Below, piece after piece: positions 1-64,000 of a DNA stretch of 64,000 bases. A model generated the notes under the pieces. That model was not told the origin of the DNA and did no database searches. It worked only from the letters and a program-made list of their open reading frames with translations. The position numbers and the translations under genes were made by a program. Source of the DNA: Longispora fulva (lineage in GTDB: Bacteria > Actinomycetota > Actinomycetes > Mycobacteriales > Micromonosporaceae); the NCBI RefSeq assembly GCF_015751905.1, contig NZ_JADOUF010000001.1, positions 5,208,001 through 5,272,000 of the forward strand. Reading direction: 5' to 3'. The stretch's first letter is position 1; the number at the start of each line of letters is the position of its first letter.

Positions 1-265
1 GATCGCCGGCCTGAGCCCCGACGAGGAGCCCTCGGCCCAGAAGATCGCCGAGATCATCTCCGACGCCAAGGAGCACAAGGCCACGGTCATCTTCACCGAG
101 GCGCTGGTGAGCCCGAAGGTCGCCGAGACCATCGCCAACGGGGCCGGCGCGAAGACCCAGGTCCTCGATCCGATCGAGAGCCTGCCGGCGGGCAGTTCCG
201 ACGACTACGCCAAGATTATGCGGTCCAACCTCGGCCAGATCCGTGCAGCACTGGGGTGTTCTTGA
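1..265 (+). CDS. znuA: Zinc ABC transporter substrate-binding protein, C-terminal end (partial)
   Basis: The reading frame is open from base 2 to a TGA at 263-265; the 5' part lies outside the window. The visible 87 residues (ending in QIRAALGCS) resemble the C-terminal lobe of cluster A-I metal-binding proteins, with the EIISDAKEHKATVIFTEALVSP helix-strand region that closes the metal site. The protein would capture extracellular Zn(II) and deliver it to the ZnuB channel. It overlaps the ATPase start at 256 by 10 bases, so the two are translationally coupled. The znuC-znuB-zur neighbourhood makes zinc more likely than manganese, but metal specificity cannot be read from this fragment. Confidence 0.8.
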   Translation, partial: IAGLSPDEEPSAQKIAEIISDAKEHKATVIFTEALVSPKVAETIANGAGAKTQVLDPIESLPAGSSDDYAKIMRSNLGQIRAALGCS

Positions 266-1017
266 TCCTGCAGACCCGCGACCTCGTCGTCGCCTACGAC
301 GGTCGGCCCGTGCTGCGCGGCGTCTCCCTGGGCATCGCGCCCGGGGAGGTCGTCGCGCTGCTCGGCGCGAACGGCTCCGGCAAGTCCACCCTGGTCAAAG
401 CGAGCCTGGGGCTGACCCCGATCGCGTCGGGCTCGGTGGAGCTGTTCGGCGAACCGCTGGCGAAACTCAAGAACAGATCCCGGATCGGGTACGTTCCCCA
501 GCGCGTCGGCGCCTCCTCCGGCGTGCCGGCGACGGTCCGCGAGCTGGTGTCCGCCGGCCGGCTGGCCCGCAGGGGCTTCCTGCGCCCGGCCAGGGCCGCC
601 GACCGGCGCGCCGTCGACTCCGCGCTCGTCGCCGTCGGGCTGGCCACGATGGCCCGGCAACCGGTCGGCACCCTCTCCGGCGGCCAGCAGCAGCGGGCCC
701 TGATCGCCCGGGCCCTGTGCGCCGAGCCGGAACTGCTCGTGATGGACGAGCCGACCGCCGGCGTCGACGCGGCCAGCCAGCAGGCGTTCGCCGCGGCGCT
801 CCGCCAGTTCGTCGCGGGCGGCGGCACCGTGGTCGTCGTGCTGCACGAGCTGGGCCCGCTGGAGCCGCTGATCACCCGGAGCGTCGTCCTGCACGGCGGG
901 ACGATCGCGCACGACGGCGCGGCCCCGGCCCCGGCCCCCGGGCACGCCTGCCCGGACCACGTGCACGAGCACCCGCACGCGCCGGTCACCACCCCGCGCT
1001 GGGAGCTGAACCAGTGA
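256..1017 (+). CDS. znuC: Zinc ABC transporter ATP-binding protein
   Basis: Single ABC ATPase domain of 253 aa that energises metal uptake through ZnuB. Walker A (GANGSGKST) is at about residues 37-45, the Q-loop is in YVPQR, the signature LSGGQQQR is near 139, Walker B LLVMDEPT follows, and the switch histidine is in VLHE. The C-terminal tail is rich in His, Pro and Cys (HACPDHVHEHPHAP), which suits a metal transporter and may bind zinc, though that is inference. The GTG start at 256 lies inside the end of znuA. A 76-base gap with a direct GCGAGCGN-type repetition precedes znuB. Likely repressed by Zur when zinc is plentiful. Confidence 0.92.
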   Translation: MFLILQTRDLVVAYDGRPVLRGVSLGIAPGEVVALLGANGSGKSTLVKASLGLTPIASGSVELFGEPLAKLKNRSRIGYVPQRVGASSGVPATVRELVSAGRLARRGFLRPARAADRRAVDSALVAVGLATMARQPVGTLSGGQQQRALIARALCAEPELLVMDEPTAGVDAASQQAFAAALRQFVAGGGTVVVVLHELGPLEPLITRSVVLHGGTIAHDGAAPAPAPGHACPDHVHEHPHAPVTTPRWELNQ

Positions 1018-1093
1018 GCGAGCGTCAGCGAGTGAACCAGGGACACGGCGCGTTGGTGCCTCATGCGGCCGGCGAGCGAAGCGAGGCGGGCGG

Positions 1094-1972
1094 ATGAGCT
1101 ATCTGAGCTACGAGTTCTTCCAGTTGTCCCTCATCGGGGCGCTGCTGATCGGCGTGATCGCGCCCTCGGTCGGCATCTACCTGGTGCAGCGCAAGATGTC
1201 GCTGATCGGCGACGGGATCGGGCACGTGGCGCTGACCGGCGTCGCGATCGGCTTCCTGCTCCGGACGTCCCCGGTGCTCACGGCGGTCCTCGTCTCCGCC
1301 GTCGGCGCGGTGGCGATCGAGCTGATCCGCGAACGCGCGAAGGCCTCCGGGGACGTCGCGCTCGCGATGCTGTTCTACGGCGGCATCGCCGGGGGCGTCG
1401 TGCTGATCTCGCTGTCCAAGCAGGGCACGAACGCGACGCTGCAGTCCTACCTCTTCGGCTCCCTCAACGGCACGTCCCGCAGCGACCTGGCCACGATGCT
1501 GTTCCTCGGCGCCGGGGTGCTGTCCGTGACCCTGCTGGCCCGGCCGTGGCTGTACGCGGTCAGCCAGGACGAGGAGCACGCCCGGGTGTCGGGCCTGCCC
1601 GTGCGGTTCCTGAACGTCCTGCTGGCCGTGACGACGGCGGTGACCGTCACGACCGCGATGCGCGCGGTCGGGCTGCTGCTGGTCAGCGCGCTGATGGTCG
1701 TACCCGTCGCGACCGCGCAGCAGTTCACCCGGGGGTTCGGCAGCACGATGGCCGCCGCGATGGTGATCGGCGTCACGGTGTCGGGCAGCGGGGTGCTGCT
1801 GGCCGCCGAGGCGAACACCCCGCCGGGCGCGTTCATCGTTGTCCTCGCCGTGGGCCTGTTCGTACTGGTCGCGGCCCTGTCCTCCCTCCTGCGCCGCAGG
1901 AGGCCGGTGCGCGCCGCCGACGACACGGCCCGGACCGAGCCGCCGGACGTCGTCCTGGACCCAGTAACGTGA
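1094..1972 (+). CDS. znuB: Zinc ABC transporter permease
   Basis: Protein of 292 aa of the ABC-3 metal permease family, with about eight hydrophobic membrane spans and the conserved core seen as SLIGDGIGHVALTGVAIGF near residue 38-56. It forms the transmembrane channel for Zn(II) with ZnuC as motor. The ATG at 1094 follows GAGGCGGGCGG, a plausible ribosome site. Its TGA (1970-1972) falls within the 14-base palindrome that immediately precedes the zur start, so zur can be both co-transcribed with and separately regulated from the transporter. The last 35 residues are polar and cytoplasmic. Confidence 0.92.
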   Translation: MSYLSYEFFQLSLIGALLIGVIAPSVGIYLVQRKMSLIGDGIGHVALTGVAIGFLLRTSPVLTAVLVSAVGAVAIELIRERAKASGDVALAMLFYGGIAGGVVLISLSKQGTNATLQSYLFGSLNGTSRSDLATMLFLGAGVLSVTLLARPWLYAVSQDEEHARVSGLPVRFLNVLLAVTTAVTVTTAMRAVGLLLVSALMVVPVATAQQFTRGFGSTMAAAMVIGVTVSGSGVLLAAEANTPPGAFIVVLAVGLFVLVAALSSLLRRRRPVRAADDTARTEPPDVVLDPVT

Positions 1973-1978
1973 ACGTTA
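1965..1978. promoter_or_regulatory. Palindrome at the znuB/zur junction, candidate Zur operator
   Basis: TAACGT-GA-ACGTTA is a perfect inverted repeat with a 2-base centre. It covers the znuB stop and touches the zur ATG (1978). Zur boxes in actinobacteria are AT-richer palindromes with a similar half-site layout, so autoregulation of zur is plausible but not shown. Confidence 0.35.
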
Positions 1979-2379
1979 TGACTGCGCCCTTACCCCGAAG
2001 CACGAAGCAGCGCTCCGCCGTGATGGAGCTGCTCGGCGAGGTGAGTGGATTCCACAGCGCCCAGGAGCTGCACGCCATGCTCCGGGGCAAGGGCGACAAG
2101 GTCGGCCTGACGACGGTGTACCGGACGTTGCAGGCCCTCGCCGAGGCCGACGAGGTCGACGTGATGCGCCCGCCCGGCGGCGAGCACCTCTACCGCCGGT
2201 GCGGCACCGGGCACCACCACCACCTGGTCTGCCGCAGCTGCGGCAAGGCCGTCGAGGTGGAGGGTCCCGCCGTGGAGCGCTGGGCGGAGAAGACGGCCAG
2301 CGACCACGGGTTCGTGGACGTGGCGCACACGCTGGAGATCTTCGGCACCTGCCCGGAGTGCGCGGCCAAGCGGTCCTGA
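1978..2379 (+). CDS. zur: Fur-family zinc uptake regulator
   Basis: Protein of 133 aa with the Fur fold: N-terminal winged helix (STKQRSAVMELLGEVSGFHSA, recognition helix near TTVYRTLQALAEADEVD) and a C-terminal dimerisation/metal domain. Metal ligands are visible: the HHHH run (GTGHHHHLVC), a CRSC pair and a terminal CPEC pair that form the structural zinc site. Placement directly after znuCB identifies it as Zur rather than Fur or PerR. In the zinc-bound form it would repress the znu operon and other zinc-sparing genes. ATG at 1978 is five bases after the znuB stop. Confidence 0.92.
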   Translation: MTAPLPRSTKQRSAVMELLGEVSGFHSAQELHAMLRGKGDKVGLTTVYRTLQALAEADEVDVMRPPGGEHLYRRCGTGHHHHLVCRSCGKAVEVEGPAVERWAEKTASDHGFVDVAHTLEIFGTCPECAAKRS

Positions 2380-2386
2380 CCGCGCG

Positions 2387-3640
2387 TCAGGCGTCGACCA
2401 GCTCCCGGCTCCGCCGGGTCAGCAACAGGTAGCCGAGGCACAGCGCCGTGACCACGGCGGGCACCAGCAGCGCCGTGGCCGCGAACGGCACCACGGCCAG
2501 GCAACTGGCCGCCGCCACGATCGAGGCCCACCTGCCGAGCGGGTCCGGCCACAGCAGTTTCACGCACGAGAGCGTGACCAGGACATACACGCATATGCCC
2601 AGGGTCGTCGGGGCCAGGATCAGGCGGCCGACCGGCACGTCGCCGTAGTAGCTGACCGCGAGCACCACGACGTTGGAGCAGAACAGGAACAGCGTCGACC
2701 GGTACGGGACGCCCCGGCCGCTCAGCGCCCGCAGCCAGCCGGGCATCACGCCGTCGCGGGCGAGCGCGTAGCCGAGGCGGGCGGCGCTGGCAAGATACAC
2801 GTTGATCACGCCGGCGCAGATCACGCACGCCACGACGCCGGTGGTGACGCCGGCCCCGAGGCCGATCGACTCGTTCATCAGGGTGGCCAGCGGGGCGTCG
2901 GAGCCCGAGACGCTGCGGTAGGTCTCCGTGCCGATCGTGACGAACGCCAGGGCCAGGTAGACGACGCTGATCACGGCCAGGGACGTCCAGGTGGCGCGCA
3001 TGACGTCGGACCGGCGGCGGAACTCCGGCACCAGGCTGGTGAGGGACTCCCAGCCGAGGAAGGCCCAGAACACCAGGACGGCGGCGGCCCCGATCGAGGA
3101 CGCGCCGTGCGGGAGGGCCGGGTGGAAGGCCTCCGCGCGGACATGCGGGACGGCGAACACGATGGTGACCACGAGCAGCAGCAGGACGGCGCCGCTGAAC
3201 ACGAGCGACGCGTACCCGCTGACCTTGAGCCCGAGCAGGTTAAGCACGACGGGCACCACCATGAACCCCAGCGCGAACAGGTACTGCGCGCCCCGGCTCC
3301 AGCCCAGCGGCGCGCCGACGTAGCCGGCCCCAGTGAGGGACACCACGGACCAGCCAACGGCGATCTGGGCGAAGAAGAACCAGCCGATCAGCGCGCCGGC
3401 GGTCTGGCCGAACGCGCGCTGCACGATAGTGGCCACCCCGCCGAAGTCGCTGTACCGGATCGCGAGCCGGACCAGGGCGTAGACGAGGGGAACGCTCAGC
3501 AGGCTCACGGCCAGCCAGGACAGCAGCGAGGCCGGGCCGGCGATCCGGGCGGCGTGCCCGGGGAGGATCAGGACGCCGGTACCGAGCACGACCCCGGTGA
3601 ACATGGCGGCACCCTGGGCGTAGCTGAGCCTGCTCGTCAT
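2387..3640 (-). CDS. APC-superfamily amino acid permease
   Basis: Integral membrane protein of 417 aa with about twelve hydrophobic spans. The N-terminal segment with GVVLGTGVLILPG matches the unwound TM1 helix (GxG..) of APC transporters such as YjeH, an amino-acid exporter/uptake family. The ATG at 3640 overlaps the stop of the NTF2-like gene by 4 bases (ATGA), so the two are coupled. The substrate cannot be deduced. The upstream in-frame open region to 3964 is antisense to coding sequence and was not used. Confidence 0.8.
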   Translation of the reverse strand: MTSRLSYAQGAAMFTGVVLGTGVLILPGHAARIAGPASLLSWLAVSLLSVPLVYALVRLAIRYSDFGGVATIVQRAFGQTAGALIGWFFFAQIAVGWSVVSLTGAGYVGAPLGWSRGAQYLFALGFMVVPVVLNLLGLKVSGYASLVFSGAVLLLLVVTIVFAVPHVRAEAFHPALPHGASSIGAAAVLVFWAFLGWESLTSLVPEFRRRSDVMRATWTSLAVISVVYLALAFVTIGTETYRSVSGSDAPLATLMNESIGLGAGVTTGVVACVICAGVINVYLASAARLGYALARDGVMPGWLRALSGRGVPYRSTLFLFCSNVVVLAVSYYGDVPVGRLILAPTTLGICVYVLVTLSCVKLLWPDPLGRWASIVAAASCLAVVPFAATALLVPAVVTALCLGYLLLTRRSRELVDA

Positions 3641-4107
3641 TCCCCAGACTGTGCCATGTGCGCGTCGAGTTGTCGGCGCACTTTTCGGCGCAGCAGACCC
3701 GCCCCGCCGGGCATCCTGGTGACCAGGGCCGGGATGCCGCCGAGCGCCTGGCCGGCCCAGTACGTCAGGTCGAAGGCGTCGACGTGGTCGATGATCCGGG
3801 CGTCGTCGGCGAACCGGTACGCCGCCCGGACCTCGTTGACGACCGGCCGCTGCCCGAACGTGTACCGGGCCGTCCAGTGCGCCAGCGCCTTGGTGTCCCC
3901 GGTGACCCGGATGTCGGACACCTCCGCGCGCAAATCCTCGCTCCGGGAGGTCAGCATCCGCCACATCGCGCCGATCTCCGCGCCCCGCAGGTCGAACAGC
4001 GGGTCACGGAACCGGGCCTCGGGGTGGTAACACGCGGCCATCGCGTCGCCATCGCGGGCGTCGAGGGCGGCGTACAGCGTGTCGATCGTCTCCAAGATAT
4101 CGGACAT
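3637..4107 (-). CDS. NTF2-like (SnoaL-type) protein
   Basis: Protein of 156 aa of the cystatin-like alpha+beta cone fold: LETIDTLYAALDARDGDAMAACY begins with the typical three-helix N-terminus, followed by PEARFRDPLF and the curved sheet. Such proteins act as small-molecule isomerases, cyclases or ligand-binding domains; no function can be assigned. I chose the ATG at 4107 because AAGGTG lies six bases upstream; a GTG at 4116 lacks a ribosome site. It sits between a membrane protein gene and the permease in a co-directional group with 4-base or shorter junctions. Confidence 0.7.
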   Translation of the reverse strand: MSDILETIDTLYAALDARDGDAMAACYHPEARFRDPLFDLRGAEIGAMWRMLTSRSEDLRAEVSDIRVTGDTKALAHWTARYTFGQRPVVNEVRAAYRFADDARIIDHVDAFDLTYWAGQALGGIPALVTRMPGGAGLLRRKVRRQLDAHMAQSGE

Positions 4108-4120
4108 AAGGTGCACCTTA
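4107..4120. promoter_or_regulatory. 14-bp perfect palindrome over an intergenic junction
   Basis: TAAGGTGCACCTTA is a perfect palindrome. It spans the stop of the upstream membrane-protein gene (4118-4120), the ribosome site AAGGTG and the ATG (4107) of the NTF2-like gene. It could be a repressor operator, or an RNA hairpin that hides the ribosome site. Either role is inference. Confidence 0.3.
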
Positions 4121-4720
4121 CCGGGATCTGAGCCCCAGAGTGGCCAGCTCCAAGGTGGCCAGTGCCTTCATGGTCACCGGGTCCCTGTCCCGCCATCCGC
4201 CGGCCGGATCGGCGGCGGCCTGCCGCAACCGCTTCAGCGCCGCCGTGCTCAGGGCGCGCAGGGCCAGCAGGTCCTCGCCGGCCGGCTCGTCGCGGAGCAG
4301 CACGGCCGTCCGGGCGCGGGCGACCCACCGGGCGCGGGCGAGGATCCAGAACAGCAGGATCGGCACCGTGACCGCGACCCCGACCACGATCGCCGTGAAC
4401 AGCGCGACCGTGCCGACGGTCTCGCTGCCGGTCCGGCCAGCCTCCGCCGCCGACTGGGCCACCCCGGCCGCGTCTGCGAGCTTCTGACCGAGCTCCTTGC
4501 CGACCAGCGGGATCTTGCCGGCCTCCTTGGCGGCCCCGTTCAGCGAGTCCCGGAGACTGTTGCCGTCCCTGGTGACCTGGTCGGGGATCTTGGCCAGGGC
4601 GCTGATGGCCTGGTGCAGGAGGTACGCGATCTGGACCCACAGCGCGGTCCAGGCCACGGCGGAGACGTCCGCCACAATCTGTCGGGTACGGCGCGCCGGC
4701 AACTCCGCATAGAGCTTCAT
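4118..4720 (-). CDS. Uncharacterised actinobacterial membrane protein
   Basis: Protein of 200 aa with two clear hydrophobic helices: one near residues 16-36 (VSAVAWTALWVQIAYLL) and one near 105-128 (VALFTAIVVGVAVTVPILLFWI). Between them is an Ala/Gly-rich segment with amphipathic helix character (LNGAAKEAGKIPLVGKELGQKL), and after them a cytoplasmic tail rich in Arg. Proteins of this shape are common in actinobacteria without a known role. It heads the group that continues into the NTF2-like gene and permease on the minus strand, and is divergent from the riboswitch-controlled ykoE operon. Confidence 0.65.
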   Translation of the reverse strand: MKLYAELPARRTRQIVADVSAVAWTALWVQIAYLLHQAISALAKIPDQVTRDGNSLRDSLNGAAKEAGKIPLVGKELGQKLADAAGVAQSAAEAGRTGSETVGTVALFTAIVVGVAVTVPILLFWILARARWVARARTAVLLRDEPAGEDLLALRALSTAALKRLRQAAADPAGGWRDRDPVTMKALATLELATLGLRSR

Positions 4721-4841
4721 ACCCCCCAGTGAATAGCAGACGAGTCGCGAAGTCCGGCACCGGTGCCAGGATTCTCACAGTTTCCGGATCGTGGATCACC
4801 AGGTCAGGGCCGATCAGCCCTGCTACGGTGGTGCCCGCATA

Positions 4842-4950
4842 CGACAGGGGAGCGCGCAGAGCGCTGAGAGTGCGGGCGACCGCTGACCCTCCACACCTGA
4901 TCCGGGTAATGCCGGCGAAGGGAGTCGCTCCCCGGCTCACCCCTGGGAGA
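4842..4950 (+). promoter_or_regulatory. TPP riboswitch (thi-box) with expression platform
   Basis: The conserved THI-box elements appear in order: ACAGGGGAGC (4844-4853), GCTGAGAG (4863-4870), GACCCT (4885-4890), ACCTGAT (4894-4900), CGGGTAATGCCGGCG (4903-4917) and AGGGA (4919-4923). CGAC at 4842 and GTCG at 4924 close stem P1. Just downstream CGCTCCCC (4926-4933) can pair either with GGGGAGCG in the aptamer (4847-4854) or, by CTCCC, with the ribosome site GGGAG (4945-4949). This suggests translational control of ykoE: thiamine pyrophosphate would shut the operon off. Confidence 0.93.
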
Positions 4951-4959
4951 ATTTCTGCG

Positions 4960-5538
4960 ATGAGTACCAAATGGCGCACTGTGGACATTGTGGTGGTGGC
5001 GGTTCTCGCCGTCGCCTTCGGTGTCATCTTCTGGGGCTGGGACGCGCTGTGGAACGCCCTCACTCCGGTGTTCACGTTCTTCCCGCCGGCCCAGGCGATC
5101 CTCTACGGCACCTGGCTGCTGCCCGCCGTCCTCGGCGGCCTGATCATCCGCAAACCCGGTGCCGCGGTGATCCCCGAACTGGTCGCGTCCATCATCTCCT
5201 CGTTCCTCGGGAACAAGTGGGGCGTGACCGTCGTCTGGCAGGGCCTCCTTGAAGGCCTGGGCGCTGAGCTCTTCTTCCTCGTCTTCCTCTACCGGTGGTT
5301 CAAGCTGCCGGTCGCCGTCCTCGCCGCCGTGGGCGCGGGGCTCGCCGCCACGATCTTCGACGCCGTGGTCTGGTACTCGGAGCTGGAGTTCGGCGCCTTC
5401 AAGCTGCCCTATGTCGCGATCGGCACGTTCAGCGCACTGCTCATCGCCGGCGTCGGCGGCTACTACCTGACCCGGGCGCTGGCCGCCACCGGCGTCCTCG
5501 ACCGGTTCCCGTCCGGCCGGGATCGCGAACTGGTTTGA
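4960..5538 (+). CDS. ykoE: ECF transporter S component, thiamine/hydroxymethylpyrimidine (YkoE)
   Basis: Protein of 192 aa with about five to six membrane spans, the substrate-binding unit of the YkoEDC energy-coupling-factor transporter. The assignment rests on three things: the TPP riboswitch directly upstream, the fused double ATPase and the T component directly downstream, and the small polytopic sequence with FWGWDALWNAL near the N-terminus as in YkoE proteins. It would import hydroxymethylpyrimidine or thiamine for salvage. The ATG at 4960 is 9 bases after GGGAGA. Its TGA overlaps the likely TTG start of ykoD. Confidence 0.9.
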   Translation: MSTKWRTVDIVVVAVLAVAFGVIFWGWDALWNALTPVFTFFPPAQAILYGTWLLPAVLGGLIIRKPGAAVIPELVASIISSFLGNKWGVTVVWQGLLEGLGAELFFLVFLYRWFKLPVAVLAAVGAGLAATIFDAVVWYSELEFGAFKLPYVAIGTFSALLIAGVGGYYLTRALAATGVLDRFPSGRDRELV

Positions 5539-7058
5539 CCGAGCGCGGCGGGGACGCGGCATCGCCCGCACGGCCGGGAGGCGCGCGGCGTGGCCCGGCC
5601 GTGTCACTGCGGGGATTCGGCTGGCGGCACGGCGGGCGGCGGGCCTGGGCCCTGCGCGACGTCGACCTGACCATCGAGTACGGCGAACGCGTCCTGCTCC
5701 TCGGCCCGTCCGGTGCCGGCAAGTCGACCCTGCTCGCCGCGCTCGCCGGCCTGCTCCCCGGGGACTCCGGCGAACGCGAGGGCACCCTGACCGTCGGCGG
5801 CTCGGCCGGCATCGTGTTCCAGGACCCGCAGAGCCAGCTCGTGATGTCCCGGTCCGGCGACGACGTGGCGTTCGGGCTGGAGAACCTCGGTACCCCTCGG
5901 GACGAGATCTGGCCCCGGGTCGACGAGGCCCTGCGCCGGGTCGGATTCCCATATCCGCGCGACCGGCAGGTCGAGGCGCTGTCCGGCGGCGAGCAACAGC
6001 GGCTCGCCCTCGCCGGGGCGCTGGTCGCCCGGCCGGACCTGCTGCTCCTCGACGAGCCGACGGCCAATCTCGACCCGGCCGGGGCCGCGCTGGTCCGCGA
6101 AGCGATCGGCCGGGCGCTGGGCGACGCGACGATGGTGCTGGTGGAGCACCGGGTCGCCGAGGCGTTGCCGCTGGTGGACCGGGTTGTCGTGCTGGAGCCG
6201 GGTGGCGGGATCATGGCCGACGGGGCGCCGGCGGAGGTGTTCGCCCGGTACGGGGCCGCGCTGGCGGCTGCCGGGGTGTGGGTTCCGGGCTCCACCGGGG
6301 CGTCGACCGGGGGCGGTGTTGGCCTGGGGGCCGGGGGCGGCGGGTCCACGGTCGGGTCGGGCGAAAACCTGCTGACCGGGGCGGACCTCACCCTCCGCTA
6401 CGCCGGTGCGGCGACGACCGCCCTCCCCCCGACCCACATCCGGGTACGAGCCGGGGAGTCCCTGGCCATCGTCGGCCCCAACGGAGCCGGCAAGTCGAGC
6501 CTCGCGCTCCTGCTGGGCGGCCTGCTCGCCCCCACCACCGGCACGCTCACCTCGGCCCTGGCCCCCGGCGCGCCGCACCGCTGGCCGGCGCGCGACCTGG
6601 CCCGGCGGATCGGTTCGGTGTTCCAGAACCCCGAGCACCAGTTCGTCACCCAGCGGGTCGTGGACGAACTCACCCTCGCCGCCCCGCGCGCCCGGGCCGA
6701 CGAACTCCTCGACCGGCTTGGGTTGGCGGGGCTGGCGGCGGCGAACCCGTACACGTTGTCGGGCGGCGAACAGCGCCGGCTCTCGGTCGCCACGGCCCTG
6801 GCGGCGGCCCCGCGGGTGCTGGTCCTCGACGAGCCGACGTTCGGCCAGGACCTGCGGACCTGGCGGGAACTGGTGACCCTGATCGGGGAGCTGCGCGACG
6901 CCGGGCACGGATTGGCGATCGTGACCCACGACGCGGACTTCGTGGCGGCGTGCGCGGACCGGGTCCAGACCCTGGGGCGGGTGCCCGGTGACGCGTCCGG
7001 CTCGGGGCTCTGGCACCGCGCCGTGCCGCGCGATGGAGCGGCCGGGGGATCGCGGTGA
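5535..7058 (+). CDS. ykoD: ECF transporter double ATPase (YkoD)
   Basis: Two ABC ATPase domains fused in one chain of about 507 aa. First domain: Walker A GPSGAGKST, signature LSGGEQQR, Walker B LLLLDEPT. Second domain: Walker A GPNGAGKSS, signature LSGGEQRR, Walker B VLVLDEPT. A Gly-rich linker of about 25 residues (near GGGVGLGAGGGG) joins them. They power uptake by YkoE and YkoC. The start is uncertain: TTG at 5535 overlaps the ykoE stop, while GTG at 5601 begins just before the first ABC core and has no clear ribosome site. GTGA overlap links it to ykoC. Confidence 0.9.
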   Translation: MTERGGDAASPARPGGARRGPAVSLRGFGWRHGGRRAWALRDVDLTIEYGERVLLLGPSGAGKSTLLAALAGLLPGDSGEREGTLTVGGSAGIVFQDPQSQLVMSRSGDDVAFGLENLGTPRDEIWPRVDEALRRVGFPYPRDRQVEALSGGEQQRLALAGALVARPDLLLLDEPTANLDPAGAALVREAIGRALGDATMVLVEHRVAEALPLVDRVVVLEPGGGIMADGAPAEVFARYGAALAAAGVWVPGSTGASTGGGVGLGAGGGGSTVGSGENLLTGADLTLRYAGAATTALPPTHIRVRAGESLAIVGPNGAGKSSLALLLGGLLAPTTGTLTSALAPGAPHRWPARDLARRIGSVFQNPEHQFVTQRVVDELTLAAPRARADELLDRLGLAGLAAANPYTLSGGEQRRLSVATALAAAPRVLVLDEPTFGQDLRTWRELVTLIGELRDAGHGLAIVTHDADFVAACADRVQTLGRVPGDASGSGLWHRAVPRDGAAGGSR

Positions 7059-7837
7059 GGTTCGGTGCGCCCTTGGTGGCGCGGGAGACGGCGCTGACCC
7101 GGCGGTCCCCCGTCGCCAAGCTGGGTGCGGCGACGATCCTGTCGTTCGCGCTGATCAGCACACTGGACGCCGTCGCGCCGGCCATCGCGCTGGCCGGCAC
7201 CCTCGCTGTCGTGCCCCTGTTCGGCATCCCACTCAGCCGGCTGGTCGTACGGTGCTGGCCGCTGCTGGTGTCGGCGCTGGGCATGGTCGTCGCCACCGCG
7301 CTGTTCGCGGCGGAGCCGACCGGGGAGCACCTGTTCTGGGCCGTGACCACCGGCTCGGTCGGCAACGGGTTCAGCCTGGCGCTGCGGCTGCTGGCCGTGG
7401 CGTTGCCGGGCGTGGTGGCGTTCGCGACCATCGACCCCACGGACCTCGCCGACGCGCTGATCCAGCAGGTCCGGTTGTCGCCGAGGTACGCGATCGGCAC
7501 CCTCGCGGCCCTGCGCCTGCTCCCCCTGCTCGCCGACGAGTGGCGGCTGCTGGTGTTGGCCCGTCGGGCGCGCGGAGTGGCTGCCCGTGGCCCGGTGTCG
7601 TGGGCCCGGATCGCGGCGGGGACGGCGTTCGCGCTGCTCGTCGGGGCGATCCGCAAGGGGGTCCGGCTCGCGGTGGCGATGGACGCGCGCGGTTTCGCCT
7701 CGGGCCGGCCCCGGACGAACGCCCGGGTCAGCACGTTCACGGTGGCGGACGGGCTGCTCGTGGCGGGGGCTGTGGCACTCGCCGCGCTGGCCCTGGGCGT
7801 GAGCCTGGCGACGGGGGCGTTCCGTCCCCTGCTCTGA
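7055..7837 (+). CDS. ykoC: ECF transporter T component (YkoC)
   Basis: Transmembrane coupling protein of 260 aa. Membrane spans occur in the first 130 residues and at the C-terminus. The two Ala-Arg-Gly coupling motifs of ECF T components are visible: RRARGVAARG and MDARGFASG, which dock into the ATPase grooves. With YkoE and YkoD it completes a dedicated thiamine-precursor importer. GTG at 7055 overlaps the ykoD stop by 4 bases. The operon ends at the strong hairpin at 7871. Confidence 0.9.
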   Translation: MRFGAPLVARETALTRRSPVAKLGAATILSFALISTLDAVAPAIALAGTLAVVPLFGIPLSRLVVRCWPLLVSALGMVVATALFAAEPTGEHLFWAVTTGSVGNGFSLALRLLAVALPGVVAFATIDPTDLADALIQQVRLSPRYAIGTLAALRLLPLLADEWRLLVLARRARGVAARGPVSWARIAAGTAFALLVGAIRKGVRLAVAMDARGFASGRPRTNARVSTFTVADGLLVAGAVALAALALGVSLATGAFRPLL

Positions 7838-7870
7838 CGCCGCTCAACATGTCCCGCCCAGCGCACGGCT

Positions 7871-7903
7871 GGCCTGGGGCCGCGCTCCGCGCGGCCCCAG
7901 GCC
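7871..7903. terminator. Bidirectional hairpin terminator
   Basis: A perfect 15-bp stem (starting GGCCTGGGGC) with a 3-base loop lies between the convergent ykoC and penicillin-binding protein genes. There is no U tract, as is usual for such GC-rich hosts. Confidence 0.75.
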
Positions 7904-7915
7904 GACCACCGCCGA

Positions 7916-10312
7916 CTACCGCCGACGAGTAGGCGTAGGCACCGGCCGCCCCGTGGGCCGCTGCGTCGGCCCGGCGGTCGGCGTCGCACTGGGCTCTGGA
8001 TCCGGCACCGGCACCGGCCCCTCGCTGACGTAGATCGTCACGGTCGACCCCTTGGGCGCGCTCCCCGACGGGAACACGTCCGCGACCTGCCCGGCCGGAA
8101 CCTCCGAAGTGATCTTGTTCGGGGCCACGACCGCGGAGAACCCGGCCGCCCGCAACTCAGCGGTCGCCTCCTCGACACTGCGACCCCGCACGTCGGGCAC
8201 CCGGACCTCCTCCCCGAACGCCACCTTGCGGTCGGGCGCGACGAAGTCCTTGTCGGCCCCGTACCCGGCTCCGGCCTTGAGGGTTTTCGCGACGGCCATG
8301 TTCACGTTGCCGGCGAAGGACGCCCCGATCGCGTTGCGCGGGCTGTCCGGGTCACCGGCGATCCCCGCCGCGGCGAGCCCCGGGGTGAAGCCGGCGAACG
8401 ACTCGGTCTCGTTCCGCTCGGACGACCCGGTCTTGCCGGCGAGGGACCGCCCGACGACGTTGCGCAGGCCCCCGGCGGTGCTGCCGTCGCACTTCCCGAA
8501 CACCGACCTGTCACCCACCGTGCACCGGGCTGCGTCGGTGGCCGCGCGGGCCACGTCGGCCTCGAAGACCCGCTTGCACTGCGGCTGGGCGACGTCGACG
8601 GTCGCGCCGCCGGCGTCGGTGATGGAGTTGACCGGCAGCGGCTTGCAGTAGGTGCCCTCGGCGGCGACCGTGGCGTACGCGTTGGCCAGGTCCAGCGGCG
8701 AGGTCGCGGACACGCCCAGCGTGAACGGCCCCCACTCGGACGCGTCGTCGGCGAGCGTCTTGTCCCCGTTGCGGAACTGGATGCCCATCTTCTTGGCCAT
8801 CTCGACGGCCTTGTCGGCGCCGACCTGCTCCTCGAGCCAGACGAAATAGGTGTTCACCGAGCGGCCGAAGCCGTCCCACATGGTGCGCCGGCCGGCCATG
8901 GACGGGTCTGCGTTGGTCGGGCAGTACTTCCCGTCGCAGGTCGCGGGCCCGGGATCCGCCGGATACTTGCTCTTGTACTTGTTGGGCGCGTCGAACGTCG
9001 TGTTCAACGGCATCCCAGCCTCCAGCGCCGCGAGCATCGTGAACATCTTGAACGTCGAGCCGGCCTGGAAGCCCGGGGCCGCGTCCCCGCCGGCGATCAG
9101 CGGCACGGTGGTGTTCGGGTAGCTGCCCCGCCCGGCGCCTCCGGTGTTGGCCCCGTTCTGCGACTCGTCGTTGGAGTAGTTGCGGTTGACGGCCATGGAC
9201 CGGATCCGACCGGTACCGGGCTCCACGGTCGCCACGCCCAGCGCGAACGGGCTGTCCTTCTTGATCTGCTCGGCGATGGCCTGCTCGGACGCCTTCTGCA
9301 CGGCGGGGTCGAGCGAGGTGACGACGGTGTACCCGCCGCGCTTCAGGTTCGCCTCGCGCTCCTGCGGGTTCGCCCCGAACGCTGGCTGCTCAAGCCACCA
9401 GCGCTTGAAGTACCCGCAGAAGAAGCCCCAGCCGTTCGTGCCCTGACTGCGCGACAGGCAGTCGTCGGGCGCGGCCTTCAGCGTGAGCGCGACGGGTGCG
9501 GCCTGGGCGGCGGTCGCGACGGCCGGGTCGGCGTACTTCAGCTCGACCATCTGCTTCAGGATCCAGTTGCGCCGGCCGGCGGCGGCGTCCTTGTTCTTCA
9601 CCGGGTCGTAGTCGCCGGGGGCCTGGACCAGGCCGGCGAGCAGCGCGGACTCCTCCAGGGTGAGGTCCTTGGGCTCCTTGGAGAAGTACGCCTCGCTGGC
9701 GGCGAACACCCCGTAGGCGCCGTTGCCGAAGTAGGCGATGTTCAGGTACCGGCGGAGGATCTCGTTCTTGTCGAGCTCCTTCTCCAGGGCGAGCGCGTAG
9801 CTCATCTCCTTGAGTTTGCGTTCCGTCGTCACCTCGGTGGCGGCCTGCTGCCCGGCCTTGGAGTCGGCGGTATAGAGCAGGACATTCCGGATGTACTGCA
9901 TCGTCAGCGTCGACGCGCCCTGCGCCACCCCGCCGGACGTCACGTTGCTGACCAGTGCCCGGAGCACGCCCTTGGCGTCGACCCCGTGGTGCTCGTAGAA
10001 CCGGTTGTCCTCGGCGGAGACGATCGCGTCCCGCATCACCTGCGGGATCTCCTCGAGGGTGACGTCCCGGCGGTTCTGGTCGTAGAACGTCGTGATCAGA
10101 GTCTTGCCGTCGGAGGCGTAGAGGTAGCTGCTCTGCGGGGTGGGCGGGTTCTTCAACGCCGCCGGCAGGTCGTTGTACTCGCCGCCCAGCACCTGGGTCG
10201 ACAGTCCGACGATCAGGGCGAGCGGCAGAACGACGACCGTCAGCACGGCGGAGGCGATGCCACCCACCAAGAGCAGGGTCAACGCTTTCGAGAGCTTGCT
10301 CCGGGACTTCAC
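7916..10312 (-). CDS. Bifunctional class A penicillin-binding protein with PASTA domain
   Basis: Protein of 798 aa. A short cytoplasmic N-terminus and one membrane anchor (about 12-37) precede a GT51 glycosyltransferase domain with the catalytic motif EDNRFYEHHG and GASTLTMQ. The transpeptidase domain has all three active-site motifs: GSTFKMF (nucleophile Ser), SVN and KTG (GKTGSS). One PASTA repeat (VPDVRGRSVEEATAELRAAG) follows, then a Pro/Thr-rich tail of about 45 residues. It polymerises and cross-links peptidoglycan on the outer face of the membrane. GTG/ATG choice: ATG at 10312 gives a basic N-terminus. It stands alone, 71 bases upstream of (and co-directional with) uppS. Confidence 0.93.
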   Translation of the reverse strand: MKSRSKLSKALTLLLVGGIASAVLTVVVLPLALIVGLSTQVLGGEYNDLPAALKNPPTPQSSYLYASDGKTLITTFYDQNRRDVTLEEIPQVMRDAIVSAEDNRFYEHHGVDAKGVLRALVSNVTSGGVAQGASTLTMQYIRNVLLYTADSKAGQQAATEVTTERKLKEMSYALALEKELDKNEILRRYLNIAYFGNGAYGVFAASEAYFSKEPKDLTLEESALLAGLVQAPGDYDPVKNKDAAAGRRNWILKQMVELKYADPAVATAAQAAPVALTLKAAPDDCLSRSQGTNGWGFFCGYFKRWWLEQPAFGANPQEREANLKRGGYTVVTSLDPAVQKASEQAIAEQIKKDSPFALGVATVEPGTGRIRSMAVNRNYSNDESQNGANTGGAGRGSYPNTTVPLIAGGDAAPGFQAGSTFKMFTMLAALEAGMPLNTTFDAPNKYKSKYPADPGPATCDGKYCPTNADPSMAGRRTMWDGFGRSVNTYFVWLEEQVGADKAVEMAKKMGIQFRNGDKTLADDASEWGPFTLGVSATSPLDLANAYATVAAEGTYCKPLPVNSITDAGGATVDVAQPQCKRVFEADVARAATDAARCTVGDRSVFGKCDGSTAGGLRNVVGRSLAGKTGSSERNETESFAGFTPGLAAAGIAGDPDSPRNAIGASFAGNVNMAVAKTLKAGAGYGADKDFVAPDRKVAFGEEVRVPDVRGRSVEEATAELRAAGFSAVVAPNKITSEVPAGQVADVFPSGSAPKGSTVTIYVSEGPVPVPDPEPSATPTAGPTQRPTGRPVPTPTRRR

Positions 10313-10383
10313 CTGACGACATTTACACGGATGTCAGGATGCGACGACCGTGGAAGGGGAAGCGGGACGACGATCACATGCCG

Positions 10384-11172
10384 TTAAGCGGACACCGGGG
10401 CCACCGGGTTGGGAATCGCCCCGCCGAACCGGCGGTCACGCTGGGCGAACAGCTCGCAGGCGTACCAGAGGTGCCGGCGGTCGAAGTCCGGCCACAGGAC
10501 GTCGAGGGAGACGAACTCGGCGTACGCCGCCTGCCAGATCATGAACCCCGACATCCGCTGCTCGCCCGAGGACCGCAGCACGAGGTCCACGTCCGGGATG
10601 TCCGGACAGTACAGGTACTTCTGAATCGTCTTCTCGGTGATCTTGTCGGGCTTGAGCCGCCCGGCCGCGACCTCCTGCGCGATCCGGGTCACCGCGTCGG
10701 TCACCTCCGGCTTGCCGCCGTAGTTCACGCAGAACTGCAGGGTCAGCTTGTCGTTCTTCTTCGACAGCTCCTCGGCGACCTCCAGCTCCTTGATCACGCT
10801 GGCCCACAGCTTCGGCCGCCGCCCGGCCCACCGGACCCGCACGCCCATCGCGTTCAGCTCGTCGCGGCGGCGGCGGATCACGTCCCGGTTGAAGCCCATC
10901 AGGAAGCGGACCTCCTCCGGCGACCGCTTCCAGTTCTCCGTCGAGAACGCCCACGCGCTGATGTTCTTCACGCCCAGCTCCAGCGCGCCCTCGATCACGT
11001 CGAACAGCGACGTCTCGCCCTGCTCGTGACCCGCCGTGCGGGGCAGACCGCGCTGCTTCGCCCACCGACCGTTGCCGTCCATGATGACGGCGACGTGCTT
11101 CGGGATCGCGTCCTTGGGCAGGGCCGGCGGACGCACCCCGGACGGGTGCGGGTTCGGGGCGCGGTAGGTCAC
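10384..11172 (-). CDS. uppS: Isoprenyl transferase (undecaprenyl diphosphate synthase type)
   Basis: Protein of 262 aa of the cis-prenyltransferase family. The diphosphate-binding motif HVAVIMDGNGRWA, the FSTENW strand and the C-terminal RSSGEQRMSGFMIWQ block are all present. It condenses isopentenyl diphosphate units in cis to make the C50-C55 carrier lipid for peptidoglycan. The GTG at 11172 overlaps the recO stop by 4 bases (GTGA). The recO-uppS pairing is the normal actinobacterial order. Actinobacteria often have two such enzymes (a short-chain Z-farnesyl type and a long-chain type), and the chain length cannot be decided from sequence here. Confidence 0.93.
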   Translation of the reverse strand: MTYRAPNPHPSGVRPPALPKDAIPKHVAVIMDGNGRWAKQRGLPRTAGHEQGETSLFDVIEGALELGVKNISAWAFSTENWKRSPEEVRFLMGFNRDVIRRRRDELNAMGVRVRWAGRRPKLWASVIKELEVAEELSKKNDKLTLQFCVNYGGKPEVTDAVTRIAQEVAAGRLKPDKITEKTIQKYLYCPDIPDVDLVLRSSGEQRMSGFMIWQAAYAEFVSLDVLWPDFDRRHLWYACELFAQRDRRFGGAIPNPVAPVSA

Positions 11173-11996
11173 GCTCGCTCCTTCGTCATTGCTGTGGACG
11201 GTGTCATCGCTGGTTCGTTCGCGGTGCCGTGTGTGGGGTAGTTCGCGGTGCGATCGACCAGCGGCAAGGAGCGTAGCGCGCGCTCCAGATGCCACTGGAG
11301 ATGCGCCGCGACAAGTCCACTGGCCTCCCGCCGGTTCGCCACATCACTGGCGTCGGCGAGCTTCCAGTCCCCGGAGTTCAACGCCGACATCAGCCCCAGC
11401 GTCGCCGGGGCCGGCCGGGCCGCGCCGGGCGGCTGGCACGACGAGCACACCGACCCGCCGGACGCCACGCTGAACGCCCGGTGCGGCCCGGGCGTGGCAC
11501 AGACCGCGCATTCCACCAGCGCCGGAGCCCACCCCGCGGTCGTCATAGCCCGCAAGAAATACGCGTCGAGTACGAGCGGAGCCGCGTGCTCCCGCCCGGC
11601 GAGCGCCCGCAGCGCCCCCAACGTCAACTGGAACAACCGCAGCGCGACCTCGCCCTCCTCGGGCGTCAACCGCTCGGCCGTCTCACACACGGCACTCGCC
11701 GCCGTGTACGCCGGATAGTCCTGGGCGATCCGCGCCGCGTACAACTCGACGGCCTCGACCTGGGAAACGGTGTGCAGCCCGTTACGCCCCTCGGCGAGTT
11801 GCAGCTCCACGTGCCCGAACGGCTCCAGCCGGGCCCCGAACTTCGAACTCGTCCGCCGCACCCCACGCGCGACGGCCCTGATCCGCCCCGTCCGCCGGGT
11901 CAGCACGGTGACGATCCGGTCGGACTCGCCGAGCTTCTGGACGCGGAGCACCACCCCGTCATCCCGGAACAGCCGGCTCCGATACCCCTGCGTCAC
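11169..11996 (-). CDS. recO: DNA repair protein RecO
   Basis: Protein of 275 aa with an N-terminal OB fold (YRSRLFRDDGVVLRVQKLGESD) and a helical C-terminal domain holding a four-cysteine zinc site (CAVC ... CSSC, about residues 150-175). RecO anneals complementary strands and helps RecR load RecA in RecFOR recombination. I chose GTG at 11996 because the OB fold begins at once and the upstream extension is low-complexity Arg/Gly/Pro. The start overlaps the end of the small Cys-rich gene (stop 11993) by 4 bases, which is unusual: recO normally follows era. Confidence 0.92.
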   Translation of the reverse strand: MTQGYRSRLFRDDGVVLRVQKLGESDRIVTVLTRRTGRIRAVARGVRRTSSKFGARLEPFGHVELQLAEGRNGLHTVSQVEAVELYAARIAQDYPAYTAASAVCETAERLTPEEGEVALRLFQLTLGALRALAGREHAAPLVLDAYFLRAMTTAGWAPALVECAVCATPGPHRAFSVASGGSVCSSCQPPGAARPAPATLGLMSALNSGDWKLADASDVANRREASGLVAAHLQWHLERALRSLPLVDRTANYPTHGTANEPAMTPSTAMTKERA

Positions 11997-12250
11997 GCCC
12001 CCATTGTGCCTGCCGCCCGAGTACCCGCCGCCCGGCGGCCCGCGCCCGGCGACCCGGCGATGCGCGACTGCCGCTCGGCGACCCGCCGGAACCGACACGG
12101 CGCTGGAATTCGTCCCCGACCCTGCTCCATGCAACCGAAGCAGATCCCGGTCCCCGGCAACCCACTGTGGTACTGCACCCACTGGGCCGGGGTGATCACC
12201 TCGCGCAGGTAGGACTCGTAGTCGGCCTGCTCCCGCGCGGTCAGATTCAT
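11993..12250 (-). CDS. Small protein with C-x2-C-x11-C motif
   Basis: Frame of 85 aa. The first about 60 residues look structured (LTAREQADYESYLREVITPAQW) and contain a C-x2-C-x11-C pattern (CFGC...PC) that may bind zinc. The last 25 residues are Ala/Gly/Arg-rich and run into the recO start, so the C-terminus may be a read-out rather than functional. It shares the Cys pattern with the gene upstream (12247-12420), suggesting tandem duplication, and its ATG overlaps that gene's stop (ATGA). The pair is divergent from regulatory cassette A. Family unknown to me. Confidence 0.5.
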   Translation of the reverse strand: MNLTAREQADYESYLREVITPAQWVQYHSGLPGTGICFGCMEQGRGRIPAPCRFRRVAERQSRIAGSPGAGRRAAGTRAAGTMGA

Positions 12251-12420
12251 TCGAGCATTCCCATCCCGGTCAGGAGCCGGACGGCGGCCCGGTAGGCGGG
12301 ACAGGGCCAGATCTCCCGGGTCCCGGACTCGTCGCGGCAGGTAACGCAGAACCCGCCGGAGGTCTCGTAGTGGATAGCCAACGCCACCTCCGCCTGAAGC
12401 GGAGTCATCTGCTCACTCAT
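12247..12420 (-). CDS. Small protein with C-x2-C-x11-C motif
   Basis: Protein of 57 aa starting MSEQMTPLQAEVALA, with an N-terminal helix and a CVTC...PC triad spaced exactly as in the next gene (C-x2-C-x11-C), followed by an amphipathic helix (AYRAAVRLL). A metal-binding minidomain is likely; function is unknown. ATG at 12420 lies 2 bases from the inverted repeat TTGCGA-TGC-TCGCAA, so a regulator bound there would block its expression. A longer frame starting at 12456 would run through that repeat and is less likely. Confidence 0.5.
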   Translation of the reverse strand: MSEQMTPLQAEVALAIHYETSGGFCVTCRDESGTREIWPCPAYRAAVRLLTGMGMLE

Positions 12421-12422
12421 AG

Positions 12423-12476
12423 TTGCGATGCTCGCAATATTCTCACATGATCGCAAGTTATGCTCGAATATTTCTC
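12423..12476. promoter_or_regulatory. Divergent operator region of cassette A
   Basis: The AT-rich gap 12421-12567 separates the small Cys genes from cassette A. It holds the palindrome TTGCGA-TGC-TCGCAA (12423-12437), a further TCGCAA half-site (12451-12456) and two copies of a 17-base element, ATGCTCGCAATATTCTC (12428-12444) and ATGCTCGAATATTTCTC (12460-12476), 32 bases apart. A related ATGCTCGCACTTTCTC occurs in the matching gap of cassette B (54476). The cassette's own XRE protein is the obvious candidate binder, by inference. Confidence 0.5.
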
Positions 12477-12567
12477 ATCAGGCGTAGGTATTCCGATCAT
12501 GTTTCACTTGTGTCAGCATATGTGGAGGAGATCTGTAGCGGTTATTACCCGCCAGGGAGGATGCACC

Positions 12568-12780
12568 GTGAAACTCACGTTTGTTCGCAAATGGGAAGAC
12601 TCTGGAAAGACTGGCTGTCCCGCGCTCTATGAGGCAGACCGGCCCGGGATGTATGTGGTGCAGGGGTGGAAGCTCGACGCCGAGACCCGCGCCCAGCTCC
12701 GCGACCTTGCCTGCGACGAGGATGCGATCCTGGTGCCCGCCGACGTGATCGCCGGGATTCGGGCCGGAGAGATCGGATGA
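12568..12780 (+). CDS. Cassette A small protein (DUF397-like in size and position)
   Basis: Protein of 70 aa from a GTG preceded by GGGAGG at 7 bases. It has a Gly-Cys-Pro-Ala-Leu-Tyr core, a YVVQGWKL strand and an acidic C-terminal half (DEDAILVPADVIAGI). It is clearly paralogous to the 67-aa protein at 54224-54427 (shared GCPALY, YVVQG, RAQLR.LA..ED, VPA.V). In size, position beside a DUF5753 regulator and Gly/Cys turn it recalls DUF397 proteins, but I would not assign it to that family from memory. Its stop overlaps the next start (ATGA). Confidence 0.75.
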   Translation: MKLTFVRKWEDSGKTGCPALYEADRPGMYVVQGWKLDAETRAQLRDLACDEDAILVPADVIAGIRAGEIG

Positions 12781-13304
12781 GCGAACTGATCGTCAGCGAC
12801 GACAACTTCTTCGATCAGTTCCAGCACACCGCATTCCGTCTGGAGGTCCAGCCGGTCTACCTGGTCGACAGCGAGCAGGCCCTTGTCGCACGGTTTCTAG
12901 GTGGCGATCTGACCCCGCCATGGGACACCCAGGCGGACAAGACCTGGTTTGACGAGATTCGTCGCGTCACCGGCGAGGGCCGCCGCATCGAGCGGGTCCG
13001 TGTCCAACCGGACCCGCCCACCGACTACCTGCGGTGGGAACGTTGGGCCGGGCAGTGGAACATCGAGGCGGGCGAAACGCTCAACTACATGACCCCGGCG
13101 AAAGCTCGGAAGATCGGCCTGCCCATAGACTACGACTGGTGGTTGTTCGACTCGGCAGTCCTCGCGAAGATGAACTTCAACTCCGATGGCCGCCTGTTGG
13201 ACATCGAAAACATCACCGACGCGGAGACCGTTCTGCGACACTGCCAGTGGCGGGACCTGGCCGTCCACTACGGCGTGCCCGACAAGCCACCACTAGCTCC
13301 ATAA
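12777..13304 (+). CDS. DUF6879 family protein, cassette A
   Basis: Protein of 175 aa with the signatures of DUF6879: FRLEVQPVYLVDSEQ near the N-terminus, RIERVRVQPDPPTDYLRWE at about 75-95, then YDWWLFDSAVLAKMNF and a C-terminal WRDLAVHY. It matches the protein at 53688-54221 along its whole length, including the Trp/Arg/Asp positions. No signal peptide or membrane span. The biochemical role is unknown; members sit next to DUF5753 XRE regulators, so a partner or effector of the regulator is plausible. ATG at 12777 is coupled to the small gene. Confidence 0.85.
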   Translation: MSELIVSDDNFFDQFQHTAFRLEVQPVYLVDSEQALVARFLGGDLTPPWDTQADKTWFDEIRRVTGEGRRIERVRVQPDPPTDYLRWERWAGQWNIEAGETLNYMTPAKARKIGLPIDYDWWLFDSAVLAKMNFNSDGRLLDIENITDAETVLRHCQWRDLAVHYGVPDKPPLAP

Positions 13305-13317
13305 GGACCTCCCATCT

Positions 13318-14214
13318 GTGACTAGCAGTGACGACCGACTCGCCCAGGCCGTCAGCCTGGGCGAGCAGCTTCGTGCCCTTCGAAAGAGGGTCGACCTCAC
13401 AGGGGATGCGCTAGCCGCAGGTCAGGGCTGGCCGCAGTCCAAGGTGTCGAAGATCGAGAACGGCAAGCAACTCCCGACCGAAGAGGACATTCGTCTGTGG
13501 GCCGCGGTCTGCGGAGCCGACTCCGAAATGACGGGACAGCTCCTCGCGCTCGCTCGGGAGGCGCAGCACAGCTATGAAAGCTGGCGTGTCCAGATGCGGT
13601 CGGGGCAAGGCGCCATCCAGCGCCGCTACAACGAGATGACGCGCAAAGCGGCTCTCATCCGGGACATCGAGACCGGATGTATTCCCGGCATGTTGCAGAC
13701 CGCCGAATACATCCGGGCACGAATGACCGAAAACGCTTGGCTTCATCGTGAGGATCTCAGCCTCACTCCGGAACAGGTCGCGGAGACTCACAGGCTCGAC
13801 ATCGAAGCAGGCACCGCCGAGCGGCTCAAGCGGCAGCACTTGCTCTACGAGCCCGGCCGCAGGTTCGAGTTTCTCGCCACCGAAGCTTCACTGCGTTTCC
13901 TGCTGTGCCCGCCCCAGGCGATGCTGGGCCAGCTCGACCGGCTGCTCGCGATCATCGACGGCATGCCCAATGTGACGCTGGGGATCGTTCCCTTCGACGT
14001 GTTTCTCCCCTACACGCCACCTGAGGGATTTCTGCTGCTCGACAAGGTCGCCATCGTGGAGACCGTCGCCGGCGAGACGTTCTACCGGGGTGAGGACGCG
14101 GGGCCCTACCTGCGCGCGTGGGATCTGCTCGCTGCCGAGGCCAGATTCGGGGCGGAGGCCCGCGAGATCGTGCTCCGGTCGATCCGGGCCCTCCGCGTCG
14201 CCCACCCGCAGTAG
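13318..14214 (+). CDS. XRE-family regulator with DUF5753 domain (Scr1 type), cassette A
   Basis: Protein of 298 aa. An N-terminal helix-turn-helix (LGEQLRALRKRVDLTGDALA, then SKVSKIENGKQLPTEEDI) is followed by the DUF5753 domain with its landmark IPGMLQTAEYIRARM and FEFLATEASLRFLLCPP. In Streptomyces such regulators pair with DUF397 proteins and have been described as toxin-antitoxin-like (Scr1) or as WhiJ-type developmental switches. Here a small protein and DUF6879 precede it instead. GTG at 13318 is 13 bases after the DUF6879 stop, with AAGGAC upstream. Likely binds the operator region at 12423-12476. Confidence 0.9.
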   Translation: MTSSDDRLAQAVSLGEQLRALRKRVDLTGDALAAGQGWPQSKVSKIENGKQLPTEEDIRLWAAVCGADSEMTGQLLALAREAQHSYESWRVQMRSGQGAIQRRYNEMTRKAALIRDIETGCIPGMLQTAEYIRARMTENAWLHREDLSLTPEQVAETHRLDIEAGTAERLKRQHLLYEPGRRFEFLATEASLRFLLCPPQAMLGQLDRLLAIIDGMPNVTLGIVPFDVFLPYTPPEGFLLLDKVAIVETVAGETFYRGEDAGPYLRAWDLLAAEARFGAEAREIVLRSIRALRVAHPQ

Positions 14215-14359
14215 GCCGGCGCGGGACGGATGGTCCCAGCCCGAAACTTCCGGTTCGGATACACCTTCGCGAGGGGTCGACTAGCGTGGACCCGAGTGCC
14301 AGATTGGCCGTTGTCCCTGGTCAGCCCCAGTCTGGGACGACATCCCGACGGGAGGGCCG

Positions 14360-14770
14360 ATGAAGAGTCTCGACGCGCCGTACGCCGACTGGTTCGCCGC
14401 CGCCGACGCCCACGACACCAGCCCGCTGCCCGGCCTGTTGACCCCGGACTGCGAGCTCGTGGCCCCCGGCGTCAGCCTGCGCGGCCCGGAACAGATCGCC
14501 GGCTGGACCCAGGTGTTCTACGACGCCTTCCCGGACATCTCGCACCCGATCAGCGCCACGGTCACCGCCGGGGACTCGGTCGCCGTCGAACTGCACACCG
14601 TCGGCACCCACACCGGACCGCTCGTCGGTCCGCAGGGCACGGTGCCGCCGACGGGTCGACCGCTGGACCTGCGGGTGGCCAATGTCATCACCCGCGCCGG
14701 AGACCGGATCGCCTCGTTACGCATCTACTACGACCATGTCGAGTTCCTCACCCAGCTCGGCCTGATGTAG
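14360..14770 (+). CDS. SnoaL-like (NTF2 fold) polyketide-cyclase-type protein
   Basis: Protein of 136 aa. YADWFAAADAHDTSPLPGLLTPDCELVAPG and the later IAGWTQVFYDAFPDI match the ester-cyclase/SnoaL layout, as do the sheet strands ending VANVITRAGDRIASLRIYYD. Substrate unknown. ATG at 14360 has GGGAGG at 14350-14355. It stands alone between cassette A and a convergent GNAT gene. The 145-base gap before it contains a short GGGAC/GTCCC hairpin that may end cassette A, and a likely promoter. Confidence 0.75.
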   Translation: MKSLDAPYADWFAAADAHDTSPLPGLLTPDCELVAPGVSLRGPEQIAGWTQVFYDAFPDISHPISATVTAGDSVAVELHTVGTHTGPLVGPQGTVPPTGRPLDLRVANVITRAGDRIASLRIYYDHVEFLTQLGLM

Positions 14771-14871
14771 CCGGAGGCCCCAGGGCTGAGGCCGGCGGCG
14801 CCCTCCAGCCACAGGTCGCTGACGCGCGCCGGTCCAGGGACCGCCGTAACCGTCAAATGATCTTCATGGGG

Positions 14872-15360
14872 TTAGAGGGGCATGTGCATGATGTGGAGGC
14901 CGACGTAGCCCTCTGTCGGGTGCAGGAAGCCCTCCGGGAGGGTGCCGATGATGGTGAAGCCCAGGGACCGCCACAGGGCCACCGCCCGCACGTTGGTGGC
15001 GACCACGGCGTTGAACTGCATCGCGCGGTAGCCCTCGGCGCGCGCCCACGACAGGACGTGTTCGCCGAGCGCCCGGCCGACCCCCTGCCCGGAATGCTCG
15101 GGGGAAACCATGAAGCTCGCGCTGGCGATGTGCGAGGCGCCGCCCATGTGGTTGGGGTTCATCTTGGCGGTGCCCAGCACGGTGCCGTCGTCGGAGACCG
15201 CCACGACCGTGCGCGACGGCGCGGACAGCATCCACATGGCGCGGGCCCGGGACTCGGACGTGTCACGGTCGAAGGTGTAGGTCTCCCCCGCCGCGATGAT
15301 GCCGTGCATGAACGGCCAGATCGCCGGCCAGTCCTCGGCGGTCGCTTCCCTGATGATCAT
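14872..15360 (-). CDS. GNAT-family N-acetyltransferase
   Basis: Protein of 162 aa with a complete GNAT fold. MIIREATAEDWPAIWPFMHGII forms strand 1-helix 1; ASFMVSPEHSGQGVGRALGEHVL contains the acetyl-CoA pyrophosphate loop (Q/RxxGxG/A as SGQGVGRA); and ATNVRAVALWRSLGFTIIGTL is motif B. The general sequence resembles phosphinothricin/L-methionine sulfoximine acetyltransferase-like enzymes, but the acceptor is not determinable. ATG at 15360. A 23-base motif (14837-14859) just past its stop is repeated past the end of the XRE gene at 55478. Confidence 0.8.
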   Translation of the reverse strand: MIIREATAEDWPAIWPFMHGIIAAGETYTFDRDTSESRARAMWMLSAPSRTVVAVSDDGTVLGTAKMNPNHMGGASHIASASFMVSPEHSGQGVGRALGEHVLSWARAEGYRAMQFNAVVATNVRAVALWRSLGFTIIGTLPEGFLHPTEGYVGLHIMHMPL

Positions 15361-15410
15361 GTGTTCCAGGATAGGAGGGCCGGCGGGGCCCCGTAACCCC
15401 GCCGGCCCGG

Positions 15411-15854
15411 TCAGCGCGCGTGGAACGATGCCCACAGCGGGACCCTCGGGGTCACCTGCAGGGGCATGCGCGCTTCGGGGGGAGTCCGGTCGCCCTTTCG
15501 GCCGTTGCACGCCGAGCAGGCGGCGACGGTGTTCTCCCAGTGGTTCTGCCCGCCCCGGGACCGGGGCAGGACGTGGTCGATCGTGCTGGCGGCCTTGCCG
15601 CAGTACCCGCAGCGGTGGCCGTCGCGGGTGAGCACCCCGGCGCGGGACCAGGACGGGCCGCGGCCCCGGCGCCAGCGGGTCACCACGTAGTGCACGAGGC
15701 GGACGACCTTGGGAACCGGGAAGACCCCGATCCGCTGGTCCGGCTCGGCCTCGTGGACCTCGGCGACCCTGCGGTAGAGCATCCGGATCGCGTGCTTGAG
15801 GCTGACTCGGTGCAGGGGTCCGAGGTCGGCGTTGATGACGAGTACGGCGTGCAC
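15411..15854 (-). CDS. HNH endonuclease
   Basis: Protein of 147 aa. The HNH core is C-terminal: CGYCGK (zinc pair), then the catalytic STIDHVLPRSRGG, ENTVAAC, and a second zinc pair CSACNGRKG. The N-terminal half (residues 1-65) begins HAVLVINADLGPLHRVSLKHAI and is well conserved in actinobacterial solitary HNH proteins of this size. It could nick or cut DNA, but no partner methylase lies beside it. GTG at 15854 has AGGAGG upstream (GAAGGAGGACGCG). Expression is probably controlled by the leader described at 15888-16028. Confidence 0.85.
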   Translation of the reverse strand: MHAVLVINADLGPLHRVSLKHAIRMLYRRVAEVHEAEPDQRIGVFPVPKVVRLVHYVVTRWRRGRGPSWSRAGVLTRDGHRCGYCGKAASTIDHVLPRSRGGQNHWENTVAACSACNGRKGDRTPPEARMPLQVTPRVPLWASFHAR

Positions 15855-15887
15855 CGCGTCCTCCTTCGTGTTCTGGTGGTGGGAACG

Positions 15888-15919
15888 AAAAAACCGCCCG
15901 TCCCCGGTGGGGTGGGCGG
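15888..15919 (-). terminator. Intrinsic terminator/attenuator in the HNH gene leader
   Basis: Read on the minus strand, CCGCCC-A-CCCC-ACC-GGGG-AC-GGGCGG forms a hairpin directly followed by six U (15893 down to 15888), 34 bases before the HNH start codon. It is the clearest U-tract terminator in the window. Being located inside the 5' leader, it should cut most transcripts unless an antiterminator state forms. Confidence 0.7.
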
Positions 15920-15938
15920 CGGCTGACCAGCGGGAACG

Positions 15939-16028
15939 CTAGACGTGCCACCGACCCGGGTCGGGAAGACCGTGCGCCGACGGGGCGCCGCACGCCAGGC
16001 GGCGGGCTTCCGTTGCGGTGCACCACAT
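15939..16028 (-). CDS. Candidate 29-aa leader peptide
   Basis: Short ORF upstream of the HNH gene. ATG at 16028 has GGAG six bases before it; the stop is 19 bases before the terminator hairpin. The peptide begins MWCTATEARRLACG and ends GRWHV, with two Cys and four Arg. Its position (ribosome site, ORF, terminator with U tract, structural gene) is that of a transcription attenuator. There is no run of one amino acid that would point to a particular starvation signal. I infer it is translated; no search was possible. Confidence 0.5.
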   Translation of the reverse strand: MWCTATEARRLACGAPSAHGLPDPGRWHV

Positions 16029-16119
16029 GTCGGTCTCCGTTTGGTCGGGGTTGATGGCCAGAACCCTACGGCGGCCCGAGGGGCCGTCGCAATGCGATTA
16101 ACCGGGGTACGGTCCCCCT

Positions 16120-16839
16120 GTGGATCTAGAGAAATCGCGGCTGTCCTTCGGTGCCGCCGCCACCGACTACGACACCCACCGCCCCAGCTACCCGGCCGAG
16201 GCGCTCCGCTGGCTCCTCGGCGAACGGCCCCTGCGGGTGGTCGACCTCGGTGCTGGCACGGGCCTGCTGACCCGGGTGCTGGTGGCCCTCGGGCACGAGG
16301 TCCTGCCTGTGGAACCCGACCCGGGGATGCGCGCCCGGCTCGACGCCGCGACCCCGGGCGTGACGTCGCTGGACGGCTCCGCCGAGCACATCCCGCTACC
16401 GGACGCGAGCGTCGACGCCGTGGTCGCCGGCCAGGCCTACCACTGGTTCGACCGGGAGCGTGCGCACCCGGAGCTGGCCCGGGTGATCCGGCCGGGCGGG
16501 GTGTTCGGCCCCGTGTGGAACATGCGCGACGAGTCCGTGCCGTGGGTCGAGGCCCTGAGCGCGATCACCAGCTCGGGCGACGGCAGTAGGCGACTGGCCT
16601 TCCTCGTCGGGGACTTCGGGGCCGGGTTCGAGCCGCCGGTCAGCGAGAAGTTCGCGCACAGCATGCCGATGACGGCCGACAGTCTCGTCGCGCTGATGTC
16701 GACGCGTTCGACCTACCTGACGGCGGCCCCGGAGCGGCAGGAGGAGATCCGGGACGGGATCCGCGCGCTGACGGCCGGGCTGCCGGAGACGTTCCCTATG
16801 CCGTACCAGACGGTGGTCCACCGGGGCGTGCGGCGCTGA
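16120..16839 (+). CDS. Class I SAM-dependent methyltransferase
   Basis: Protein of 239 aa. Motif I VVDLGAGTGLLTRVL (residues 40-54) binds S-adenosylmethionine, and the acidic residue after strand 2 is in VEPDPGM. The sequence after (PLPDASVDAVVAGQAYHWFD) is typical of the Methyltransf_11 group related to ubiquinone/menaquinone or small-molecule methylases. The substrate is unknown. GTG at 16120 with a GGGG-rich upstream; transcription diverges from the HNH leader, so the 91 bases 16029-16119 carry both promoters. Confidence 0.85.
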   Translation: MDLEKSRLSFGAAATDYDTHRPSYPAEALRWLLGERPLRVVDLGAGTGLLTRVLVALGHEVLPVEPDPGMRARLDAATPGVTSLDGSAEHIPLPDASVDAVVAGQAYHWFDRERAHPELARVIRPGGVFGPVWNMRDESVPWVEALSAITSSGDGSRRLAFLVGDFGAGFEPPVSEKFAHSMPMTADSLVALMSTRSTYLTAAPERQEEIRDGIRALTAGLPETFPMPYQTVVHRGVRR

Positions 16840-16852
16840 CGTCGCGGTTCCT

Positions 16853-16883
16853 GCTCCCGGGCCGGCGCGGCTGGCCCGGGAGC
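16853..16883. terminator. Bidirectional hairpin terminator
   Basis: GCTCCCGGGCC and GGCCCGGGAGC form a perfect 11-bp stem with a 9-base loop between the convergent methyltransferase and era genes. Confidence 0.65.
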
Positions 16884-16956
16884 GGGAGATCCGGATCAGT
16901 CCCGCGCGGTGTGCGGGATTCGGGCGGCGTACGGGTGACCCGCCGCCGCCCGCACC

Positions 16957-18351
16957 TCAGAAACCCAGCTTGCGCAGCTGCTTCGGGTCGCGCTGCCACT
17001 CCTTGGCCACCCGGATGTGCAGATCCAGATAGATCCGGGTACCCAGCAGCTTCTCGATCTCCGCCCGGGACCTGCTGCCCACGTCCCGCAACCGGCTGCC
17101 CTTGTGCCCGATGATGATGGCCTTCTGCGAGGGCCGCTCGACGTACAGGTCGGCGAAGATCCGGGTCACCCCGTCCTCGACCTGCACCTCCTCGACCATG
17201 ACGGCGATGGAGTGCGGCAGCTCGTCGCGGACCCCCTCCAGCGCGGCCTCGCGGATCAGCTCGGCGATCAGCACGTTCTCCGGCTCGTCGGTCAGCGCGT
17301 CGTCCGGGTACAGCTGCGGCGACTTCGGCAGCAGCCGGGTCATGACCTGCAACAGGACGTCGACCTGCTCCCCGGACACCGCCGACACCGGCACGATCTC
17401 GGCGAACGCGCCCAACTCCGCCACCGCCAGCAACTGCTCGGCCAGCCGCTCCTTGGAGACCAGGTCCGTCTTCGTGACCACGGCGATGATGGTCGCCTTC
17501 AGCTCGCTGATCTCGCTGGTGATGAACGTGTCGCCCTTGCCGATGTCCTCGTCCGCCGGGATGCACAGGCCGATCACGTCGACCTCGCTCCAGGTCTGGC
17601 GGACCAGGTCGTTCAGCCGCTCGCCCAGCAGGGTGCGCGGCCGGTGCAGGCCCGGGGTGTCGACCAGGATCAGCTGGCCCTCCGGGCGGTGCACGACGCC
17701 CCGAATGATGTGCCGGGTGGTCTGCGGCTTGCTGCTGGTGATCGCGATCTTCGCGCCGACCAGGGCGTTCGTCAACGTGGACTTGCCGGCGTTCGGCCGG
17801 CCCACGAAGCACGCGAACCCGGCCCGGAAGTCGACGCGCTCGGCGCCGATGCCGGCCGAGCCGCCGGCGCCGGTGCTCGGGGTGAGGATCTGCTTCGCGC
17901 CGGCCTTGTGGGTGCCGGCCTGGCGCTGGGTGCCCGGGTCGCGGGGCACGGGCTTGGCGCGTGCGCCGTCCCTGGCCGCGGAGCCTCCGGAGGTCTTGCG
18001 CTGGGCGCCCTGGTCGCGGGAGCCAGGCCTGGCCTGGCCCTGGTCGCGACCCGCGGCGTGGTCACGGGCCGGACCCTGGTCACGAGCCGCGCTGCGGTCA
18101 CGGGGCAGGCCCCGGTCCTGGGCGCCCTCACCACGGAACGACGGCTTCGCCGGACCTGAGGTGCGGCGCGCGTCACCCCTGGTCGGAGCGTCCGCCCCCG
18201 CCGCATGCGCGGCGTTGCCAGCCGCCCGCGCCCCCGGGCCGCGCTTCCAGACCGGCTTCGTCGACGGGTACCAGTCCTTGCCCTCGGCCTTGGGCTTGTC
18301 GTCCTTTTCCGGCTTGTGCCGGCCGGACCCCTTCGAGCCCGCGCGGCTCAC
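16957..18351 (-). CDS. era: GTPase Era with long low-complexity N-terminal extension
   Basis: Protein of 464 aa. The GTPase motifs are G1 GRPNAGKST, G3 DTPGLH, G4 TKTD and G5 SAVSG; the C-terminal KH domain has IIGHKGSRLRDVG, which grips the 3' end of 16S rRNA during 30S maturation. Era is normally about 300 aa: the first 165 residues here are an extra Arg/Asp/Gly/Gln/Ala-rich segment with repeated RDQG, RDH and RDR units. The GTG at 18351 overlaps the stop of the upstream gene (GTGA), so the extension is probably translated. An internal start near the core cannot be excluded. Confidence 0.93.
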   Translation of the reverse strand: MSRAGSKGSGRHKPEKDDKPKAEGKDWYPSTKPVWKRGPGARAAGNAAHAAGADAPTRGDARRTSGPAKPSFRGEGAQDRGLPRDRSAARDQGPARDHAAGRDQGQARPGSRDQGAQRKTSGGSAARDGARAKPVPRDPGTQRQAGTHKAGAKQILTPSTGAGGSAGIGAERVDFRAGFACFVGRPNAGKSTLTNALVGAKIAITSSKPQTTRHIIRGVVHRPEGQLILVDTPGLHRPRTLLGERLNDLVRQTWSEVDVIGLCIPADEDIGKGDTFITSEISELKATIIAVVTKTDLVSKERLAEQLLAVAELGAFAEIVPVSAVSGEQVDVLLQVMTRLLPKSPQLYPDDALTDEPENVLIAELIREAALEGVRDELPHSIAVMVEEVQVEDGVTRIFADLYVERPSQKAIIIGHKGSRLRDVGSRSRAEIEKLLGTRIYLDLHIRVAKEWQRDPKQLRKLGF

Positions 18352-18680
18352 GCCGACCCCAGCAACGCGCCGGACGGGTCCGCCACGTACAGCGGGGCGG
18401 CCGGCGACAGGTCGTGCACGGCGGCCAGCCCCGCGGCGTCGACCACGGAACCCTCGGTCACCACGACCGCCGCCTCGATCTTCGCCGCCCCGGCCGCCAC
18501 GGCCTGGGCCACGGCACCCTGCAGCGCGCTCAGCGACAGGCTGGGCAGCGCGACGGTCGCCGCCGCGTACGTCCGGCCGTCCCCGTCGCGGACCGCCGCC
18601 CCCTCGGGGGCCCCGATCCGGGCCCTGGCCGACCTGGCCAGCGTCACCAGCTTGCCGTCCTCCGCGTCCAGCTCAGTCAT
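18348..18680 (-). CDS. Cytidine deaminase-like protein
   Basis: Protein of 110 aa. Its position between corC and era is the place of cdd-like genes in many actinobacteria, and the beginning (ELDAEDGKLVTLARSARARIGAPEGAAVRDGDGRTYAAATV) matches the N-terminal half of the cytidine-deaminase fold. The catalytic H/C-A-E and PCxxC motifs are not visible: there is no Cys in the protein. It is thus probably a zinc-free, catalytically inert relative. ATG at 18680 has GGGAGG six bases upstream; its start lies within the end of corC. Confidence 0.75.
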   Translation of the reverse strand: MTELDAEDGKLVTLARSARARIGAPEGAAVRDGDGRTYAAATVALPSLSLSALQGAVAQAVAAGAAKIEAAVVVTEGSVVDAAGLAAVHDLSPAAPLYVADPSGALLGSA

Positions 18681-19938
18681 CAGAACCCTCCCCATCTGTC
18701 ACTTGGCGTACTACCACGGTATCGATCCTGTTCCGCCGGCCGGCAGTGCCCTCGGCGGTCAGCTCCAGCCCGGCCACCACGGCCTGGGCACCCGGGATCG
18801 GCACCCGGCCGAGGGCCTGGGCGAGCAGCCCGCCCACGGTCTCCACGTCCTCGGCCGGGATCTCCATCCCGAACATCTCACCCAGATCCTCGATCGACAG
18901 CCGGGCGAGGACCCGCAGGGAGCCGTCGGACAGCTTCTCGACCGGGGGGCGCTCGACGTCGTACTCGTCGGTGATCTCGCCCACGATCTCCTCGAGGATG
19001 TCCTCGATCGTGACCAGGCCGGCCGTGCCGCCGTACTCGTCGACGACGATCGCGATGTGGATCCTGGCCGCCTGCATCTCGCGGAGCAGGTCGTCCACCG
19101 GCTTGGACTCGGGCACGAACTCCGCCGAACGCATCAGCTCGCGGACCGGCAGGTCCGGGCTCTCCAGCCGGCGGATGATGTCCTTGAGGTAGATCACGCC
19201 GAGCACGTCGTCGATGCTCTCGCCGATCACGGGGATCCGGGAGAAGCCGCTGCGGATGGCCAGCGCCATCGCCTGGCGCAGCGCCTTGCGTTCCTCGATC
19301 CACACCATGTCGGTCCGGGGCACCATGACCTCGCGGGCGATGGTGTCGCCCAGCTCGATCACCGAGTAGATCATCGTGCGTTCGTCGTGGTCGACCGTAC
19401 CGCGCTCCTCGGCCAGGTCGACCATCTCGCGCAGCTCGGTGGCCGTGGAGAACGGACCCTCCCGGAACCCCCTGCCCGGGGTCACGGCGTTGCCGATCAC
19501 GATCAGCAGCCGGGCCAGCGGGCCCAACGCCCGGCCGATCCAGCGGACGAAGGGGGCGGCGGCCAGCGCCACCGGATACGCGTGCTGCCGGCCCAGGGTC
19601 CTCGGCCCCACCCCGACGATCACGAAGCTGACCACGGTCATCGAGGCCGCCGTCACCGTCGCGGCCTGCCAACCGGCCGACCACGTGTCGATCGCGACCA
19701 GCGCGACCAGGGTGGTGGCGGTCAGTTCGAAAGCGAGCCGGAGCAGCAGGAGCAGGTTCAGGTAGTGCGGCTTGTCGCCGGCGACGATCTCCAGCGAGCG
19801 GGCGCCCCGGACCCCGGCCCGGGCGAGCTCGCCGCTCCGGGCCGGGGAGACGACCGTCACGGCCGCGTCCACGGCCGCGAAGACCCCAGCGAAGAGCACC
19901 AGCGTGACCGCGACGGCCAGCAGGGTTGTGTCGGGCAT
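18673..19938 (-). CDS. corC: CNNM/CorC-family membrane protein with CBS domains
   Basis: Protein of 421 aa. The DUF21/CNNM transmembrane domain occupies residues 1 to about 180, with three to four spans. Two CBS domains follow (REVMVPRTDMVWIEER and the later DLPVRELMRSAEFVPESKPVDDLL), then the CorC/HlyC accessory domain (YGGTAGLVTIEDILEEIVGEI ... DEYD). Members are linked to Mg2+ or Co2+ efflux or to antibiotic tolerance; 'hemolysin' is a historical label. ATG at 19938 shares one base with the ybeY stop (TGATG), so the genes are coupled. Confidence 0.9.
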   Translation of the reverse strand: MPDTTLLAVAVTLVLFAGVFAAVDAAVTVVSPARSGELARAGVRGARSLEIVAGDKPHYLNLLLLLRLAFELTATTLVALVAIDTWSAGWQAATVTAASMTVVSFVIVGVGPRTLGRQHAYPVALAAAPFVRWIGRALGPLARLLIVIGNAVTPGRGFREGPFSTATELREMVDLAEERGTVDHDERTMIYSVIELGDTIAREVMVPRTDMVWIEERKALRQAMALAIRSGFSRIPVIGESIDDVLGVIYLKDIIRRLESPDLPVRELMRSAEFVPESKPVDDLLREMQAARIHIAIVVDEYGGTAGLVTIEDILEEIVGEITDEYDVERPPVEKLSDGSLRVLARLSIEDLGEMFGMEIPAEDVETVGGLLAQALGRVPIPGAQAVVAGLELTAEGTAGRRNRIDTVVVRQVTDGEGSDD

Positions 19939-20405
19939 CAGGCCTTGCTCGCCCGCCATCCGGTGAGCAGCTTGCCCTGGAGCCCGAACATCTCGCGCTC
20001 CTCCTCCGGCTCGGCGTGGTCGTAGCCGAGCAGGTGCAGCACGCCGTGCACGGTGAGCATGTGCAGCTCGTCGTCGGTGGAGTGCCCGGCGGTCTTGGCC
20101 TGGTTGGCCGCGACCTCCGGGCACAGCACGATGTCGCCCAGCAGCGCCGGCTCGTCGTGCTCGGTGCCGTTGCCGGGACCCCGGTCGACGCTCATCTCGT
20201 CCATCGGGAACGCGAGGACGTCGGTGGGACCGTCACCGCCCATCCACCGCTGGTTCAGCTCCGCCATGTACTCGACCTCGACCAGCAGGATCGACAGCTC
20301 GGCGAGCGGGTTGATCCCCATCTCGTCGAGTGCGTACCTGGCCACGGCGAGGATCGGGTCCGTGGCGGTCTCTACCCCGGACTCGTTCGCGATCTCGATG
20401 GACAC
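19938..20405 (-). CDS. ybeY: Endoribonuclease YbeY
   Basis: Protein of 155 aa. The zinc-binding signature [11 protein letters not shown] (three His) is present, preceded by [11 protein letters not shown]. YbeY matures the 3' end of 16S rRNA and takes part in ribosome quality control, matching its place next to era. The GTG at 20405 is 22 bases downstream of phoH. Length is typical of the family. Confidence 0.93.
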
Positions 20406-20427
20406 GTGTGCTCTAACTCCTGCTTGT

Positions 20428-21462
20428 CTAGCGCCGACGCCCCTGCTGCCGGGCGGGCAGCGGGTGCGGTCGGGCCTCCTGTCGCGCGTCGTCCCACTTG
20501 GCGTACGCGTCGACGATGTCGCCGACCAGCCTATGACGTACCACGTCGGAGCTCGCGAGCTGGGCGAAGTGCACGTCTTCCACGCCTTCGAGGATCTCCC
20601 GGACGACCCGCAGGCCGCTGTGCGTCCCGTTGGGCAGGTCGACCTGGGTGACGTCGCCCGTCACCACGATCTTGGAACCGAAGCCGAGCCGGGTGAGGAA
20701 CATCTTCATCTGCTCGGGCGTGGTGTTCTGCGCCTCGTCGAGGACGACGAACGCGTCGTTGAGCGTCCGGCCCCGCATGTACGCCAGGGGTGCGACCTCG
20801 ATCGTGCCGTTCTGCATGAGGCGCGGGATCGACTCGGGATCGATCATGTCGTGCAGCGCGTCGTACAGCGGGCGCAGGTAAGGGTCGATCTTGTCGTAGA
20901 GCGTGCCCGGCAGGAAGCCCAGCCGCTCGCCGGCCTCCACGGCCGGCCGGGTCAGGATGATCCGGGTGACCTGCTTGGCCTGCAACGCCTGGACGGCCTT
21001 GGCCATCGCCAGATACGTCTTACCGGTACCGGCGGGGCCGATGCCGAACACGATCGTGTGCTCGTCGATCGCGTCCACATACCGCTTCTGGTTGAGGGTC
21101 TTCGGGCGGATCGTCTTGCCGCGCCGGGACAGGATGTTGAGGGTCAGCACCTCCGCCGGCCGCTCCTCGCCACCGCCCTCGATCATGCCCACCGTGCGGC
21201 GGACAGCGTCTGCCGTCAAGGGCTCGCCTTTCTCGATGAACTCCAGCAGCTCGGTGAAGACCCGCTCGGCCAGGGCGTTGTCGGCCGGCTCGCCGGTGAA
21301 GGTGATCTCGTTGCCCCGGACGAGCACGTCGCTCTTCAGGGACTTCTCCACGAGTTTGAGCATTTCGTCACGGGGACCCAGCAGCTGCACCATCCAGCTC
21401 GGGTCGCTCACGGTGATCTTGGACTGAACCCGCTGCGCCGCGGTAGGGGGTGTTCCGGACAT
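20428..21462 (-). CDS. phoH: PhoH-family ATPase
   Basis: Protein of about 344 aa. Walker [10 protein letters not shown], Walker B VVLDEAQN and the [15 protein letters not shown] block are characteristic of PhoH/PhoL, an ATPase related to the SF1 helicase core; PhoH-YbeY-CorC is a conserved rRNA-processing cluster. The N-terminal region has a jag-N/KH-like segment ([27 protein letters not shown]). ATG at 21462 is the likely start (SGTPPTAAQ...), although no strong ribosome site is seen; a start at 21537 would add 25 residues. Confidence 0.92.
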
Positions 21463-21586
21463 ACGTTGGCCCGTAGGGGCCTGTCCCACCTGCTCTCCCT
21501 GCCCAGGGCCGGCACCGGCCGGCCGCCTCTGATGCACCCATGGTATCGGGAGAACCCCCGGGCGGCCCGCCTGATTTTCCCGCCGG

Positions 21587-22933
21587 TCAGGAAAAAGAGC
21601 CCCCGGTGAAGTCCTGCTGGTCGCGGCTGAACCGGTACGTCGCCCAGTGCATGGCGACCACGGCGCCCGACGCGTCGCGGGTCAGCCGGAGCAGCTCGCC
21701 GACCTCGCGCCCCGACACGGTGCGCAGCACGTCCACCGACCGCGGCTCGAACACCGCCGGCGCCCGGTCCACGGGCACCCCGGCCGCCCGGGCCACGAGC
21801 CGGCCGTCCTCCCAGCGGAACACGTGCTCGAAACCCTCGCCCCACCACCGGCCGAGAACAGACCGGAATTCTTCGGGTACCGGCCCGGCCGGCGACCACG
21901 GCTCGACATCCGCCGGATCCGCCTCCACGGCAGCGCCCAGCAGCTCGTGCGCCAACTCCAGCACCACGGCCCCGTTGCCGGCGGATCCGAGGGTGGCGGC
22001 CCCCATGCCGCGCGGGGCCCCGGGGCCCCGCCGGCCGTACGCCGCGGCCAGGAAGCCCGGCATCGCCCCGTCGTGGCCCACGTGCACCACCCGGTCGCCC
22101 TGCGGCACCACGATCAGGCCGAGCCCGAAGGCCGCCAGCCAGGCCTCGGCGTCACTGGTCGTGACCGGCCAGCGCGCCTCCTCCATCGTCGCCTCGGCCA
22201 GCACGGAGCCGGTCGGGTCGACACTCGCCGGGTCGGCCAGGAACGCCGCCCAGCGGGCCAGGTCGCGCGCCGTGCCCCACAGCTGCGCGGCCGGGGCGAT
22301 CCCGCCGGACTCCAGGCGGGGCTCGACGCGGGCATGGTCGGAGTACGCGTCGACCTGGTAGCCGGTCACCGCCGTGTCCGTCGGCTGCACGGTGACGCCG
22401 GTCAGGCCCAGCGGGGTGAGCACGAGGTCGGTGAGGACCTCGGCCCACGTGCCGCCGCGCAGGGTCGCCACGGCCTGGCCGACGAGCGCGAGGCCCAGGT
22501 TCGAGTAGTGGAACCGGCGCGCGGACGGCAGCACCTGCTCGGCCCGGTGCAGCTCGGTCAGCAGGGTGTCGATGTCCGGCACGTTGAGGGTGTCCCAGAC
22601 GTCGCCGTCGGGCTCGCGCTGGATGCCGGAGGTGTGGCTGAGCAGCCGCCGGTACGTGTGCTCCCCGTGCGCGCCCAGCCGCAGGTGCTTGCCGACCGGG
22701 TCGTCGAGGTCGAGCAGCCCGGCGTCGCGGGCCTGCAACGCCAGCACGGCCGTGAACGTCTTCGTCACCGAGCCGATCCGGAACTGGCTCGCGTCGTCCA
22801 ACGGCCGGTCGGTGCCCGACCCGCCCACCGCGAACGTCCAGTCGGGGCGGTCGGCGCGCACCACCGCCGCCTGCACCGCCGGAACCCGGCCCTCCGCCTG
22901 CGCACCGCGGACCCGCCGCTCCAGCTCCTTCAT
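21587..22933 (-). CDS. Serine beta-lactamase-like hydrolase (class C/ PBP4* fold)
   Basis: Protein of 448 aa. The nucleophile motif SVTK (S-x-x-K, about residue 54), the Y-S-N motif (FHYSNLGLALVG) and a C-terminal HVGHDGAMPG box in place of KTG make it a member of the beta-lactamase/esterase family (Pfam Beta-lactamase). The last 110 residues form an added domain. No signal peptide is visible, so an intracellular esterase or peptidase is more likely than an antibiotic-resistance enzyme. It interrupts the HIT-phoH spacing seen in many relatives. Confidence 0.85.
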   Translation of the reverse strand: MKELERRVRGAQAEGRVPAVQAAVVRADRPDWTFAVGGSGTDRPLDDASQFRIGSVTKTFTAVLALQARDAGLLDLDDPVGKHLRLGAHGEHTYRRLLSHTSGIQREPDGDVWDTLNVPDIDTLLTELHRAEQVLPSARRFHYSNLGLALVGQAVATLRGGTWAEVLTDLVLTPLGLTGVTVQPTDTAVTGYQVDAYSDHARVEPRLESGGIAPAAQLWGTARDLARWAAFLADPASVDPTGSVLAEATMEEARWPVTTSDAEAWLAAFGLGLIVVPQGDRVVHVGHDGAMPGFLAAAYGRRGPGAPRGMGAATLGSAGNGAVVLELAHELLGAAVEADPADVEPWSPAGPVPEEFRSVLGRWWGEGFEHVFRWEDGRLVARAAGVPVDRAPAVFEPRSVDVLRTVSGREVGELLRLTRDASGAVVAMHWATYRFSRDQQDFTGGSFS

Positions 22934-22981
22934 GCCGGCGACGCTATCAGCCGACGGCGGCTGGTCGATAACGGTCAGATC

Positions 22982-23317
22982 TCAGCCCAGGTGCCCCAAC
23001 GCGCGCCCGCCGAGAACGTGCAGGTGGACGTGGAACACCGACTGGCCGGCCTCGGCACCGGTGTTGGTCACCAGCCGGAACGAGTCCAGCCCGTCCGCCT
23101 TCGCGACCTGTCCGGCGGCGGCCACCAGCTCGCCGGCGAGGGCCGGGTCGGCGGTGGCGAGCTCGACGGCGTTGTCGTAGTGCGTCTTCGGGACGACCAC
23201 GACATGGGTGGGGGCCTGCGGGTGGATGTCGCGGAAGGCCAGCAGGTGCTCGGTGTCGAGCACGACGGTGGCGGGCAGTTCGCCCCGGACGATCCGGCAG
23301 AACAGACAGTCGGTCAC
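22982..23317 (-). CDS. HIT-family nucleotide hydrolase
   Basis: Protein of 111 aa with the histidine triad HVHLHVL near the C-terminus and the CLFCRIVRGELP start with a zinc-type Cys pair. It hydrolyses nucleoside phosphoramidates or dinucleoside polyphosphates such as AMP-lysine. GTG at 23317 (VTDCLFC) is preferred to the longer frame to 23347. Its spot after rsmE is standard in actinobacteria. Confidence 0.9.
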   Translation of the reverse strand: MTDCLFCRIVRGELPATVVLDTEHLLAFRDIHPQAPTHVVVVPKTHYDNAVELATADPALAGELVAAAGQVAKADGLDSFRLVTNTGAEAGQSVFHVHLHVLGGRALGHLG

Positions 23318-23425
23318 GGAACCCAGGGTATCGGCCCCACCGATCACCGGGTACCGGGGCGACCGGCGAGGGACGCGGAAAGGTTACCGGGACGTCGGCC
23401 CGGGGCTGCCGCGGCAGCCACTCGT

Positions 23426-24130
23426 CTACCAGCGGCCGAGCCGGGCCGACAACACCGACAGCGCCGCCACCCCGGCGGTCGAGGTGCGCAGCACGTTCGG
23501 CCCCAGCCGGACCGGGATCGCCCCCCGATCGGCGAAGTCGAGCACCTCGTTGGAGTCGATGCCGCCCTCCGGGCCGACCACGAGCGTGATGTCCCCGGCC
23601 GGCAACGGCACCGTGGACAGCGCGATGTCCGCCTCCTCGTGCAGGACGAACGTCGGCGTCACCCCGGCCGTGCCGCGCAGCTCCGACACTGTGGGGAACC
23701 AGGCCCGCCGGGACTGCTTGGCCGCCTCCCTGGCCACCGACCGCCACTTCTCCAGCGACTTGGCCGCCCGCTCGCCCTTCCAGTGCGTGATCGACCGGGA
23801 CGCCTGCCAGGGCACGATCTCGTCCACCCCGACCTCGGTCATGGCCTGCACGGCGAGCTCCGCGCGGTCGCCCTTCGGCAGTCCCTGCACCACGACGAGC
23901 CGGGGGGCGGGGGCTTCGGTGAAGAAGCGCTCCTCCACGCGTACCCCCAGAGCGCTCTTGGCGACGTCGACCACGACGCACTCGGCGGTGGCCCCGGCGC
24001 CGTCACCCAGCAGCAGCCGCTCGCCGACCCGCAGCCGCTGCACGTCGGCGGCGTGCCGGCCCTCGGGTCCGTCCAGGGTGAACCGGTCGCCGACCGGCAG
24101 CTCCTCGACCCAGAACAACGCCAGACTCAC
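23426..24130 (-). CDS. rsmE: 16S rRNA (uracil-1498-N3)-methyltransferase
   Basis: Protein of 234 aa. An N-terminal PUA-like domain (FTLDGPEGRHAADVQRLRVGE) precedes a SPOUT methyltransferase domain with the trefoil-knot motifs LVVGPEGGIDSNEV and LGPNVLRTSTAGVAAL. It methylates U1498 in the decoding region of 16S rRNA. GTG at 24130 gives a normal length. It follows dnaJ by about 195 bases, with a terminator between them, so it probably has its own promoter in 24131-24274. Confidence 0.93.
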   Translation of the reverse strand: MSLALFWVEELPVGDRFTLDGPEGRHAADVQRLRVGERLLLGDGAGATAECVVVDVAKSALGVRVEERFFTEAPAPRLVVVQGLPKGDRAELAVQAMTEVGVDEIVPWQASRSITHWKGERAAKSLEKWRSVAREAAKQSRRAWFPTVSELRGTAGVTPTFVLHEEADIALSTVPLPAGDITLVVGPEGGIDSNEVLDFADRGAIPVRLGPNVLRTSTAGVAALSVLSARLGRW

Positions 24131-24274
24131 GCGCACTCCTCCGCTCGGGCCGGCGACCCAGGTCGGGCACCGGTGGCCGCCCCGCGACCACCCGCGAGGA
24201 TAACCCGCCCCCGGCCCCGGAACGCGCCGACGACGCGACCCGGCGGGGCAGCGCACAGGCCCGCCGACGCGAAC

Positions 24275-24308
24275 GGGCCCGGGCGACCAACGAAGGTCAC
24301 CCGGGCCC
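24275..24308. terminator. Terminator after dnaJ
   Basis: GGGCCCGGGCGACC and GGTCACCCGGGCCC form a 14-bp stem with one mismatch and the loop AACGAA, 17 bases past the dnaJ stop (minus strand). Confidence 0.7.
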
Positions 24309-24325
24309 GGACAGCCGCACGGCTC

Positions 24326-25444
24326 CTACTTGAGCGCGTCCTTCACCCGCGAGAAGAACCCGCCGCCCTGCTTCGTCACCTCGACCAGCTCCTCGCCCCG
24401 CGACCGCGCGAACTCGCGCAGCAGCCGCTCGGACTCGCCGTCCAGCTTCGTCGGGGTCTTCACGTCCAGGTGCACGTATATGTCGCCCCGGCCGTTGCCG
24501 CGCAGGTGCGGGACGCCCTTGGCGCGCAGCCGCAGGTTGCTGCCCGGCTGGGTGCCCGGCCGGATGTCGATCAGCTCCTCGCTGTCCAGGGTCTTGATCG
24601 TCAGCTGGGTGCCGAGCGCCGCGGCCGTCATCGGCACGGACACGGTGCAGTGCAGGTCGTCGCCCTTGCGGGTGTAGACCTCGTGCCGGCGCTCGTGGAT
24701 CTCCACGTACAGGTCGCCGGCCGGGCCGCCTCCGGGACCGACCTCGCCCTGCCCGGAGAGCCGGATCCGCATGCCGTCCTCGACGCCGCCCGGGATCTTC
24801 ACGGTCAGGTTGCGCCGCGACCGGACCCTGCCGTCGCCGTTGCAGGTCGCGCACGGGCTGGGGATAACGCTGCCGAAGCCCTGGCACGCCGCGCACGGCC
24901 GGGCGGTGACGACCTGGCCGAGGAACGTGCGCTGCACGCTCTGCACCTCGCCGCGGCCCTGGCAGACGTCACAGGTCACCGGGGTGGTGCCGACGGCACA
25001 ACCGCCGCCGTCGCAGGTCGCGCACACGATGGCCGTGTCGACGGTCAGCGGGGCCTCCAGGCCGAACGCCGTCTCGTGCAGGTCCAGCTCGAGCCGCAGG
25101 ACCGCGTCAGCACCCGCGCGCACCCGCGAACGCGGGCCCCGGCCGGCCGAGTTGCCGAAGAAGGCGTCCATGATGTCCTGGAAACCGACGAACGGGCTGC
25201 CGCCCGGAGGCATGCCGCCGCCGTTAGGCGCGAGCGGGTCGCCACCGAGGTCGACCATCTGGCGCTTCTGCGGGTCGGACAGCACCTCGTAGGCGGCACT
25301 GATGTCCTTGAACTGCTCCTGCGCCTCTGGGGCCGGGTTGACGTCCGGGTGGAACTGGCGGGCCAGCTTCCGGTACGCCTTCTTCAACTCGTCCTGGCTG
25401 GCGTCCCGGCTCACGCCCAGGATCGCGTAGTAGTCCTTGGCCAC
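24326..25444 (-). CDS. dnaJ: Chaperone DnaJ
   Basis: Protein of 372 aa. The J domain has the HPD motif (RQFHPDVNP). A G/F-rich linker ([14 protein letters not shown]) is followed by the zinc-finger region with four Cys pairs: [24 protein letters not shown] and CATCNGDG. The C-terminal substrate-binding domains complete it. It stimulates DnaK and holds unfolded protein. It lies 12 bases after hrcA and so is under CIRCE/HrcA heat-shock control: this is the DnaJ2 type of actinobacteria, separate from the dnaK operon. Confidence 0.95.
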
Positions 25445-25456
25445 TGTCGTCCTAAC

Positions 25457-26488
25457 TCAGTTTTGGGAGTTCTGGGCGAGAATCTCGCCGACATAACGGG
25501 CCACCGCTCGGACGGTGGCCATGGTTCCGGGGTAGTCCATCCGGGTGGGGCCGAGGACCCCGAGGCCCCCGACGGCTGTCGTGCCGGGGCCGTAACCCGT
25601 GGAGACCACCGAGGTGGAGCGGAGGTCGACGAACTCGTTCTCGTCGCCGATCAGGACCCGGACCATGCTGGAGGAGTCGGACTCGCCGATGAGCTTGAGC
25701 AGCACGACCTCCTCCTCGATGGCCTCGAGAATCGGCATCAGCGAGCCGGGGAAGTCCAGCGCGCTGCGGGTCAGGTTGACGGTGCCGGCGAGGGCCAGGC
25801 GCTCCTCGCCGCGCTCGACCAGTGTCTCCAGGAGCACGGTCGACAGACTGATCATGGCCGGGCGGAGGTCGAAACGCACCTCTTCGACCAATGCCTGCAC
25901 CAAGGTCGGCGTGTCGACCAGTTTCTTACCGACCAGCTTCTCGTTGATCTGCCGCCGCAGGGCCATGATCGACTCGTCGTCGGTCGGGCCCGGCAGCTCG
26001 CACAGCCGCTGCTCGACCCGGCCGGTGTCGGTGATCATGACCAGCATGATCCGGGTGGTGCTGACCGCAATCAGCTCCAGGTGCCGCACGGCGCTGCGGG
26101 TCAGCGACGGGTACTGCACGACAGCGACCTGCCGGGTCAGCTGCGCCAACAACCGGACAGAACGGTGCACGACGTCATCGAGGTCGACCGAGCCGTCGAG
26201 AAAGCGCTGGATGGCCCGCTTCTCCGCGGGGCTCATCGGCTTGATCCGGCTGAGCTTGTCGACGAACAGCCGGTAACCCTTGTCGGTGGGCACCCGCCCG
26301 GCGCTGGTGTGCGGCTGGCGGATGTAGCCCTCCTCCTCGAGGACGGCCATGTCGTTGCGCACTGTGGCGGAGGACACCCGCAGGTTGTGCCGCTCGACCA
26401 GCGCCTTGCTGCCGACCGGCTCCTGGGTGGCGACGTAGTCTTCGACGATCGCGCGCAGAACGTCCAGTTTCCGCTCATCCATCGGCAC
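25457..26488 (-). CDS. hrcA: Heat-inducible transcription repressor HrcA
   Basis: Protein of about 343 aa. An N-terminal winged helix ([45 protein letters not shown]) is followed by the GAF-like and dimerisation domains, ending [10 protein letters not shown]. It binds CIRCE and represses hrcA-dnaJ until GroEL is titrated by unfolded protein. Start is ambiguous: GTG at 26488 stands 8 bases after GGAGG; ATG at 26494 is too close to it and ATG at 26482 is farther. CIRCE lies 14 bases upstream. Confidence 0.94.
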
Positions 26489-26501
26489 GCGCATCACCTC
26501 C

Positions 26502-26528
26502 CTGGCACTCCCGTGGCGTGAGTGCCAG
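26502..26528 (-). promoter_or_regulatory. CIRCE element (HrcA operator)
   Basis: CTGGCACTC, nine spacer bases, GAGTGCCAG: a perfect inverted repeat in the canonical 9-9-9 layout, just upstream of hrcA. Only the outer bases differ from the TTAGCACTC consensus. Confidence 0.95.
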
Positions 26529-26561
26529 TCTACGACCGCTGACAAGTCATGTGCCGACTCA

Positions 26562-26587
26562 GCTGTCAGCTTGCTGTCAGCTGACAG
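26562..26587. repeat. Direct repeats and palindrome upstream of the DUF4870 gene
   Basis: GCTGTCAGCT occurs at 26562-26571 and 26573-26582 (11-base period), and the second copy is part of the perfect palindrome CTGTCAGCTGACAG (26574-26587), 32 bases before the ATG at 26620. It also lies upstream of the CIRCE promoter on the other strand. It may be an operator for either direction. Confidence 0.45.
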
Positions 26588-26619
26588 ACTTCCGTGATCA
26601 CGACCACTAGGTTGTCGGC

Positions 26620-27048
26620 ATGACTCAACCCCCACCGCCTGGGTACGGGTACCCCCCGCCACCCCCGGCCAACTCCGACGACAAGACCTGGGCGCTCGTC
26701 GCCACGTTCGGTGCTGCCGTCGGCGCGTTCATCTCCTGCGGCGTGCTCGGTTTCGCCGGCCCGCTCGTGGCGTATCTGGCGAAGGGCAAGGAGTCGGCGG
26801 CCGTCCGCTCGACCTCGCTCGCCGCGCTGAACTTCCACGCCCCGCTGAGCGTCGCGGCGTTCGTGCTCGGGATCATCGAGCAGTGCGGCGGCCGGGTGCC
26901 CTACGTCGGCTGGCTGGTCTCGATCCTCGCCGGTCTCGTCGCGCTCGTCGTCTTCGTGGGCCAGATCGTGTTCGGCATCATCGCCGGCATGAAGGCCAAC
27001 GAGGGCCAGCCGTACAGCTACCCGTTCAACTTCAATTTCATCAAGTAA
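26620..27048 (+). CDS. DUF4870 membrane protein
   Basis: Protein of 142 aa. A Pro-rich cytoplasmic N-terminus ([15 protein letters not shown]) is followed by three membrane spans with the DUF4870 hallmarks: [27 protein letters not shown] and a C-terminal [19 protein letters not shown]. The function of the family is unknown. The following gene is a paralogue, which suggests duplication; a strong hairpin separates the two, so they can be transcribed independently. Confidence 0.85.
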
Positions 27049-27060
27049 GTAGGCCTGGCG

Positions 27061-27086
27061 CAGGGCTCCCCTACCGGGGAGCCCTG
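27061..27086 (+). terminator. Hairpin terminator between DUF4870 paralogues
   Basis: CAGGGCTCCCC and GGGGAGCCCTG form a perfect 11-bp stem around a TACC loop, 12 bases past the stop at 27048. Confidence 0.75.
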
Positions 27087-27101
27087 GCCTACCCTGACGT
27101 C

Positions 27102-27665
27102 GTGGCTGACAACGATCCCGATTTCCCCGTCACCGGCCCGCCGTGGAACCCTCCGGGTCCGGCGGTCCCTCCCGGCGGCTACCAGGTGCCTCCGCCCGGC
27201 TATCGGATGCCCCCGCCACAGCTCCAGCGGCAGGCCCCCGGCACCGGCTACGGGCACGGCGGCCCGGCCGACCCCTCGGATCCGGCCTACTCCGGCCCGG
27301 CCCCGACCCGCCAGGAGATCTCCGACTCCGCCCTGACCCACTTCCTGGGCCTGCTGGGCATCCTCGGCCCGATCCTGATGTACGCGCTGAAGGGTTCCAC
27401 CTCGCGCTGGGTCAAGGCCAACGCCTCGGAATCGCTGAACTTCCACATCTCGATGATCTTCTGGTCGCTCGGCTGGGTCATGGTGTCGATGCTGGCGGCC
27501 TGCGGGCTCGGCGCCATCACCCACGGGTTCGGCTTCCTGCTGATCTTCGTGCTGATGTTCGTCCCGTTGCTGGTGTCGGTCACGTTCTCGGTGCTCGCCG
27601 GGATCGCGGCGAACAAGGGCGAGTTCTACCGGTACCCGTTGACGATCCGGATGATCAAGGGCTGA
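27102..27665 (+). CDS. DUF4870 membrane protein with Pro-rich N-terminus
   Basis: Protein of 187 aa from the GTG at 27102. About 75 residues of Pro/Gly/Tyr-rich sequence precede the DUF4870 domain (SDSALTHFLGLLGILGPILMYALKG, VKANASESLNFHISMIFWSLG), which carries three hydrophobic spans and ends in a YRYPLTIRMIKG tail. The domain is that of the gene upstream, but the proteins differ in the N-terminal region. Its 3' end overlaps the convergent gene at 27655 by 11 bases. Confidence 0.8.
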   Translation: MADNDPDFPVTGPPWNPPGPAVPPGGYQVPPPGYRMPPPQLQRQAPGTGYGHGGPADPSDPAYSGPAPTRQEISDSALTHFLGLLGILGPILMYALKGSTSRWVKANASESLNFHISMIFWSLGWVMVSMLAACGLGAITHGFGFLLIFVLMFVPLLVSVTFSVLAGIAANKGEFYRYPLTIRMIKG

Positions 27666-28494
27666 CCTCGGCGGTCACGGTCTCCGTGCCGTTCGCGTCC
27701 TTCTTCTTCGTCCAGGACCCGTCCTTGGCCGTCCACTCCATGCCGGCGTAGCGCACGGCGCGCACCCCGTGCTCCTCGGCGCGGGCGACCAGCCAGTGCG
27801 CGTACTGCCAGCCGGACTGGGCGTCGCGCGGCTTGAGGTCCATGGTCGTGGCCTTCGTCGCCCCGGCCTGGCCCCAGTCGGCCTTGAGCGCGTCGGCGAG
27901 GGCCGCGACGGCCACGGCGCCCTGCTGCTTCGGGTCGCCCGGCAGCGTGCACGCCACGGCCTGCCCCGCCGAGCCGCCGAGCGCCCTGGTGAGGATCTCG
28001 GACTTCTCCACCCACTGCTCGTACAACTCCGGGTGCGCGCTGACCTGCACGGCCTGGGCGGCGTCCGTGACGCGCATGTCCTGCCAGCCGGGCACCTTGA
28101 CCAGCTTGTCGTAGAACTTGCCGCTCGTGTACCGCTGGTCGGCGATCTGCTCCGGGGTGCCCCAGCCCATGCTGGGCCGTTGCTGGAACAGGCCGATCGA
28201 GTCGCGGTCCCCGCCGGTCAGGTTGCGGATCTTCGACTCCTGCCAGGCGGTGGCCAGCGCGACGACGACCGCCCGCTCGGGCAGCTTGCGCCGGATGCCC
28301 ACCGCGGCGATGGTCGCGGCGTTGGCTAACTGGTCGGCGTCGAGGACCACCTTCCCACCGGCGGTCACCGTGCACGACTTGGTCGAGACCGGGATCTTGA
28401 ACTTCTCACCGAAGTACTGGGCGACGAAATAGCCGCCGGTGCACATCACGAGCACAGAAATGACCAATACGGTGAGTAACGTCCTGACCCGCAT
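27655..28494 (-). CDS. Membrane-anchored or secreted protein, lytic-transglycosylase-like
   Basis: Protein of 279 aa. An N-terminal hydrophobic helix (LLTVLVISVLVMCTGGYF, residues 5-22) anchors or exports it. The middle contains AVVVALATAWQESKIRN, GGDRDSIGLFQQRPSMGWGTPEQI and YTSGKFYDKLVKVPGW, which resemble lysozyme-like (SLT) folds with the catalytic Glu in QESK and the GLFQQRPS motif. It probably binds or cleaves peptidoglycan. ATG at 28494. Its 3' end overlaps the convergent DUF4870 gene. Confidence 0.75.
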   Translation of the reverse strand: MRVRTLLTVLVISVLVMCTGGYFVAQYFGEKFKIPVSTKSCTVTAGGKVVLDADQLANAATIAAVGIRRKLPERAVVVALATAWQESKIRNLTGGDRDSIGLFQQRPSMGWGTPEQIADQRYTSGKFYDKLVKVPGWQDMRVTDAAQAVQVSAHPELYEQWVEKSEILTRALGGSAGQAVACTLPGDPKQQGAVAVAALADALKADWGQAGATKATTMDLKPRDAQSGWQYAHWLVARAEEHGVRAVRYAGMEWTAKDGSWTKKKDANGTETVTAEVSP

Positions 28495-28505
28495 GGGACA
28501 CCACC

Positions 28506-29282
28506 CTACGCGGAACGCCGGCCCTCCGGCACCCACGAGGGGACACGCTTCTCGGCGTACGCGGCCACACCCTCGCGGCCCTCCGTGGACAGGAAATATC
28601 CGGCGGACAGGTCGGCGAGTTCCCGCAGCCGCTCACGGACCGGAGTCCTGAGCAGTCCCTTCGCGCCGGCCAGCGCGCCCGGGGCGCCCAGGACGAGCGC
28701 GTCGAGGTACCGGCGGACGGCCGGATCGAGGTCGGACTCCGGCACGGCGGCTGTCACGAGTCCGACATGCTCGGCCCGGTGCCCGTCGAACACCTCGCCC
28801 GTCAGGTACAGCTCGGAGGCCGCACGGGGCGTGAGCCGGGGCAGGACGGTGGCGGAGATCACCGCCGGGATGACCCCCAGCCGGACCTCGGTGAACGCGA
28901 ACGTCGCGGCCGTGGTGCACACCGCGATGTCGGCGGCGGCGATCAGGCCGAGGCCGCCCGCGCGGGCCGGGCCGGCGATCCTGGCGACGACCGGCTTCGG
29001 GGCCTCCACCAGGTCGGCGAGCAGGTCCACGAGCGCCGCGGCGGGCACCTGGCCGGACTCGCGGGCCGCAGCGGTCTCCTTCAGGTCCGCCCCGGAGCAG
29101 AACACCGGGCCGGCGTGGTCGAGCAGGATCACCCGGACCGCGTCGTCGGCCAGCGCCGCGCGGAGAGCGTCGGTGAACTGCCTGATCAGGGGCGTCGACA
29201 GCGCGTTGCGGTTGCCCGGGCTGTCGAGAGTGAGCGTCGCCACGCCCTCGGCGGCGGCGTACCTGACGAGTTCTTCGGCCAT
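28506..29282 (-). CDS. Enoyl-CoA hydratase/isomerase family protein
   Basis: Protein of 258 aa of the crotonase fold. The CoA-binding start (LTLDSPGNRNALS), the oxyanion-hole strand HAGPVFCSGADLKE and RIAGPARAGGLGLIAAADIAV are visible. In true hydratases the catalytic Glu pair sits after the second oxyanion segment; here ATFAFTEVRLGVIPAVIS keeps one Glu. The substrate is unclear: it may be a short-chain enoyl-CoA. ATG at 29282, opposite hemW, so 29283-29301 is a very short divergent gap. Confidence 0.85.
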   Translation of the reverse strand: MAEELVRYAAAEGVATLTLDSPGNRNALSTPLIRQFTDALRAALADDAVRVILLDHAGPVFCSGADLKETAAARESGQVPAAALVDLLADLVEAPKPVVARIAGPARAGGLGLIAAADIAVCTTAATFAFTEVRLGVIPAVISATVLPRLTPRAASELYLTGEVFDGHRAEHVGLVTAAVPESDLDPAVRRYLDALVLGAPGALAGAKGLLRTPVRERLRELADLSAGYFLSTEGREGVAAYAEKRVPSWVPEGRRSA

Positions 29283-29301
29283 GACCGGCACACTAGTGGT
29301 T

Positions 29302-30495
29302 ATGCCAGGCGTACTCCCCTCCGGCGCTCCCGTCCCCACGGACGGCTCGCTGCCCCCCGCTGCCCTTGCCGCCGCAGGTTCATCCGGTTTCGGGGTGTAT
29401 GCCCATGTCCCGTTCTGCGCCTCCCGGTGCGGCTACTGCGACTTCAACACCTACACGCCAAGCGAGGGCGTGACCCAGACCGGCTACGTCAACCAGGTCC
29501 TCGCCGAGCTGAAGCTCGCCTCCCGGGTCCTCCGCGGGCCCCGGCCCGTGTCCGCCGTCTTCGTCGGCGGCGGCACCCCGACCCTGCTGCCGCCGTCCGA
29601 GCTGGGCCGGCTGCTGGAGAAGATCGACGCGACCTGGGGTTTCACCTCGGACGTGGAGATCACCACGGAAGCGAACCCGGAGACGGTCGACCCGGTCATG
29701 CTCAAGGAGCTGCGCTCGGCCGGCTTCAACCGGATCTCGCTGGGCATGCAGTCCGCGGCCCCGCACGTGCTGGCCGTCCTCGACCGCAAGCACAGCCCCG
29801 GCCGCGCCGTGCAGGCCGCGCAGGAGGCCCGGGCCGCCGGCTTCGACCATGTCAACCTCGACCTGATCTACGGTACGCCGGGCGAGCGCCCCGAGGACTT
29901 CGCCGCCTCCCTGCAGGCCGTCCTCGACGCCGGCGTCGACCACGTCAGCGCGTACGCCCTGATCATCGAGGACGGCACCCGGCTGGCCGCCCGGATGCGC
30001 CGCGGCGAGCTGCCGTACCCGGACGACGACGTGGCCGCCGACCGCTACCTGGCCGCGTCGTCCACCCTGGAGTCCGCCGGCCTGCACTGGTACGAGGTCT
30101 CCAACTGGGCCCGCCCCGGCGGCGAGTGCAAGCACAACCTGCTCTACTGGCGCGGCGGCGACTGGTGGGGCCTCGGGCCGGGCGCGCACAGCCACGTCGG
30201 CGGGGTGCGGTGGTGGAACGTGAAGCACCCGAACACGTACGCCGCCCGGGCCGCCGACAAGGTGTCCCCCGGCGTCGGCCGGGAGCTGCTCACGAAGGAG
30301 GAGCGCCGGATCGAGGACATCATGCTCCGGCTGCGCCTGGCCGAGGGGCTGCCGCTGGACCTGCTCGACGGGGCCGGGCTGGCCGCCGCGCACCGCGCCG
30401 TCGAGGACGGGCTGCTGACTCTGGCCGAGGACCGCGCGGTGCTGACCCTGCGGGGCCGGCTGCTCGCGGACGCGGTGATCCGGGACCTGACCTGA
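29302..30495 (+). CDS. hemW: Radical SAM heme chaperone HemW
   Basis: Protein of 397 aa. The radical SAM cluster motif C-x3-C-x2-C is in HVPFCASRCGYCDF, followed by GGGTPTLLPPSELGRLLEKID and the HemN C-terminal domain. It lacks the fourth Cys pattern of true HemN and carries the HemW-type sequence, so it is a heme chaperone rather than a coproporphyrinogen oxidase. Its place beside lepA and hrcA is typical. ATG at 29302 has no strong ribosome site; transcription may begin at or near it. Confidence 0.9.
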   Translation: MPGVLPSGAPVPTDGSLPPAALAAAGSSGFGVYAHVPFCASRCGYCDFNTYTPSEGVTQTGYVNQVLAELKLASRVLRGPRPVSAVFVGGGTPTLLPPSELGRLLEKIDATWGFTSDVEITTEANPETVDPVMLKELRSAGFNRISLGMQSAAPHVLAVLDRKHSPGRAVQAAQEARAAGFDHVNLDLIYGTPGERPEDFAASLQAVLDAGVDHVSAYALIIEDGTRLAARMRRGELPYPDDDVAADRYLAASSTLESAGLHWYEVSNWARPGGECKHNLLYWRGGDWWGLGPGAHSHVGGVRWWNVKHPNTYAARAADKVSPGVGRELLTKEERRIEDIMLRLRLAEGLPLDLLDGAGLAAAHRAVEDGLLTLAEDRAVLTLRGRLLADAVIRDLT

Positions 30496-30502
30496 CCGGC
30501 CG

Positions 30503-30540
30503 CCGGCCGAACCCGGCCCGGCCCGGCCGGGTTCGGCCGG
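30503..30540. terminator. 16-bp stem terminator after hemW
   Basis: CCGGCCGAACCCGGCC and GGCCGGGTTCGGCCGG form a perfect 16-bp stem with a 6-base loop, 8 bases past the hemW stop. Confidence 0.75.
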
Positions 30541-30564
30541 CCCGGCCATCCGGCCCTCCGGCCG

Positions 30565-30630
30565 GTGATCAACTACACGTAGTTGCGCTTTCCGCAGGGT
30601 CGGAAGCCGCAAGAGCGTGTAGTTGATCAC
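30565..30630. repeat. 66-base element with 15-bp inverted ends
   Basis: GTGATCAACTACACG (30565-30579) and CGTGTAGTTGATCAC (30616-30630) are perfect inverted ends around 36 bases, with an internal CAACTA-CACG-TAGTTG hairpin. It lies between convergent hemW and the flavin oxidoreductase. It resembles the intergenic palindromes seen in Micromonosporaceae; no other copy was recognised in the window. Confidence 0.55.
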
Positions 30631-30651
30631 GGGTGGGAGGGTGAACCCGGG

Positions 30652-31731
30652 TCAAACCGCCCAGGCGTACTGGGCCGGCCACGAGGCCGCCACGCCCAGC
30701 GCCGCCGCGGCGCGGTGCGGCCAGTGCGGGTCGCGGAGCAGTTCACGGCCCAGGAGGACGGCGTCCGCCTGGCCGGTTGCCACGATGTCCTCGGCCTGCT
30801 TCGGTTCGGTGATCAGGCCGACCGCACCGACCGGCACCCCAGCCTCGGCGCGCACCCGCGCGGCGAACGGCACCTGGAAGCCCGGGCCGGTGACGACCTT
30901 GGCGTCCCGGGCGATCCCGCCGGAGGACGTGTCCACGAGGTCCACGCCGTGCTCGCGGAGCAGCCGGGCCAGCTCGACGGTGTCATCCACTGTCCAGCCC
31001 TCACGGGGGTCATCGAGATTCTCGGTCAGCCAGTCGGTCGCCGAGGTGCGGTAGAACACCGGCAGGTCGGCCGGCCACGCGGCCCGGACCGCGTCCACGA
31101 CCTCCAGCGCGAACCTGGCCCGGTTGGCGAAGGACCCGCCGTAGGAGTCGGTGCGGTGGTTGGTGTGCGGGGAGAGGAACTCGTGGATCAGGTACCCGTG
31201 CGCGCCGTGCACCTCGACCACCTGGAACCCGGCGGCCAGCGCCCGGCGCGCGGCGGCGCCGAAGTCCGCGACGATCCCCCGGATCTCCTCGACGCTCAGC
31301 TCGCTCGGGGTGCGCAGCCGGGCGAACGCCTCGGCGCTGGGCGCGACCGGGGTCCAGCCGCCGTCGGCGTCGGCGACCGTCGGGGCCTCGACCCACGGGG
31401 CGGTCGTGGAGGCCTTGCGGCCGGCGTGCGCGAGCTGGATGCCGGGGACCACGCCCTGGCTGGTGAGGAGGTCCACGATCCGGGTGAACGCGTCACCCTG
31501 GGTGTCGTTCCACAGCCCCAGGTCCGAGGGCGTGATCCGGCCCTGCGGGTTGACCGCCGTCGCCTCGACCAGGATCAGGCCGGCCCCACCGGCGGCCCGC
31601 GCGCCCAGGTGGGCGAGGTGCCAGTCGTTCGGCACGCCGTCCACCGCGCTGTACTGGCACATCGGGGCCATCCAGATCCGGTTCGGGATGGTGAGCGATC
31701 GCAGGGTGATGGGCTCGAACAGGGCGCTCAC
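30652..31731 (-). CDS. NADH:flavin oxidoreductase (Old Yellow Enzyme, YqjM type)
   Basis: Protein of 359 aa. The TIM-barrel FMN enzyme begins ALFEPITLRSLTIPNRIWMAPMCQYSA, including the YqjM-type Cys. The substrate-binding pair H-x2-H is in VEVHGAHGYLIHEFLSP, with the NHRTDSYGGS loop. It reduces activated alkenes such as N-ethylmaleimide and related electrophiles. GTG at 31731 is chosen because AAGGAG lies 5 bases upstream. It is divergent from an ArsR regulator and probably controlled by it. Confidence 0.92.
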   Translation of the reverse strand: MSALFEPITLRSLTIPNRIWMAPMCQYSAVDGVPNDWHLAHLGARAAGGAGLILVEATAVNPQGRITPSDLGLWNDTQGDAFTRIVDLLTSQGVVPGIQLAHAGRKASTTAPWVEAPTVADADGGWTPVAPSAEAFARLRTPSELSVEEIRGIVADFGAAARRALAAGFQVVEVHGAHGYLIHEFLSPHTNHRTDSYGGSFANRARFALEVVDAVRAAWPADLPVFYRTSATDWLTENLDDPREGWTVDDTVELARLLREHGVDLVDTSSGGIARDAKVVTGPGFQVPFAARVRAEAGVPVGAVGLITEPKQAEDIVATGQADAVLLGRELLRDPHWPHRAAAALGVAASWPAQYAWAV

Positions 31732-31757
31732 GGCCACTCCTTGAAATACGACGTTCC

Positions 31758-31799
31758 TCGTACTACGACGAATCTGAAACTACCACGACTGTCGTACTA
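31758..31799. promoter_or_regulatory. Divergent operator between flavin oxidoreductase and ArsR
   Basis: TCGTA-C-TACGA (31758-31768) is a perfect inverted repeat and TCGTACTA recurs at 31792-31799. A -10-like TACTAT (31795-31800) sits just before the ArsR start at 31808, which would give a nearly leaderless message. ArsR autoregulation and control of the reductase are inferred. Confidence 0.5.
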
Positions 31800-31807
31800 T
31801 GGAAACC

Positions 31808-32131
31808 ATGTCGCCGCGAGCACTGCCCCACCCCGCCACGGACGAGATCACGCTGGAGGCGGTGCTGCACGCGCTGGCCGACCCGGTCCGGCTCCGGATC
31901 ACCACGATGCTGGCCGAGGGGCACGAGGACATGGCGTGCATCGCGTTCGACCTGCCGGTGACGAAATCCACGACCACCCACCACTTCCGGGTACTGCGGG
32001 AGGCCGGCGTGATCGCGCAGCACTACCAGGGCACCTCGAAGATGAGCACCCTGCGCCGCGACGACCTGGACGCGCTGTTCCCCGGGCTGCTGTCGAGCGT
32101 GCTGAGCGCGGCGGCGCGGCAGGCCAACTGA
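31808..32131 (+). CDS. ArsR-family transcriptional regulator
   Basis: Protein of 107 aa (ATG 31808; an ATG at 31799 is also in frame). The winged helix is complete: LEAVLHALADPVRLRITTMLAEG, then KSTTTHHFRVLREAGVIAQHYQGTSKMSTLRRDDLDALFPGLL. A Cys at MACIAFDLP is close to the recognition helix and could act as a redox or electrophile sensor, consistent with its divergent Old Yellow Enzyme neighbour. No metal-binding Cys cluster of the ArsR/CadC type is present. Confidence 0.88.
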   Translation: MSPRALPHPATDEITLEAVLHALADPVRLRITTMLAEGHEDMACIAFDLPVTKSTTTHHFRVLREAGVIAQHYQGTSKMSTLRRDDLDALFPGLLSSVLSAAARQAN

Positions 32132-32156
32132 CGAGGCCCTGGTGCCGTCCGACGAC

Positions 32157-32177
32157 GCCGACCAGCAGCTGGTCGGT
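32157..32177. terminator. Short hairpin between convergent genes
   Basis: CCGACCAG-CAG-CTGGTCGG is an 8-bp perfect stem between the ArsR gene and the convergent coiled-coil protein gene. Confidence 0.45.
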
Positions 32178-32183
32178 CGTGGC

Positions 32184-33176
32184 CTAGCGGATCGACAGGT
32201 GAACGTGGTTGGTGTGCACGGCCGCCGGGCCGCCGCTGCCGGAGTACGACCGCCAGCCGGTGCCCGGCATCCAGATCTGCCGGTACCAGATCACGTAGAG
32301 CACCGCGAGCCGGTCGGCGTTGGCGATGTACCAGGCCGCGAGCCGGTTGCCGTACTCGCGGTCAGCGCCCTGGGCGTCCACGTCCTGGAACCCGGTCGCG
32401 TTGGCCGCCCAGTCACACGCCCGGCCGCGCGGGTGCTCCCCGCCGTCCTCGTTGGACCGGTAACACGAGACGAAGTGGTCGAACCCGGCCTTCTTCGTCT
32501 CCTGGTACGCGTGCAGCGTCCGCGGCGAGACGCACCCGCTCGTGGTCGGGTCCTTCACCGTGCAGCCCTCAGGCGGCCAGCTGCCGTCCGGGTTGCGCGG
32601 CGCGGGCACGGCGTTGGCCGGCAGCTCGCCGAACCCGAGGGTCGGGTCGCCGCCGCCGGCCGAGCGCAGGGCCTTGAGCGCGTCGTCCTGGCGCTTCTTC
32701 AGCTCCTTGAGCTGGCTCTCCTGCTCGTTGATCGCCGCGTCGAGGTCCTTGCGCTGCTGGGCGAGCTTGGCCTGGGCGTTCTTCAGGTCGGTGATCGCGT
32801 GCGCGTCCCGTTCGGACATGTAGCGCATGGTGGCCGCCGACTGGAGGTAGCTGTCGGCGGAGTTGCTGTTCAACAGGACATTGAGCTCACTCGTCGTCCC
32901 ACCCTTGTACTGCGCCGCCGCGAGCCGCCCGACCGCCACGCCCAGGTCCTTGACCCTGGCCTCGCTGGTCGTCACCTCGCCCGACAGCTCCACCTGGCGC
33001 TTCTTGGCGTTGGCGATGGCCGTCTTCGCGTCCTGGTACCCCTTCGAGGCGTTCTCCAGGGCGTCGCGCAGTTCCTTCGTGCCGCCCTCGGGGTCGGCAC
33101 TCGCCGGAGCCCCGATCAGAAGGGTGGCCGCCATGACGGCGGCCATCAATGCGGCGACGCGACGACGTAATGACAT
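32184..33176 (-). CDS. Secreted coiled-coil protein with DD-peptidase-like C-terminal domain
   Basis: Protein of 330 aa. The signal peptide ends near GAPASADPEGG (residue 27). Residues about 30-170 form a long coiled coil of the RipA/CwlO N-terminal type. The C-terminal domain from about 200 has EHPRGRACDWAA and HTNHVHLS, matching the ARB_07466-like fold related to Hedgehog/DD-peptidases (His, Asp and HxH zinc ligands). It may be a cell-wall hydrolase or its regulator. It begins 3 bases after the lepA stop, so the two are probably co-transcribed. Confidence 0.85.
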   Translation of the reverse strand: MSLRRRVAALMAAVMAATLLIGAPASADPEGGTKELRDALENASKGYQDAKTAIANAKKRQVELSGEVTTSEARVKDLGVAVGRLAAAQYKGGTTSELNVLLNSNSADSYLQSAATMRYMSERDAHAITDLKNAQAKLAQQRKDLDAAINEQESQLKELKKRQDDALKALRSAGGGDPTLGFGELPANAVPAPRNPDGSWPPEGCTVKDPTTSGCVSPRTLHAYQETKKAGFDHFVSCYRSNEDGGEHPRGRACDWAANATGFQDVDAQGADREYGNRLAAWYIANADRLAVLYVIWYRQIWMPGTGWRSYSGSGGPAAVHTNHVHLSIR

Positions 33177-33179
33177 GGG

Positions 33180-35042
<1,863 letters not shown>

Positions 35043-35126
35043 GGTGTCCTCGGGTCGATGGGCGTGGGCTGTCTCCGATGATCCCACAAACCGCGTGGCA
35101 CCCCGGCTGGTGGCTGGTGCACGATC

Positions 35127-36101
35127 ATGACCATGCGCAACCCCGCCGTCGACTACACCGCCACCGCGGTCCGCCCGGCATGGGATTCCCTGCCGGAATC
35201 CGTCCGTTCCCTGGTCTCCGACCGGCTCGGCGGACCGGTCACGTCCGGCCCGTCCGCCGGCGCCGGCTTCTCCGGCGGATTCGCGGCCGTGGTGCGCGGC
35301 TCCGGCCAGTTCTTCGTGAAAGCGGTCAGCGAGACCGACAGCCCCCACATCGCCGCCAACTACCGGCGCGAGGCCGTGATCAACCAGGCCCTTCCTTCCG
35401 GGGTACCGGTCCCCCGCGTGCACTGGATCGACCAGGTCGACGGCTGGGTCGTCCTCGCCCTCGACCCGGTCGACAGCGCCCGGATGCCCGGCCTCGACGA
35501 CCTGGACCGGGTGCTCGCCTCCTGGCACGGGGTGATCGACGCCCTGGCCACCCCGTCCCAGGCGCTCCTCGACGTGGGCCTGAACACAGCCGAGGACGAC
35601 AACGGCCCGGCCTTCGCCGGCTGGCGACGGATCGCCGCCGGGGAGATCCCCTCATCGATCCTGGGCGACTGGTTCCCCCGCGAACTGATCACCCCACTCG
35701 CCGTACTGGAGGACGGCTGGGCCCCGGCCACCGCCGGCACGGCCGTCGTCCACCACGACCTGCGGATGGACAACGTCGTCCTCGACGGCGAGGGCGCCCC
35801 GTGGTTCTGCGACTGGAACTGGCCGGCGCTCGCCGCCAGCTGGCTCGACCTGCCGCCGCTGCTGGTCCCGGCGTTCGCGGCGGGCCGGGACACCTCGGCT
35901 CTGCTCGCCGCCCAGCCGTGCATGACCGGCGTGTCCCCGGAACAGGTGGACGCGCTCCTCGCGGCCGTCGCCGGATACTGGCTGGTGGCCGGCTCGCACG
36001 ACTTCATCCCGGCGTCGCCCTGGCTGCGCCAGCACCAGACGTGGTCCGGCGAGGCCACGGTGCGGTGGATCGCCCAACGACGGGGCTGGACGCTGAACTA
36101 A
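35127..36101 (+). CDS. Aminoglycoside-phosphotransferase-fold kinase
   Basis: Protein of 324 aa with the APH/choline kinase fold. The ATP site Lys is in QFFVKAVS, and the catalytic loop [24 protein letters not shown] holds the HxDxxxxN and the Asp of the DFG-equivalent (CDW). The substrate could be a small alcohol or an antibiotic; nothing around points to resistance. Starts at ATG 35127 or ATG 35133. It lies divergent from lepA with an 84-base gap. Confidence 0.8.
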
Positions 36102-36165
36102 GCTCCTGACCTGGGGTTCCGTCCAGGTGTCCCCGGCCTGGGTCCGGGTCTGAGTTGGGCTCATT

Positions 36166-36194
36166 TTGGCCCCAACGGCGCGGGCTGGTAACCT
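36166..36194 (+). promoter_or_regulatory. rpsT: Probable promoter of rpsT
   Basis: TTGGCC (36166-36171) and TAACCT (36189-36194) are 17 bases apart, a sigma-70-like pair upstream of the ribosomal protein gene. The 5' leader is about 90 bases. Confidence 0.4.
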
Positions 36195-36286
36195 TGCAAT
36201 TCGCGCGTGCCCATTCGTGGATCTGATCCGTGAGGACGGCGTGCGTTTGGTAAATGACCCGACTCACAAGACCGAGGCTGTGTCGC

Positions 36287-36553
36287 GTGGCGAATATCAA
36301 GTCCCAGATCAAGCGCAACCGGCAGAACGAGAAGGCTCGCCTGCGCAACAAGGCGGTCAAGTCTTCGCTGAAGACCGCCATCCGTAAGTACCGCGAGGCG
36401 GTCACGGGCGGCAACGTCGAGGCTGCTGGTGAGCTCCTGAAGGACGCCACCCGCAAGCTGGACAAGGCTGCGAGCAAGGGCGTCATCCACAAGAACCAGG
36501 CCGCGAACCGCAAGTCGTCGATCGCGACCGACTTCGCCAAGCTGTCTGCCTAG
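36287..36553 (+). CDS. rpsT: 30S ribosomal protein S20
   Basis: Protein of 88 aa, very basic and helical, starting [21 protein letters not shown] and ending [12 protein letters not shown]. The GTG at 36287 is the standard first residue of S20 in actinobacteria (MANIKSQ). S20 binds the 5' domain of 16S rRNA early in 30S assembly. A 27-base terminator follows. Confidence 0.97.
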
Positions 36554-36567
36554 TCAGACCTCTACTG

Positions 36568-36594
36568 AGCCGTCCCAGCATCGCTGGGGCGGCT
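36568..36594 (+). terminator. rpsT: rpsT terminator
   Basis: AGCCGTCCCAGC-ATC-GCTGGGGCGGCT forms an 11- to 12-bp stem with a triloop; a T-rich TAGTGTCGTTT follows. It lies 14 bases past the S20 stop. Confidence 0.8.
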
Positions 36595-36656
36595 TAGTGT
36601 CGTTTCCGCCACACTGCACTGTCCGGTTCTCCCCCGTCCGGTACTAAGATGCGGCG

Positions 36657-37808
36657 GTGACGACGCCTTCGCAGCCGCAACCTGACCCGTCCGCCGTCCC
36701 GGCACCGCCCGAGGGCGGCGTTCCGCTGTACTGGCCGGAGAATCAGGCCCCGGCGTCAGCTCCGGCCCAGGCCGGGCCCGCGCACCAGCCGCTGTGGCCG
36801 GCCGAGGACCCCCAGTCGCCCCTGATCCCGGGCCCGCCCGTGCCGAGTCCGCCGTCGGGGAGCCCCACCTGGTACGTGCCCGGGCAGGACGAGGTCGGCT
36901 CCCCCGCGCAGCCGGGCTCGTCGCAGGAGATCCTGGGGCACGCGTCGCAGGTGACAGGACAGGACTGGGCGGGGCAGCAGCCGGCACAGACCGGAGCGTC
37001 CCCGTGGCAGTCCAACCCCTACGCGGCTCCCGCACCGGGAGCCGACCCGTACGCCGCAGCGCCCTACGGGGCGCAGCCTGCCGCACCGTATGCCGCGCCG
37101 TATGGGGCGCAGCCGGGGGCCTACGGCTCGCCGTCCGGGCCCTACGGCGCGGGTCAGGCCCCGCCGTACGGGCAGCCGGCCTACGGGACGCCCGGCTACT
37201 CGCCGCAGCAGCCCCCCGGCCGGTCCGGCGTCAACGTCGGTCTGGTCGTCGGGCTCGTCGCCGTGACGCTCGTCATCGTCCTGCTCGGCTCGGCCGCGCT
37301 CGTCTGGGCCCTCAACCGCGACTCCACCCCGACCGGTCAAGGCACCCCGACCGGGGCGATCACCGGCCTCGTCGACTACCGGACCACCAACCCCGGCGCG
37401 CTGACGCAGAACCACACCACCGACCCGGTGACCTACCCCATGTCCCCACCGGCCGGCGGCCCGCACTTCCCGGTCTGGCAGAACTGCATGGGCGACGTGT
37501 ACACCAAGAAGATCACTTCGGAGAAGGCCGTGCACAGCCTGGAACACGGGGCCGTGTGGATCACCTACGACCCGCAGCGGGTGGGGGCCGCGGACGTGGA
37601 GAAGTTGGCTGCGAGGGTGCGTGGCGTGGAGTACACGTTGATGAGTCCTTTTCCGGGGCAGGGGCCGAAGATCTCGATCCAGGCCTGGGGGTACCAGCTC
37701 GGGGTCGACAGCGCGAGCGACAAGCGGATCGGCCAGTTCCTGCAGAAGTACCGGGTGACGGCCAGCCTGGAGCCCGGGGCGGTGTGCTCGGGCGGGGCTA
37801 CCGAATAG
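36657..37808 (+). CDS. DUF3105 membrane protein with Pro/Gly-rich N-terminus
   Basis: Protein of 383 aa. The first about 185 residues are disordered, rich in Pro, Gly, Ala, Tyr and Gln (repeats of the type PYAAPYGAQP). A single membrane span (VGLVVGLVAVTLVIVLLGSAALVWAL) follows at about 196-222, and then a DUF3105 extracytoplasmic domain with YRTTNPGALTQNHTTDPVTYPMSPPAGGPHFPVWQNC and HSLEHGAVWITYDP. The conserved His residues suggest copper or other metal binding in this family, by inference. Start GTG at 36657. Confidence 0.85.
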   Translation: MTTPSQPQPDPSAVPAPPEGGVPLYWPENQAPASAPAQAGPAHQPLWPAEDPQSPLIPGPPVPSPPSGSPTWYVPGQDEVGSPAQPGSSQEILGHASQVTGQDWAGQQPAQTGASPWQSNPYAAPAPGADPYAAAPYGAQPAAPYAAPYGAQPGAYGSPSGPYGAGQAPPYGQPAYGTPGYSPQQPPGRSGVNVGLVVGLVAVTLVIVLLGSAALVWALNRDSTPTGQGTPTGAITGLVDYRTTNPGALTQNHTTDPVTYPMSPPAGGPHFPVWQNCMGDVYTKKITSEKAVHSLEHGAVWITYDPQRVGAADVEKLAARVRGVEYTLMSPFPGQGPKISIQAWGYQLGVDSASDKRIGQFLQKYRVTASLEPGAVCSGGATE

Positions 37809-37852
37809 GGGGCGCCGGGGGTGGTCTGCTAGTCTTTCCGAGGTTCGCAAGG

Positions 37853-37927
37853 GCCCCCGTAGCTCAGGGGATAGAGCGCTGCCCTCCGGAGGCAGAAGCG
37901 CAGGTTCGAATCCTGCCGGGGGCACCA
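37853..37927 (+). tRNA. tRNA-Arg (anticodon CCG)
   Basis: The acceptor arms GCCCCCG and CGGGGGC, a D arm with AGCTCAGGGGATAGAGC, an anticodon stem CTGCC/GGCAG with loop CTCCGGA (anticodon CCG), and a T arm with GGTTCGAATCC are all present. The CCA end is encoded. The 3' end is a common target of tyrosine integrases, and an integrase remnant lies just beyond. Confidence 0.97.
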
Positions 37928-37944
37928 CAGTCTGAACAGGCAAA

Positions 37945-37983
37945 AGAAGCCTCTGACCAGCCGTTTGGCGGTCAGAGGCTTCT
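37945..37983 (+). terminator. tRNA-Arg terminator
   Basis: AGAAGCCTCTGACC and GGTCAGAGGCTTCT form a perfect 14-bp stem; an inner GCC-GTTT-GGC extends it. CTCGTCTT follows. Confidence 0.85.
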
Positions 37984-38031
37984 CTCGTCTTACCCGGCTA
38001 TCCACGGCCGTTTCCGGCTCTCAGCGGCTGC

Positions 38032-38819
38032 TCATGCCAAATACGTGCGCAAGTTTTGCGCGGGCCGATGACCGAATGCGGCCTGCACTCGCTGCCGCAG
38101 AATCTCCGTCCCGCCATCGAGGCACTTGGCGTAGATCTTGTGCAGGATCTCCACCGAGTGCCCCGCCCACTCAGCTACATCGGTGGACGGCACTCCCCCG
38201 TTGAGCCACGTGGACACTGCGGCGTGCCGCAGGTCATAGGGCGTCGCGGCGAGCGGGCCGGCAGCGACGGACGCGGTGAAGACGCTCGCCCTTGTTTTCC
38301 TCCACGTTCGGTTGATCGTGAACTTCGGCAGTTCGCTGCCGTTGCGCTCCCCCACGAACAGCCGACCGTCGTCGGCGGTGCCAAACAGCTTGATGTGCTC
38401 GTGCAGGAGAGCCGTCAGCTCGGGCGGGCACGGTACCGTCCTGGTCTCTCCGATGGCCCGCTGCTTGGGCTGACGCCGCTCACGGTTCGCCCCGCTGTCG
38501 GTCCACGCCTTCCCGCGTAGGGCTCCGCGAACTCCAGATGAATCTCTCCCCACCCCGCTTCGGGAATCGACAGGTTCTCCATGGCGAGGGCTACGGCCTC
38601 CTCGGGTCGCATCGCAGCCAAGCAGAGGCACCCGAAGAACGCCACCAGGCGCGGGCCGCTGCCCTGCTGATCGCGAACCGCCCGCAGTAGCGTGCGCGCC
38701 TGGAACGGGTTGGCCACCGACCGGCGGTCAACCGTGTGGACCGTTCGCGGCGCTGTCCGGAAACACTGCGATCGGCTCGAAACTCGCGCCCATTTCTGGA
38801 ACCTGGAGCGTAGTTTGAT
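38032..38819 (-). pseudogene. Tyrosine integrase remnant: 5' truncated and frameshifted
   Basis: Read in two frames this is a phage-type tyrosine recombinase. The first frame (TVHTVDRRSVANPFQARTLL, LVAFFGCLCLAAMRPEEAVAL with the first catalytic Arg) runs to about 38512. The second has DSGANRERRQPKQRAI, YDLRHAAVSTWLNGG (R-H box), WAGHSVEILHKIYAKC (the H and nucleophile Y) and the C-terminus. A single missing base in a short T tract of the + strand near 38510 (AA on the coding strand) breaks the frame. An in-frame stop at about 38820 and no N-terminal SAM-like domain show truncation as well. It ends 49 bases beyond the tRNA-Arg terminator: a fossil of an integrated element. Confidence 0.8.
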
Positions 38820-38823
38820 CTAG

Positions 38824-39678
38824 GTGAAGGGCGCAGGAGAAGACCCGCAGCCAGCGATGCGGTCAATGGCCGGCGAACCTGTCTCAACGCCCATGACGAC
38901 GGCCTCCCGCGAGTCTTCGACGCTCTATCAAGCCGCCGACGGCAGTGAACTGCCCCTGCTGGTCTTCGAACCGGGCGACGGCACACCGCCCCGTGCGGGC
39001 ATCGTCATGTTCCACGGCGGCGCGCTGCGCCAGGGATCGGCCGACACCCTCGCGCCGCACTGCCGCACCCTGGCGGCACGCGGAATCCTCGCGGCCTCCG
39101 CCGGGTACCGACTGCTCGGGCACGGCGCCGCCAGCATCGACGACTGCATCGCAGATGTCCGGCGCGCGATCGAACAGTTCGCGCGACTGGCCGACCAGCG
39201 CGGCCTGGGAGCATCGCGTCTGGCCTCGGGTGGCAGTTCGGCTGGGGCTCACCTCGCCCTGGTCGCCGCGATGATCGCCCCGAACGAGCCCGCCCCGGCA
39301 CCGAAGCCCGGCGTCGCAGCCGTCGTGGCCCTCAACCCCGCCGGGCTCGATCTACGCTCCCTCGCCCCAGACGCACAACGCAGCCTCGAACAGCAGGCCG
39401 GCATCCGCGAAGGCCGACTGACCGACTACTCAATGATCGAGTTCGTACAGCCGGGAAACCCACCGACACTGATTCACCACGGCACCCGCGACGAGGTCGA
39501 GCCGATCGAAAGCGTGCGGCGGTACCGAGACGCGATGGAGCGCTCGGGCAACGAGTGCACGCTTCGCGAGTACGAACACGCCGAACACGGATTCCACTAT
39601 CCGGGCAACAGCACGCACTTCGACGACGTCATCGCCGACACAGCGCGGTTCCTCCTCGACCTGATCACAGCGAAGTGA
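38824..39678 (+). CDS. Alpha/beta hydrolase (esterase/acetyl-hydrolase type)
   Basis: Protein of 284 aa at most. The oxyanion motif HGGA (MFHGGALRQGS), the nucleophile elbow GGSSAGAHLAL, the acid in HGTRDEVEPIE and the catalytic His in EHGFHY give a complete hormone-sensitive-lipase-like esterase. The start is uncertain: GTG 38824 lacks a ribosome site and ATG 38893 (MTTASRESS) begins closer to the fold. The codon pattern is similar to its surroundings. It sits next to the integrase remnant, so it may have arrived with the element. Confidence 0.75.
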   Translation: MKGAGEDPQPAMRSMAGEPVSTPMTTASRESSTLYQAADGSELPLLVFEPGDGTPPRAGIVMFHGGALRQGSADTLAPHCRTLAARGILAASAGYRLLGHGAASIDDCIADVRRAIEQFARLADQRGLGASRLASGGSSAGAHLALVAAMIAPNEPAPAPKPGVAAVVALNPAGLDLRSLAPDAQRSLEQQAGIREGRLTDYSMIEFVQPGNPPTLIHHGTRDEVEPIESVRRYRDAMERSGNECTLREYEHAEHGFHYPGNSTHFDDVIADTARFLLDLITAK

Positions 39679-40489
39679 ACGGGCAGACATCCACGTCGGG
39701 CCGCTGCTCCGGGAGTGGCGACAGCGACGGAATCTGCCCCAACTGGACCTTGCCCACCTGGCGGACACCTCAGCCCGGCATGTGAGCTTCGTGGAGACCG
39801 GCCGCTCGCGGCCCAGTCGAGCCCTGCTATCGCGGCTGGCGGACCATCTTGACGTCCCCGTCAGGCACCGCAACGCCCTGTACGTGGCGGCGGGATACGC
39901 GCCGGCCTTCGAACGGTCCCGGCTGGACTCCCCCCGGCTCAGGCTCGTCAACCAGACCATCGAACGCCTCTTCGAGGCCTACGAACCCTTCCCCGCTCTG
40001 GCCCTCGACGCCGACGAGGACATCGTCTCGATGAACCGCGGGGCCGCGCTGCTCGCCCGCGACCTCCCCGCCAGACTGCTCGAACCGCCCGTCAATCTCA
40101 TGCGCGTGGCGCTGCACCCGGACGGACTGGCCCGCCAGATCGTGAACCTGGCGGAGTGGCGCGAGCACATGCTCGGACGGCTCTACCGGCAGATGATCCA
40201 CTCAGGACTGCCGAGCCTGCGCTCCCTGTACCAGGAGGTGTCGGGGTACGCGGACACACACGTGGGCACCGGGGCAGTGGTGGACGACAGCGTTCTGACC
40301 CAGCTGCACATGCGCCTGTTCGACACCGAGATTCGACTGTTCAGCACCATCACGACGTTCGGCGCCACCACCGACATGACCGTGGCGGAGCTGTCGCTGG
40401 AGACCTTCCACCCTGCCGACGACCACACCGCCAAGGTCTTCAGAAAGGCGCTGGAGGCCAGAACGGAACCGGCGCGCCCGGCCGGATGA
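39675..40489 (+). pseudogene. XRE/MmyB-like regulator, frameshifted near its start
   Basis: The C-terminal 230 residues give a full MmyB-like ligand-binding domain (PPVNLMRVALHPDGLARQIVNLAEW, as in the gene at 55478) after the helix-turn-helix (WRQRRNLPQLDLAHLADTSARHVSFVETGRSRPSR). The helix-turn-helix part is in a frame that has no ATG, GTG or TTG before a stop at 39662-39664. A GTG at 39675 coupled to the hydrolase stop opens the other frame, so one lost base around 39688-39694 separates them. It may be a pseudogene or use a rare start; a sequencing slip is also possible. Confidence 0.65.
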
Positions 40490-40522
40490 ACGTGAGCGGA
40501 AAGGCCTTCCGTTCCATCCGGC
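40481..40522 (+). terminator. Two-part hairpin at the end of the XRE gene
   Basis: GCCGGATG/CATCCGGC outer stem encloses CGGAA-AGGCC-TTCCG; it covers the XRE stop at 40487-40489. Confidence 0.6.
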
Positions 40523-40559
40523 CTCCGGCTCTCACCGGCCTCATGCGCACGTGTGCCGT

Positions 40560-40820
40560 TCGCCGTTCAGCTGGCCGAGCACACGCGGGCGCACCGGTGA
40601 GTTCCTCGCCGAGATGTCGGCCCTGGGCGCCACGGTCGACCTGCGATTCCGCTTCTCCGAAGGCCACGTCACCTCCGATCTCGCCTCCGAGCGCGGCCTC
40701 TACCAACGGGTACTGCCCACGAAGGACGAACAGCGGTCCGGCTACGGCCGCTTCCACACGATCGCCCGCAAGCACGACGGCGGCTGGCGACTCACCGTGG
40801 ACTACAGTTTCGCCAGGGCC
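40560..40820 (+). pseudogene. NTF2-like (DUF4440/SgcJ-type) remnant
   Basis: One frame reads GEFLAEMSALGATVDLRFRF ... GGWRLTVDYSFA, the second half of a SgcJ/EcaC-type NTF2-like domain, while the preceding 30 residues (QLAEHTR...) are in another frame. No start codon with a ribosome site fits. Its tail overlaps the convergent gene at 40802. An MmyB-like XRE gene is followed by an NTF2-like gene here, as XRE 55478 is opposite an NTF2-like gene at 56389, so this may be a decayed copy of the same pair. Region 40490-40801 holds nothing else visible. Confidence 0.4.
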
Positions 40821-41104
40821 AGCGGCACGCGCACCAGGTCCGTGTCCACGCCCGGTCGGGCCGGAACGAGGCTGAAGCCCTGTTCGGACGTCGGGTCGTA
40901 GGCCACCACGAGGCCGTGGGCGCGGAGTCGGGCGGTCCAGTCGCGTACCCGGAAATGGGTTTCCAGGTCCAGCTGGTCGCCGGCCCGGCGGCGCTCCTCG
41001 TCGCGCAGGCGGGTGAGGAGGAGGTGGAACTGGTGGATCGGGCGGGGTTCCCAGGGGATGAGGTCGCTGAACCGGGTCCGGGTCTCCTCTGCCATCAGTG
41101 TCAT
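40802..41104 (-). CDS. Unknown 100-aa protein
   Basis: Protein of 100 aa starting at ATG 41104, with AAGGA six bases upstream. The body (RFSDLIPWEPRPIHQFHLLLTRLRDEERRRAGDQLD) is charged and helical, followed by a predicted beta strand region (LVVAYDPTSEQGFSLVPAR) and a Val/Leu-rich tail. There is no signal peptide, no Cys and no recognisable domain. A role in the integrated element is likely by location. It could be a small DNA-binding or regulatory protein; I cannot assign it. Confidence 0.6.
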   Translation of the reverse strand: MTLMAEETRTRFSDLIPWEPRPIHQFHLLLTRLRDEERRRAGDQLDLETHFRVRDWTARLRAHGLVVAYDPTSEQGFSLVPARPGVDTDLVRVPLALAKL

Positions 41105-41200
41105 TGTTGTTCCTTCGTTGTCATACATGCATCGACCACGGTAGGCGCACAGACAGCGGCTTGTCGCCGGATTTAGCAGCTCAGAGACATGCGACTCCGG

Positions 41201-42097
41201 TCACTCCGCGAGTTGGAAGTGCCAGAGGACGAGGGCCGTCATGCCGGCGCGGGCGGCGTTCGCGGCTTCGGGGATCCAGGGGTGCAGGGCCCAGACGTCC
41301 GGCGGCTGGGTCAGGTCGAGGGGTTCGGCGACATCATCCGGCTCGACCGTTACCGGGCGGGCGGGTTCCTCGCAGGCGCGGACCAGGAATCCGTGCTGGA
41401 GTGCGGCGCGCAGGTACTCGCCTGTGGAGTGGCGCCAGTTGCGCATGTAGCCGACGTTTCCGTCGGTGTCGTGCTCAAAGAGCGGGTACAGGGTCGACCC
41501 GATGAAGTGACCGGGCATGGTGGAGATGATCAGGTGTCCGCCCGGCTTGAGGACGCGGGCCGCCTCGGCGAAGAACAGTCCCAGGTCCTGCAGGTGGGAC
41601 AGGGCGAGTGTGCACACGACGTGGTCGGCGCTCGCGTCGTCGACGGGGAGCGCGGTGAAGGAGGCTTCCGCGAACTCCGCTTCGGGGACGTTGTCGTGCG
41701 CGCGGGCCAGCATGCCCGGTGAGATGTCGAATCCGAGGACTCGGTGGCCGCGTCGGGCGAGTTCGCGGCTGATCCGGCCGGTGCCGCACGCCGCGTCGAT
41801 GGTCACTCCCGGCTCGAGTTCGTCCAGCACGGGGAGCAGGACCTCATCCTGGATGGGGAAGGCCCCGTTGGGCTCGCCGTCGTAGGTCACGGCCCAGTTG
41901 TCGTAGCCATGCTCGGTCGGCATGACCGGGATGTCGGTGCCGGCCCCGAACTCGTCGGCGCGGTCGAGGAGGTCGCGGATCTCGGCGATCCGGGCGGCGG
42001 TGAAGTCACGGTCGTGTTCGCCGGCGAACGCCCGCAGCAGGGCCACTCCCTCCAGGCCGAGGAGGTAGGCGAGGGGATGCTGGTGGATGGATGACAT
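41201..42097 (-). CDS. Class I SAM-dependent methyltransferase
   Basis: Protein of 298 aa. Motif I is TIDAACGTGRISRELARRGHRVLGFDISPGM (residues about 98-128), with the Asp ligand in GFD. The next conserved strand (VVCTLALSHLQDLGLFF) and VLKPGGHLIISTMPGHF complete the Methyltransf_11 type. About 85 N-terminal residues precede the core. ATG at 42097. The gene is 96 bases upstream of the unknown gene at 40802; both run on the minus strand and could share a promoter in 42098-42433. Confidence 0.8.
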   Translation of the reverse strand: MSSIHQHPLAYLLGLEGVALLRAFAGEHDRDFTAARIAEIRDLLDRADEFGAGTDIPVMPTEHGYDNWAVTYDGEPNGAFPIQDEVLLPVLDELEPGVTIDAACGTGRISRELARRGHRVLGFDISPGMLARAHDNVPEAEFAEASFTALPVDDASADHVVCTLALSHLQDLGLFFAEAARVLKPGGHLIISTMPGHFIGSTLYPLFEHDTDGNVGYMRNWRHSTGEYLRAALQHGFLVRACEEPARPVTVEPDDVAEPLDLTQPPDVWALHPWIPEAANAARAGMTALVLWHFQLAE

Positions 42098-42433
42098 GTG
42101 GAGGGCAGCCTTCCGTGTCGGGTTCGAGGGCCCTGAGACACTTCCCGCCCCCGGCACCGAGCCTAGGCACCGCGCCGGAAACGGCAACCGAGTTACCGCT
42201 CCTGTCGGCCTCGCACTGGCCTGCGTCGTCGGCCTCCTCGTCGATGGCCGGCTCCCGCTGGACGGGTCAACGGGTTCCCCCTTGTCGGCGACAGGTGAGG
42301 GATCCGGGGCAACCGCAAGGTCTTGGCCACAGGCTGTTGCGCCTTCGCTACTGAGTGAGTTTCTCAATCGTAAAATCAAAGAAGTTAAGTTCTGGGTGTT
42401 GTGATCTTAAGATTTCTCAGGCAGCATAGGGGT
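42098..42433. other. 336-base gap without a gene
   Basis: No supported ORF was seen. The right 90 bases (from about 42345) are AT-rich and contain two similar elements, GTTTCTCAATCG and GATTTCTCAGG. This is the probable promoter area of the DUF2089 gene on the right and of the methyltransferase on the left. Confidence 0.4.
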
Positions 42434-42796
42434 ATGGAATGGCAGGAGCTGACGCAGCTCACCCAGGGGCAGCCGCTGGTCGTCGAGCGGGTGCGGCTGC
42501 CGGAGCGCGGGATCGTGATCGAGGGGGCCTTCGAGTTGCCGCAGCTCGCGCAGCTGGAGGTCTCCGACCAGGTGTTCGTCACGGCGTTCGTCCGCTGCCA
42601 CGGTTCCATCAAGGAGATGGAGCGGATCTTCGGGGTGAGCTACCCGACGATCAAGAACCGGTTGAACCGGATCGCCAACAGTCTCGAGTACATCGACACC
42701 GACCCCGCCCCGTCCCGGTCAGAGGTGCTGGAACGGCTCCAGCGAGGCGAGATCGACGTGCACGAGGCCGTCACGGAACTGCGGTCCCGCCAGTGA
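42434..42796 (+). CDS. DUF2089 family protein
   Basis: Protein of 120 aa starting MEWQELTQL. The DUF2089 helix-turn-helix is seen as FVRCHGSIKEMERIFGVSYPTIKNRLNRI (residues 50-78), typical of a sigma-like or regulatory DNA-binding domain. GTG at 42401 would add 11 residues but has no ribosome site. Proteins of this family precede a YvlB/SHOCT-like gene (as here) in an operon thought to act in envelope stress, so a transcriptional regulator is likely. Spacing to the next gene is 19 bases. Confidence 0.8.
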   Translation: MEWQELTQLTQGQPLVVERVRLPERGIVIEGAFELPQLAQLEVSDQVFVTAFVRCHGSIKEMERIFGVSYPTIKNRLNRIANSLEYIDTDPAPSRSEVLERLQRGEIDVHEAVTELRSRQ

Positions 42797-42815
42797 CAAC
42801 TCCAGGGGAGAGAAC

Positions 42816-43241
42816 ATGAACGACGAGCGCATGCAGGTACTGCAGATGGTGGCGTCCGGGCAGGTCACCGCCGAGGAGGGCGGCTTTCTGCTCGCCGCGC
42901 TGGACCACGACGGGGCCCCGGCCGCCGGGGGCGACGCCGTGGCGGCCCAGGGCCGGCCCAGGTATCTGCGGGTGATGGTCACCGAGCACGGGGAGCACGG
43001 CAAGAAGGTGAACGTCCGGGTGCCGATCCAGCTCCTTCGGGCCGGCGTGAAGCTCGGCACCATGCTGCCGGACCAGGCCAAGGACAAGGTCAACGACGCC
43101 CTGCGCCAGAAGGGTGCGGCGTTCGACATCAGCGGGCTCAAGGCCGAGGACCTCGACCTGCTGCTCGAACACCTCGACGACCTGACGGTCGACGTGGAGG
43201 GCGACAAGAGCAGCACGGTGCGGTTCAGCGTCGAGCGCTGA
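42816..43241 (+). CDS. YvlB/SHOCT-like protein linked to DUF2089
   Basis: Protein of 141 aa. The N-terminal helix pair MQVLQMVASGQVTAEEGGFLLAALD is the SHOCT-like motif of the YvlB/LiaX group. The rest is a beta-rich domain (YLRVMVTEHGEHGKKVNVRVPIQL) with two later helices. Role: unknown, perhaps regulation of phage-shock or envelope stress. ATG at 42816 with GGGGAGAG upstream. Its transcript ends at the hairpin at 43249. Confidence 0.75.
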   Translation: MNDERMQVLQMVASGQVTAEEGGFLLAALDHDGAPAAGGDAVAAQGRPRYLRVMVTEHGEHGKKVNVRVPIQLLRAGVKLGTMLPDQAKDKVNDALRQKGAAFDISGLKAEDLDLLLEHLDDLTVDVEGDKSSTVRFSVER

Positions 43242-43248
43242 ACCTGAC

Positions 43249-43278
43249 TGTGGTGCCGGCCGGTGGGCCGGCACCACA
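43249..43278. terminator. Bidirectional hairpin
   Basis: GTGGTGCCGGCC and GGCCGGCACCAC form a perfect 12-bp stem (13 with the outer T-A) around GGTG, 8 bases past the YvlB-like gene and 5 bases past the stop of the small minus-strand gene at 43283. Confidence 0.75.
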
Positions 43279-43282
43279 TGGT

Positions 43283-43375
43283 TCACCGGGTGGCGAGGAA
43301 ACCCAACGCCAGACCGGTGAGGAAACAGCAGACGGCGACTTTGGCGATGAACTCTCCGGAACACACGATCTTCAT
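43283..43375 (-). CDS. 30-aa single-span membrane peptide
   Basis: ATG at 43375 to TGA at 43283. The peptide begins MKIVCSGEFIAKVAVCC and continues with a hydrophobic span (FLTGLALGFLATR), ending in Arg: charge on both sides of one membrane helix. A strong bidirectional hairpin sits between this ORF and the convergent gene, as expected if both are real. There is no clear ribosome site (leaderless possible). Similar short peptides occur in actinobacteria, but I recall no name. Confidence 0.45.
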   Translation of the reverse strand: MKIVCSGEFIAKVAVCCFLTGLALGFLATR

Positions 43376-43477
43376 GGCACCGTTGTACGGTGGAAACGCG
43401 CGCGGCGTATACGGCCAGCGCGGACCGTCGTGGATGGACCTCCCGGCGCGGAGGTAACCGGAGAGAGGTCGCCGACC

Positions 43478-44302
43478 GTGTTCGACGAAGACGACCTGAG
43501 CGGGATCGTGGTCAATCTCAACCGCCGCGATCCGGTGGTGCGCGGCCGGCTCGCCAACCATCCGCTCACCCGGTCGTATCTGGAGGCCGGTACCCGGCTG
43601 GTGGACCGGGAGTTCTTCGCCGTGCCCACCGAGGGGTTCACCCGGCCGCTGGCCACCCTCACCAGGGAGACCGTGATCGCCGAGGTGGCCGACGAGCCGT
43701 CGGAGCTGGCGAAACGGTCCAGTGTCGGGTCGTTCCGCGACCGGTGGGCGTACTTTCCGGACTACCTGTCGGACCTCGCGCGGTACACGCTGCGGATCCG
43801 GCGCTGGTCGCTGCACACCGAGCTCGCCGAGCAGGCGGTGCCGGCACTGTCCGGCGGGGATTTCGTGGCGGCGCTAGAGGAGATCGCGTACCGGGACATG
43901 GTGTACGTGTCGGGGACCGCTTCCACGGCGATGCGGTTCCGGTTCCTGCTCACCGCGTGGGCGGAGCAGGACGAGCAGCTCCGCGGGGCCATGACGTCGG
44001 TGTACCGGGACATCACGGACCACTGGTCGGCGATGTGCGAATCGGTGTTCGCCGCCCGAGGGTTGCGGCTGCGGCCCGGGGTGACGTTCGAGCAGCTTTC
44101 GGTCCTGTTGACGGCGTTGGCCGAAGGGCTGGCGCTGCGGGCCGCCGGGGATCCCGGGGCGCCGATGCTCGATCATGAGCGGCGGCGGTCGATCCTGGGG
44201 ACGGGGGCGATGGCGTTGTTCGCGGGAATGGTGGATTCCGGGGACGGGCGGGAGCTGGGCGCGGTGGTCGCGGACGTCGCGGAGGCCTCCGAACGGGGCT
44301 GA
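43478..44302 (+). CDS. TetR-like protein, distant
   Basis: Protein of 274 aa. GTG at 43478 follows GAGAGAGG at 9 bases. Residues from about 145 to 250 (VAALEEIAYRDMVYVSGTASTAMRFRFLLTAWAEQDEQLRGAMTSVY) resemble the helical ligand domain of TetR regulators, and the middle segment could hold a divergent helix-turn-helix (TRETVIAEVADEPSELAKRSS). The homology is weak, so it may be an unrelated all-helical protein. It stands alone and ends in a hairpin. Confidence 0.5.
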   Translation: MFDEDDLSGIVVNLNRRDPVVRGRLANHPLTRSYLEAGTRLVDREFFAVPTEGFTRPLATLTRETVIAEVADEPSELAKRSSVGSFRDRWAYFPDYLSDLARYTLRIRRWSLHTELAEQAVPALSGGDFVAALEEIAYRDMVYVSGTASTAMRFRFLLTAWAEQDEQLRGAMTSVYRDITDHWSAMCESVFAARGLRLRPGVTFEQLSVLLTALAEGLALRAAGDPGAPMLDHERRRSILGTGAMALFAGMVDSGDGRELGAVVADVAEASERG

Positions 44303-44330
44303 GGGCCCGTCGACAACTCGCCGGGCCCTC
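44301..44330. terminator. Hairpin between convergent genes
   Basis: GAGGGCCCG (44301-44309) and CGGGCCCTC (44322-44330) form a perfect 9-bp stem at the stop of the TetR-like gene. Confidence 0.55.
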
Positions 44331-44336
44331 ATCGCG

Positions 44337-44777
44337 CTATTCGGTCCACTCCCAGCTGGTTCCGGGTCCGGCGACCAGCACAGGACCTGGCGGCGTGTAC
44401 AGCAGCCAGTGGTTCATGTCCGTCGAGTGGATCGGGAAGACCCGGAGCGCCACCTCGTCGAACACCAGCTCCAGTCCCAGGCTCGGGCCGGACACCGACA
44501 CCGCCGTCAGGACCCGGCCCTCGATCGCGCGCACGGCGGTCTCCAGGGTGTCTCGGTCGTCCTCGGAGCCGGCGAGGATCTCGGTCGCGGAGTCGATCCG
44601 CCAGGCCGCGCCGTAGATCCACAGGTGCCAGTCGCCGGTGTTGCCCGTGAGGTCCAGCGTGAGGAAGCTGCCGTGGCCGAGCTTCACGGCCCTGGTCCCG
44701 GTGCCGATGAGACGGTTCACGGTGTCGCTGATCGTCGCGGCGTTCATCTGATCGACAGGCATCCCGTCATCCTTCAT
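44337..44777 (-). CDS. Unknown 146-aa protein
   Basis: ATG at 44777 has GGGAGG six bases upstream. Beta-strand-rich sequence (AVKLGHGSFLTLDL, WHLWIYGAAWRID, ALRVFPIHSTDMNHWLLYTPPG) with many Trp near the C-terminus; no signal peptide or membrane span. Proteins of this shape occur next to polymorphic-toxin loci as immunity proteins, but no toxin is seen here. Unassigned. It is convergent with the TetR-like gene. Confidence 0.6.
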   Translation of the reverse strand: MKDDGMPVDQMNAATISDTVNRLIGTGTRAVKLGHGSFLTLDLTGNTGDWHLWIYGAAWRIDSATEILAGSEDDRDTLETAVRAIEGRVLTAVSVSGPSLGLELVFDEVALRVFPIHSTDMNHWLLYTPPGPVLVAGPGTSWEWTE

Positions 44778-44929
44778 TCGCGGCCTCCCAGGTTGTCGTC
44801 CACGACCATCTAGGCGCAGGCCGTCGCCTTCTATGGTCGCCCCATCATCAGGTGTGCTGCCGTCCCGCGCCTACGGGTCAGGGTTCGTCGACACGCCGAT
44901 GGAGGGCTATGAAGGCCGGAAGACGCGGG

Positions 44930-46246
44930 TCAGCGCGACAGGGCTGCGCGGAGTACCCGGAGGAGGCGGTCCGGGCGGAGCAGGCCCTCCGGGCGGTCGA
45001 GCAGGCCCGTGACCCGGACGAACGCCGCCGACAGCGAAGCGTCCGTGACGGCGGCGGCGTGCAGGTGCGGCAGGTACGCGTTGACCAGCCGGGTCTTCAG
45101 CGACCGGTGCCCCAGCACCTCGGGGAACGCCAGATCCGCCCCCGTCGCCAGCTGCCACGGCACGTCGACCACCCGCGCGATCTCGCGGAAATACCGCCGC
45201 CAGCTCGGCGACGGGTTGCCCAGCAGGTGCCGGCGCAGCGCCGCGGCCTGCAGGGCGGCCACGGTCATCCCCTGGCCGTAGACCGGATTGAACGAACACA
45301 CGGCGTCGCCGAGGACCAGCAGGCCTTCGGGGAAGCCGGTGAGGTGCTCGTAGCGGTGCCGGATGTTGGCCGGGTAGCGGAAGGCGACCGGGTCGTCGAG
45401 GGGCTTGCCCTCGTTGATCAGGCGGTGCACGTCCGTCAGGGGCACCCCGGCGGCGAAGTCGACGAAGCCGTCGGGGTCGGTGGGCGGGTAGTCGCCGAGC
45501 AGGCCGACCAGCGTGACCATGTACCGGCCGTCCTCCTGGCGGGCGATCCCCGCGCCCCGGGGATGCTCCCGCGTCCAGTTCACCAGGATGAGCCGGTCGG
45601 TGCCCAGGGCGTCGTCCGGCATGTCGTAGGTGCGCGAGGCGTAGCCGACGTCGGTGTGCACCCGGTCCGCCGTGGGCCGCGCAAAACCCAGACCTTCCAA
45701 CCACAGCGGGGTACGCGAGCCCCGGCCCGTCGCGTCGACCACCAGGTCCGCCCTGATCGTGGTGGTCCGCCCGGCGCCGTCGCGGACGGTCACCCCGGTG
45801 ATGGTCGTCCGGTCGGTGCTGGCGGTCAGGTCGACGATGTCGCGGCCGTCGGCGAGGCGTACCCCCGGAAGGGCCCGGACGCGAGCCCGGACCTGGCCCT
45901 CCAGCAGCGGCCGGCTGGGAAACAGCACCGGTTGTCCGATGTCGACCTGGCGGATCCGGTGCCCGGACAGCAGCCAGCGGATGCCGCCCAGCAGGTCACC
46001 GCTCGGCGCGCCGGCCCCGATCAGGTCGGCGGTCAGGCCGGGGAACAGTTCGTCGAGGACCTCGCCGCCGCGGGCGAGCAGGGCGTGCAGGTGCCGACCC
46101 TGGGGGACGCCGCGGCGCTGGGCCGAGCCGTCCGGGAGCTCGTCGCGTTCCACGACCGTGACCTGGCCGTAGAACTCGGACAGGACCCTCGCGGTCAGCA
46201 GGCCGGCCATGCTGCCGCCGAGAACCACCGCGCTGCCGTCTGGCAT
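44930..46246 (-). CDS. FAD-dependent oxidoreductase (flavoprotein monooxygenase-like)
   Basis: Protein of 438 aa. The dinucleotide-binding GxGxxG variant is VVLGGSMAGLLTARVLSE at residues 7-24, the FAD pyrophosphate motif is LLVLGDAVCSFNPVYGQGMTVA (GD...P) near 300, and a ribose motif follows ERDELPDG. The group resembles squalene/tryptophan-halogenase-like or epoxidase flavoproteins of unknown substrate. ATG at 46246. It lies 47 bases downstream of, and co-directional with, the ArsR-type gene. Confidence 0.85.
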   Translation of the reverse strand: MPDGSAVVLGGSMAGLLTARVLSEFYGQVTVVERDELPDGSAQRRGVPQGRHLHALLARGGEVLDELFPGLTADLIGAGAPSGDLLGGIRWLLSGHRIRQVDIGQPVLFPSRPLLEGQVRARVRALPGVRLADGRDIVDLTASTDRTTITGVTVRDGAGRTTTIRADLVVDATGRGSRTPLWLEGLGFARPTADRVHTDVGYASRTYDMPDDALGTDRLILVNWTREHPRGAGIARQEDGRYMVTLVGLLGDYPPTDPDGFVDFAAGVPLTDVHRLINEGKPLDDPVAFRYPANIRHRYEHLTGFPEGLLVLGDAVCSFNPVYGQGMTVAALQAAALRRHLLGNPSPSWRRYFREIARVVDVPWQLATGADLAFPEVLGHRSLKTRLVNAYLPHLHAAAVTDASLSAAFVRVTGLLDRPEGLLRPDRLLRVLRAALSR

Positions 46247-46293
46247 GCCCGACCACCGCCTCCCAGGAAGAGGCCAGCGTATCGACGGCCGGT

Positions 46294-47289
46294 CTACTGT
46301 GGATTCTTCGAGATTGCGGTGTCCCGGATGAGATCGGCGCCCAGCGGGGTCAGCGCGTGTACCACCGAGCCGCCCACCCTGGTCGTCGTGATCAGGCCGG
46401 CGTCGCGCAGCACCGTCGCGTGCTGGCTCGCCGACGCCACCGACGTGCCCACCCGCTGGGCGACCTGGGTCGTCGAGCCGGCGTTCGACAGCGTCGACAG
46501 GACGGCCGCGCGGGTCCGGCCGAGCAGGGACACCAACCTGTCGCCGGGGGCAGCCGGGGTCGGGTCGTGCGGGATCGGGTACGCGAGCACGGCCGGGCCG
46601 ACAGGCGGCTGCACGAAGCTCGACACCCCGCCGAAGAACAGCGGCACCAGGGTCAGACCGCCGCCGTCGAGGTGGAAGTCCAGCGCCTGGTCCGGGGCTG
46701 CCGGGCAGCGGATCGTCAGGGTCGGGGCCGTCCACCGGATGTCCGGGTGCAGGGTGTCCAGCAGCCGGTCGAGGCCGGCGTCGAGCAGCACCTGACCCCG
46801 GGTCGCACGGTCGGCCGTCACCCGGGCGGAGACGGTGTGCCACTCGGGCGCGAGACCCACATTGTGGTACGCCGTGAGCACCGCCCCCAGCTCCCTGCGC
46901 GCCGACGTGTTCCCGGTCGCGAGGTCGCGCGCCCACGGGGACAGCGCGCCGGTCTCGGCCAGCTCCGCGCGGATCTGCGCCGTCGGGGCGGACACCACCC
47001 GGTCGAGCGCCGTACGGAAGTCGCGGGCCCCGACCGGGGTGAGGAAGTCGGGTCTGGTGCCGAGGACCGGCATCAGGTCGAGGACGGGGCGGATCCTCGG
47101 GGACAGCTTCGGCAGCACCGAGCGGCGCCACCGGCCGGTCCACGAGCCGCCCCACGCGCCGTTGAGCATCAGCACGCTGTGTTGCAGCTCGAGCATCACG
47201 TCCGGGCCGGTGGCGAGGGTGACCCTGCCCAGGTCGGCCGGTGTGAAGTGGATGCGCAGCACCGGTCCAGCATGCGGGGCGGAGATCAC
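46294..47289 (-). CDS. ArsR-type regulator with large N-terminal domain
   Basis: Protein of 331 aa. The winged helix is C-terminal (LSTLSNAGSTTQVAQRVGTSVASASQHATVLRDAGLITTTR). The first 230 residues form a separate domain (DUF5937-like by recollection) that may bind a ligand. It lies upstream of the FAD enzyme on the same strand, so it may control it. GTG at 47289; the divergent gene on the right starts at 47371. Confidence 0.8.
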   Translation of the reverse strand: MISAPHAGPVLRIHFTPADLGRVTLATGPDVMLELQHSVLMLNGAWGGSWTGRWRRSVLPKLSPRIRPVLDLMPVLGTRPDFLTPVGARDFRTALDRVVSAPTAQIRAELAETGALSPWARDLATGNTSARRELGAVLTAYHNVGLAPEWHTVSARVTADRATRGQVLLDAGLDRLLDTLHPDIRWTAPTLTIRCPAAPDQALDFHLDGGGLTLVPLFFGGVSSFVQPPVGPAVLAYPIPHDPTPAAPGDRLVSLLGRTRAAVLSTLSNAGSTTQVAQRVGTSVASASQHATVLRDAGLITTTRVGGSVVHALTPLGADLIRDTAISKNPQ

Positions 47290-47370
47290 CGTTCCGTCAC
47301 GACCGGCGGGGTTTCAGGCACCGCTGAAAGGCGTGGTGGCGGCACCGCCCGGCCGGCGATCCTCGTCGGC

Positions 47371-48327
47371 ATGGACAGACGAAGCGTTCTGAAGACCGGC
47401 GTCGCGGCCCTGGCCGCCACGGCCGGAGCTGTCGCCCTCGGGGCACCGGCCTCGGCGAACACCGGCCTGATCAAGGAGTACGTCATCAACCGCGAGCCCG
47501 GGGCCAACCCCGAGGGCATCGAGGTCACCTCCGACGGCACCATGTACGTCACCAGCGTCGCGACCGGCGCCGTCTACCGTGGCCACGTCTGCGAGCCGGA
47601 CCTGCGCCCCTTCCTCGCCCCGGGCACCGACGGCCGGACCTCGGCGACCGGCGTGCACCGCGACCGGCGCGGCCGGCTGTTCGTCGCGGGCGCGGCCACC
47701 GGCAGCCTGTTCGTGTACGACCGTTCGGGCCGCCTGCTGGCCCAGCGCACCGTGGACGCGTCGGCGTCGTTCCTCAACGACATGTCCTTCACGTCCGACG
47801 CCGTGTACGTCACCGACTCCGTCAACCAGACCATCTGGCGCGCCGCGCTCACCGGCGACCGGGTCGGCCAGCTGGCCCCGTGGGTGACGGTCGGCGCGTT
47901 CGACCCGGTGCCGCAGTTCCTCAACGGGATCGTGACGAGCTCGGACGGTCGGGTGCTGCTGGTGGGCGAGCAGGCGGCGGACGTGACGTACCGGATCGAT
48001 CTGGCGACCCGCAAGGTCAGCGCCGTGCGGATCGCCGACGGTCAGATCTTCTCCGGCGACGGTTTCCTGCTGGAGGGCCGCCGGCTCTACGGGGTGTGGA
48101 ACCGGTCGAACGCCGCCGGCGAGTGGGAGTTCCTCACCCGGCTCGTCGAGCTGAACCGCGACTACACGGCCGCGCGGGTCGTCGCGGACTCCGCCGCCGT
48201 GAGCGGGAAGGTCGGCCCGACGACGATCGCCAGGGACCGGGGCCGGCTGCTGTGGGTGAACAGCCAACTGCCGTCCGCGCCCGGCACCCCGCCCTACCTG
48301 GTCACCGAGGTACCGGGTCTCCGCTGA
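47371..48327 (+). CDS. Secreted SMP-30/gluconolactonase-like beta-propeller protein
   Basis: Protein of 318 aa. The N-terminus DRRSVLKTGVAALAATAGAVALGAPASA is a signal peptide with a twin-Arg pair, cut near APASA. The mature part has repeated beta-propeller strands (NPEGIEVTSDGTMYVTSVATGAVYRG, FLNDMSFTSDAVYVTDSVNQTIWRA) as in SMP-30/gluconolactonase and superoxide-dismutase-like copper proteins. Substrate unknown. ATG at 47371. Confidence 0.8.
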   Translation: MDRRSVLKTGVAALAATAGAVALGAPASANTGLIKEYVINREPGANPEGIEVTSDGTMYVTSVATGAVYRGHVCEPDLRPFLAPGTDGRTSATGVHRDRRGRLFVAGAATGSLFVYDRSGRLLAQRTVDASASFLNDMSFTSDAVYVTDSVNQTIWRAALTGDRVGQLAPWVTVGAFDPVPQFLNGIVTSSDGRVLLVGEQAADVTYRIDLATRKVSAVRIADGQIFSGDGFLLEGRRLYGVWNRSNAAGEWEFLTRLVELNRDYTAARVVADSAAVSGKVGPTTIARDRGRLLWVNSQLPSAPGTPPYLVTEVPGLR

Positions 48328-48391
48328 CCGCCCGGCGGCCCGGACCCGGGCTACCGGCCCGAACCGCGCGAGGACCGGCTCTCCGGACCGG

Positions 48392-49219
48392 TCAGCGGAA
48401 GTCGGCGGCACGGCGCGCGACCCAGCGCGCGTACGTGCCGCCGGCCCGGCCGGTGATCCGTTCGAACGCCGGCTCGATCTCCGCCGTCGTGCCCGAGGCG
48501 GACGCGAGCAGGCGCACCAGCACCTCGGCCACGCCGGCCGGCATGAACGCCGCCATCTCCTCGCGGGCCCGCTCCGGGGTCAGCTCCTCGAACCGCAGCT
48601 CGCGGCCCAGCACCTCGCCGAGGATCCGGACCCGGTCGGTCTGGGTGAGCGACGCCGGCCCCGTCAGGGTGTACGCCTCCCCCACGTGCCCGTCGTCCAA
48701 CAGCGCACGCACCGCCACCTCGGCGATGTCCCGCTCGTCGATGGGCGCGCTGGCCGCGTCCCCGTACGCCGCGCGGACCACGCCCCCGTGCCGGATCATC
48801 CCGGCCCAGCCCAGGTCGTTGGCCATGAACGCCCCGGGCCGCAGGAACGTCCACGGCAGACCCGAGTCGCGCACGGACCGCTCGCACTCGGCGTGCCAGC
48901 GGGCGATGTCGTTGGTCTGCTCGAAGTTCACGGCCATCGAGGACAGCAGGACGATCCGGCCGACGCCCTCGTCGCCGGCCGCGGTCAGGAAGTCGTCGAG
49001 CGCCCCGTGCACCGGGAACAGGTAGGCCCGGTCGACGTCGCGGAGGGCCGCCGGCAGGGTCTCGGGGCGGCGGAGGTCGCCTTCGAGGACCTCCACGCCG
49101 TCGGGCAGGCCGGCGGTGCCCGGGTCGCGGCTGATCGCGCGGACCTTCTCGCCGGCCTCGAGCAGCTGGGTGACGACGTGCCGACCGACGTTTCCGGTGG
49201 CTCCGGTTACCAGAATCAT
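48392..49219 (-). CDS. NmrA-like NAD(P)-binding protein
   Basis: Protein of 275 aa. MILVTGATGNVGRHVVTQLLEAG gives the GxxGxxG Rossmann motif; LLSSMAVN and WHAECERSVRDSGLPWTFLRPGAFM match NmrA/quinone oxidoreductase-2 proteins. It could be a redox sensor or a quinone reductase. ATG at 49219 with AAAGGGA upstream. It diverges from a TetR gene with a paired repeat between them, and is probably regulated by it. Confidence 0.88.
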   Translation of the reverse strand: MILVTGATGNVGRHVVTQLLEAGEKVRAISRDPGTAGLPDGVEVLEGDLRRPETLPAALRDVDRAYLFPVHGALDDFLTAAGDEGVGRIVLLSSMAVNFEQTNDIARWHAECERSVRDSGLPWTFLRPGAFMANDLGWAGMIRHGGVVRAAYGDAASAPIDERDIAEVAVRALLDDGHVGEAYTLTGPASLTQTDRVRILGEVLGRELRFEELTPERAREEMAAFMPAGVAEVLVRLLASASGTTAEIEPAFERITGRAGGTYARWVARRAADFR

Positions 49220-49256
49220 GACGAGTGTCCCTTTCGGAGGAGTCCCGTCGATGTTA

Positions 49257-49296
49257 ACCAGTTGGGGAATTAACGTCAATGCACCAGTTGGGGAAT
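49257..49296. promoter_or_regulatory. Direct repeats between NmrA-like and TetR genes
   Basis: ACCAGTTGGGGAAT is present twice, at 49257-49270 and 49283-49296 (26-base period), in the AT-richer part of the divergent gap. TTAAC flanks the first copy on both sides. A TetR operator is likely; direct rather than inverted arrangement is unusual for TetR. Confidence 0.6.
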
Positions 49297-49329
49297 AGAG
49301 TTCCCCCGCAGGTGAAGTAGCCTGAGCCG

Positions 49330-49938
49330 ATGGAGGCACCCACCGGCAGTCGGCGCACCCCGGCCCCCGAGGAACGGCAGCGCGACGCCGAACGCTCGCG
49401 CCGGCACCTCCTCACCGCCGCGCTGGAGGTCTTCGCGGCCAAGGGGTACGCGGGCGCGCGGGTGCAGGACATCGCCGACCGCGCCGGCGTCAACAAACGC
49501 CTGATCAACTACTACTTCGGCGGCAAGGAGGGGCTCTACACCGCGCTGCGGAGCGAGTGGCTGCGACGCGAGGCCGAGTTCGCCACCCCGGACCTGTCGA
49601 TCTCCGACCTCACCACCCGGTACCTGCACGAGGTGCTCACGAACCCGCAGGCGATCCGGCTCGTCCTGTGGCACGGGCTCGCCGACGAGGACGTCGCGCC
49701 GCCGGAGCCGGCCGAGGACCTCTCCGACCTGTACCGCCGCCAGGAACTCGGCGAACTGGCCGCCGACCTGGATCCGGCGTCGTTCATGCTCGCCATGATG
49801 AGCATGGTGATGGCCCCGATCACGCTGCCACACATCGTCCGGCAACTGTTCGGCGTCGAGCCGGACTCCCCGGAGTTCGAGGCCCGGTACGCCGAACAGC
49901 TGCGCCGGATCGTGGGCATGCTCGGCGAGCGGCGCTGA
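49330..49938 (+). CDS. TetR-family regulator
   Basis: Protein of 202 aa. N-terminal helix-turn-helix: RRHLLTAALEVFAAKGYAGARVQDIADRAGVNKRLINYYFGGKEGLY, then a helical ligand domain. It likely represses the divergent NmrA-like gene and itself. ATG at 49330. Confidence 0.92.
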   Translation: MEAPTGSRRTPAPEERQRDAERSRRHLLTAALEVFAAKGYAGARVQDIADRAGVNKRLINYYFGGKEGLYTALRSEWLRREAEFATPDLSISDLTTRYLHEVLTNPQAIRLVLWHGLADEDVAPPEPAEDLSDLYRRQELGELAADLDPASFMLAMMSMVMAPITLPHIVRQLFGVEPDSPEFEARYAEQLRRIVGMLGERR

Positions 49939-49993
49939 CCGCGGTACCCGTGTCCCCGCACGGTGCCCCAAGGCGGGTCGGGACAATGGGCGG

Positions 49994-50368
49994 ATGGCAC
50001 CTGACACCTGTCCCTGTGGGCTCGGCGAGCCCTACCACGCGTGCTGCGGGCGCTTCCACGCCGGCCAGTCCGCCCCGACCGCCGAGACGCTGATGCGCTC
50101 CCGGTTCAGCGCGTTCGCGGTCGGGGACGTGGCATACCTGCTGCGGTCGTGGCACCCGAGCACCCGGCCGCGGGAGCTGGAGTTGGACCCTGACCTGCGG
50201 TGGGTCCGGCTGGAGGTGCTCGGCGGCACCGGCGGCGGGCTGTTCGACACCGAGGGCACGGTGGAGTTCCGGGCGCACTACCGCGAAGGCGGCCGGCCCG
50301 GGACGATGCACGAGCACAGCCGCTTCCTCCGCGACGCGGGCCACTGGGTCTACGTCGGCCCGGTCTAG
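49994..50368 (+). CDS. YchJ-family protein with SEC-C-type zinc motif
   Basis: Protein of 124 aa. N-terminal CPCGLGEPYHACCGRFHAG is the SEC-C-like zinc site of the YchJ/UPF0225 family; the rest is an NTF2-like fold (TAETLMRSRFSAFAVGDVAYLL). Function is unknown. The TAG at 50366-50368 sits in a CTAG that also gives the stop of the convergent RidA gene. Confidence 0.88.
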   Translation: MAPDTCPCGLGEPYHACCGRFHAGQSAPTAETLMRSRFSAFAVGDVAYLLRSWHPSTRPRELELDPDLRWVRLEVLGGTGGGLFDTEGTVEFRAHYREGGRPGTMHEHSRFLRDAGHWVYVGPV

Positions 50369-50769
50369 CGCGGCACCACCGCCGTGACCTCCACCTCCAA
50401 CAACGCGTCCGGATGGAACAGCCGCCGCACCTCCACAGTGGTACTGGCCGGCGGCGTGCCCGGGAACAGCCTCCTGCGGACCGCGCCGTAGCCCGGCAGG
50501 TCGCCCAGGTCGGTCATGAACGTCCGGATGTGCGCGATGTCCGCGAGCCCCGCCCCGTGCGCGGCGAGGATCTCCCCGAGGAGTTCGAAGATCCGCTCGG
50601 ACTGGGCGGTGATGTCGCCCGGACCGACCACCGCGCCGGTGTCGTCGGCCGCGATCTGACCGGACGTGACGAGGAGGGCTCCGGGGCCGGGGTCGAGGCG
50701 CGCAACGTGGGCGAACCGGTCGCCGTAGGGTGCGGACACGCCGGCCGGATTGTCGAGGGTCAACTTCAA
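50365..50769 (-). CDS. RidA-family protein (enamine/imine deaminase)
   Basis: Protein of 134 aa of the YjgF/RidA fold. Landmarks: ALLVTSGQIAADDTGAVVGPGDI, RIFELLGEILAAHGAG, IRTFMTDL and the C-terminal LLEVEVTAVVPR. The usual catalytic Arg of RidA corresponds to the IR/VRR positions here. It hydrolyses reactive 2-aminoacrylate or related imines. TTG at 50769 is supported by AAGGAG seven bases upstream. Confidence 0.85.
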   Translation of the reverse strand: MKLTLDNPAGVSAPYGDRFAHVARLDPGPGALLVTSGQIAADDTGAVVGPGDITAQSERIFELLGEILAAHGAGLADIAHIRTFMTDLGDLPGYGAVRRRLFPGTPPASTTVEVRRLFHPDALLEVEVTAVVPR

Positions 50770-50942
50770 TGTGGTTCTCCTTGGAGTGATGGGTGCCGCG
50801 ACGCGACCGACCCGGAAGCCAGACCGACATGGCGGCCGGACGCGCGGGAGCGGCACGGCTGGTTCGTCGACAGGCGCCGGGGCGTTGCGGCCCTGGGACC
50901 GGTGCCGGGACGCCCAACGGCAGGGCCCGGGAACGTGTCCGC

Positions 50943-51749
50943 TCAGACGAGGGTCGCCAGGTCGGCTGACTGGTCGGCGGCGGCGTGCAGCGTGCCCGAC
51001 GCGGCGCGGGCGACCGGGGCCGGCGCGTCACCGAGGGCAGCCAACGCCAGGTCGATGTCCTTGGCCGCCAGGGCGATCGCGAACGACGCCCCGGTCGCCG
51101 TCCCCCGGGCGATCGCGCCCCCGAGCGGTCCCGGCGCGAGTACCTCCAACGCCGTGTCCCGGTCGACCCCGACCGCCGCCGCGACGGCCAGGGTGTCCGC
51201 GAGCGCCGCCAGCCCGGTGACCAGGGACGTGTTGAGCACGAGCTTGAGGGCCGCGCCGCTCCCGGTGGGTCCACACCGGCGTACGGTCCCGAGCGCCCCG
51301 AGCACCGGGGCCACCCGGTCGACAGCGTGGTCAGGGCCGCCGGCGAACACCCGGAGGGTGCCGGCCGCCGCAGCGTCGACGCTGCCACCGACGGGCGCGT
51401 CGACGAGGTCGACCCCGGGCGGAAGCCGGCGGGCCAGGTCGCGGACGGCGTCCGGGCCGATCGTGGACATGTCCACCAGGGTCGCGCCCGGGGCCAGTGT
51501 CCCGGCGGCGCCGTCCGGTCCGAAGAGCACGGCGTCGACGGCCGCAGCGTCGGTGAGCATCGTGATCACGAGTTCGGCCCCGGCGACGGCCTCGGAGGGG
51601 GTGCCGGCGGGGCGCGCGCCGAGGGCGGTGAGCGCGGTGATGCGGGTCGGGGTGCGGTTCCAGACCGTGAGCTGGTGGCCGGCTCCGAGCAGGCGGCGGG
51701 CGATCGGCGCGCCCATGTGTCCCGTGCCGAGCAGGGCGATGACTGTCAT
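50943..51749 (-). CDS. NAD(P)-dependent beta-hydroxyacid dehydrogenase family
   Basis: Protein of 268 aa. The cofactor motif is ALLGTGHMGAPIARRLLGAGHQLTVWNRTP; the substrate motif DAPVGGSVDAAAAGTL and the catalytic Lys in GAALKLVLNTSL fit 3-hydroxyisobutyrate/6-phosphogluconate-type dehydrogenases (an imine-reductase relative is possible). ATG at 51749. It diverges from a LysR gene, which probably controls it. Confidence 0.88.
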   Translation of the reverse strand: MTVIALLGTGHMGAPIARRLLGAGHQLTVWNRTPTRITALTALGARPAGTPSEAVAGAELVITMLTDAAAVDAVLFGPDGAAGTLAPGATLVDMSTIGPDAVRDLARRLPPGVDLVDAPVGGSVDAAAAGTLRVFAGGPDHAVDRVAPVLGALGTVRRCGPTGSGAALKLVLNTSLVTGLAALADTLAVAAAVGVDRDTALEVLAPGPLGGAIARGTATGASFAIALAAKDIDLALAALGDAPAPVARAASGTLHAAADQSADLATLV

Positions 51750-51828
51750 GATCAATACGCTAGGTGACCGGATGGCATGCGACCAACGACTCTTCGGCAT
51801 CGTACCCATCATGTTTTAGCATGGGTTG

Positions 51829-52722
51829 GTGCAGATCCAGTCGCTGGAAGTGTTCCGGGCCGTCGCCGCGCATGGGTCGATCACCGCGGCCGCCCGGGCG
51901 CTGCGTTTCACCCAGTCGGCCGTGTCCCGGCAGATCGCGGCCCTGGAGGCCGACACCGGAGCGCTCCTGTTCGACCGGCTGCCCCGGGGCGTGGCCCTCA
52001 CCGAGGAGGGCCGCTGCCTGCTCGCGCACACCGGCGCGGTACTGGACCGGCTCGACGTCGCCCGGCGCGAGCTGGCGACGCTCCGTGACGGGACAGGCGG
52101 GCGGCTGCGGGTCGGCGCGTTCGCGACCGCCGTCGCCGCCCTCGTGCCGCGCGCGCTGGCCGCGTTCCGCGACACGCATCCGGACGTGACATCGTCGCTG
52201 GTGGAGGGCCTGACGCCGGCGCTGCTGGACCGGCTGGAGTCCGGGGACGCCGACGTGTCCGTGGTCAGCGCGGCCCCGGACCGACCCCTCGACCGGGCGC
52301 GGTTCGAACTGCACCACCTGCTCGACGAGCACATGCTCGTCGCCGTGCCGCGCACCCACCGGCTGGCCCGCCGACGCACGGTGCGCTACACCGAACTGGC
52401 CGGGGAGTCGTTCATCGCCGCATCGGCGACGCCGGAGAACACCCTGCTCGCGGGCAGTCTGCCGCTCGGCTTCCAGCCCCGGGTCGACTTCGTCGTCGGC
52501 GAGTGGACCGGCAAACTCGGCTGCGTGGCCGCCGGGCTCGGCGTCACCCTGATCCCGGCCCTCGCCGTCCGCGCCGCCCCGGCGGACATCGCGCTGATCC
52601 GGCTGCACCGCGACGAGGTGTCGGTGCGCCAGGTGTTCGCGACGACGGTCGCGGGGCGCGCCACGCCCGCGGCGGTGACGGCATTCGTCGCCCAATTGCG
52701 CGAGGTCGCGGCCACCCTCTGA
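51829..52722 (+). CDS. LysR-family regulator
   Basis: Protein of 297 aa. N-terminal helix-turn-helix: EVFRAVAAHGSITAAARALRFTQSAVSRQIAALEADTGALLFDRLPRG; effector domain with the LysR substrate fold follows. GTG at 51829 (TTG 51826 also possible). It likely regulates the divergent dehydrogenase. Its last 38 bases recur at 55184-55221. Confidence 0.92.
   Translation: MQIQSLEVFRAVAAHGSITAAARALRFTQSAVSRQIAALEADTGALLFDRLPRGVALTEEGRCLLAHTGAVLDRLDVARRELATLRDGTGGRLRVGAFATAVAALVPRALAAFRDTHPDVTSSLVEGLTPALLDRLESGDADVSVVSAAPDRPLDRARFELHHLLDEHMLVAVPRTHRLARRRTVRYTELAGESFIAASATPENTLLAGSLPLGFQPRVDFVVGEWTGKLGCVAAGLGVTLIPALAVRAAPADIALIRLHRDEVSVRQVFATTVAGRATPAAVTAFVAQLREVAATL
52685..52722 (+). repeat. Left direct repeat of the cassette B segment
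   Basis: The end of lysR (52685-52722) is repeated at 55184-55221 with 35 of 38 bases identical; the three differences are synonymous in both reading frames (Gln, Leu, Val). Both copies end in the same TGA. The two mark a 2,499-base step that contains cassette B and two short genes. Confidence 0.7.
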
Positions 52723-52795
52723 GAGATCAACCCCTTCAGGCGGTTACGGCGACACCTGCCCCGGCGCGCATCGGCGACTCCCCGTCAGACGCTCT

Positions 52796-53671
52796 CTAGG
52801 CATCGCTCCCGCGCACTCCACCGTGAGTCGCGCCCAGCGCCTTGCTCGCGTCGATGATGAGCTGGCGCGCCGGCTCCCCGACAACCGCGTCGCTCCACAG
52901 GCGCTCCATGATGCGCAGATACGCCGCCGATTCGTCGGCATCGTGCTGGGTCTCCCCGACGAAGGTCTCGCTGACGGCGAGGTCGTCGTACAGCTGGAAC
53001 GAGTTCTGCGGGGTGGTCGCGAGCTGCCTGCCCATGGGGAGGATGCCGAACCGGATGTTGGGCATCCCCACGATCGTCTGGAGGCGGTCGAGCTGGCCTC
53101 GCATGGTGGGCGCCGGGCAGAGCATCCAGCGCAGCACGGGCTCCGCGAGAAGGAACTCGAACTGGTGGGTTCCGTCGTAGAGCATCTGCTGGCGCTGCAT
53201 CCGGGCGGCGACGGCCGCGTCGATGTCCTCGACGTCGAGGTCGTGGAGGACGACCATCTCGGAGAACACGCGGCGGGCGTACTCGGCCGTCTGGATCAGG
53301 CCGGGGACGTAGACGGTCTCGAAGTGGCGGATCATCCGGGACTTCGAGACGAGCTCGTTGTAGGAGGTCTGCACCTCGGCCTGCCCTTGGCGCATGCGAC
53401 GTCGCCAGTCCTGGTGCTTCTCCTGGATCTGTTCCAGAAGTTCCAGCAGCTCCTGGGCCTCGGTCGGGGTGCCGCCGCAGGTCCTCACCCAGGCGTCGAT
53501 GTCCGCGCCGGCGGGGGCCTGTTTGCCGTTCTCCAGCTTGCTGACCTTGCTCGGCGGCCAGCCGTTGGCCTCGGCGAGACTCTTGCTGGCGAGGCCCGCC
53601 CGCGTGCGCAGGGCACGCAGGCGGGTCGCCATGCCGTCGGGCTGGTTGAGCCAGTCCTGGATGAGGTTCAC
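52796..53671 (-). CDS. XRE-family regulator with DUF5753 domain, cassette B
   Basis: Protein of 291 aa, paralogous to 13318-14214. Helix-turn-helix LRALRTRAGLASKSLAEANGW and SKVSKLENGKQAPAGADIDAW, then DUF5753 landmarks VPGLIQTAEYARRVF and FEFLLAEPVLRWMLCP. GTG at 53671 is 16 bases downstream of the DUF6879 stop. It is the third gene of the cassette, as in copy A, though on the other strand. Likely autoregulator of the divergent region 54428-54718. Confidence 0.9.
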   Translation of the reverse strand: MNLIQDWLNQPDGMATRLRALRTRAGLASKSLAEANGWPPSKVSKLENGKQAPAGADIDAWVRTCGGTPTEAQELLELLEQIQEKHQDWRRRMRQGQAEVQTSYNELVSKSRMIRHFETVYVPGLIQTAEYARRVFSEMVVLHDLDVEDIDAAVAARMQRQQMLYDGTHQFEFLLAEPVLRWMLCPAPTMRGQLDRLQTIVGMPNIRFGILPMGRQLATTPQNSFQLYDDLAVSETFVGETQHDADESAAYLRIMERLWSDAVVGEPARQLIIDASKALGATHGGVRGSDA

Positions 53672-53687
53672 GGTGAAGGTCTTCCTG

Positions 53688-54221
53688 CTATGCGGCGTCG
53701 TCCGGAGTGCTGTGTCGGACCGCCAGGTCTCGCCAGGCGAGTGCCTGCACCAGGTTCGCGGGGTCGGTGATCAGTTCGTTGCTGAGGCGGTGGCCGGTGT
53801 CATCGAACCGCATGACGATCAGGCGGTGGGAGTCCAGGAGCCACCAGTCGAAGTTGCCGGCCGCAGGCAGCAGGCCGACCTCGTGGGCACGCCGCCGGGT
53901 CAGGTACCGGATCGTCTCGCCCGCTCCGGTGTTCCAGGTCCCGATCCAACGCTCCCACCGTTGGTAGTCGGTCGGCGGGTCCTCGTGCACCCGCACCCTC
54001 TCGATCCGCTTTCCCTGTCCCGTGAGCTTGGCGACCTGGGTGAACCAGTCGGCAAGCTCGGGGACCTCAGTCGGGGGTTGAGGGTCGCCGGCCAGGAACC
54101 GCGCCACCGTGTCGTGCTCGCAGGGCTCGGAGTACGCCGGCTGCAGCTCCAGCCGGAACGCGGTGTCCGCGAACGTACCGAGAGCCTCGCCGAACTCGGC
54201 GTCGGTGAGCGGGATACCCAT
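53688..54221 (-). CDS. DUF6879 family protein, cassette B
   Basis: Protein of 177 aa with FRLELQPAYSEPCEHDTVARFLAG, KRIERVRVHEDPPTDYQRWERW and FDWWLLDSHRLIVMRF, all aligning with 12777-13304. The two differ in the N-terminal 15 residues and mid-segment but keep the RIERVRV..DPPTDY..WERW core, suggesting a conserved functional surface. ATG at 54221, 2 bases after the small gene. Confidence 0.85.
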   Translation of the reverse strand: MGIPLTDAEFGEALGTFADTAFRLELQPAYSEPCEHDTVARFLAGDPQPPTEVPELADWFTQVAKLTGQGKRIERVRVHEDPPTDYQRWERWIGTWNTGAGETIRYLTRRRAHEVGLLPAAGNFDWWLLDSHRLIVMRFDDTGHRLSNELITDPANLVQALAWRDLAVRHSTPDDAA

Positions 54222-54223
54222 GG

Positions 54224-54427
54224 TCAGCCGACCTCGCGGAGCCGGTCGAGGACGTTGGCGGGGACGAAGACACCGTCCTCGCCGTCGGCGAGCTGGCGAA
54301 GCTGCGCCCGCTCGGCGTCGGTGAGCTTGACGCCCTGGACGACGTAGCCGCCCTCGGTCGCGTACAGGGCCGGGCATCCGCCACCGCCGCTGTTGGTGTC
54401 TTTCCACAGGAACTCGAGGTCTCGCAC
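54224..54427 (-). CDS. Cassette B small protein
   Basis: Protein of 67 aa from GTG 54427, with AAGGAG six bases upstream. It has GGGGCPALYATEGGYVVQGVKL and RAQLRQLADGEDGVFVPANVL, aligning with the cassette A protein (12568-12780). The Gly-rich turn with Cys is shared. Together with DUF6879 and DUF5753 it forms the conserved module. Confidence 0.75.
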   Translation of the reverse strand: MRDLEFLWKDTNSGGGGCPALYATEGGYVVQGVKLTDAERAQLRQLADGEDGVFVPANVLDRLREVG

Positions 54428-54718
54428 GACTCGCTCCTTCCGTGGCCACGCCTGGGGTCGGCGCAGATCCCCATGATGCTCGCACTTTCTCTGAGTTTCT
54501 AGCAAGTGTCCGGACGAAATTTCGCAGATGCCCGGCCCATCCTGCTAGCGAACAGATATCTGATACCTCGCGAGACCTCACCCGCCCTCAGATGGAGAAC
54601 TTTCTTGAAATTTCTTGCAATTGGGAAGGGGAGGGCCTACCTTGGGCGATACGTCTCGGGAGGCAGGGGCTTGTGGCCTCCTACGGCTCATGTGCGGCCC
54701 GCTATCCCGGAGGGACCC
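54428..54718. promoter_or_regulatory. Divergent promoter region of cassette B
   Basis: AT-rich compared with its surroundings. It contains ATGCTCGCACTTTCTC (54476-54491, matching the elements at 12428 and 12460), a perfect palindrome CGAAATTTCG (54515-54524) and a TTTCTTG direct repeat near 54602-54620. It would serve the cassette (minus) and the genes at 54719 (plus). Confidence 0.45.
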
Positions 54719-55006
54719 ATGCTCGAACTGTCCACTGACCAACGCAATCTCTTGTCCATGTGCCTGGTCGGCCTCGTCGACGAGTACGGGCCGGGCGACC
54801 TGGACGCGCTGATCTTCCGTGACCCCCTCGGCCGATTCGGAGTCGGCCCTGGCCCACAGGCCCCGGCAGGCTGCGAGCCGGTGGTCACGCGGGCCATGGT
54901 CGACCGACTCATGGTCACCCACGTCTTCGTGCCACAGGACTTCCAGAGCCCCGCGCAACTGGCCTCGTTCGTCGAAACACTCTGCCAGGCGGTGCGCCTG
55001 CCATGA
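54719..55006 (+). CDS. Unknown 95-aa protein
   Basis: ATG at 54719 with GGAGGG four bases upstream. It starts LELSTDQRNLLSMCLVGLVDEYGPGDLDAL, mostly helical, with acidic and hydrophobic patches and a C-terminal LASFVETLCQAVRLP helix. No Cys pairs as in the genes divergent from cassette A. Function unknown. Its stop overlaps the next start (ATGA). Confidence 0.65.
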   Translation: MLELSTDQRNLLSMCLVGLVDEYGPGDLDALIFRDPLGRFGVGPGPQAPAGCEPVVTRAMVDRLMVTHVFVPQDFQSPAQLASFVETLCQAVRLP

Positions 55007-55221
55007 CCAGCCCAACCCTGGAACTGCCCATCACGAAGCCACCACGGCACGCCCGCAGGCGGACACATCCACCCAATGACCGCGCCGAAGCGATAGCCGA
55101 AGCCATCTGCCTTGCCGTCGCTGCCGTGTTCGTCGTGGCGATGTTCACCTACGCCATCGTCGCGGTCTTCGGATGCACGGCTGTCGTCGCCCAGCTGCGC
55201 GAGGTGGCGGCCACCCTCTGA
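55003..55221 (+). CDS. 72-aa single-span membrane protein, C-terminus from repeated lysR end
   Basis: A basic N-terminal region (HARRRTHPPNDRAEAIAEAI) is followed by one hydrophobic span (CLAVAAVFVVAMFTYAIVAVF). The last residues VAQLREVAATL are the same as the end of LysR at 52722, because the gene runs into the right copy of the direct repeat. Its original C-terminus was probably different or absent. ATG at 55003. Confidence 0.6.
   Translation: MTSPTLELPITKPPRHARRRTHPPNDRAEAIAEAICLAVAAVFVVAMFTYAIVAVFGCTAVVAQLREVAATL
55184..55221 (+). repeat. Right direct repeat of the cassette B segment
   Basis: Second copy of the lysR 3' end (see 52685-52722). It has no lysR body attached, so this is the displaced copy of the target or the distal arm of an inserted module. 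Confidence 0.7.
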
Positions 55222-55477
55222 GGGCGAACCCGCCAGCGCGACGGTTCTAGTCGGTCTCGTACCAGGCTGCCGGGTGGGCCGGGGCGTGGTGGGGTGGCCG
55301 GGTCCTTGATCCGGGATCGGATGCCGCGTCCGGCGAAGGGTTCGCTGGTGGCCGGTCCGGCCCGGCGGGCAACGCGCCCGTCAGCGCTGGCGGCCGGTCG
55401 GGCCTGGCGGGCAGTGTGCCCCTCGGACCGGTGCGTGCCGGGCCGGGGACCTCCGTAACCGTCTGATGGGGTTGATC
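55222..55477. other. Gap without a gene
   Basis: Very GC-rich, no supported ORF. Near its right end is the motif GGGACCTCCGTAACCGTC (55446-55463) that also occurs after the GNAT gene at 14837. Confidence 0.4.
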
Positions 55478-56296
55478 TCAGGGGGTGTGGCGGGCCCGGA
55501 GGAGGGCGGCGGTCTCGGCGTCGGCCGGGAGGAACGCCTCCAGGTGCAGCTCGGCGAGGGTCACGTCCACGGCCGTCGCGAACGAGGTCAGCGTCGTGAG
55601 CAGCCGCAACTCCCCGTCGGCGGTGCGCAGCCGCAGGGGGACGGCGAAGCCCAGGTGGTCGGGGCCGGGCGGGGCGGCCGGCGGCAGGTAGCCCTCCAGT
55701 TCCGTGCGGAGTGCGTCCAGTGCCGAGTCGGGGCTGCGCAGGGCCCGGCCGCGCAGGCTCTCCACGATGTGCCGGCCCCAGTCGGCGAGGTTCACCACCC
55801 GCCGCGCCATCCCGTCGGGATGCAGCGCGAGGCGCAGGACGTTGACCGGGGGTGTGAGCAGCTCGGGGGCCGCGCCCTCGGTCAGCACGGACAGTGCGCT
55901 GTTCGCGGCGACCAGTTCGCCGTGCGGGCCGGCCACGATCGCCGGATACGGCAGGTGCCCGTCGAGGATGCTGTCCAGCGCGTCGCGGACCGGGCGCAGC
56001 AGTGGCGCGTCCAGCCGGGACTCGGCGAACAGTGGGGCGTAGCCGGCGGCGAGGAGCAGCGCGTTGCGTTCCCGCAGCGTGAGGCCCAGTGACTCGGCGA
56101 GGCGGACCACGATCTCCCGGCCGGGGCGGGACCGGCCGCGTTCCATGAAGCTCAGGTGCCGTTGGGTGGTGCCGGCGCGGATCGCGAGTTCGAGCTGGCT
56201 GACCCGGCGGGAGGTGCGCCAGCGGCGCAGTTCGCCGGCGAAGGGGCCCGGCTGCACGAGGGTGTCCACCCTCCAGTTGTAGCCGATCTTGGGCAC
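55478..56296 (-). CDS. MmyB-like XRE regulator
   Basis: Protein of 272 aa. Helix-turn-helix LRRWRTSRRVSQLELAIRAGTTQRHLSFMERGRSRPGRE (about 24-62) and an MmyB-like ligand domain with PPVNVLRLALHPDGMARRVVNLADW. GTG at 56296. It is divergent from the NTF2-like/oxidoreductase operon and probably regulates it. Paralogous to the frameshifted gene at 39675. Confidence 0.88.
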   Translation of the reverse strand: MPKIGYNWRVDTLVQPGPFAGELRRWRTSRRVSQLELAIRAGTTQRHLSFMERGRSRPGREIVVRLAESLGLTLRERNALLLAAGYAPLFAESRLDAPLLRPVRDALDSILDGHLPYPAIVAGPHGELVAANSALSVLTEGAAPELLTPPVNVLRLALHPDGMARRVVNLADWGRHIVESLRGRALRSPDSALDALRTELEGYLPPAAPPGPDHLGFAVPLRLRTADGELRLLTTLTSFATAVDVTLAELHLEAFLPADAETAALLRARHTP

Positions 56297-56388
56297 GGGC
56301 GATACCTCGCGGGGAATTGCTGGTCACCGGCGCCCCGGACATGATCGTTTCCAGGCCGCCCGGAGGGGCGCGAGGGAGAGGGAGACCC

Positions 56389-56718
56389 ATGAGCACCGCA
56401 GATGTCATCCGCCGGTACAACGACGTGTTCCAACTGCACGACGCCGACGCGCTCGACGCGCTGATCGCCGAGGACTGCGTCATCGAGAACCTCGACGGCA
56501 GGCGCACCGAGGGCAAGGCGGCGTGCGTGGCGTGGTGGCGGGCGATCGCCGAGAACCGGGACGCGCGCTTCGAGATCGAGGACGTCTTCGTCTCCGACGA
56601 CCGGGCCGCCATCCGCTGGACGTACGTGTACCCGGGCGGCTCCAACCGGGGCGTGAACCTGATGCGGGTCCGCGACGGGCTGATCGTCGAGGGCCTCGGC
56701 TACACCAAGAGCTCCTGA
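56389..56718 (+). CDS. SnoaL/NTF2-like protein
   Basis: Protein of 109 aa. VIRRYNDVFQLHDADALDALIAEDCVIENLDGRRTEGK is the NTF2-like start; the later WWRAIAENRDARFEIEDVFVSDDRAAIRW completes it. ATG at 56389 with GGGAGAGGGAG upstream. It shares its last base with the next start (TGATG). Confidence 0.8.
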   Translation: MSTADVIRRYNDVFQLHDADALDALIAEDCVIENLDGRRTEGKAACVAWWRAIAENRDARFEIEDVFVSDDRAAIRWTYVYPGGSNRGVNLMRVRDGLIVEGLGYTKSS

Positions 56719-57734
56719 TGCGCGCCTACTACCTGGACAGTCTCGGCTCGTTCGACGGCATCGTCGCCCGGGACACCCCGGAGCCCACACCCGGCCCGAC
56801 CGGCATCGTCGTGCGGGTGCGTGCCGTCGCCCTCAACCGCCGCGACGTGGCGATCGTCAACGGCACCTACCCGCTGCCTTCCGTGCCCGGGGTGATCCCG
56901 GTCAGCGACGGGGCCGGCGAGGTCGTCGCCGTCGGCCCGGACGTGACCCGGTTCAAGGTCGGCGACCGGGTGGTCGGCAGCTACTTCGCGAAGTGGCTCG
57001 ACGGCCGGCTGAACGTCGGGCTGATCGACCAGCTGGGGTGCACCCTGGACGGGATGCTCACGGAGTACGCGCTGCTGGACCAGGACTGGGCCGCGCCGAT
57101 CCCCGCGCACCTGACCTGGGAGGAGGCCGCCAGCCTGCCGTGCTCGGGCACCACGGCCTGGAACTCGCTCACCGGCGGGGAGCCGCTGCTGCCCGGTCAG
57201 ACGGTGCTCACCCTGGGCACGGGCGCCGTGTCGCTGGCCGCCGTGCAGTTCGCGAAGCTGATGGGGGCCACCGTCATCTCCACGACGTCCAGCGCGGCCA
57301 AGGGCGAGCGGCTGCTGGCACTGGGCGCAGACCACGTCGTCAACTACGCGACCACCCCCGACTGGGGCAGCGCCGTGCGCGAGCTGACCGGCGGGGCCGG
57401 CGTCGACCTGGTCGTGGAGACCAACGGGCCGAAGACCATCGAGCAGTCGATGCGGGCGACGGGGCTGTACGGGCAGGTCGTGCTCCTGATCACCGGCAGC
57501 GCGTCGAGGCCGGGGATCGAGATCTCCAACGCGGCGTACGCGTCGAGCATGGCCACCATCCGCAGGGTGTTCGTCGGCAGCCGGACGCACCTGGAGACCA
57601 TGCTGGCGGCGGTGTCCGCGCACGGGCTACGGCCGGTGGTGGACCGGGTGTTCGACTACGCCGAGGTGCATGAGGCGTACCGGTACTTCGACAAGTCCAG
57701 CGGGTTCGGCAAGGTGGTCGTGCGGGTGGCGTGA
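56718..57734 (+). CDS. Zinc-free MDR-family alcohol dehydrogenase/quinone reductase
   Basis: Protein of 338 aa. GroES-like domain (VRVRAVALNRRDVAIVNGTYPLP, VGDRVVGSY) and Rossmann domain (TLGTGAVSLAAVQFAKLMGATVI). No catalytic zinc Cys-His-Cys set is present. NADP-dependent reduction of a quinone or enone is likely. Co-expressed with the NTF2-like gene. Confidence 0.88.
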   Translation: MRAYYLDSLGSFDGIVARDTPEPTPGPTGIVVRVRAVALNRRDVAIVNGTYPLPSVPGVIPVSDGAGEVVAVGPDVTRFKVGDRVVGSYFAKWLDGRLNVGLIDQLGCTLDGMLTEYALLDQDWAAPIPAHLTWEEAASLPCSGTTAWNSLTGGEPLLPGQTVLTLGTGAVSLAAVQFAKLMGATVISTTSSAAKGERLLALGADHVVNYATTPDWGSAVRELTGGAGVDLVVETNGPKTIEQSMRATGLYGQVVLLITGSASRPGIEISNAAYASSMATIRRVFVGSRTHLETMLAAVSAHGLRPVVDRVFDYAEVHEAYRYFDKSSGFGKVVVRVA

Positions 57735-57738
57735 GCCG

Positions 57739-57776
57739 GGCGTGCCCGGGCCGGCCCTCTCCGGCCCGGGCACGCC
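57739..57776. terminator. 16-bp stem terminator
   Basis: GGCGTGCCCGGGCCGG and CCGGCCCGGGCACGCC form a perfect stem with a 6-base loop between convergent genes. Confidence 0.8.
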
Positions 57777-57787
57777 TCGCCCCCGGT

Positions 57788-58453
57788 CTAGCCCAGCGCC
57801 CGCGCCACGGCCGTCCGCAGCGCCGGCAGCTTCGCGTACAGCGCGTCGCCCGGGCAGTCCGTCGAGTTGTAGTCGCGGTGTCCCTTGATCGCGGTCCTCG
57901 GATCCAGCTTGTACTGGTCGCACAGGTACGCGCACAGCTGCACCAGCGCGTTCCACTGCGCCGTCGGCGGCAGCACCGACATGTACGTGCCCTCGTTCTC
58001 GATCCCGATCGTGTGGTCGTTGTGCCCGGACACCTGCGCGCCCTGCACCAGCTTGTGCTGGCCGATCGAGGGCAGCACCTTGTCCCGGCCCTCCATCAGA
58101 TGCCCGCCGCGCGAGGTGGTGAAGTGCTGGCCGACGTCGTCCCAGCCGTTGGTGTCCATGTGGTGGTTCTGGATCGACTTCGACAGCGCCTTCGCGTGGG
58201 CCACGGAGTAGTCCGTGCTGTTCGGGGTGTCGGTGTGGTGCACGATGATCCGGTCCGGCTTGCGGTTGAGGACAGTGATCGGGTGCTTCGGGGCCCGGGC
58301 GCCCCACTGGGCCCGGGTCAGGATGGTGGGCCTCGCCACGGCTTCGGCGGCCCCGGCGGCCTCGGCGGTGCCGACGACCAGCAGTCCGCTGGCGGCCACA
58401 GCGAGACCCGCTCCGGCGTACTGGAGAAGTGCGCGTCGGGAGATGTCAGTCAT
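57788..58453 (-). CDS. Secreted N-acetylmuramoyl-L-alanine amidase (amidase_2/PGRP)
   Basis: Protein of 221 aa. N-terminus SRRALLQYAGAGLAVAASGLLVVGTAEAA resembles a Tat-type signal. The zinc amidase has IIVHHTDTPNS, the GGHLMEGR strand and GHRDYNSTDCPGD, with the zinc His/Cys positions. It cleaves the amide between muramic acid and the stem peptide. ATG at 58453. Upstream lie 11-base-spaced repeats for the SARP. Confidence 0.92.
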   Translation of the reverse strand: MTDISRRALLQYAGAGLAVAASGLLVVGTAEAAGAAEAVARPTILTRAQWGARAPKHPITVLNRKPDRIIVHHTDTPNSTDYSVAHAKALSKSIQNHHMDTNGWDDVGQHFTTSRGGHLMEGRDKVLPSIGQHKLVQGAQVSGHNDHTIGIENEGTYMSVLPPTAQWNALVQLCAYLCDQYKLDPRTAIKGHRDYNSTDCPGDALYAKLPALRTAVARALG

Positions 58454-58475
58454 GGCCCGAAAGGTAGGAGCGGGC

Positions 58476-58495
58476 GCTGAACGTCGGCTGAACGT
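58476..58495 (-). promoter_or_regulatory. 11-bp-spaced direct repeats upstream of the amidase gene
   Basis: ACGTTCAGC (minus strand) occurs twice, 58495-58487 and 58484-58476, with period 11. SARP proteins bind direct repeats with 11-bp spacing, so this is a candidate site for the adjacent SARP. Confidence 0.55.
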
Positions 58496-58637
58496 ACCGC
58501 GCGTGCCGTAACCGTTTCCGCGCCTACCGCACTGGTATGACCTGAATGATCAACCCCGCGCGGGATTCGGCCGACCCCGGACGCCCGTAGTGTCCGGTTC
58601 GACATTCAGGACGTGCGCGAGCCGGAGTGGGGTCACA

Positions 58638-61600
58638 GTGGATGTTCGGATGCTCGGCCCCTTCGAGCTGGTGTCCCCGGCCGGCACGCTCGCGCTCGGC
58701 GGGCCCCGCCGCAGGGCCACGATGGCACTGCTGGCCGTGCGGGCCGGCACCGTCGTCTCCGTCGACCAGATCATCGACGGCGTGTGGGGCGACACCGCGC
58801 CGCCCGGCGTCCGCAACCAGATCCAGGTGTACGTCTCCGCCCTGCGCGGCCTCCTCACCGGCCAGGGCGAGTCCCGCGACCTGATCCAGACCCACCCGGG
58901 CGGCTACCTGTTCCGGCCCCGGCGGGACGCCGTCGACCTGCGGCTGTTCGAGGACCGGGTGACCGACGCCGACGGCGCGCTGGCCCGGGGCCGGCTCACG
59001 GAGGCTGGTGGCCTGCTCCGGGAGGCGCTCGCGCTGTGGCGGGGACCGGCGCTCGGCGGGGTCACCGGACGGTTCGCCGAGACCGAGGCCGCCCGGCTCG
59101 CCGAGCGCCGGATCGCCGTGATCGAGCAGCGCCTCGACATCGACCTGGCGCTCGGCCGGCACCCGGCGCTGGTGGCGGAGCTGGTGAACCTGGTCGACGA
59201 GTACCCGTTGCGGGAGGTGTTGCGGGCCCGGCTGATGCTCGCCCTCTACCTCGGCGACCGCACGGCCGAGGCGCTGTCCGTGTACCGCGACGCCCGGGCC
59301 ACGCTCGTCGAGGAGCTGGGCATCGAGCCCGGTACCCGGCTCCGCGAGCTGGAACAGGCCATCCTGCGCGGCGACCGGCCGGCGGTGCTCGCCGAGCGCT
59401 GGCTGTCCGACGCGCGGCTGTCGGCCCCGGCGCCGGCCCCCGCCCCGGCCGTCGCTGGCCGGGCCGCCCACCTGCCGGCGGACCTCGCCGAGTTCGTGGG
59501 CCGGCACGCCGAGATCTCCGCCGCCGTCGCGACCCTGTCCGGCACCGGCCCCGCGCCGGCGACCCTGGTCATCGTGGGCCAGCCGGGGATGGGCAAGACG
59601 TCGCTGGCGGTGCACCTCGGGCACCGGGTCCGCGACCAGTTCCCCGACGGCCAGCTGTACGTGAACCTGCGCGGCCCGCAGGGCGACCCGGAGACCGTGC
59701 TCGGCTCCTTCCTCCGCGCGCTCGGCCGCACCGGCCCGCTCCCCGACAACCTGGCCGAACGCAGCGCGCTGTACCGGTCGGCGCTGGCCGACCAGCGGAT
59801 CCTCGTGGTCCTCGACGACGCGGCGTCCGAGCGGCAGGTCCGGCCGCTGCTCCCCGGCAGCGGCACGTGCGCGGTCCTGGTGACCAGCCGGGCGAACCTG
59901 GCCGGCCTGGGCACCCACCGGCTCGTCCTGGAACCGCTGGGCGAGGAGTACGCGCTGACCCTGCTCGCCGGCGTCGTCGGCCGCGACCGGGTGACCGCGG
60001 AACTCGACGCGGCCGGGGAGATCGTGCACCTGTGCGGGTACCTGCCGCTGGCGGTGCAGATCGCGGCCATGCGGCTGTCCACCCGGCCGCACTGGAGCCT
60101 GGAGCGGCTGGCCAGGGCGCTGCGCGACGAGCACCGCCGGCTCGACGAGCTGGCCGTCGGCGACCTGGAGCTGCGGGCCAGCCTGGCGCTCAGCTACGAC
60201 GGGCTGCCGGCCGCCGCCCGGGTCGGGTTCCGCCGCCTCGGCCTGGTCGGGGCGGCCGACGTGCCGTCCTGGGTGGTGGCGGCGCTGCTCGACGTGGGCC
60301 CGGAGGATGCCGACGACGTGCTGGACGAGCTGGTGGACGTGCACCTGCTGGAGCCGCACCCCGGGCAGCCGGACGGCTCGGTGCGCTACCGGATGCACGA
60401 CCTGCCCCGGCTGTACGCCAGGGAGCGCGCCGAGGCCGAGGATCCCGCCGAGGTCCGGCTGGCGGCGGTGCGCCGGGTGTTCGACGCGTACCTCGACATC
60501 GCCGGGCGGGCCAACGCGGCCCTGGCCAGCGACTTCGTCGGCGCCCCTCCCCCGTCCGCCCCGCGCTGGGCGTTGCCGGACGGCCTGGCCGAGGAGCTGT
60601 GCGCCGCCCCGCTGGACTGGTTCGAGACCGAACGCGCCTCGATCGTCAGCGCGGTCGGGCAGGCCGTGGAGCTGGGCGACGCCGCCACCGCGGGAGGGCT
60701 CGCCGCGGCGTCGGCAACGTTCTTCGAGGTGCGCAACTACTTCGACGACTGGCAGCGCACCCACCGGGCGGCGCTGGACCTGTGCGCCGCGCGGGGGGAC
60801 GCCCTGACCGCCGTGCCGCTGCGCCGCAACCTCGGCGAACTGCACACCATCCAGGACAACTACGACCTGGCCGTCGAGCACTTCAGCACGGCCCTGGTCG
60901 ACGCGCGCGCCCTCGGCCTCACCGGGCAGGAGGCCGCTTGCCTGGCCGGGCTGGGCTACCTGCGCCGGGTGCTGGGCCAGTACGCCGCGGCCACGGAGGC
61001 GTTCACCGAGGCGGCCAGGCTGGGTCGCGAGCTGCGCAACCCCGCATGCGAGGTGTACGCGACCCTCGGCCTCGGCGTGATCTGCCGCGAGACCGGCCGG
61101 GCGGCCGAGAGCACCGCGCACTACGAGCACGGCCGGACGTTGAGCCTGGCCAGCGCGTACCGGCCCGGCGAGGCCCAGGCCCTGCGCGGCCTCGGACTCC
61201 TGGCTCTCGACCGCGACGCCCTCGACGAGGCCGAGGAACACCTGGCCGCCGCCCGGGACATCCACGTCGGCTCCGGTGACCGGCTCGGCCAGGCGCACGC
61301 CCTGCTCTGGCTCGCCGAGATCCGGATCCGCCGGGGCGCGCTGCCCGCCGGCGAGACCATGCTCGCCTGGTGCCTGCTCGTGTACCGCGAACACGACAAC
61401 GCGTTCGGCCAGGCCCTGACGCTGCGCCGGCTCGGGTCGGCGCACCTGACCGGGGGCAGGGTCGACTCGGCCCGGGGCGCGCTGACCGAGGCGGTGCGGA
61501 TCTGGCGGCGGCTGCGGTCCCCGTACTGGCTCGCGGACTCCCTCGACGTGCTGGTGGCGGTGGAGGACCGGCGCGGCGACGAAGCCGCGGCGAACTCCGC

Positions 61601-61670
61601 CAGGCAGGAGGCCCGCCGGCTGCGCGCCGGACTGCGGACCGAGGCCGCCGTCGCCGCCGGGGTGCGCTGA
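58638..61670 (+). CDS. AfsR-type SARP regulator with NB-ARC and TPR domains
   Basis: Protein of 1010 aa from GTG 58638. N-terminal OmpR-like winged helix (MLGPFELVSPAGTLALGGPRRR ... YVSALRGLL), then BTAD (LFEDRV ... LYLGDRTAEALSVYRDARATLVEELGIEPG), an NB-ARC ATPase (Walker A VGQPGMGKTS, LVVLDDAASERQV), and about 350 residues of TPR-like repeats (ALGLTGQEAACLAGLGYLRRVLGQYAAATEAFTEAA). It is a large AfsR-like activator; no biosynthetic cluster is visible beside it. It stands between two peptidoglycan hydrolase genes that carry 11-base repeats. Confidence 0.93.
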   Translation: MDVRMLGPFELVSPAGTLALGGPRRRATMALLAVRAGTVVSVDQIIDGVWGDTAPPGVRNQIQVYVSALRGLLTGQGESRDLIQTHPGGYLFRPRRDAVDLRLFEDRVTDADGALARGRLTEAGGLLREALALWRGPALGGVTGRFAETEAARLAERRIAVIEQRLDIDLALGRHPALVAELVNLVDEYPLREVLRARLMLALYLGDRTAEALSVYRDARATLVEELGIEPGTRLRELEQAILRGDRPAVLAERWLSDARLSAPAPAPAPAVAGRAAHLPADLAEFVGRHAEISAAVATLSGTGPAPATLVIVGQPGMGKTSLAVHLGHRVRDQFPDGQLYVNLRGPQGDPETVLGSFLRALGRTGPLPDNLAERSALYRSALADQRILVVLDDAASERQVRPLLPGSGTCAVLVTSRANLAGLGTHRLVLEPLGEEYALTLLAGVVGRDRVTAELDAAGEIVHLCGYLPLAVQIAAMRLSTRPHWSLERLARALRDEHRRLDELAVGDLELRASLALSYDGLPAAARVGFRRLGLVGAADVPSWVVAALLDVGPEDADDVLDELVDVHLLEPHPGQPDGSVRYRMHDLPRLYARERAEAEDPAEVRLAAVRRVFDAYLDIAGRANAALASDFVGAPPPSAPRWALPDGLAEELCAAPLDWFETERASIVSAVGQAVELGDAATAGGLAAASATFFEVRNYFDDWQRTHRAALDLCAARGDALTAVPLRRNLGELHTIQDNYDLAVEHFSTALVDARALGLTGQEAACLAGLGYLRRVLGQYAAATEAFTEAARLGRELRNPACEVYATLGLGVICRETGRAAESTAHYEHGRTLSLASAYRPGEAQALRGLGLLALDRDALDEAEEHLAAARDIHVGSGDRLGQAHALLWLAEIRIRRGALPAGETMLAWCLLVYREHDNAFGQALTLRRLGSAHLTGGRVDSARGALTEAVRIWRRLRSPYWLADSLDVLVAVEDRRGDEAAANSARQEARRLRAGLRTEAAVAAGVR

Positions 61671-61680
61671 ACGTCGCGCG

Positions 61681-61707
61681 GTCAGCCGTCGTTCAGTGTC
61701 CGATCAG
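61681..61707 (+). promoter_or_regulatory. 11-bp-spaced repeats upstream of the NlpC/P60-like gene
   Basis: TCAG at 61682, 61693 and 61704, each preceded by GT or GA, gives three direct repeats with an exact 11-base period, 52-78 bases before the start at 61759. The orientation relative to the gene matches the amidase site at 58476-58495. Confidence 0.5.
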
Positions 61708-61758
61708 GACCGTCGACCAGGGTGGTCATCGACACAGCGACCCACCTTGGAGGACGTC

Positions 61759-62328
61759 ATGATCCGCAAGACCCTCACCTCGCTCGCCCTGATCGGGGTC
61801 ACCGGCGCGGCGATCGCCGTCGCCAGCTTCGGCGGCGCGGCCTACGCCTCGCCCACCACCGAGGCGATCCCGGGCGTCGAGAACGCCTCGATCCTCGTAG
61901 CCTGCACGTCCAACGGCGCGGACGAGACCCACACCGGCGCCCAGATCCTGGCCCGGGGCAAGCTGTGGATCACGGAGAAGGTGCCGTACAGCCAGACCAA
62001 CTGCCACAAGAACGTCAACGGCACCTACCGCCAGGACTGCTCCGGCTTCGTCTCGATGGCCTGGGGCCTGAAGGACTCGCACTGGACCGGCAACATCCTC
62101 GACGTGTCGAAGAAGATCTCGAAGAGCAGCATGAAGCCGGGCGACGCGTTCTGGGTGCACAACTCCTCGCACCAGCACATGGGCCTGTTCGTGAAGTGGG
62201 TCGGCGCGGCCGGCGGCGCGGCGATCGTCTACGAGGAGAGCAGCTCCGGCACCAACGCCCACCAGAGCACGTGGAGCGCGAGCCGGGTCGCGGAGTTCAC
62301 CGCCCTGCGCTACAACCACTTCCACTAG
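61759..62328 (+). CDS. Secreted NlpC/P60-like hydrolase
   Basis: Protein of 189 aa. The signal peptide (TLTSLALIGVTGAAIAVASFGGAAYA) is cut near residue 31. The NlpC/P60-like core has YRQDCSGFVSMAWGL (nucleophile Cys), HMGLFVKW (His) and a third polar residue in the following strand. Peptidoglycan stem-peptide cleavage is likely. ATG at 61759 has GGAGG at 61749. Confidence 0.8.
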   Translation: MIRKTLTSLALIGVTGAAIAVASFGGAAYASPTTEAIPGVENASILVACTSNGADETHTGAQILARGKLWITEKVPYSQTNCHKNVNGTYRQDCSGFVSMAWGLKDSHWTGNILDVSKKISKSSMKPGDAFWVHNSSHQHMGLFVKWVGAAGGAAIVYEESSSGTNAHQSTWSASRVAEFTALRYNHFH

Positions 62329-62364
62329 CCGCACCCTCCGGCCACCCGGCCGGCGAAATCCCGT

Positions 62365-62392
62365 CGGCCGGCACTCCTCAGAGTGCCGGCCG
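62365..62392. terminator. Hairpin at the end of the LysR gene
   Basis: CGGCCGGCACTC and GAGTGCCGGCCG (12 bp) with a CTCA loop that contains the LysR stop, facing the convergent NlpC gene. Confidence 0.65.
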
Positions 62393-63286
62393 GCACTCGT
62401 CGGGGACCAGCAGCGCCGCACGCAGCGCGTCCGCCAGGGGATTCGGGGCCCGGCGCGGCGTCACCACCCCGATGTGCCGGACCGGACGCGGCTGCTCGAC
62501 GGCCAGCACCGCCACCTCGCCACCCGGCGGCAGCAGCGCGATCCACGGGATCAGCGCCACCCCCACCCCGGCGGCGACGAGCGACTGGGCGAAGAAGTAG
62601 TCGGTGGTGGCGGCCAGGATGTGTGGCTCGAAGCCGGCCAGGGCGGCGTACCCGTCGAGAATCGCCCGGGTTTTCGAGCAGCCCAGCACCCAGCGGTCCC
62701 CGGCCAGCTCCGTGAGGTGCGCGGACTCCCGCCCGGCCAGCGGGTGTCCGCGCGGCACGACGATCCACAGCGGATCGTCCTGGACCGGGGTCCAGGTCAG
62801 GCCGGAACGGTCCCCGGCGCGGACCGGCGGCGGGCCGCCGAAATGGTAGGACAACGCCAGGTCCGCCCGGCCCTCCCGCACCCACGGCAGCGCCACCTCC
62901 GGCTCCCCCTCCAGCACCGTCAGTTCCACGTCGGGGTGCGCGGCCACGAACCGGGTCAGCGCCGCCGGCAGCAGCTCGCGCCCGCCGCTGGTGAACGTGG
63001 CGACCGTCAGCGCCGCCCGCCCCGACGCGAGCCGGTCGATCTGTTCCTGCGCGTGGCTCAGCTCGGCCGTGATCGCGTCGGCGGCCTCGACGAGCAGTCG
63101 GCCCGGGGCGGTGAGCACCACGCCCCGGGTGCTGCGCTCGACGACCCGGGCACCCAGGGTGCGTTCGAGGGCCGCGATCTGCTGGGACACCGCCGACGGG
63201 GTGAACAGCAGCGCCTCCGCCGCCCGGCTGAAGCTGCCGTGCCGGGCGACCTCGCGCAGCACCCGGAGCCGCTGGACGTCGATCAT
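62378..63286 (-). CDS. LysR-family regulator
   Basis: Protein of 302 aa. Helix-turn-helix LREVARHGSFSRAAEALLFTPSAVSQQIAALERTLGARVVERSTRG, then the substrate-binding domain (ALTVATFTSGGRELLPAAL ...). ATG at 63286. It is divergent from the epimerase-like gene and likely controls it. Confidence 0.92.
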   Translation of the reverse strand: MIDVQRLRVLREVARHGSFSRAAEALLFTPSAVSQQIAALERTLGARVVERSTRGVVLTAPGRLLVEAADAITAELSHAQEQIDRLASGRAALTVATFTSGGRELLPAALTRFVAAHPDVELTVLEGEPEVALPWVREGRADLALSYHFGGPPPVRAGDRSGLTWTPVQDDPLWIVVPRGHPLAGRESAHLTELAGDRWVLGCSKTRAILDGYAALAGFEPHILAATTDYFFAQSLVAAGVGVALIPWIALLPPGGEVAVLAVEQPRPVRHIGVVTPRRAPNPLADALRAALLVPDECRPAL

Positions 63287-63305
63287 CAGTACCCCTAACA
63301 GCTGG

Positions 63306-63330
63306 TTAAGCAGATCACCACTTCTGCTAA
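63306..63330. promoter_or_regulatory. LysR-type operator between divergent genes
   Basis: TTAAGCAGA and TCTGCTAA form an imperfect inverted repeat 63306-63330, AT-rich, in the 71-base gap between LysR and the epimerase-like gene; it fits the T-N11-A layout. Confidence 0.4.
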
Positions 63331-63357
63331 TCACCCTAGCGGGGCAGGCTGACCGGC

Positions 63358-64000
63358 ATGGACATCCTCGTGATCGGCGGCAGCCGGTACTTCGGCAGAC
63401 TCCTCGTCGACCAGCTCGTCGCGTCCGGCGCGCGCGTCACGCTCCTCAACCGGGGCTCGACCCCGCCCCCGCCGGGCGTCGAACACGTCCGCGCCGACCG
63501 CGACGACGAGGCCGGGCTGGTCGCCGCCCTGGCTGGCCGGACGTTCGACGTCGTCGTCGACCAGGTCTGCTACACCCCGCGGCAGGCGGCGATCGCACGC
63601 CGGGTCTTCACCGGCCGCTACGTGATGACCTCGACCATCGAGGTGTACGACCGGGCCACGGCCACCGCCCCGCTCCCTGAGAGCGCGTTCGACGCGGCGA
63701 CGTGGCCGGTCGATCTGACCCTGCCGTGGGAGGACCCGGCGTTCCGCGAGGCCCACTACGCCGAGGGCAAGCGCCAGGCGGAGGCGGTGTTCGCCCGGGA
63801 CCCGGCGTTCCCGTTCGTCGCGGTCCGCACCGCGCACGTCCTCGGCGGCGCCGACTTCACCGGCCGGCTCGCGCACTACACCGACCGGGCCCGGACCGGC
63901 GAACCGGTCGTCGTGCACCGCGATCCGCACCCGTCCTCGTTCACCCGCCCGGAGGAGATCGCCGATTTCCTGTCCTTCGCGGCCACCGCCGACTTCCTCG
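63358..64000 (+). CDS. NAD-dependent epimerase/dehydratase-like protein (partial)
   Basis: ATG at 63358; open to the window end, 214 residues visible. The Rossmann start is MDILVIGGSRYFGRLLVDQLVASGARVTLLNRG with a GxxxxG variant; EVYDRATATAPLPE and HYAEGKRQAEAVF carry the Tyr-x3-Lys-like motif of extended SDRs. Substrate unknown. Confidence 0.8.
   Translation, partial: MDILVIGGSRYFGRLLVDQLVASGARVTLLNRGSTPPPPGVEHVRADRDDEAGLVAALAGRTFDVVVDQVCYTPRQAAIARRVFTGRYVMTSTIEVYDRATATAPLPESAFDAATWPVDLTLPWEDPAFREAHYAEGKRQAEAVFARDPAFPFVAVRTAHVLGGADFTGRLAHYTDRARTGEPVVVHRDPHPSSFTRPEEIADFLSFAATADFL

Follow-up and report, generated by a model that had tools for sequence, protein, structure and literature searches.

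SARPs were named for antibiotic clusters and are used in finding them, and the SARP-like regulator EmbR of Mycobacterium tuberculosis has the emb genes as its targets. AfsR of Streptomyces coelicolor has the domain order winged helix-BTAD-NB-ARC-TPR, which is also the order in the SARP analysed here, but the AfsR target is the pleiotropic regulator gene afsS, whereas the putative targets here are adjacent secreted hydrolases. The afs box in the afsS promoter is described as two 11-bp repeats that span -40 to -19, TTCAGC occupying -38 to -33 (PMC10936776), and the AfsR unit is given as CGTT(T/C)ATCGNN (PMC10972967), which is close to the CGTTCAG(C/T)NNN of the hydrolase boxes described below. 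EmbR, presented as a SARP relative linked to the cell envelope (PMC9239209), has a SARP-like fold in common with our protein (2fez, E=8.5e-38) but carries an FHA domain where the latter has NB-ARC/TPR. A third comparison is with the PHO box/PhoP of actinomycetes, which also consists of 11-bp direct repeats of GTTCA type.

The window, i.e., the whole 64,000-nucleotide stretch of Longispora fulva DNA that was analysed, contains a large SARP gene between two genes for predicted peptidoglycan hydrolases. This arrangement, proposed in the earlier note, is borne out by the gene calls and by Amidase_2 and NlpC/P60 domains that score above their cut-offs. The features of the locus are as follows.

57788..58453, minus strand: Amidase_2 gene, predicted secreted N-acetylmuramoyl-L-alanine amidase (PF01510, E=2e-22, and translation)
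58461..58466, minus strand: -10-like hexamer TACCTT of the amidase promoter (by eye; within the genome-wide pattern match)
58473..58494, minus strand: putative amidase SARP box, two 11-bp units CGTTCAGCCGA CGTTCAGCGCC (layout matched genome-wide)
58638..61670, plus strand: gene for the large, AfsR-type SARP (domain profiles and AfsR alignment)
58809..58847, plus strand: SARP recognition helix VRNQIQVYVSALR (residue numbering from the AfsR comparison)
61679..61711, plus strand: putative NlpC/P60 SARP box, three 11-bp units CGGTCAGCCGT CGTTCAGTGTC CGATCAGGACC (last two units matched genome-wide)
61718..61723, plus strand: -10-like hexamer CAGGGT of the NlpC/P60 promoter (by eye; within the genome-wide pattern match)
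61759..62328, plus strand: NlpC/P60-type peptidase gene, product predicted secreted (PF00877 domain)

The SARP, whose GTG start was picked from likeness to the congener ortholog, has an OmpR-type winged helix (Trans_reg_C, PF00486, 1e-9) followed by BTAD (PF03704, 1e-43), and its C-terminal part contains NB-ARC (PF00931, 4.7e-12) and TPR (PF13424, 3.7e-18) domains. It matches the AfsR structure 8k60 with E=2.6e-124 in an alignment spanning residues 5-722. The base-contacting T88 and R92 of AfsR are not kept: a gapless alignment of the helices has V and A in their place. The AfsR paper (PMC10936776) counts T88, but not R92, among the highly conserved contacts, so the mismatch bears on an AfsR-like reading of the site and not on SARP membership. 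The Amidase_2 domain of the 57788-58453 product scores 80.3 bits against a family cut-off of 26, and by eye the N-terminus of this protein resembles a twin-arginine signal. PF00877 passes narrowly in the NlpC/P60 product (24.6 bits against 23), where Cys94 and His140 are invariant across nine aligned relatives. Both products are predicted to be muralytic.

Both hydrolase promoters contain 11-bp direct repeats directly upstream of a -10-like hexamer, and each set points to its own gene; the earlier note had described the repeats and their common orientation to the genes. The amidase promoter has GTTCAGCCGACGTTCAG at 58477-58493 on the minus strand, with the unit occurring twice at period 11, and the NlpC/P60 promoter has GGTCAGCCGTCGTTCAGTGTCCGATCAG at 61680-61707 on the plus strand, with TCAG exactly 11 bases apart at 61682, 61693 and 61704. 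TACCTT lies 6 bp past the amidase box and 7 bp ahead of the ATG, and the amidase mRNA is possibly leaderless. CAGGGT also sits 6 bp past its box but fits the -10 consensus poorly. The layout common to the two promoters, 11-bp TTCAG-type units at equal distance to the -10-like hexamer, can be written as TTCAG-N6-WTCA-N11-YANNNT. The gap from TTCAGC to the -10 element is 20 bp both here and at afsS, if the afsS -10 is placed at -12 to -7, which is an assumed placement. The amidase box is about 145 bp upstream of the SARP start, and inspection by eye of the sequence before that start revealed no repeat pair at AfsR spacing that would suggest autoregulation.

TTCAG-N6-WTCA-N11-YANNNT occurs in the 8.68-Mb genome only in the two hydrolase promoters, although the pattern with its -10-like hexamer is post hoc, having been written after four sites were known. 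Exact GTTCAGN5GTTCAG has two matches in the genome and none in the reversed control; the other match overlaps the start of a hisD-like gene (named by eye). Six matches with up to 2 mismatches are present in the window, which is unremarkable as a count because 8 of 100 shuffles (mean 2.9) also reach six, but the three with 0-1 mismatch all fall in the two hydrolase promoters. Relaxing the pattern to GTTCAGN{5,6}GTTCAG gives matches in 16 of 16 genomes, mainly at a 12-bp period, and the remaining matches in the own genome are two inside called genes and one at the hisD-like start; this relaxed pattern is useful solely for the array before the congener amidase gene.

Since the CGTTCA unit is common to PhoP and SARP-type sites, and AfsR and PhoP are described as binding overlapping sequences in Streptomyces (PMC10936776, PMC10972967), the repeats could instead be read by PhoP or a different response regulator of the OmpR family, with the SARP as a bystander or co-user. 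We regard this as quite unlikely. Repeats before pstS-like genes in this genome and that of the congener (L231 and L232, named by eye) read GTTCAC-N5-GTTCAY, and the hydrolase units fail to match them, having G/A at the position of the C; in both genomes PHO-like units before pstS-like genes are GTTCAC/GTTCAT and the hydrolase units GTTCAG-type. GTTCAG pairs are found beside the SARP and at one to three scattered places, but nowhere else in the two genomes. The association of helix and repeat word described below is also unexpected under PhoP, the response regulator that this comparison covers.

The comparison within the genus was made with one congener genome. The SARP ortholog there has 62% overall identity and yet the same VRNQIQVYVSALR helix, and the adjoining hydrolase genes code for SLT-Amidase_2 and CHAP proteins, both predicted secreted. 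Four GTTCAG copies are located upstream of the amidase gene and a CTTCAG/CTTCAA pair upstream of the CHAP gene. Hence repeats, whose presence at orthologous loci the earlier note had made its touchstone, precede both hydrolase genes in this congener. The strict pattern of box and -10 has two matches in its genome, both at the SARP-adjacent hydrolase genes; a second exact 11-bp GTTCAG pair (C13:25538) is intergenic, both flanking called genes being on the opposite strand. In named genomes, the SARP query matched two distant loci, at 38% and 32%.

The congener SARP also adjoins a biosynthetic cluster with ketosynthase and AMP-binding genes (two of each) and genes for a carrier protein and an HPPD-family enzyme, together with those for an FMN-dependent dehydrogenase and an aminotransferase. 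The SARP might accordingly control chiefly an antibiotic cluster that is lost or elsewhere in our organism, with the hydrolases as accessories, e.g., for self-protection. We consider this unlikely, though less so than PhoP control, as in the 27-kb congener stretch no box with up to 2 mismatches precedes any called gene but the two hydrolases, and reading the gene calls by eye we saw no biosynthetic genes within about 20 kb on either side of our SARP locus. The earlier claim that such genes are absent nearby fits these gene calls but does not hold at the congener locus.

We also surveyed promoters for period and spacing. The 11-bp period as the sole test was dropped, because lag 11 also peaks in NlpC promoters without a SARP: 7 of 22 SARP-adjacent NlpC promoters show it, as do 9 of 35 that have no SARP beside them and 46 of 290 promoters of other genes. 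As period 11 alone was too weak, repeat plus spacing was used in its place, giving 9/24, 6/40 and, for other genes, 24/524; the 24 exclude L129 (a wrong 63-aa gene) from an initial 25, and one NlpC match (G003, second-ranked) that has no called gene was not counted. In the own genome, box plus -10 precedes 22 of 95 large-SARP neighbours versus 18 of 308, and the enrichment persists without the SARP-hydrolase locus (20/93, p=3e-5), but this survey does not sharply resolve the spacing, since shifting the spacing by one or two bases gives counts that are nearly as large (17, 22, 20 and 18 of 95). With many promoters and many SARPs on offer, and a weak signal from the period alone, the repeats could be a chance occurrence; this is very improbable, given that the sites are rare and reversed controls give 0 matches, that the congener has kept the layout, and that helix and word are associated.

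The recognition helix associates with the repeat word across 90 large SARPs, in which we counted pairs at lag 11 with up to 2 mismatches in a neighbour's promoter. GTTCAG-like pairs accompany 6 of 7 RNQ-helix SARPs (the one without being L081) and 2 of 82 other large SARPs; L073_9, whose neighbour is common to L073_6, was left out, and L077 was moved by hand to those with repeats, as its I36 gene had escaped the gene finder, the remaining SARPs keeping their script assignment. The association holds without the two founders (4/5, p=3e-5) and at one per genus (2/3, p=0.005). Outside this count of seven, L246/L267 has the helix RNQIHVYVRGIR in a 265-aa SARP, with no GTTCAG pair at 0-1 mismatch within 1.5 kb. 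Among the best matches listed in the last family search, 28 loci were screened by script, with a crude extraction that missed the helix in many of them, and five stretches were retrieved. Members of the same SARP clade in two further genera adjoin I36-type secreted genes with similar repeats; the clade tree contains 62 of the 90 large SARPs, of length 850-1200, with the weaker own-genome ones omitted.

Another SARP in the cell might read the boxes, either an AfsR-like paralog or, in the congener, its second SARP. The own genome has 67 BTAD places, the hydrolase unit resembles that of AfsR, and the congener CHAP gene is placed between two SARPs. But the ortholog is the only SARP common to both loci and alone there has the RNQ helix, the congener's second SARP having a different one, and the rarity of the sites argues for a local reader; this possibility is about as improbable as PhoP control, if not slightly more so.

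Overall, the SARP is likely a local transcriptional activator of both adjoining hydrolase genes, judging from two promoters that are alike and have no other match in the genome, two congener matches only at SARP-adjacent hydrolases, the helix-word association, the AfsR/afsS-like layout and the box enrichment near large SARPs. Together with its two hydrolase genes, the SARP, as a variant of a known regulator type, probably makes up a genuine local regulatory module, and the box-bearing promoters together with the arrangement kept in the congener suggest that the SARP probably turns on cell-wall enzymes. Two protomers would sit side by side on two 11-bp repeats (unit approximately CGTTCAGNNNN), as is reported for AfsR, and with the repeats ending 6 bp ahead of the -10, they would bring RNA polymerase to promoters that lack a good -35. 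This step would be gated, via nucleotide and some signal, by the NB-ARC/TPR part. Both predicted secreted hydrolases would then be expressed jointly, the amidase releasing stem peptides from glycan and the NlpC/P60 peptidase cutting inside the stem peptides.

The earlier proposal that the SARP is devoted to wall hydrolases rather than antibiotics agrees with the two strict boxes per genome, all at hydrolases, but its exclusivity is weakened by the cluster bordering the congener SARP, by the RNQ SARP without repeats, and by targets that are not always hydrolases, as with the I36-type neighbours in two other genera. We tentatively suggest, at somewhat less than even confidence, that many large SARPs of this actinomycete family are, rather than antibiotic regulators, multiplied local switches for one or two adjacent targets, secreted and often wall-active (NlpC/P60, amidase, CHAP, I36), with an NB-ARC/TPR sensor, in which helix and 11-bp word are co-inherited while targets are exchanged, and which here would serve muralytic release on an envelope or predation signal. 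The link between helix and word makes SARP target prediction testable. Should some of the large SARPs control secreted wall enzymes, cluster mining guided by SARPs would be partly misled, and a route leading from an intracellular NB-ARC/TPR sensor to the hydrolysis of peptidoglycan would be open to testing.

The window's genome is a single contig of 8.68 Mb, of which the window takes up bases 5,208,001-5,272,000. Gene calls and domain searches gave the following arrangement around the SARP:

57788-58453, minus strand: secreted Amidase_2 gene
58638-61670, plus strand: SARP, 1010 residues
61759-62328, plus strand: secreted NlpC/P60 gene
after the NlpC/P60 gene: LysR regulator gene

The SARP has winged helix, BTAD, NB-ARC and TPR domains, and the sequence of the solved AfsR structure aligns with it at E=2.6e-124. 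By eye, the amidase N-terminus resembles a Tat signal and that of the NlpC protein a Sec signal; nine aligned sequences all retain Cys94 and His140 of the latter.

The repeats that the earlier note had located in both hydrolase promoters were borne out on inspection of the sequence, and one layout is common to the two: TTCAGC-N5-TTCAGC-N9-TACCTT before the amidase gene and TTCAGT-N5-ATCAGG-N9-CAGGGT before the NlpC gene, the latter with an extra third unit upstream of the other two. In the passage of PMC10936776 that describes the afsS promoter, two 11-bp repeats span -40 to -19, with TTCAGC at -38 to -33 and CACTGT as the -10 hexamer; the spacing equals that of the hydrolase promoters if this hexamer lies at -12 to -7, a position that we assumed and that is absent from the passage. 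The AfsR unit in the review text consulted (PMC10972967) is CGTT(T/C)ATCGNN, whereas the unit at this locus is approximately CGTTCAG(C/T)NNN. The base-contacting T88 and R92 of AfsR are replaced by V and A in our SARP, and the detailed reading of the site thus differs from that of AfsR. A two-mismatch relative of the box lies at window positions 63306-63337, where the LysR gene and the next gene diverge, and may simply be a LysR site.

The genus comparison comprised one further genome (G040), whose SARP ortholog has 62% identity. There, an SLT-Amidase_2 gene precedes the SARP, a divergent CHAP gene adjoins the amidase, and a second, distant SARP lies beyond. The amidase promoter contains four GTTCAG copies at spacings of 12, 12 and 11, the CHAP promoter CTTCAG/CTTCAA at 11, and both end in the N5/N9 layout, preceding CAGGCT and CAGATT, respectively. 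The pattern TTCAGN6WTCAN11YAN3T, derived from the four sites themselves (two per genome), has four matches in both genomes together, namely its source sites, and its reversed control has none. Matching the sources is by construction; the informative part is the absence of other sites in the two genomes.

Such repeats could also be read as PHO boxes bound by PhoP, but the GTTCAC-N5-GTTCAY repeats preceding pstS-like genes in both genomes differ from GTTCAG in the sixth base, which makes this a poor reading of the hydrolase repeats; sites common to PhoP and the SARP are possible. The 11-bp repeats before the pstS-like genes (L231, L232) are themselves probably PHO boxes. An antibiotic role, which the earlier note had set aside for the SARP, gains some ground from the congener, where the SARP locus borders this cluster:

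G040:C13:587000-614000 (loci L265, L073): two ketosynthases, two AMP-binding enzymes, carrier protein, HPPD-family enzyme, FMN-dependent dehydrogenase, aminotransferase

The cluster resembles hydroxyphenylglycine supply and might lead to a hydroxyphenylglycine-type product. However, among the called genes of this stretch, none besides the two hydrolase genes is preceded by a box with up to two mismatches.

The two orthologs share the recognition helix VRNQIQVYVSALR, from which that of the congener's second SARP differs. The fetched loci yielded 90 large SARPs, for which promoters of genes up to two places away were scored by their match to a pair of GTTCAG units at lag 11. The two founders scored best (0 mismatches), followed by L083 (1), and two mismatches were found for L074, L075 and the non-RNQ SARPs L079_3 and L092_4. 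L083, L074 and L075, from two other genera, are RNQ[IV]QVY[VI]S SARPs; the RNQ SARP L081 (helix RNQLQGYVS) has no GTTCAG-type pair in its neighbouring promoters. Repeats thus accompany 6/7 RNQ SARPs vs 2/82 others (p=3e-7), counting L077, which was added by hand because the automatic gene calls lacked the neighbouring gene; the RNQ figure is 4/5 without the founders (p=3e-5) and 2/3 with one SARP per genus (p=0.005). A tree of 62 SARPs places the seven RNQ SARPs in a single group (SH-aLRT 91, under the usual 95). Their neighbours in the two other genera are Inhibitor_I36-type genes (L074 and L083 by domain scan, L075 and L077 by likeness), with GTTCAGC, GTCAGC and TACAGC among the promoter units and CAGTCT or CACGCT as hexamers. 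Because the repeats stand before I36-type genes there, recognition helix and repeat word seem, from these comparisons, to have stayed together across genera while the target was exchanged. At L189, as at L074 and L083, a secreted Inhibitor_I36-type gene with a SARP-type box adjoins a large SARP.

SARPs also lie close to hydrolase genes more widely. Among the 69 NlpC matches listed from 150 family genomes (query excluded), 25 lie no more than two genes from a SARP, one of these being assigned the wrong gene, and 17 directly adjoin one. As a baseline from the window's genome, 4.6% of random places have a BTAD gene at most 3.5 kb away. In that genome, 5/18 NlpC/Amidase_2/CHAP places lie within this distance (expected 0.83; reached in 3/5000 circular shifts), two of the five being this locus and one other amidase being convergent with its SARP; limits of 2 and 5 kb gave 2/18 (523/5000) and 5/18 (31/5000). 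Box-like sites in the window's genome precede 22/95 direct large-SARP neighbours vs 18/308 other genes (p=6e-6), or 20/93 neighbours without this locus (p=3e-5), in a survey where the gene finder gave 64 BTAD genes vs 67 BTAD places by search; at lags 9, 10, 12 and 13, 5, 4, 7 and 5 of the neighbours score. The other fetched loci, many selected for an NlpC gene, gave 20/73 vs 24/524. A crude signal-peptide test was positive for 27/95 neighbours vs 57/308 others in the own genome.

Elsewhere in that genome, a CHAP gene is divergent from a SARP (L180:4046-8349), a CHAP-type gene is close to another (L225:9000-14243) and an Amidase_2 gene is convergent with a third (L205:5747-8852). In L112, L113 and L114, from three genera, large SARPs are divergent from NlpC-type genes whose promoters have GTACGG-type units repeated about every 11 bp; by eye, these SARPs start with an XRE-like helix-turn-helix, and the winged helix follows it. 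Small NlpC-type genes adjoining SARPs in L138, L141 and L155 have near-perfect GTACGGG repeats, 11 bp apart, in the region upstream. The SARP-adjacent NlpC-type proteins of L088, L090 and L091 (other genera), whose NlpC part was identified by sequence search and not Pfam, have FG-GAP repeats in the C-terminal part.

No SARP governing peptidoglycan hydrolases was found in the titles and abstract openings of the best matches of an open-licence full-text search, and the words cell wall and peptidoglycan are absent from the consulted text of the SARP review (PMC10972967). Our best reading of the sequence is that the SARP is quite probably a locally acting AfsR-type switch for the two peptidoglycan hydrolases, with putative binding and activation. 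It would be a variation on an already known regulator type.
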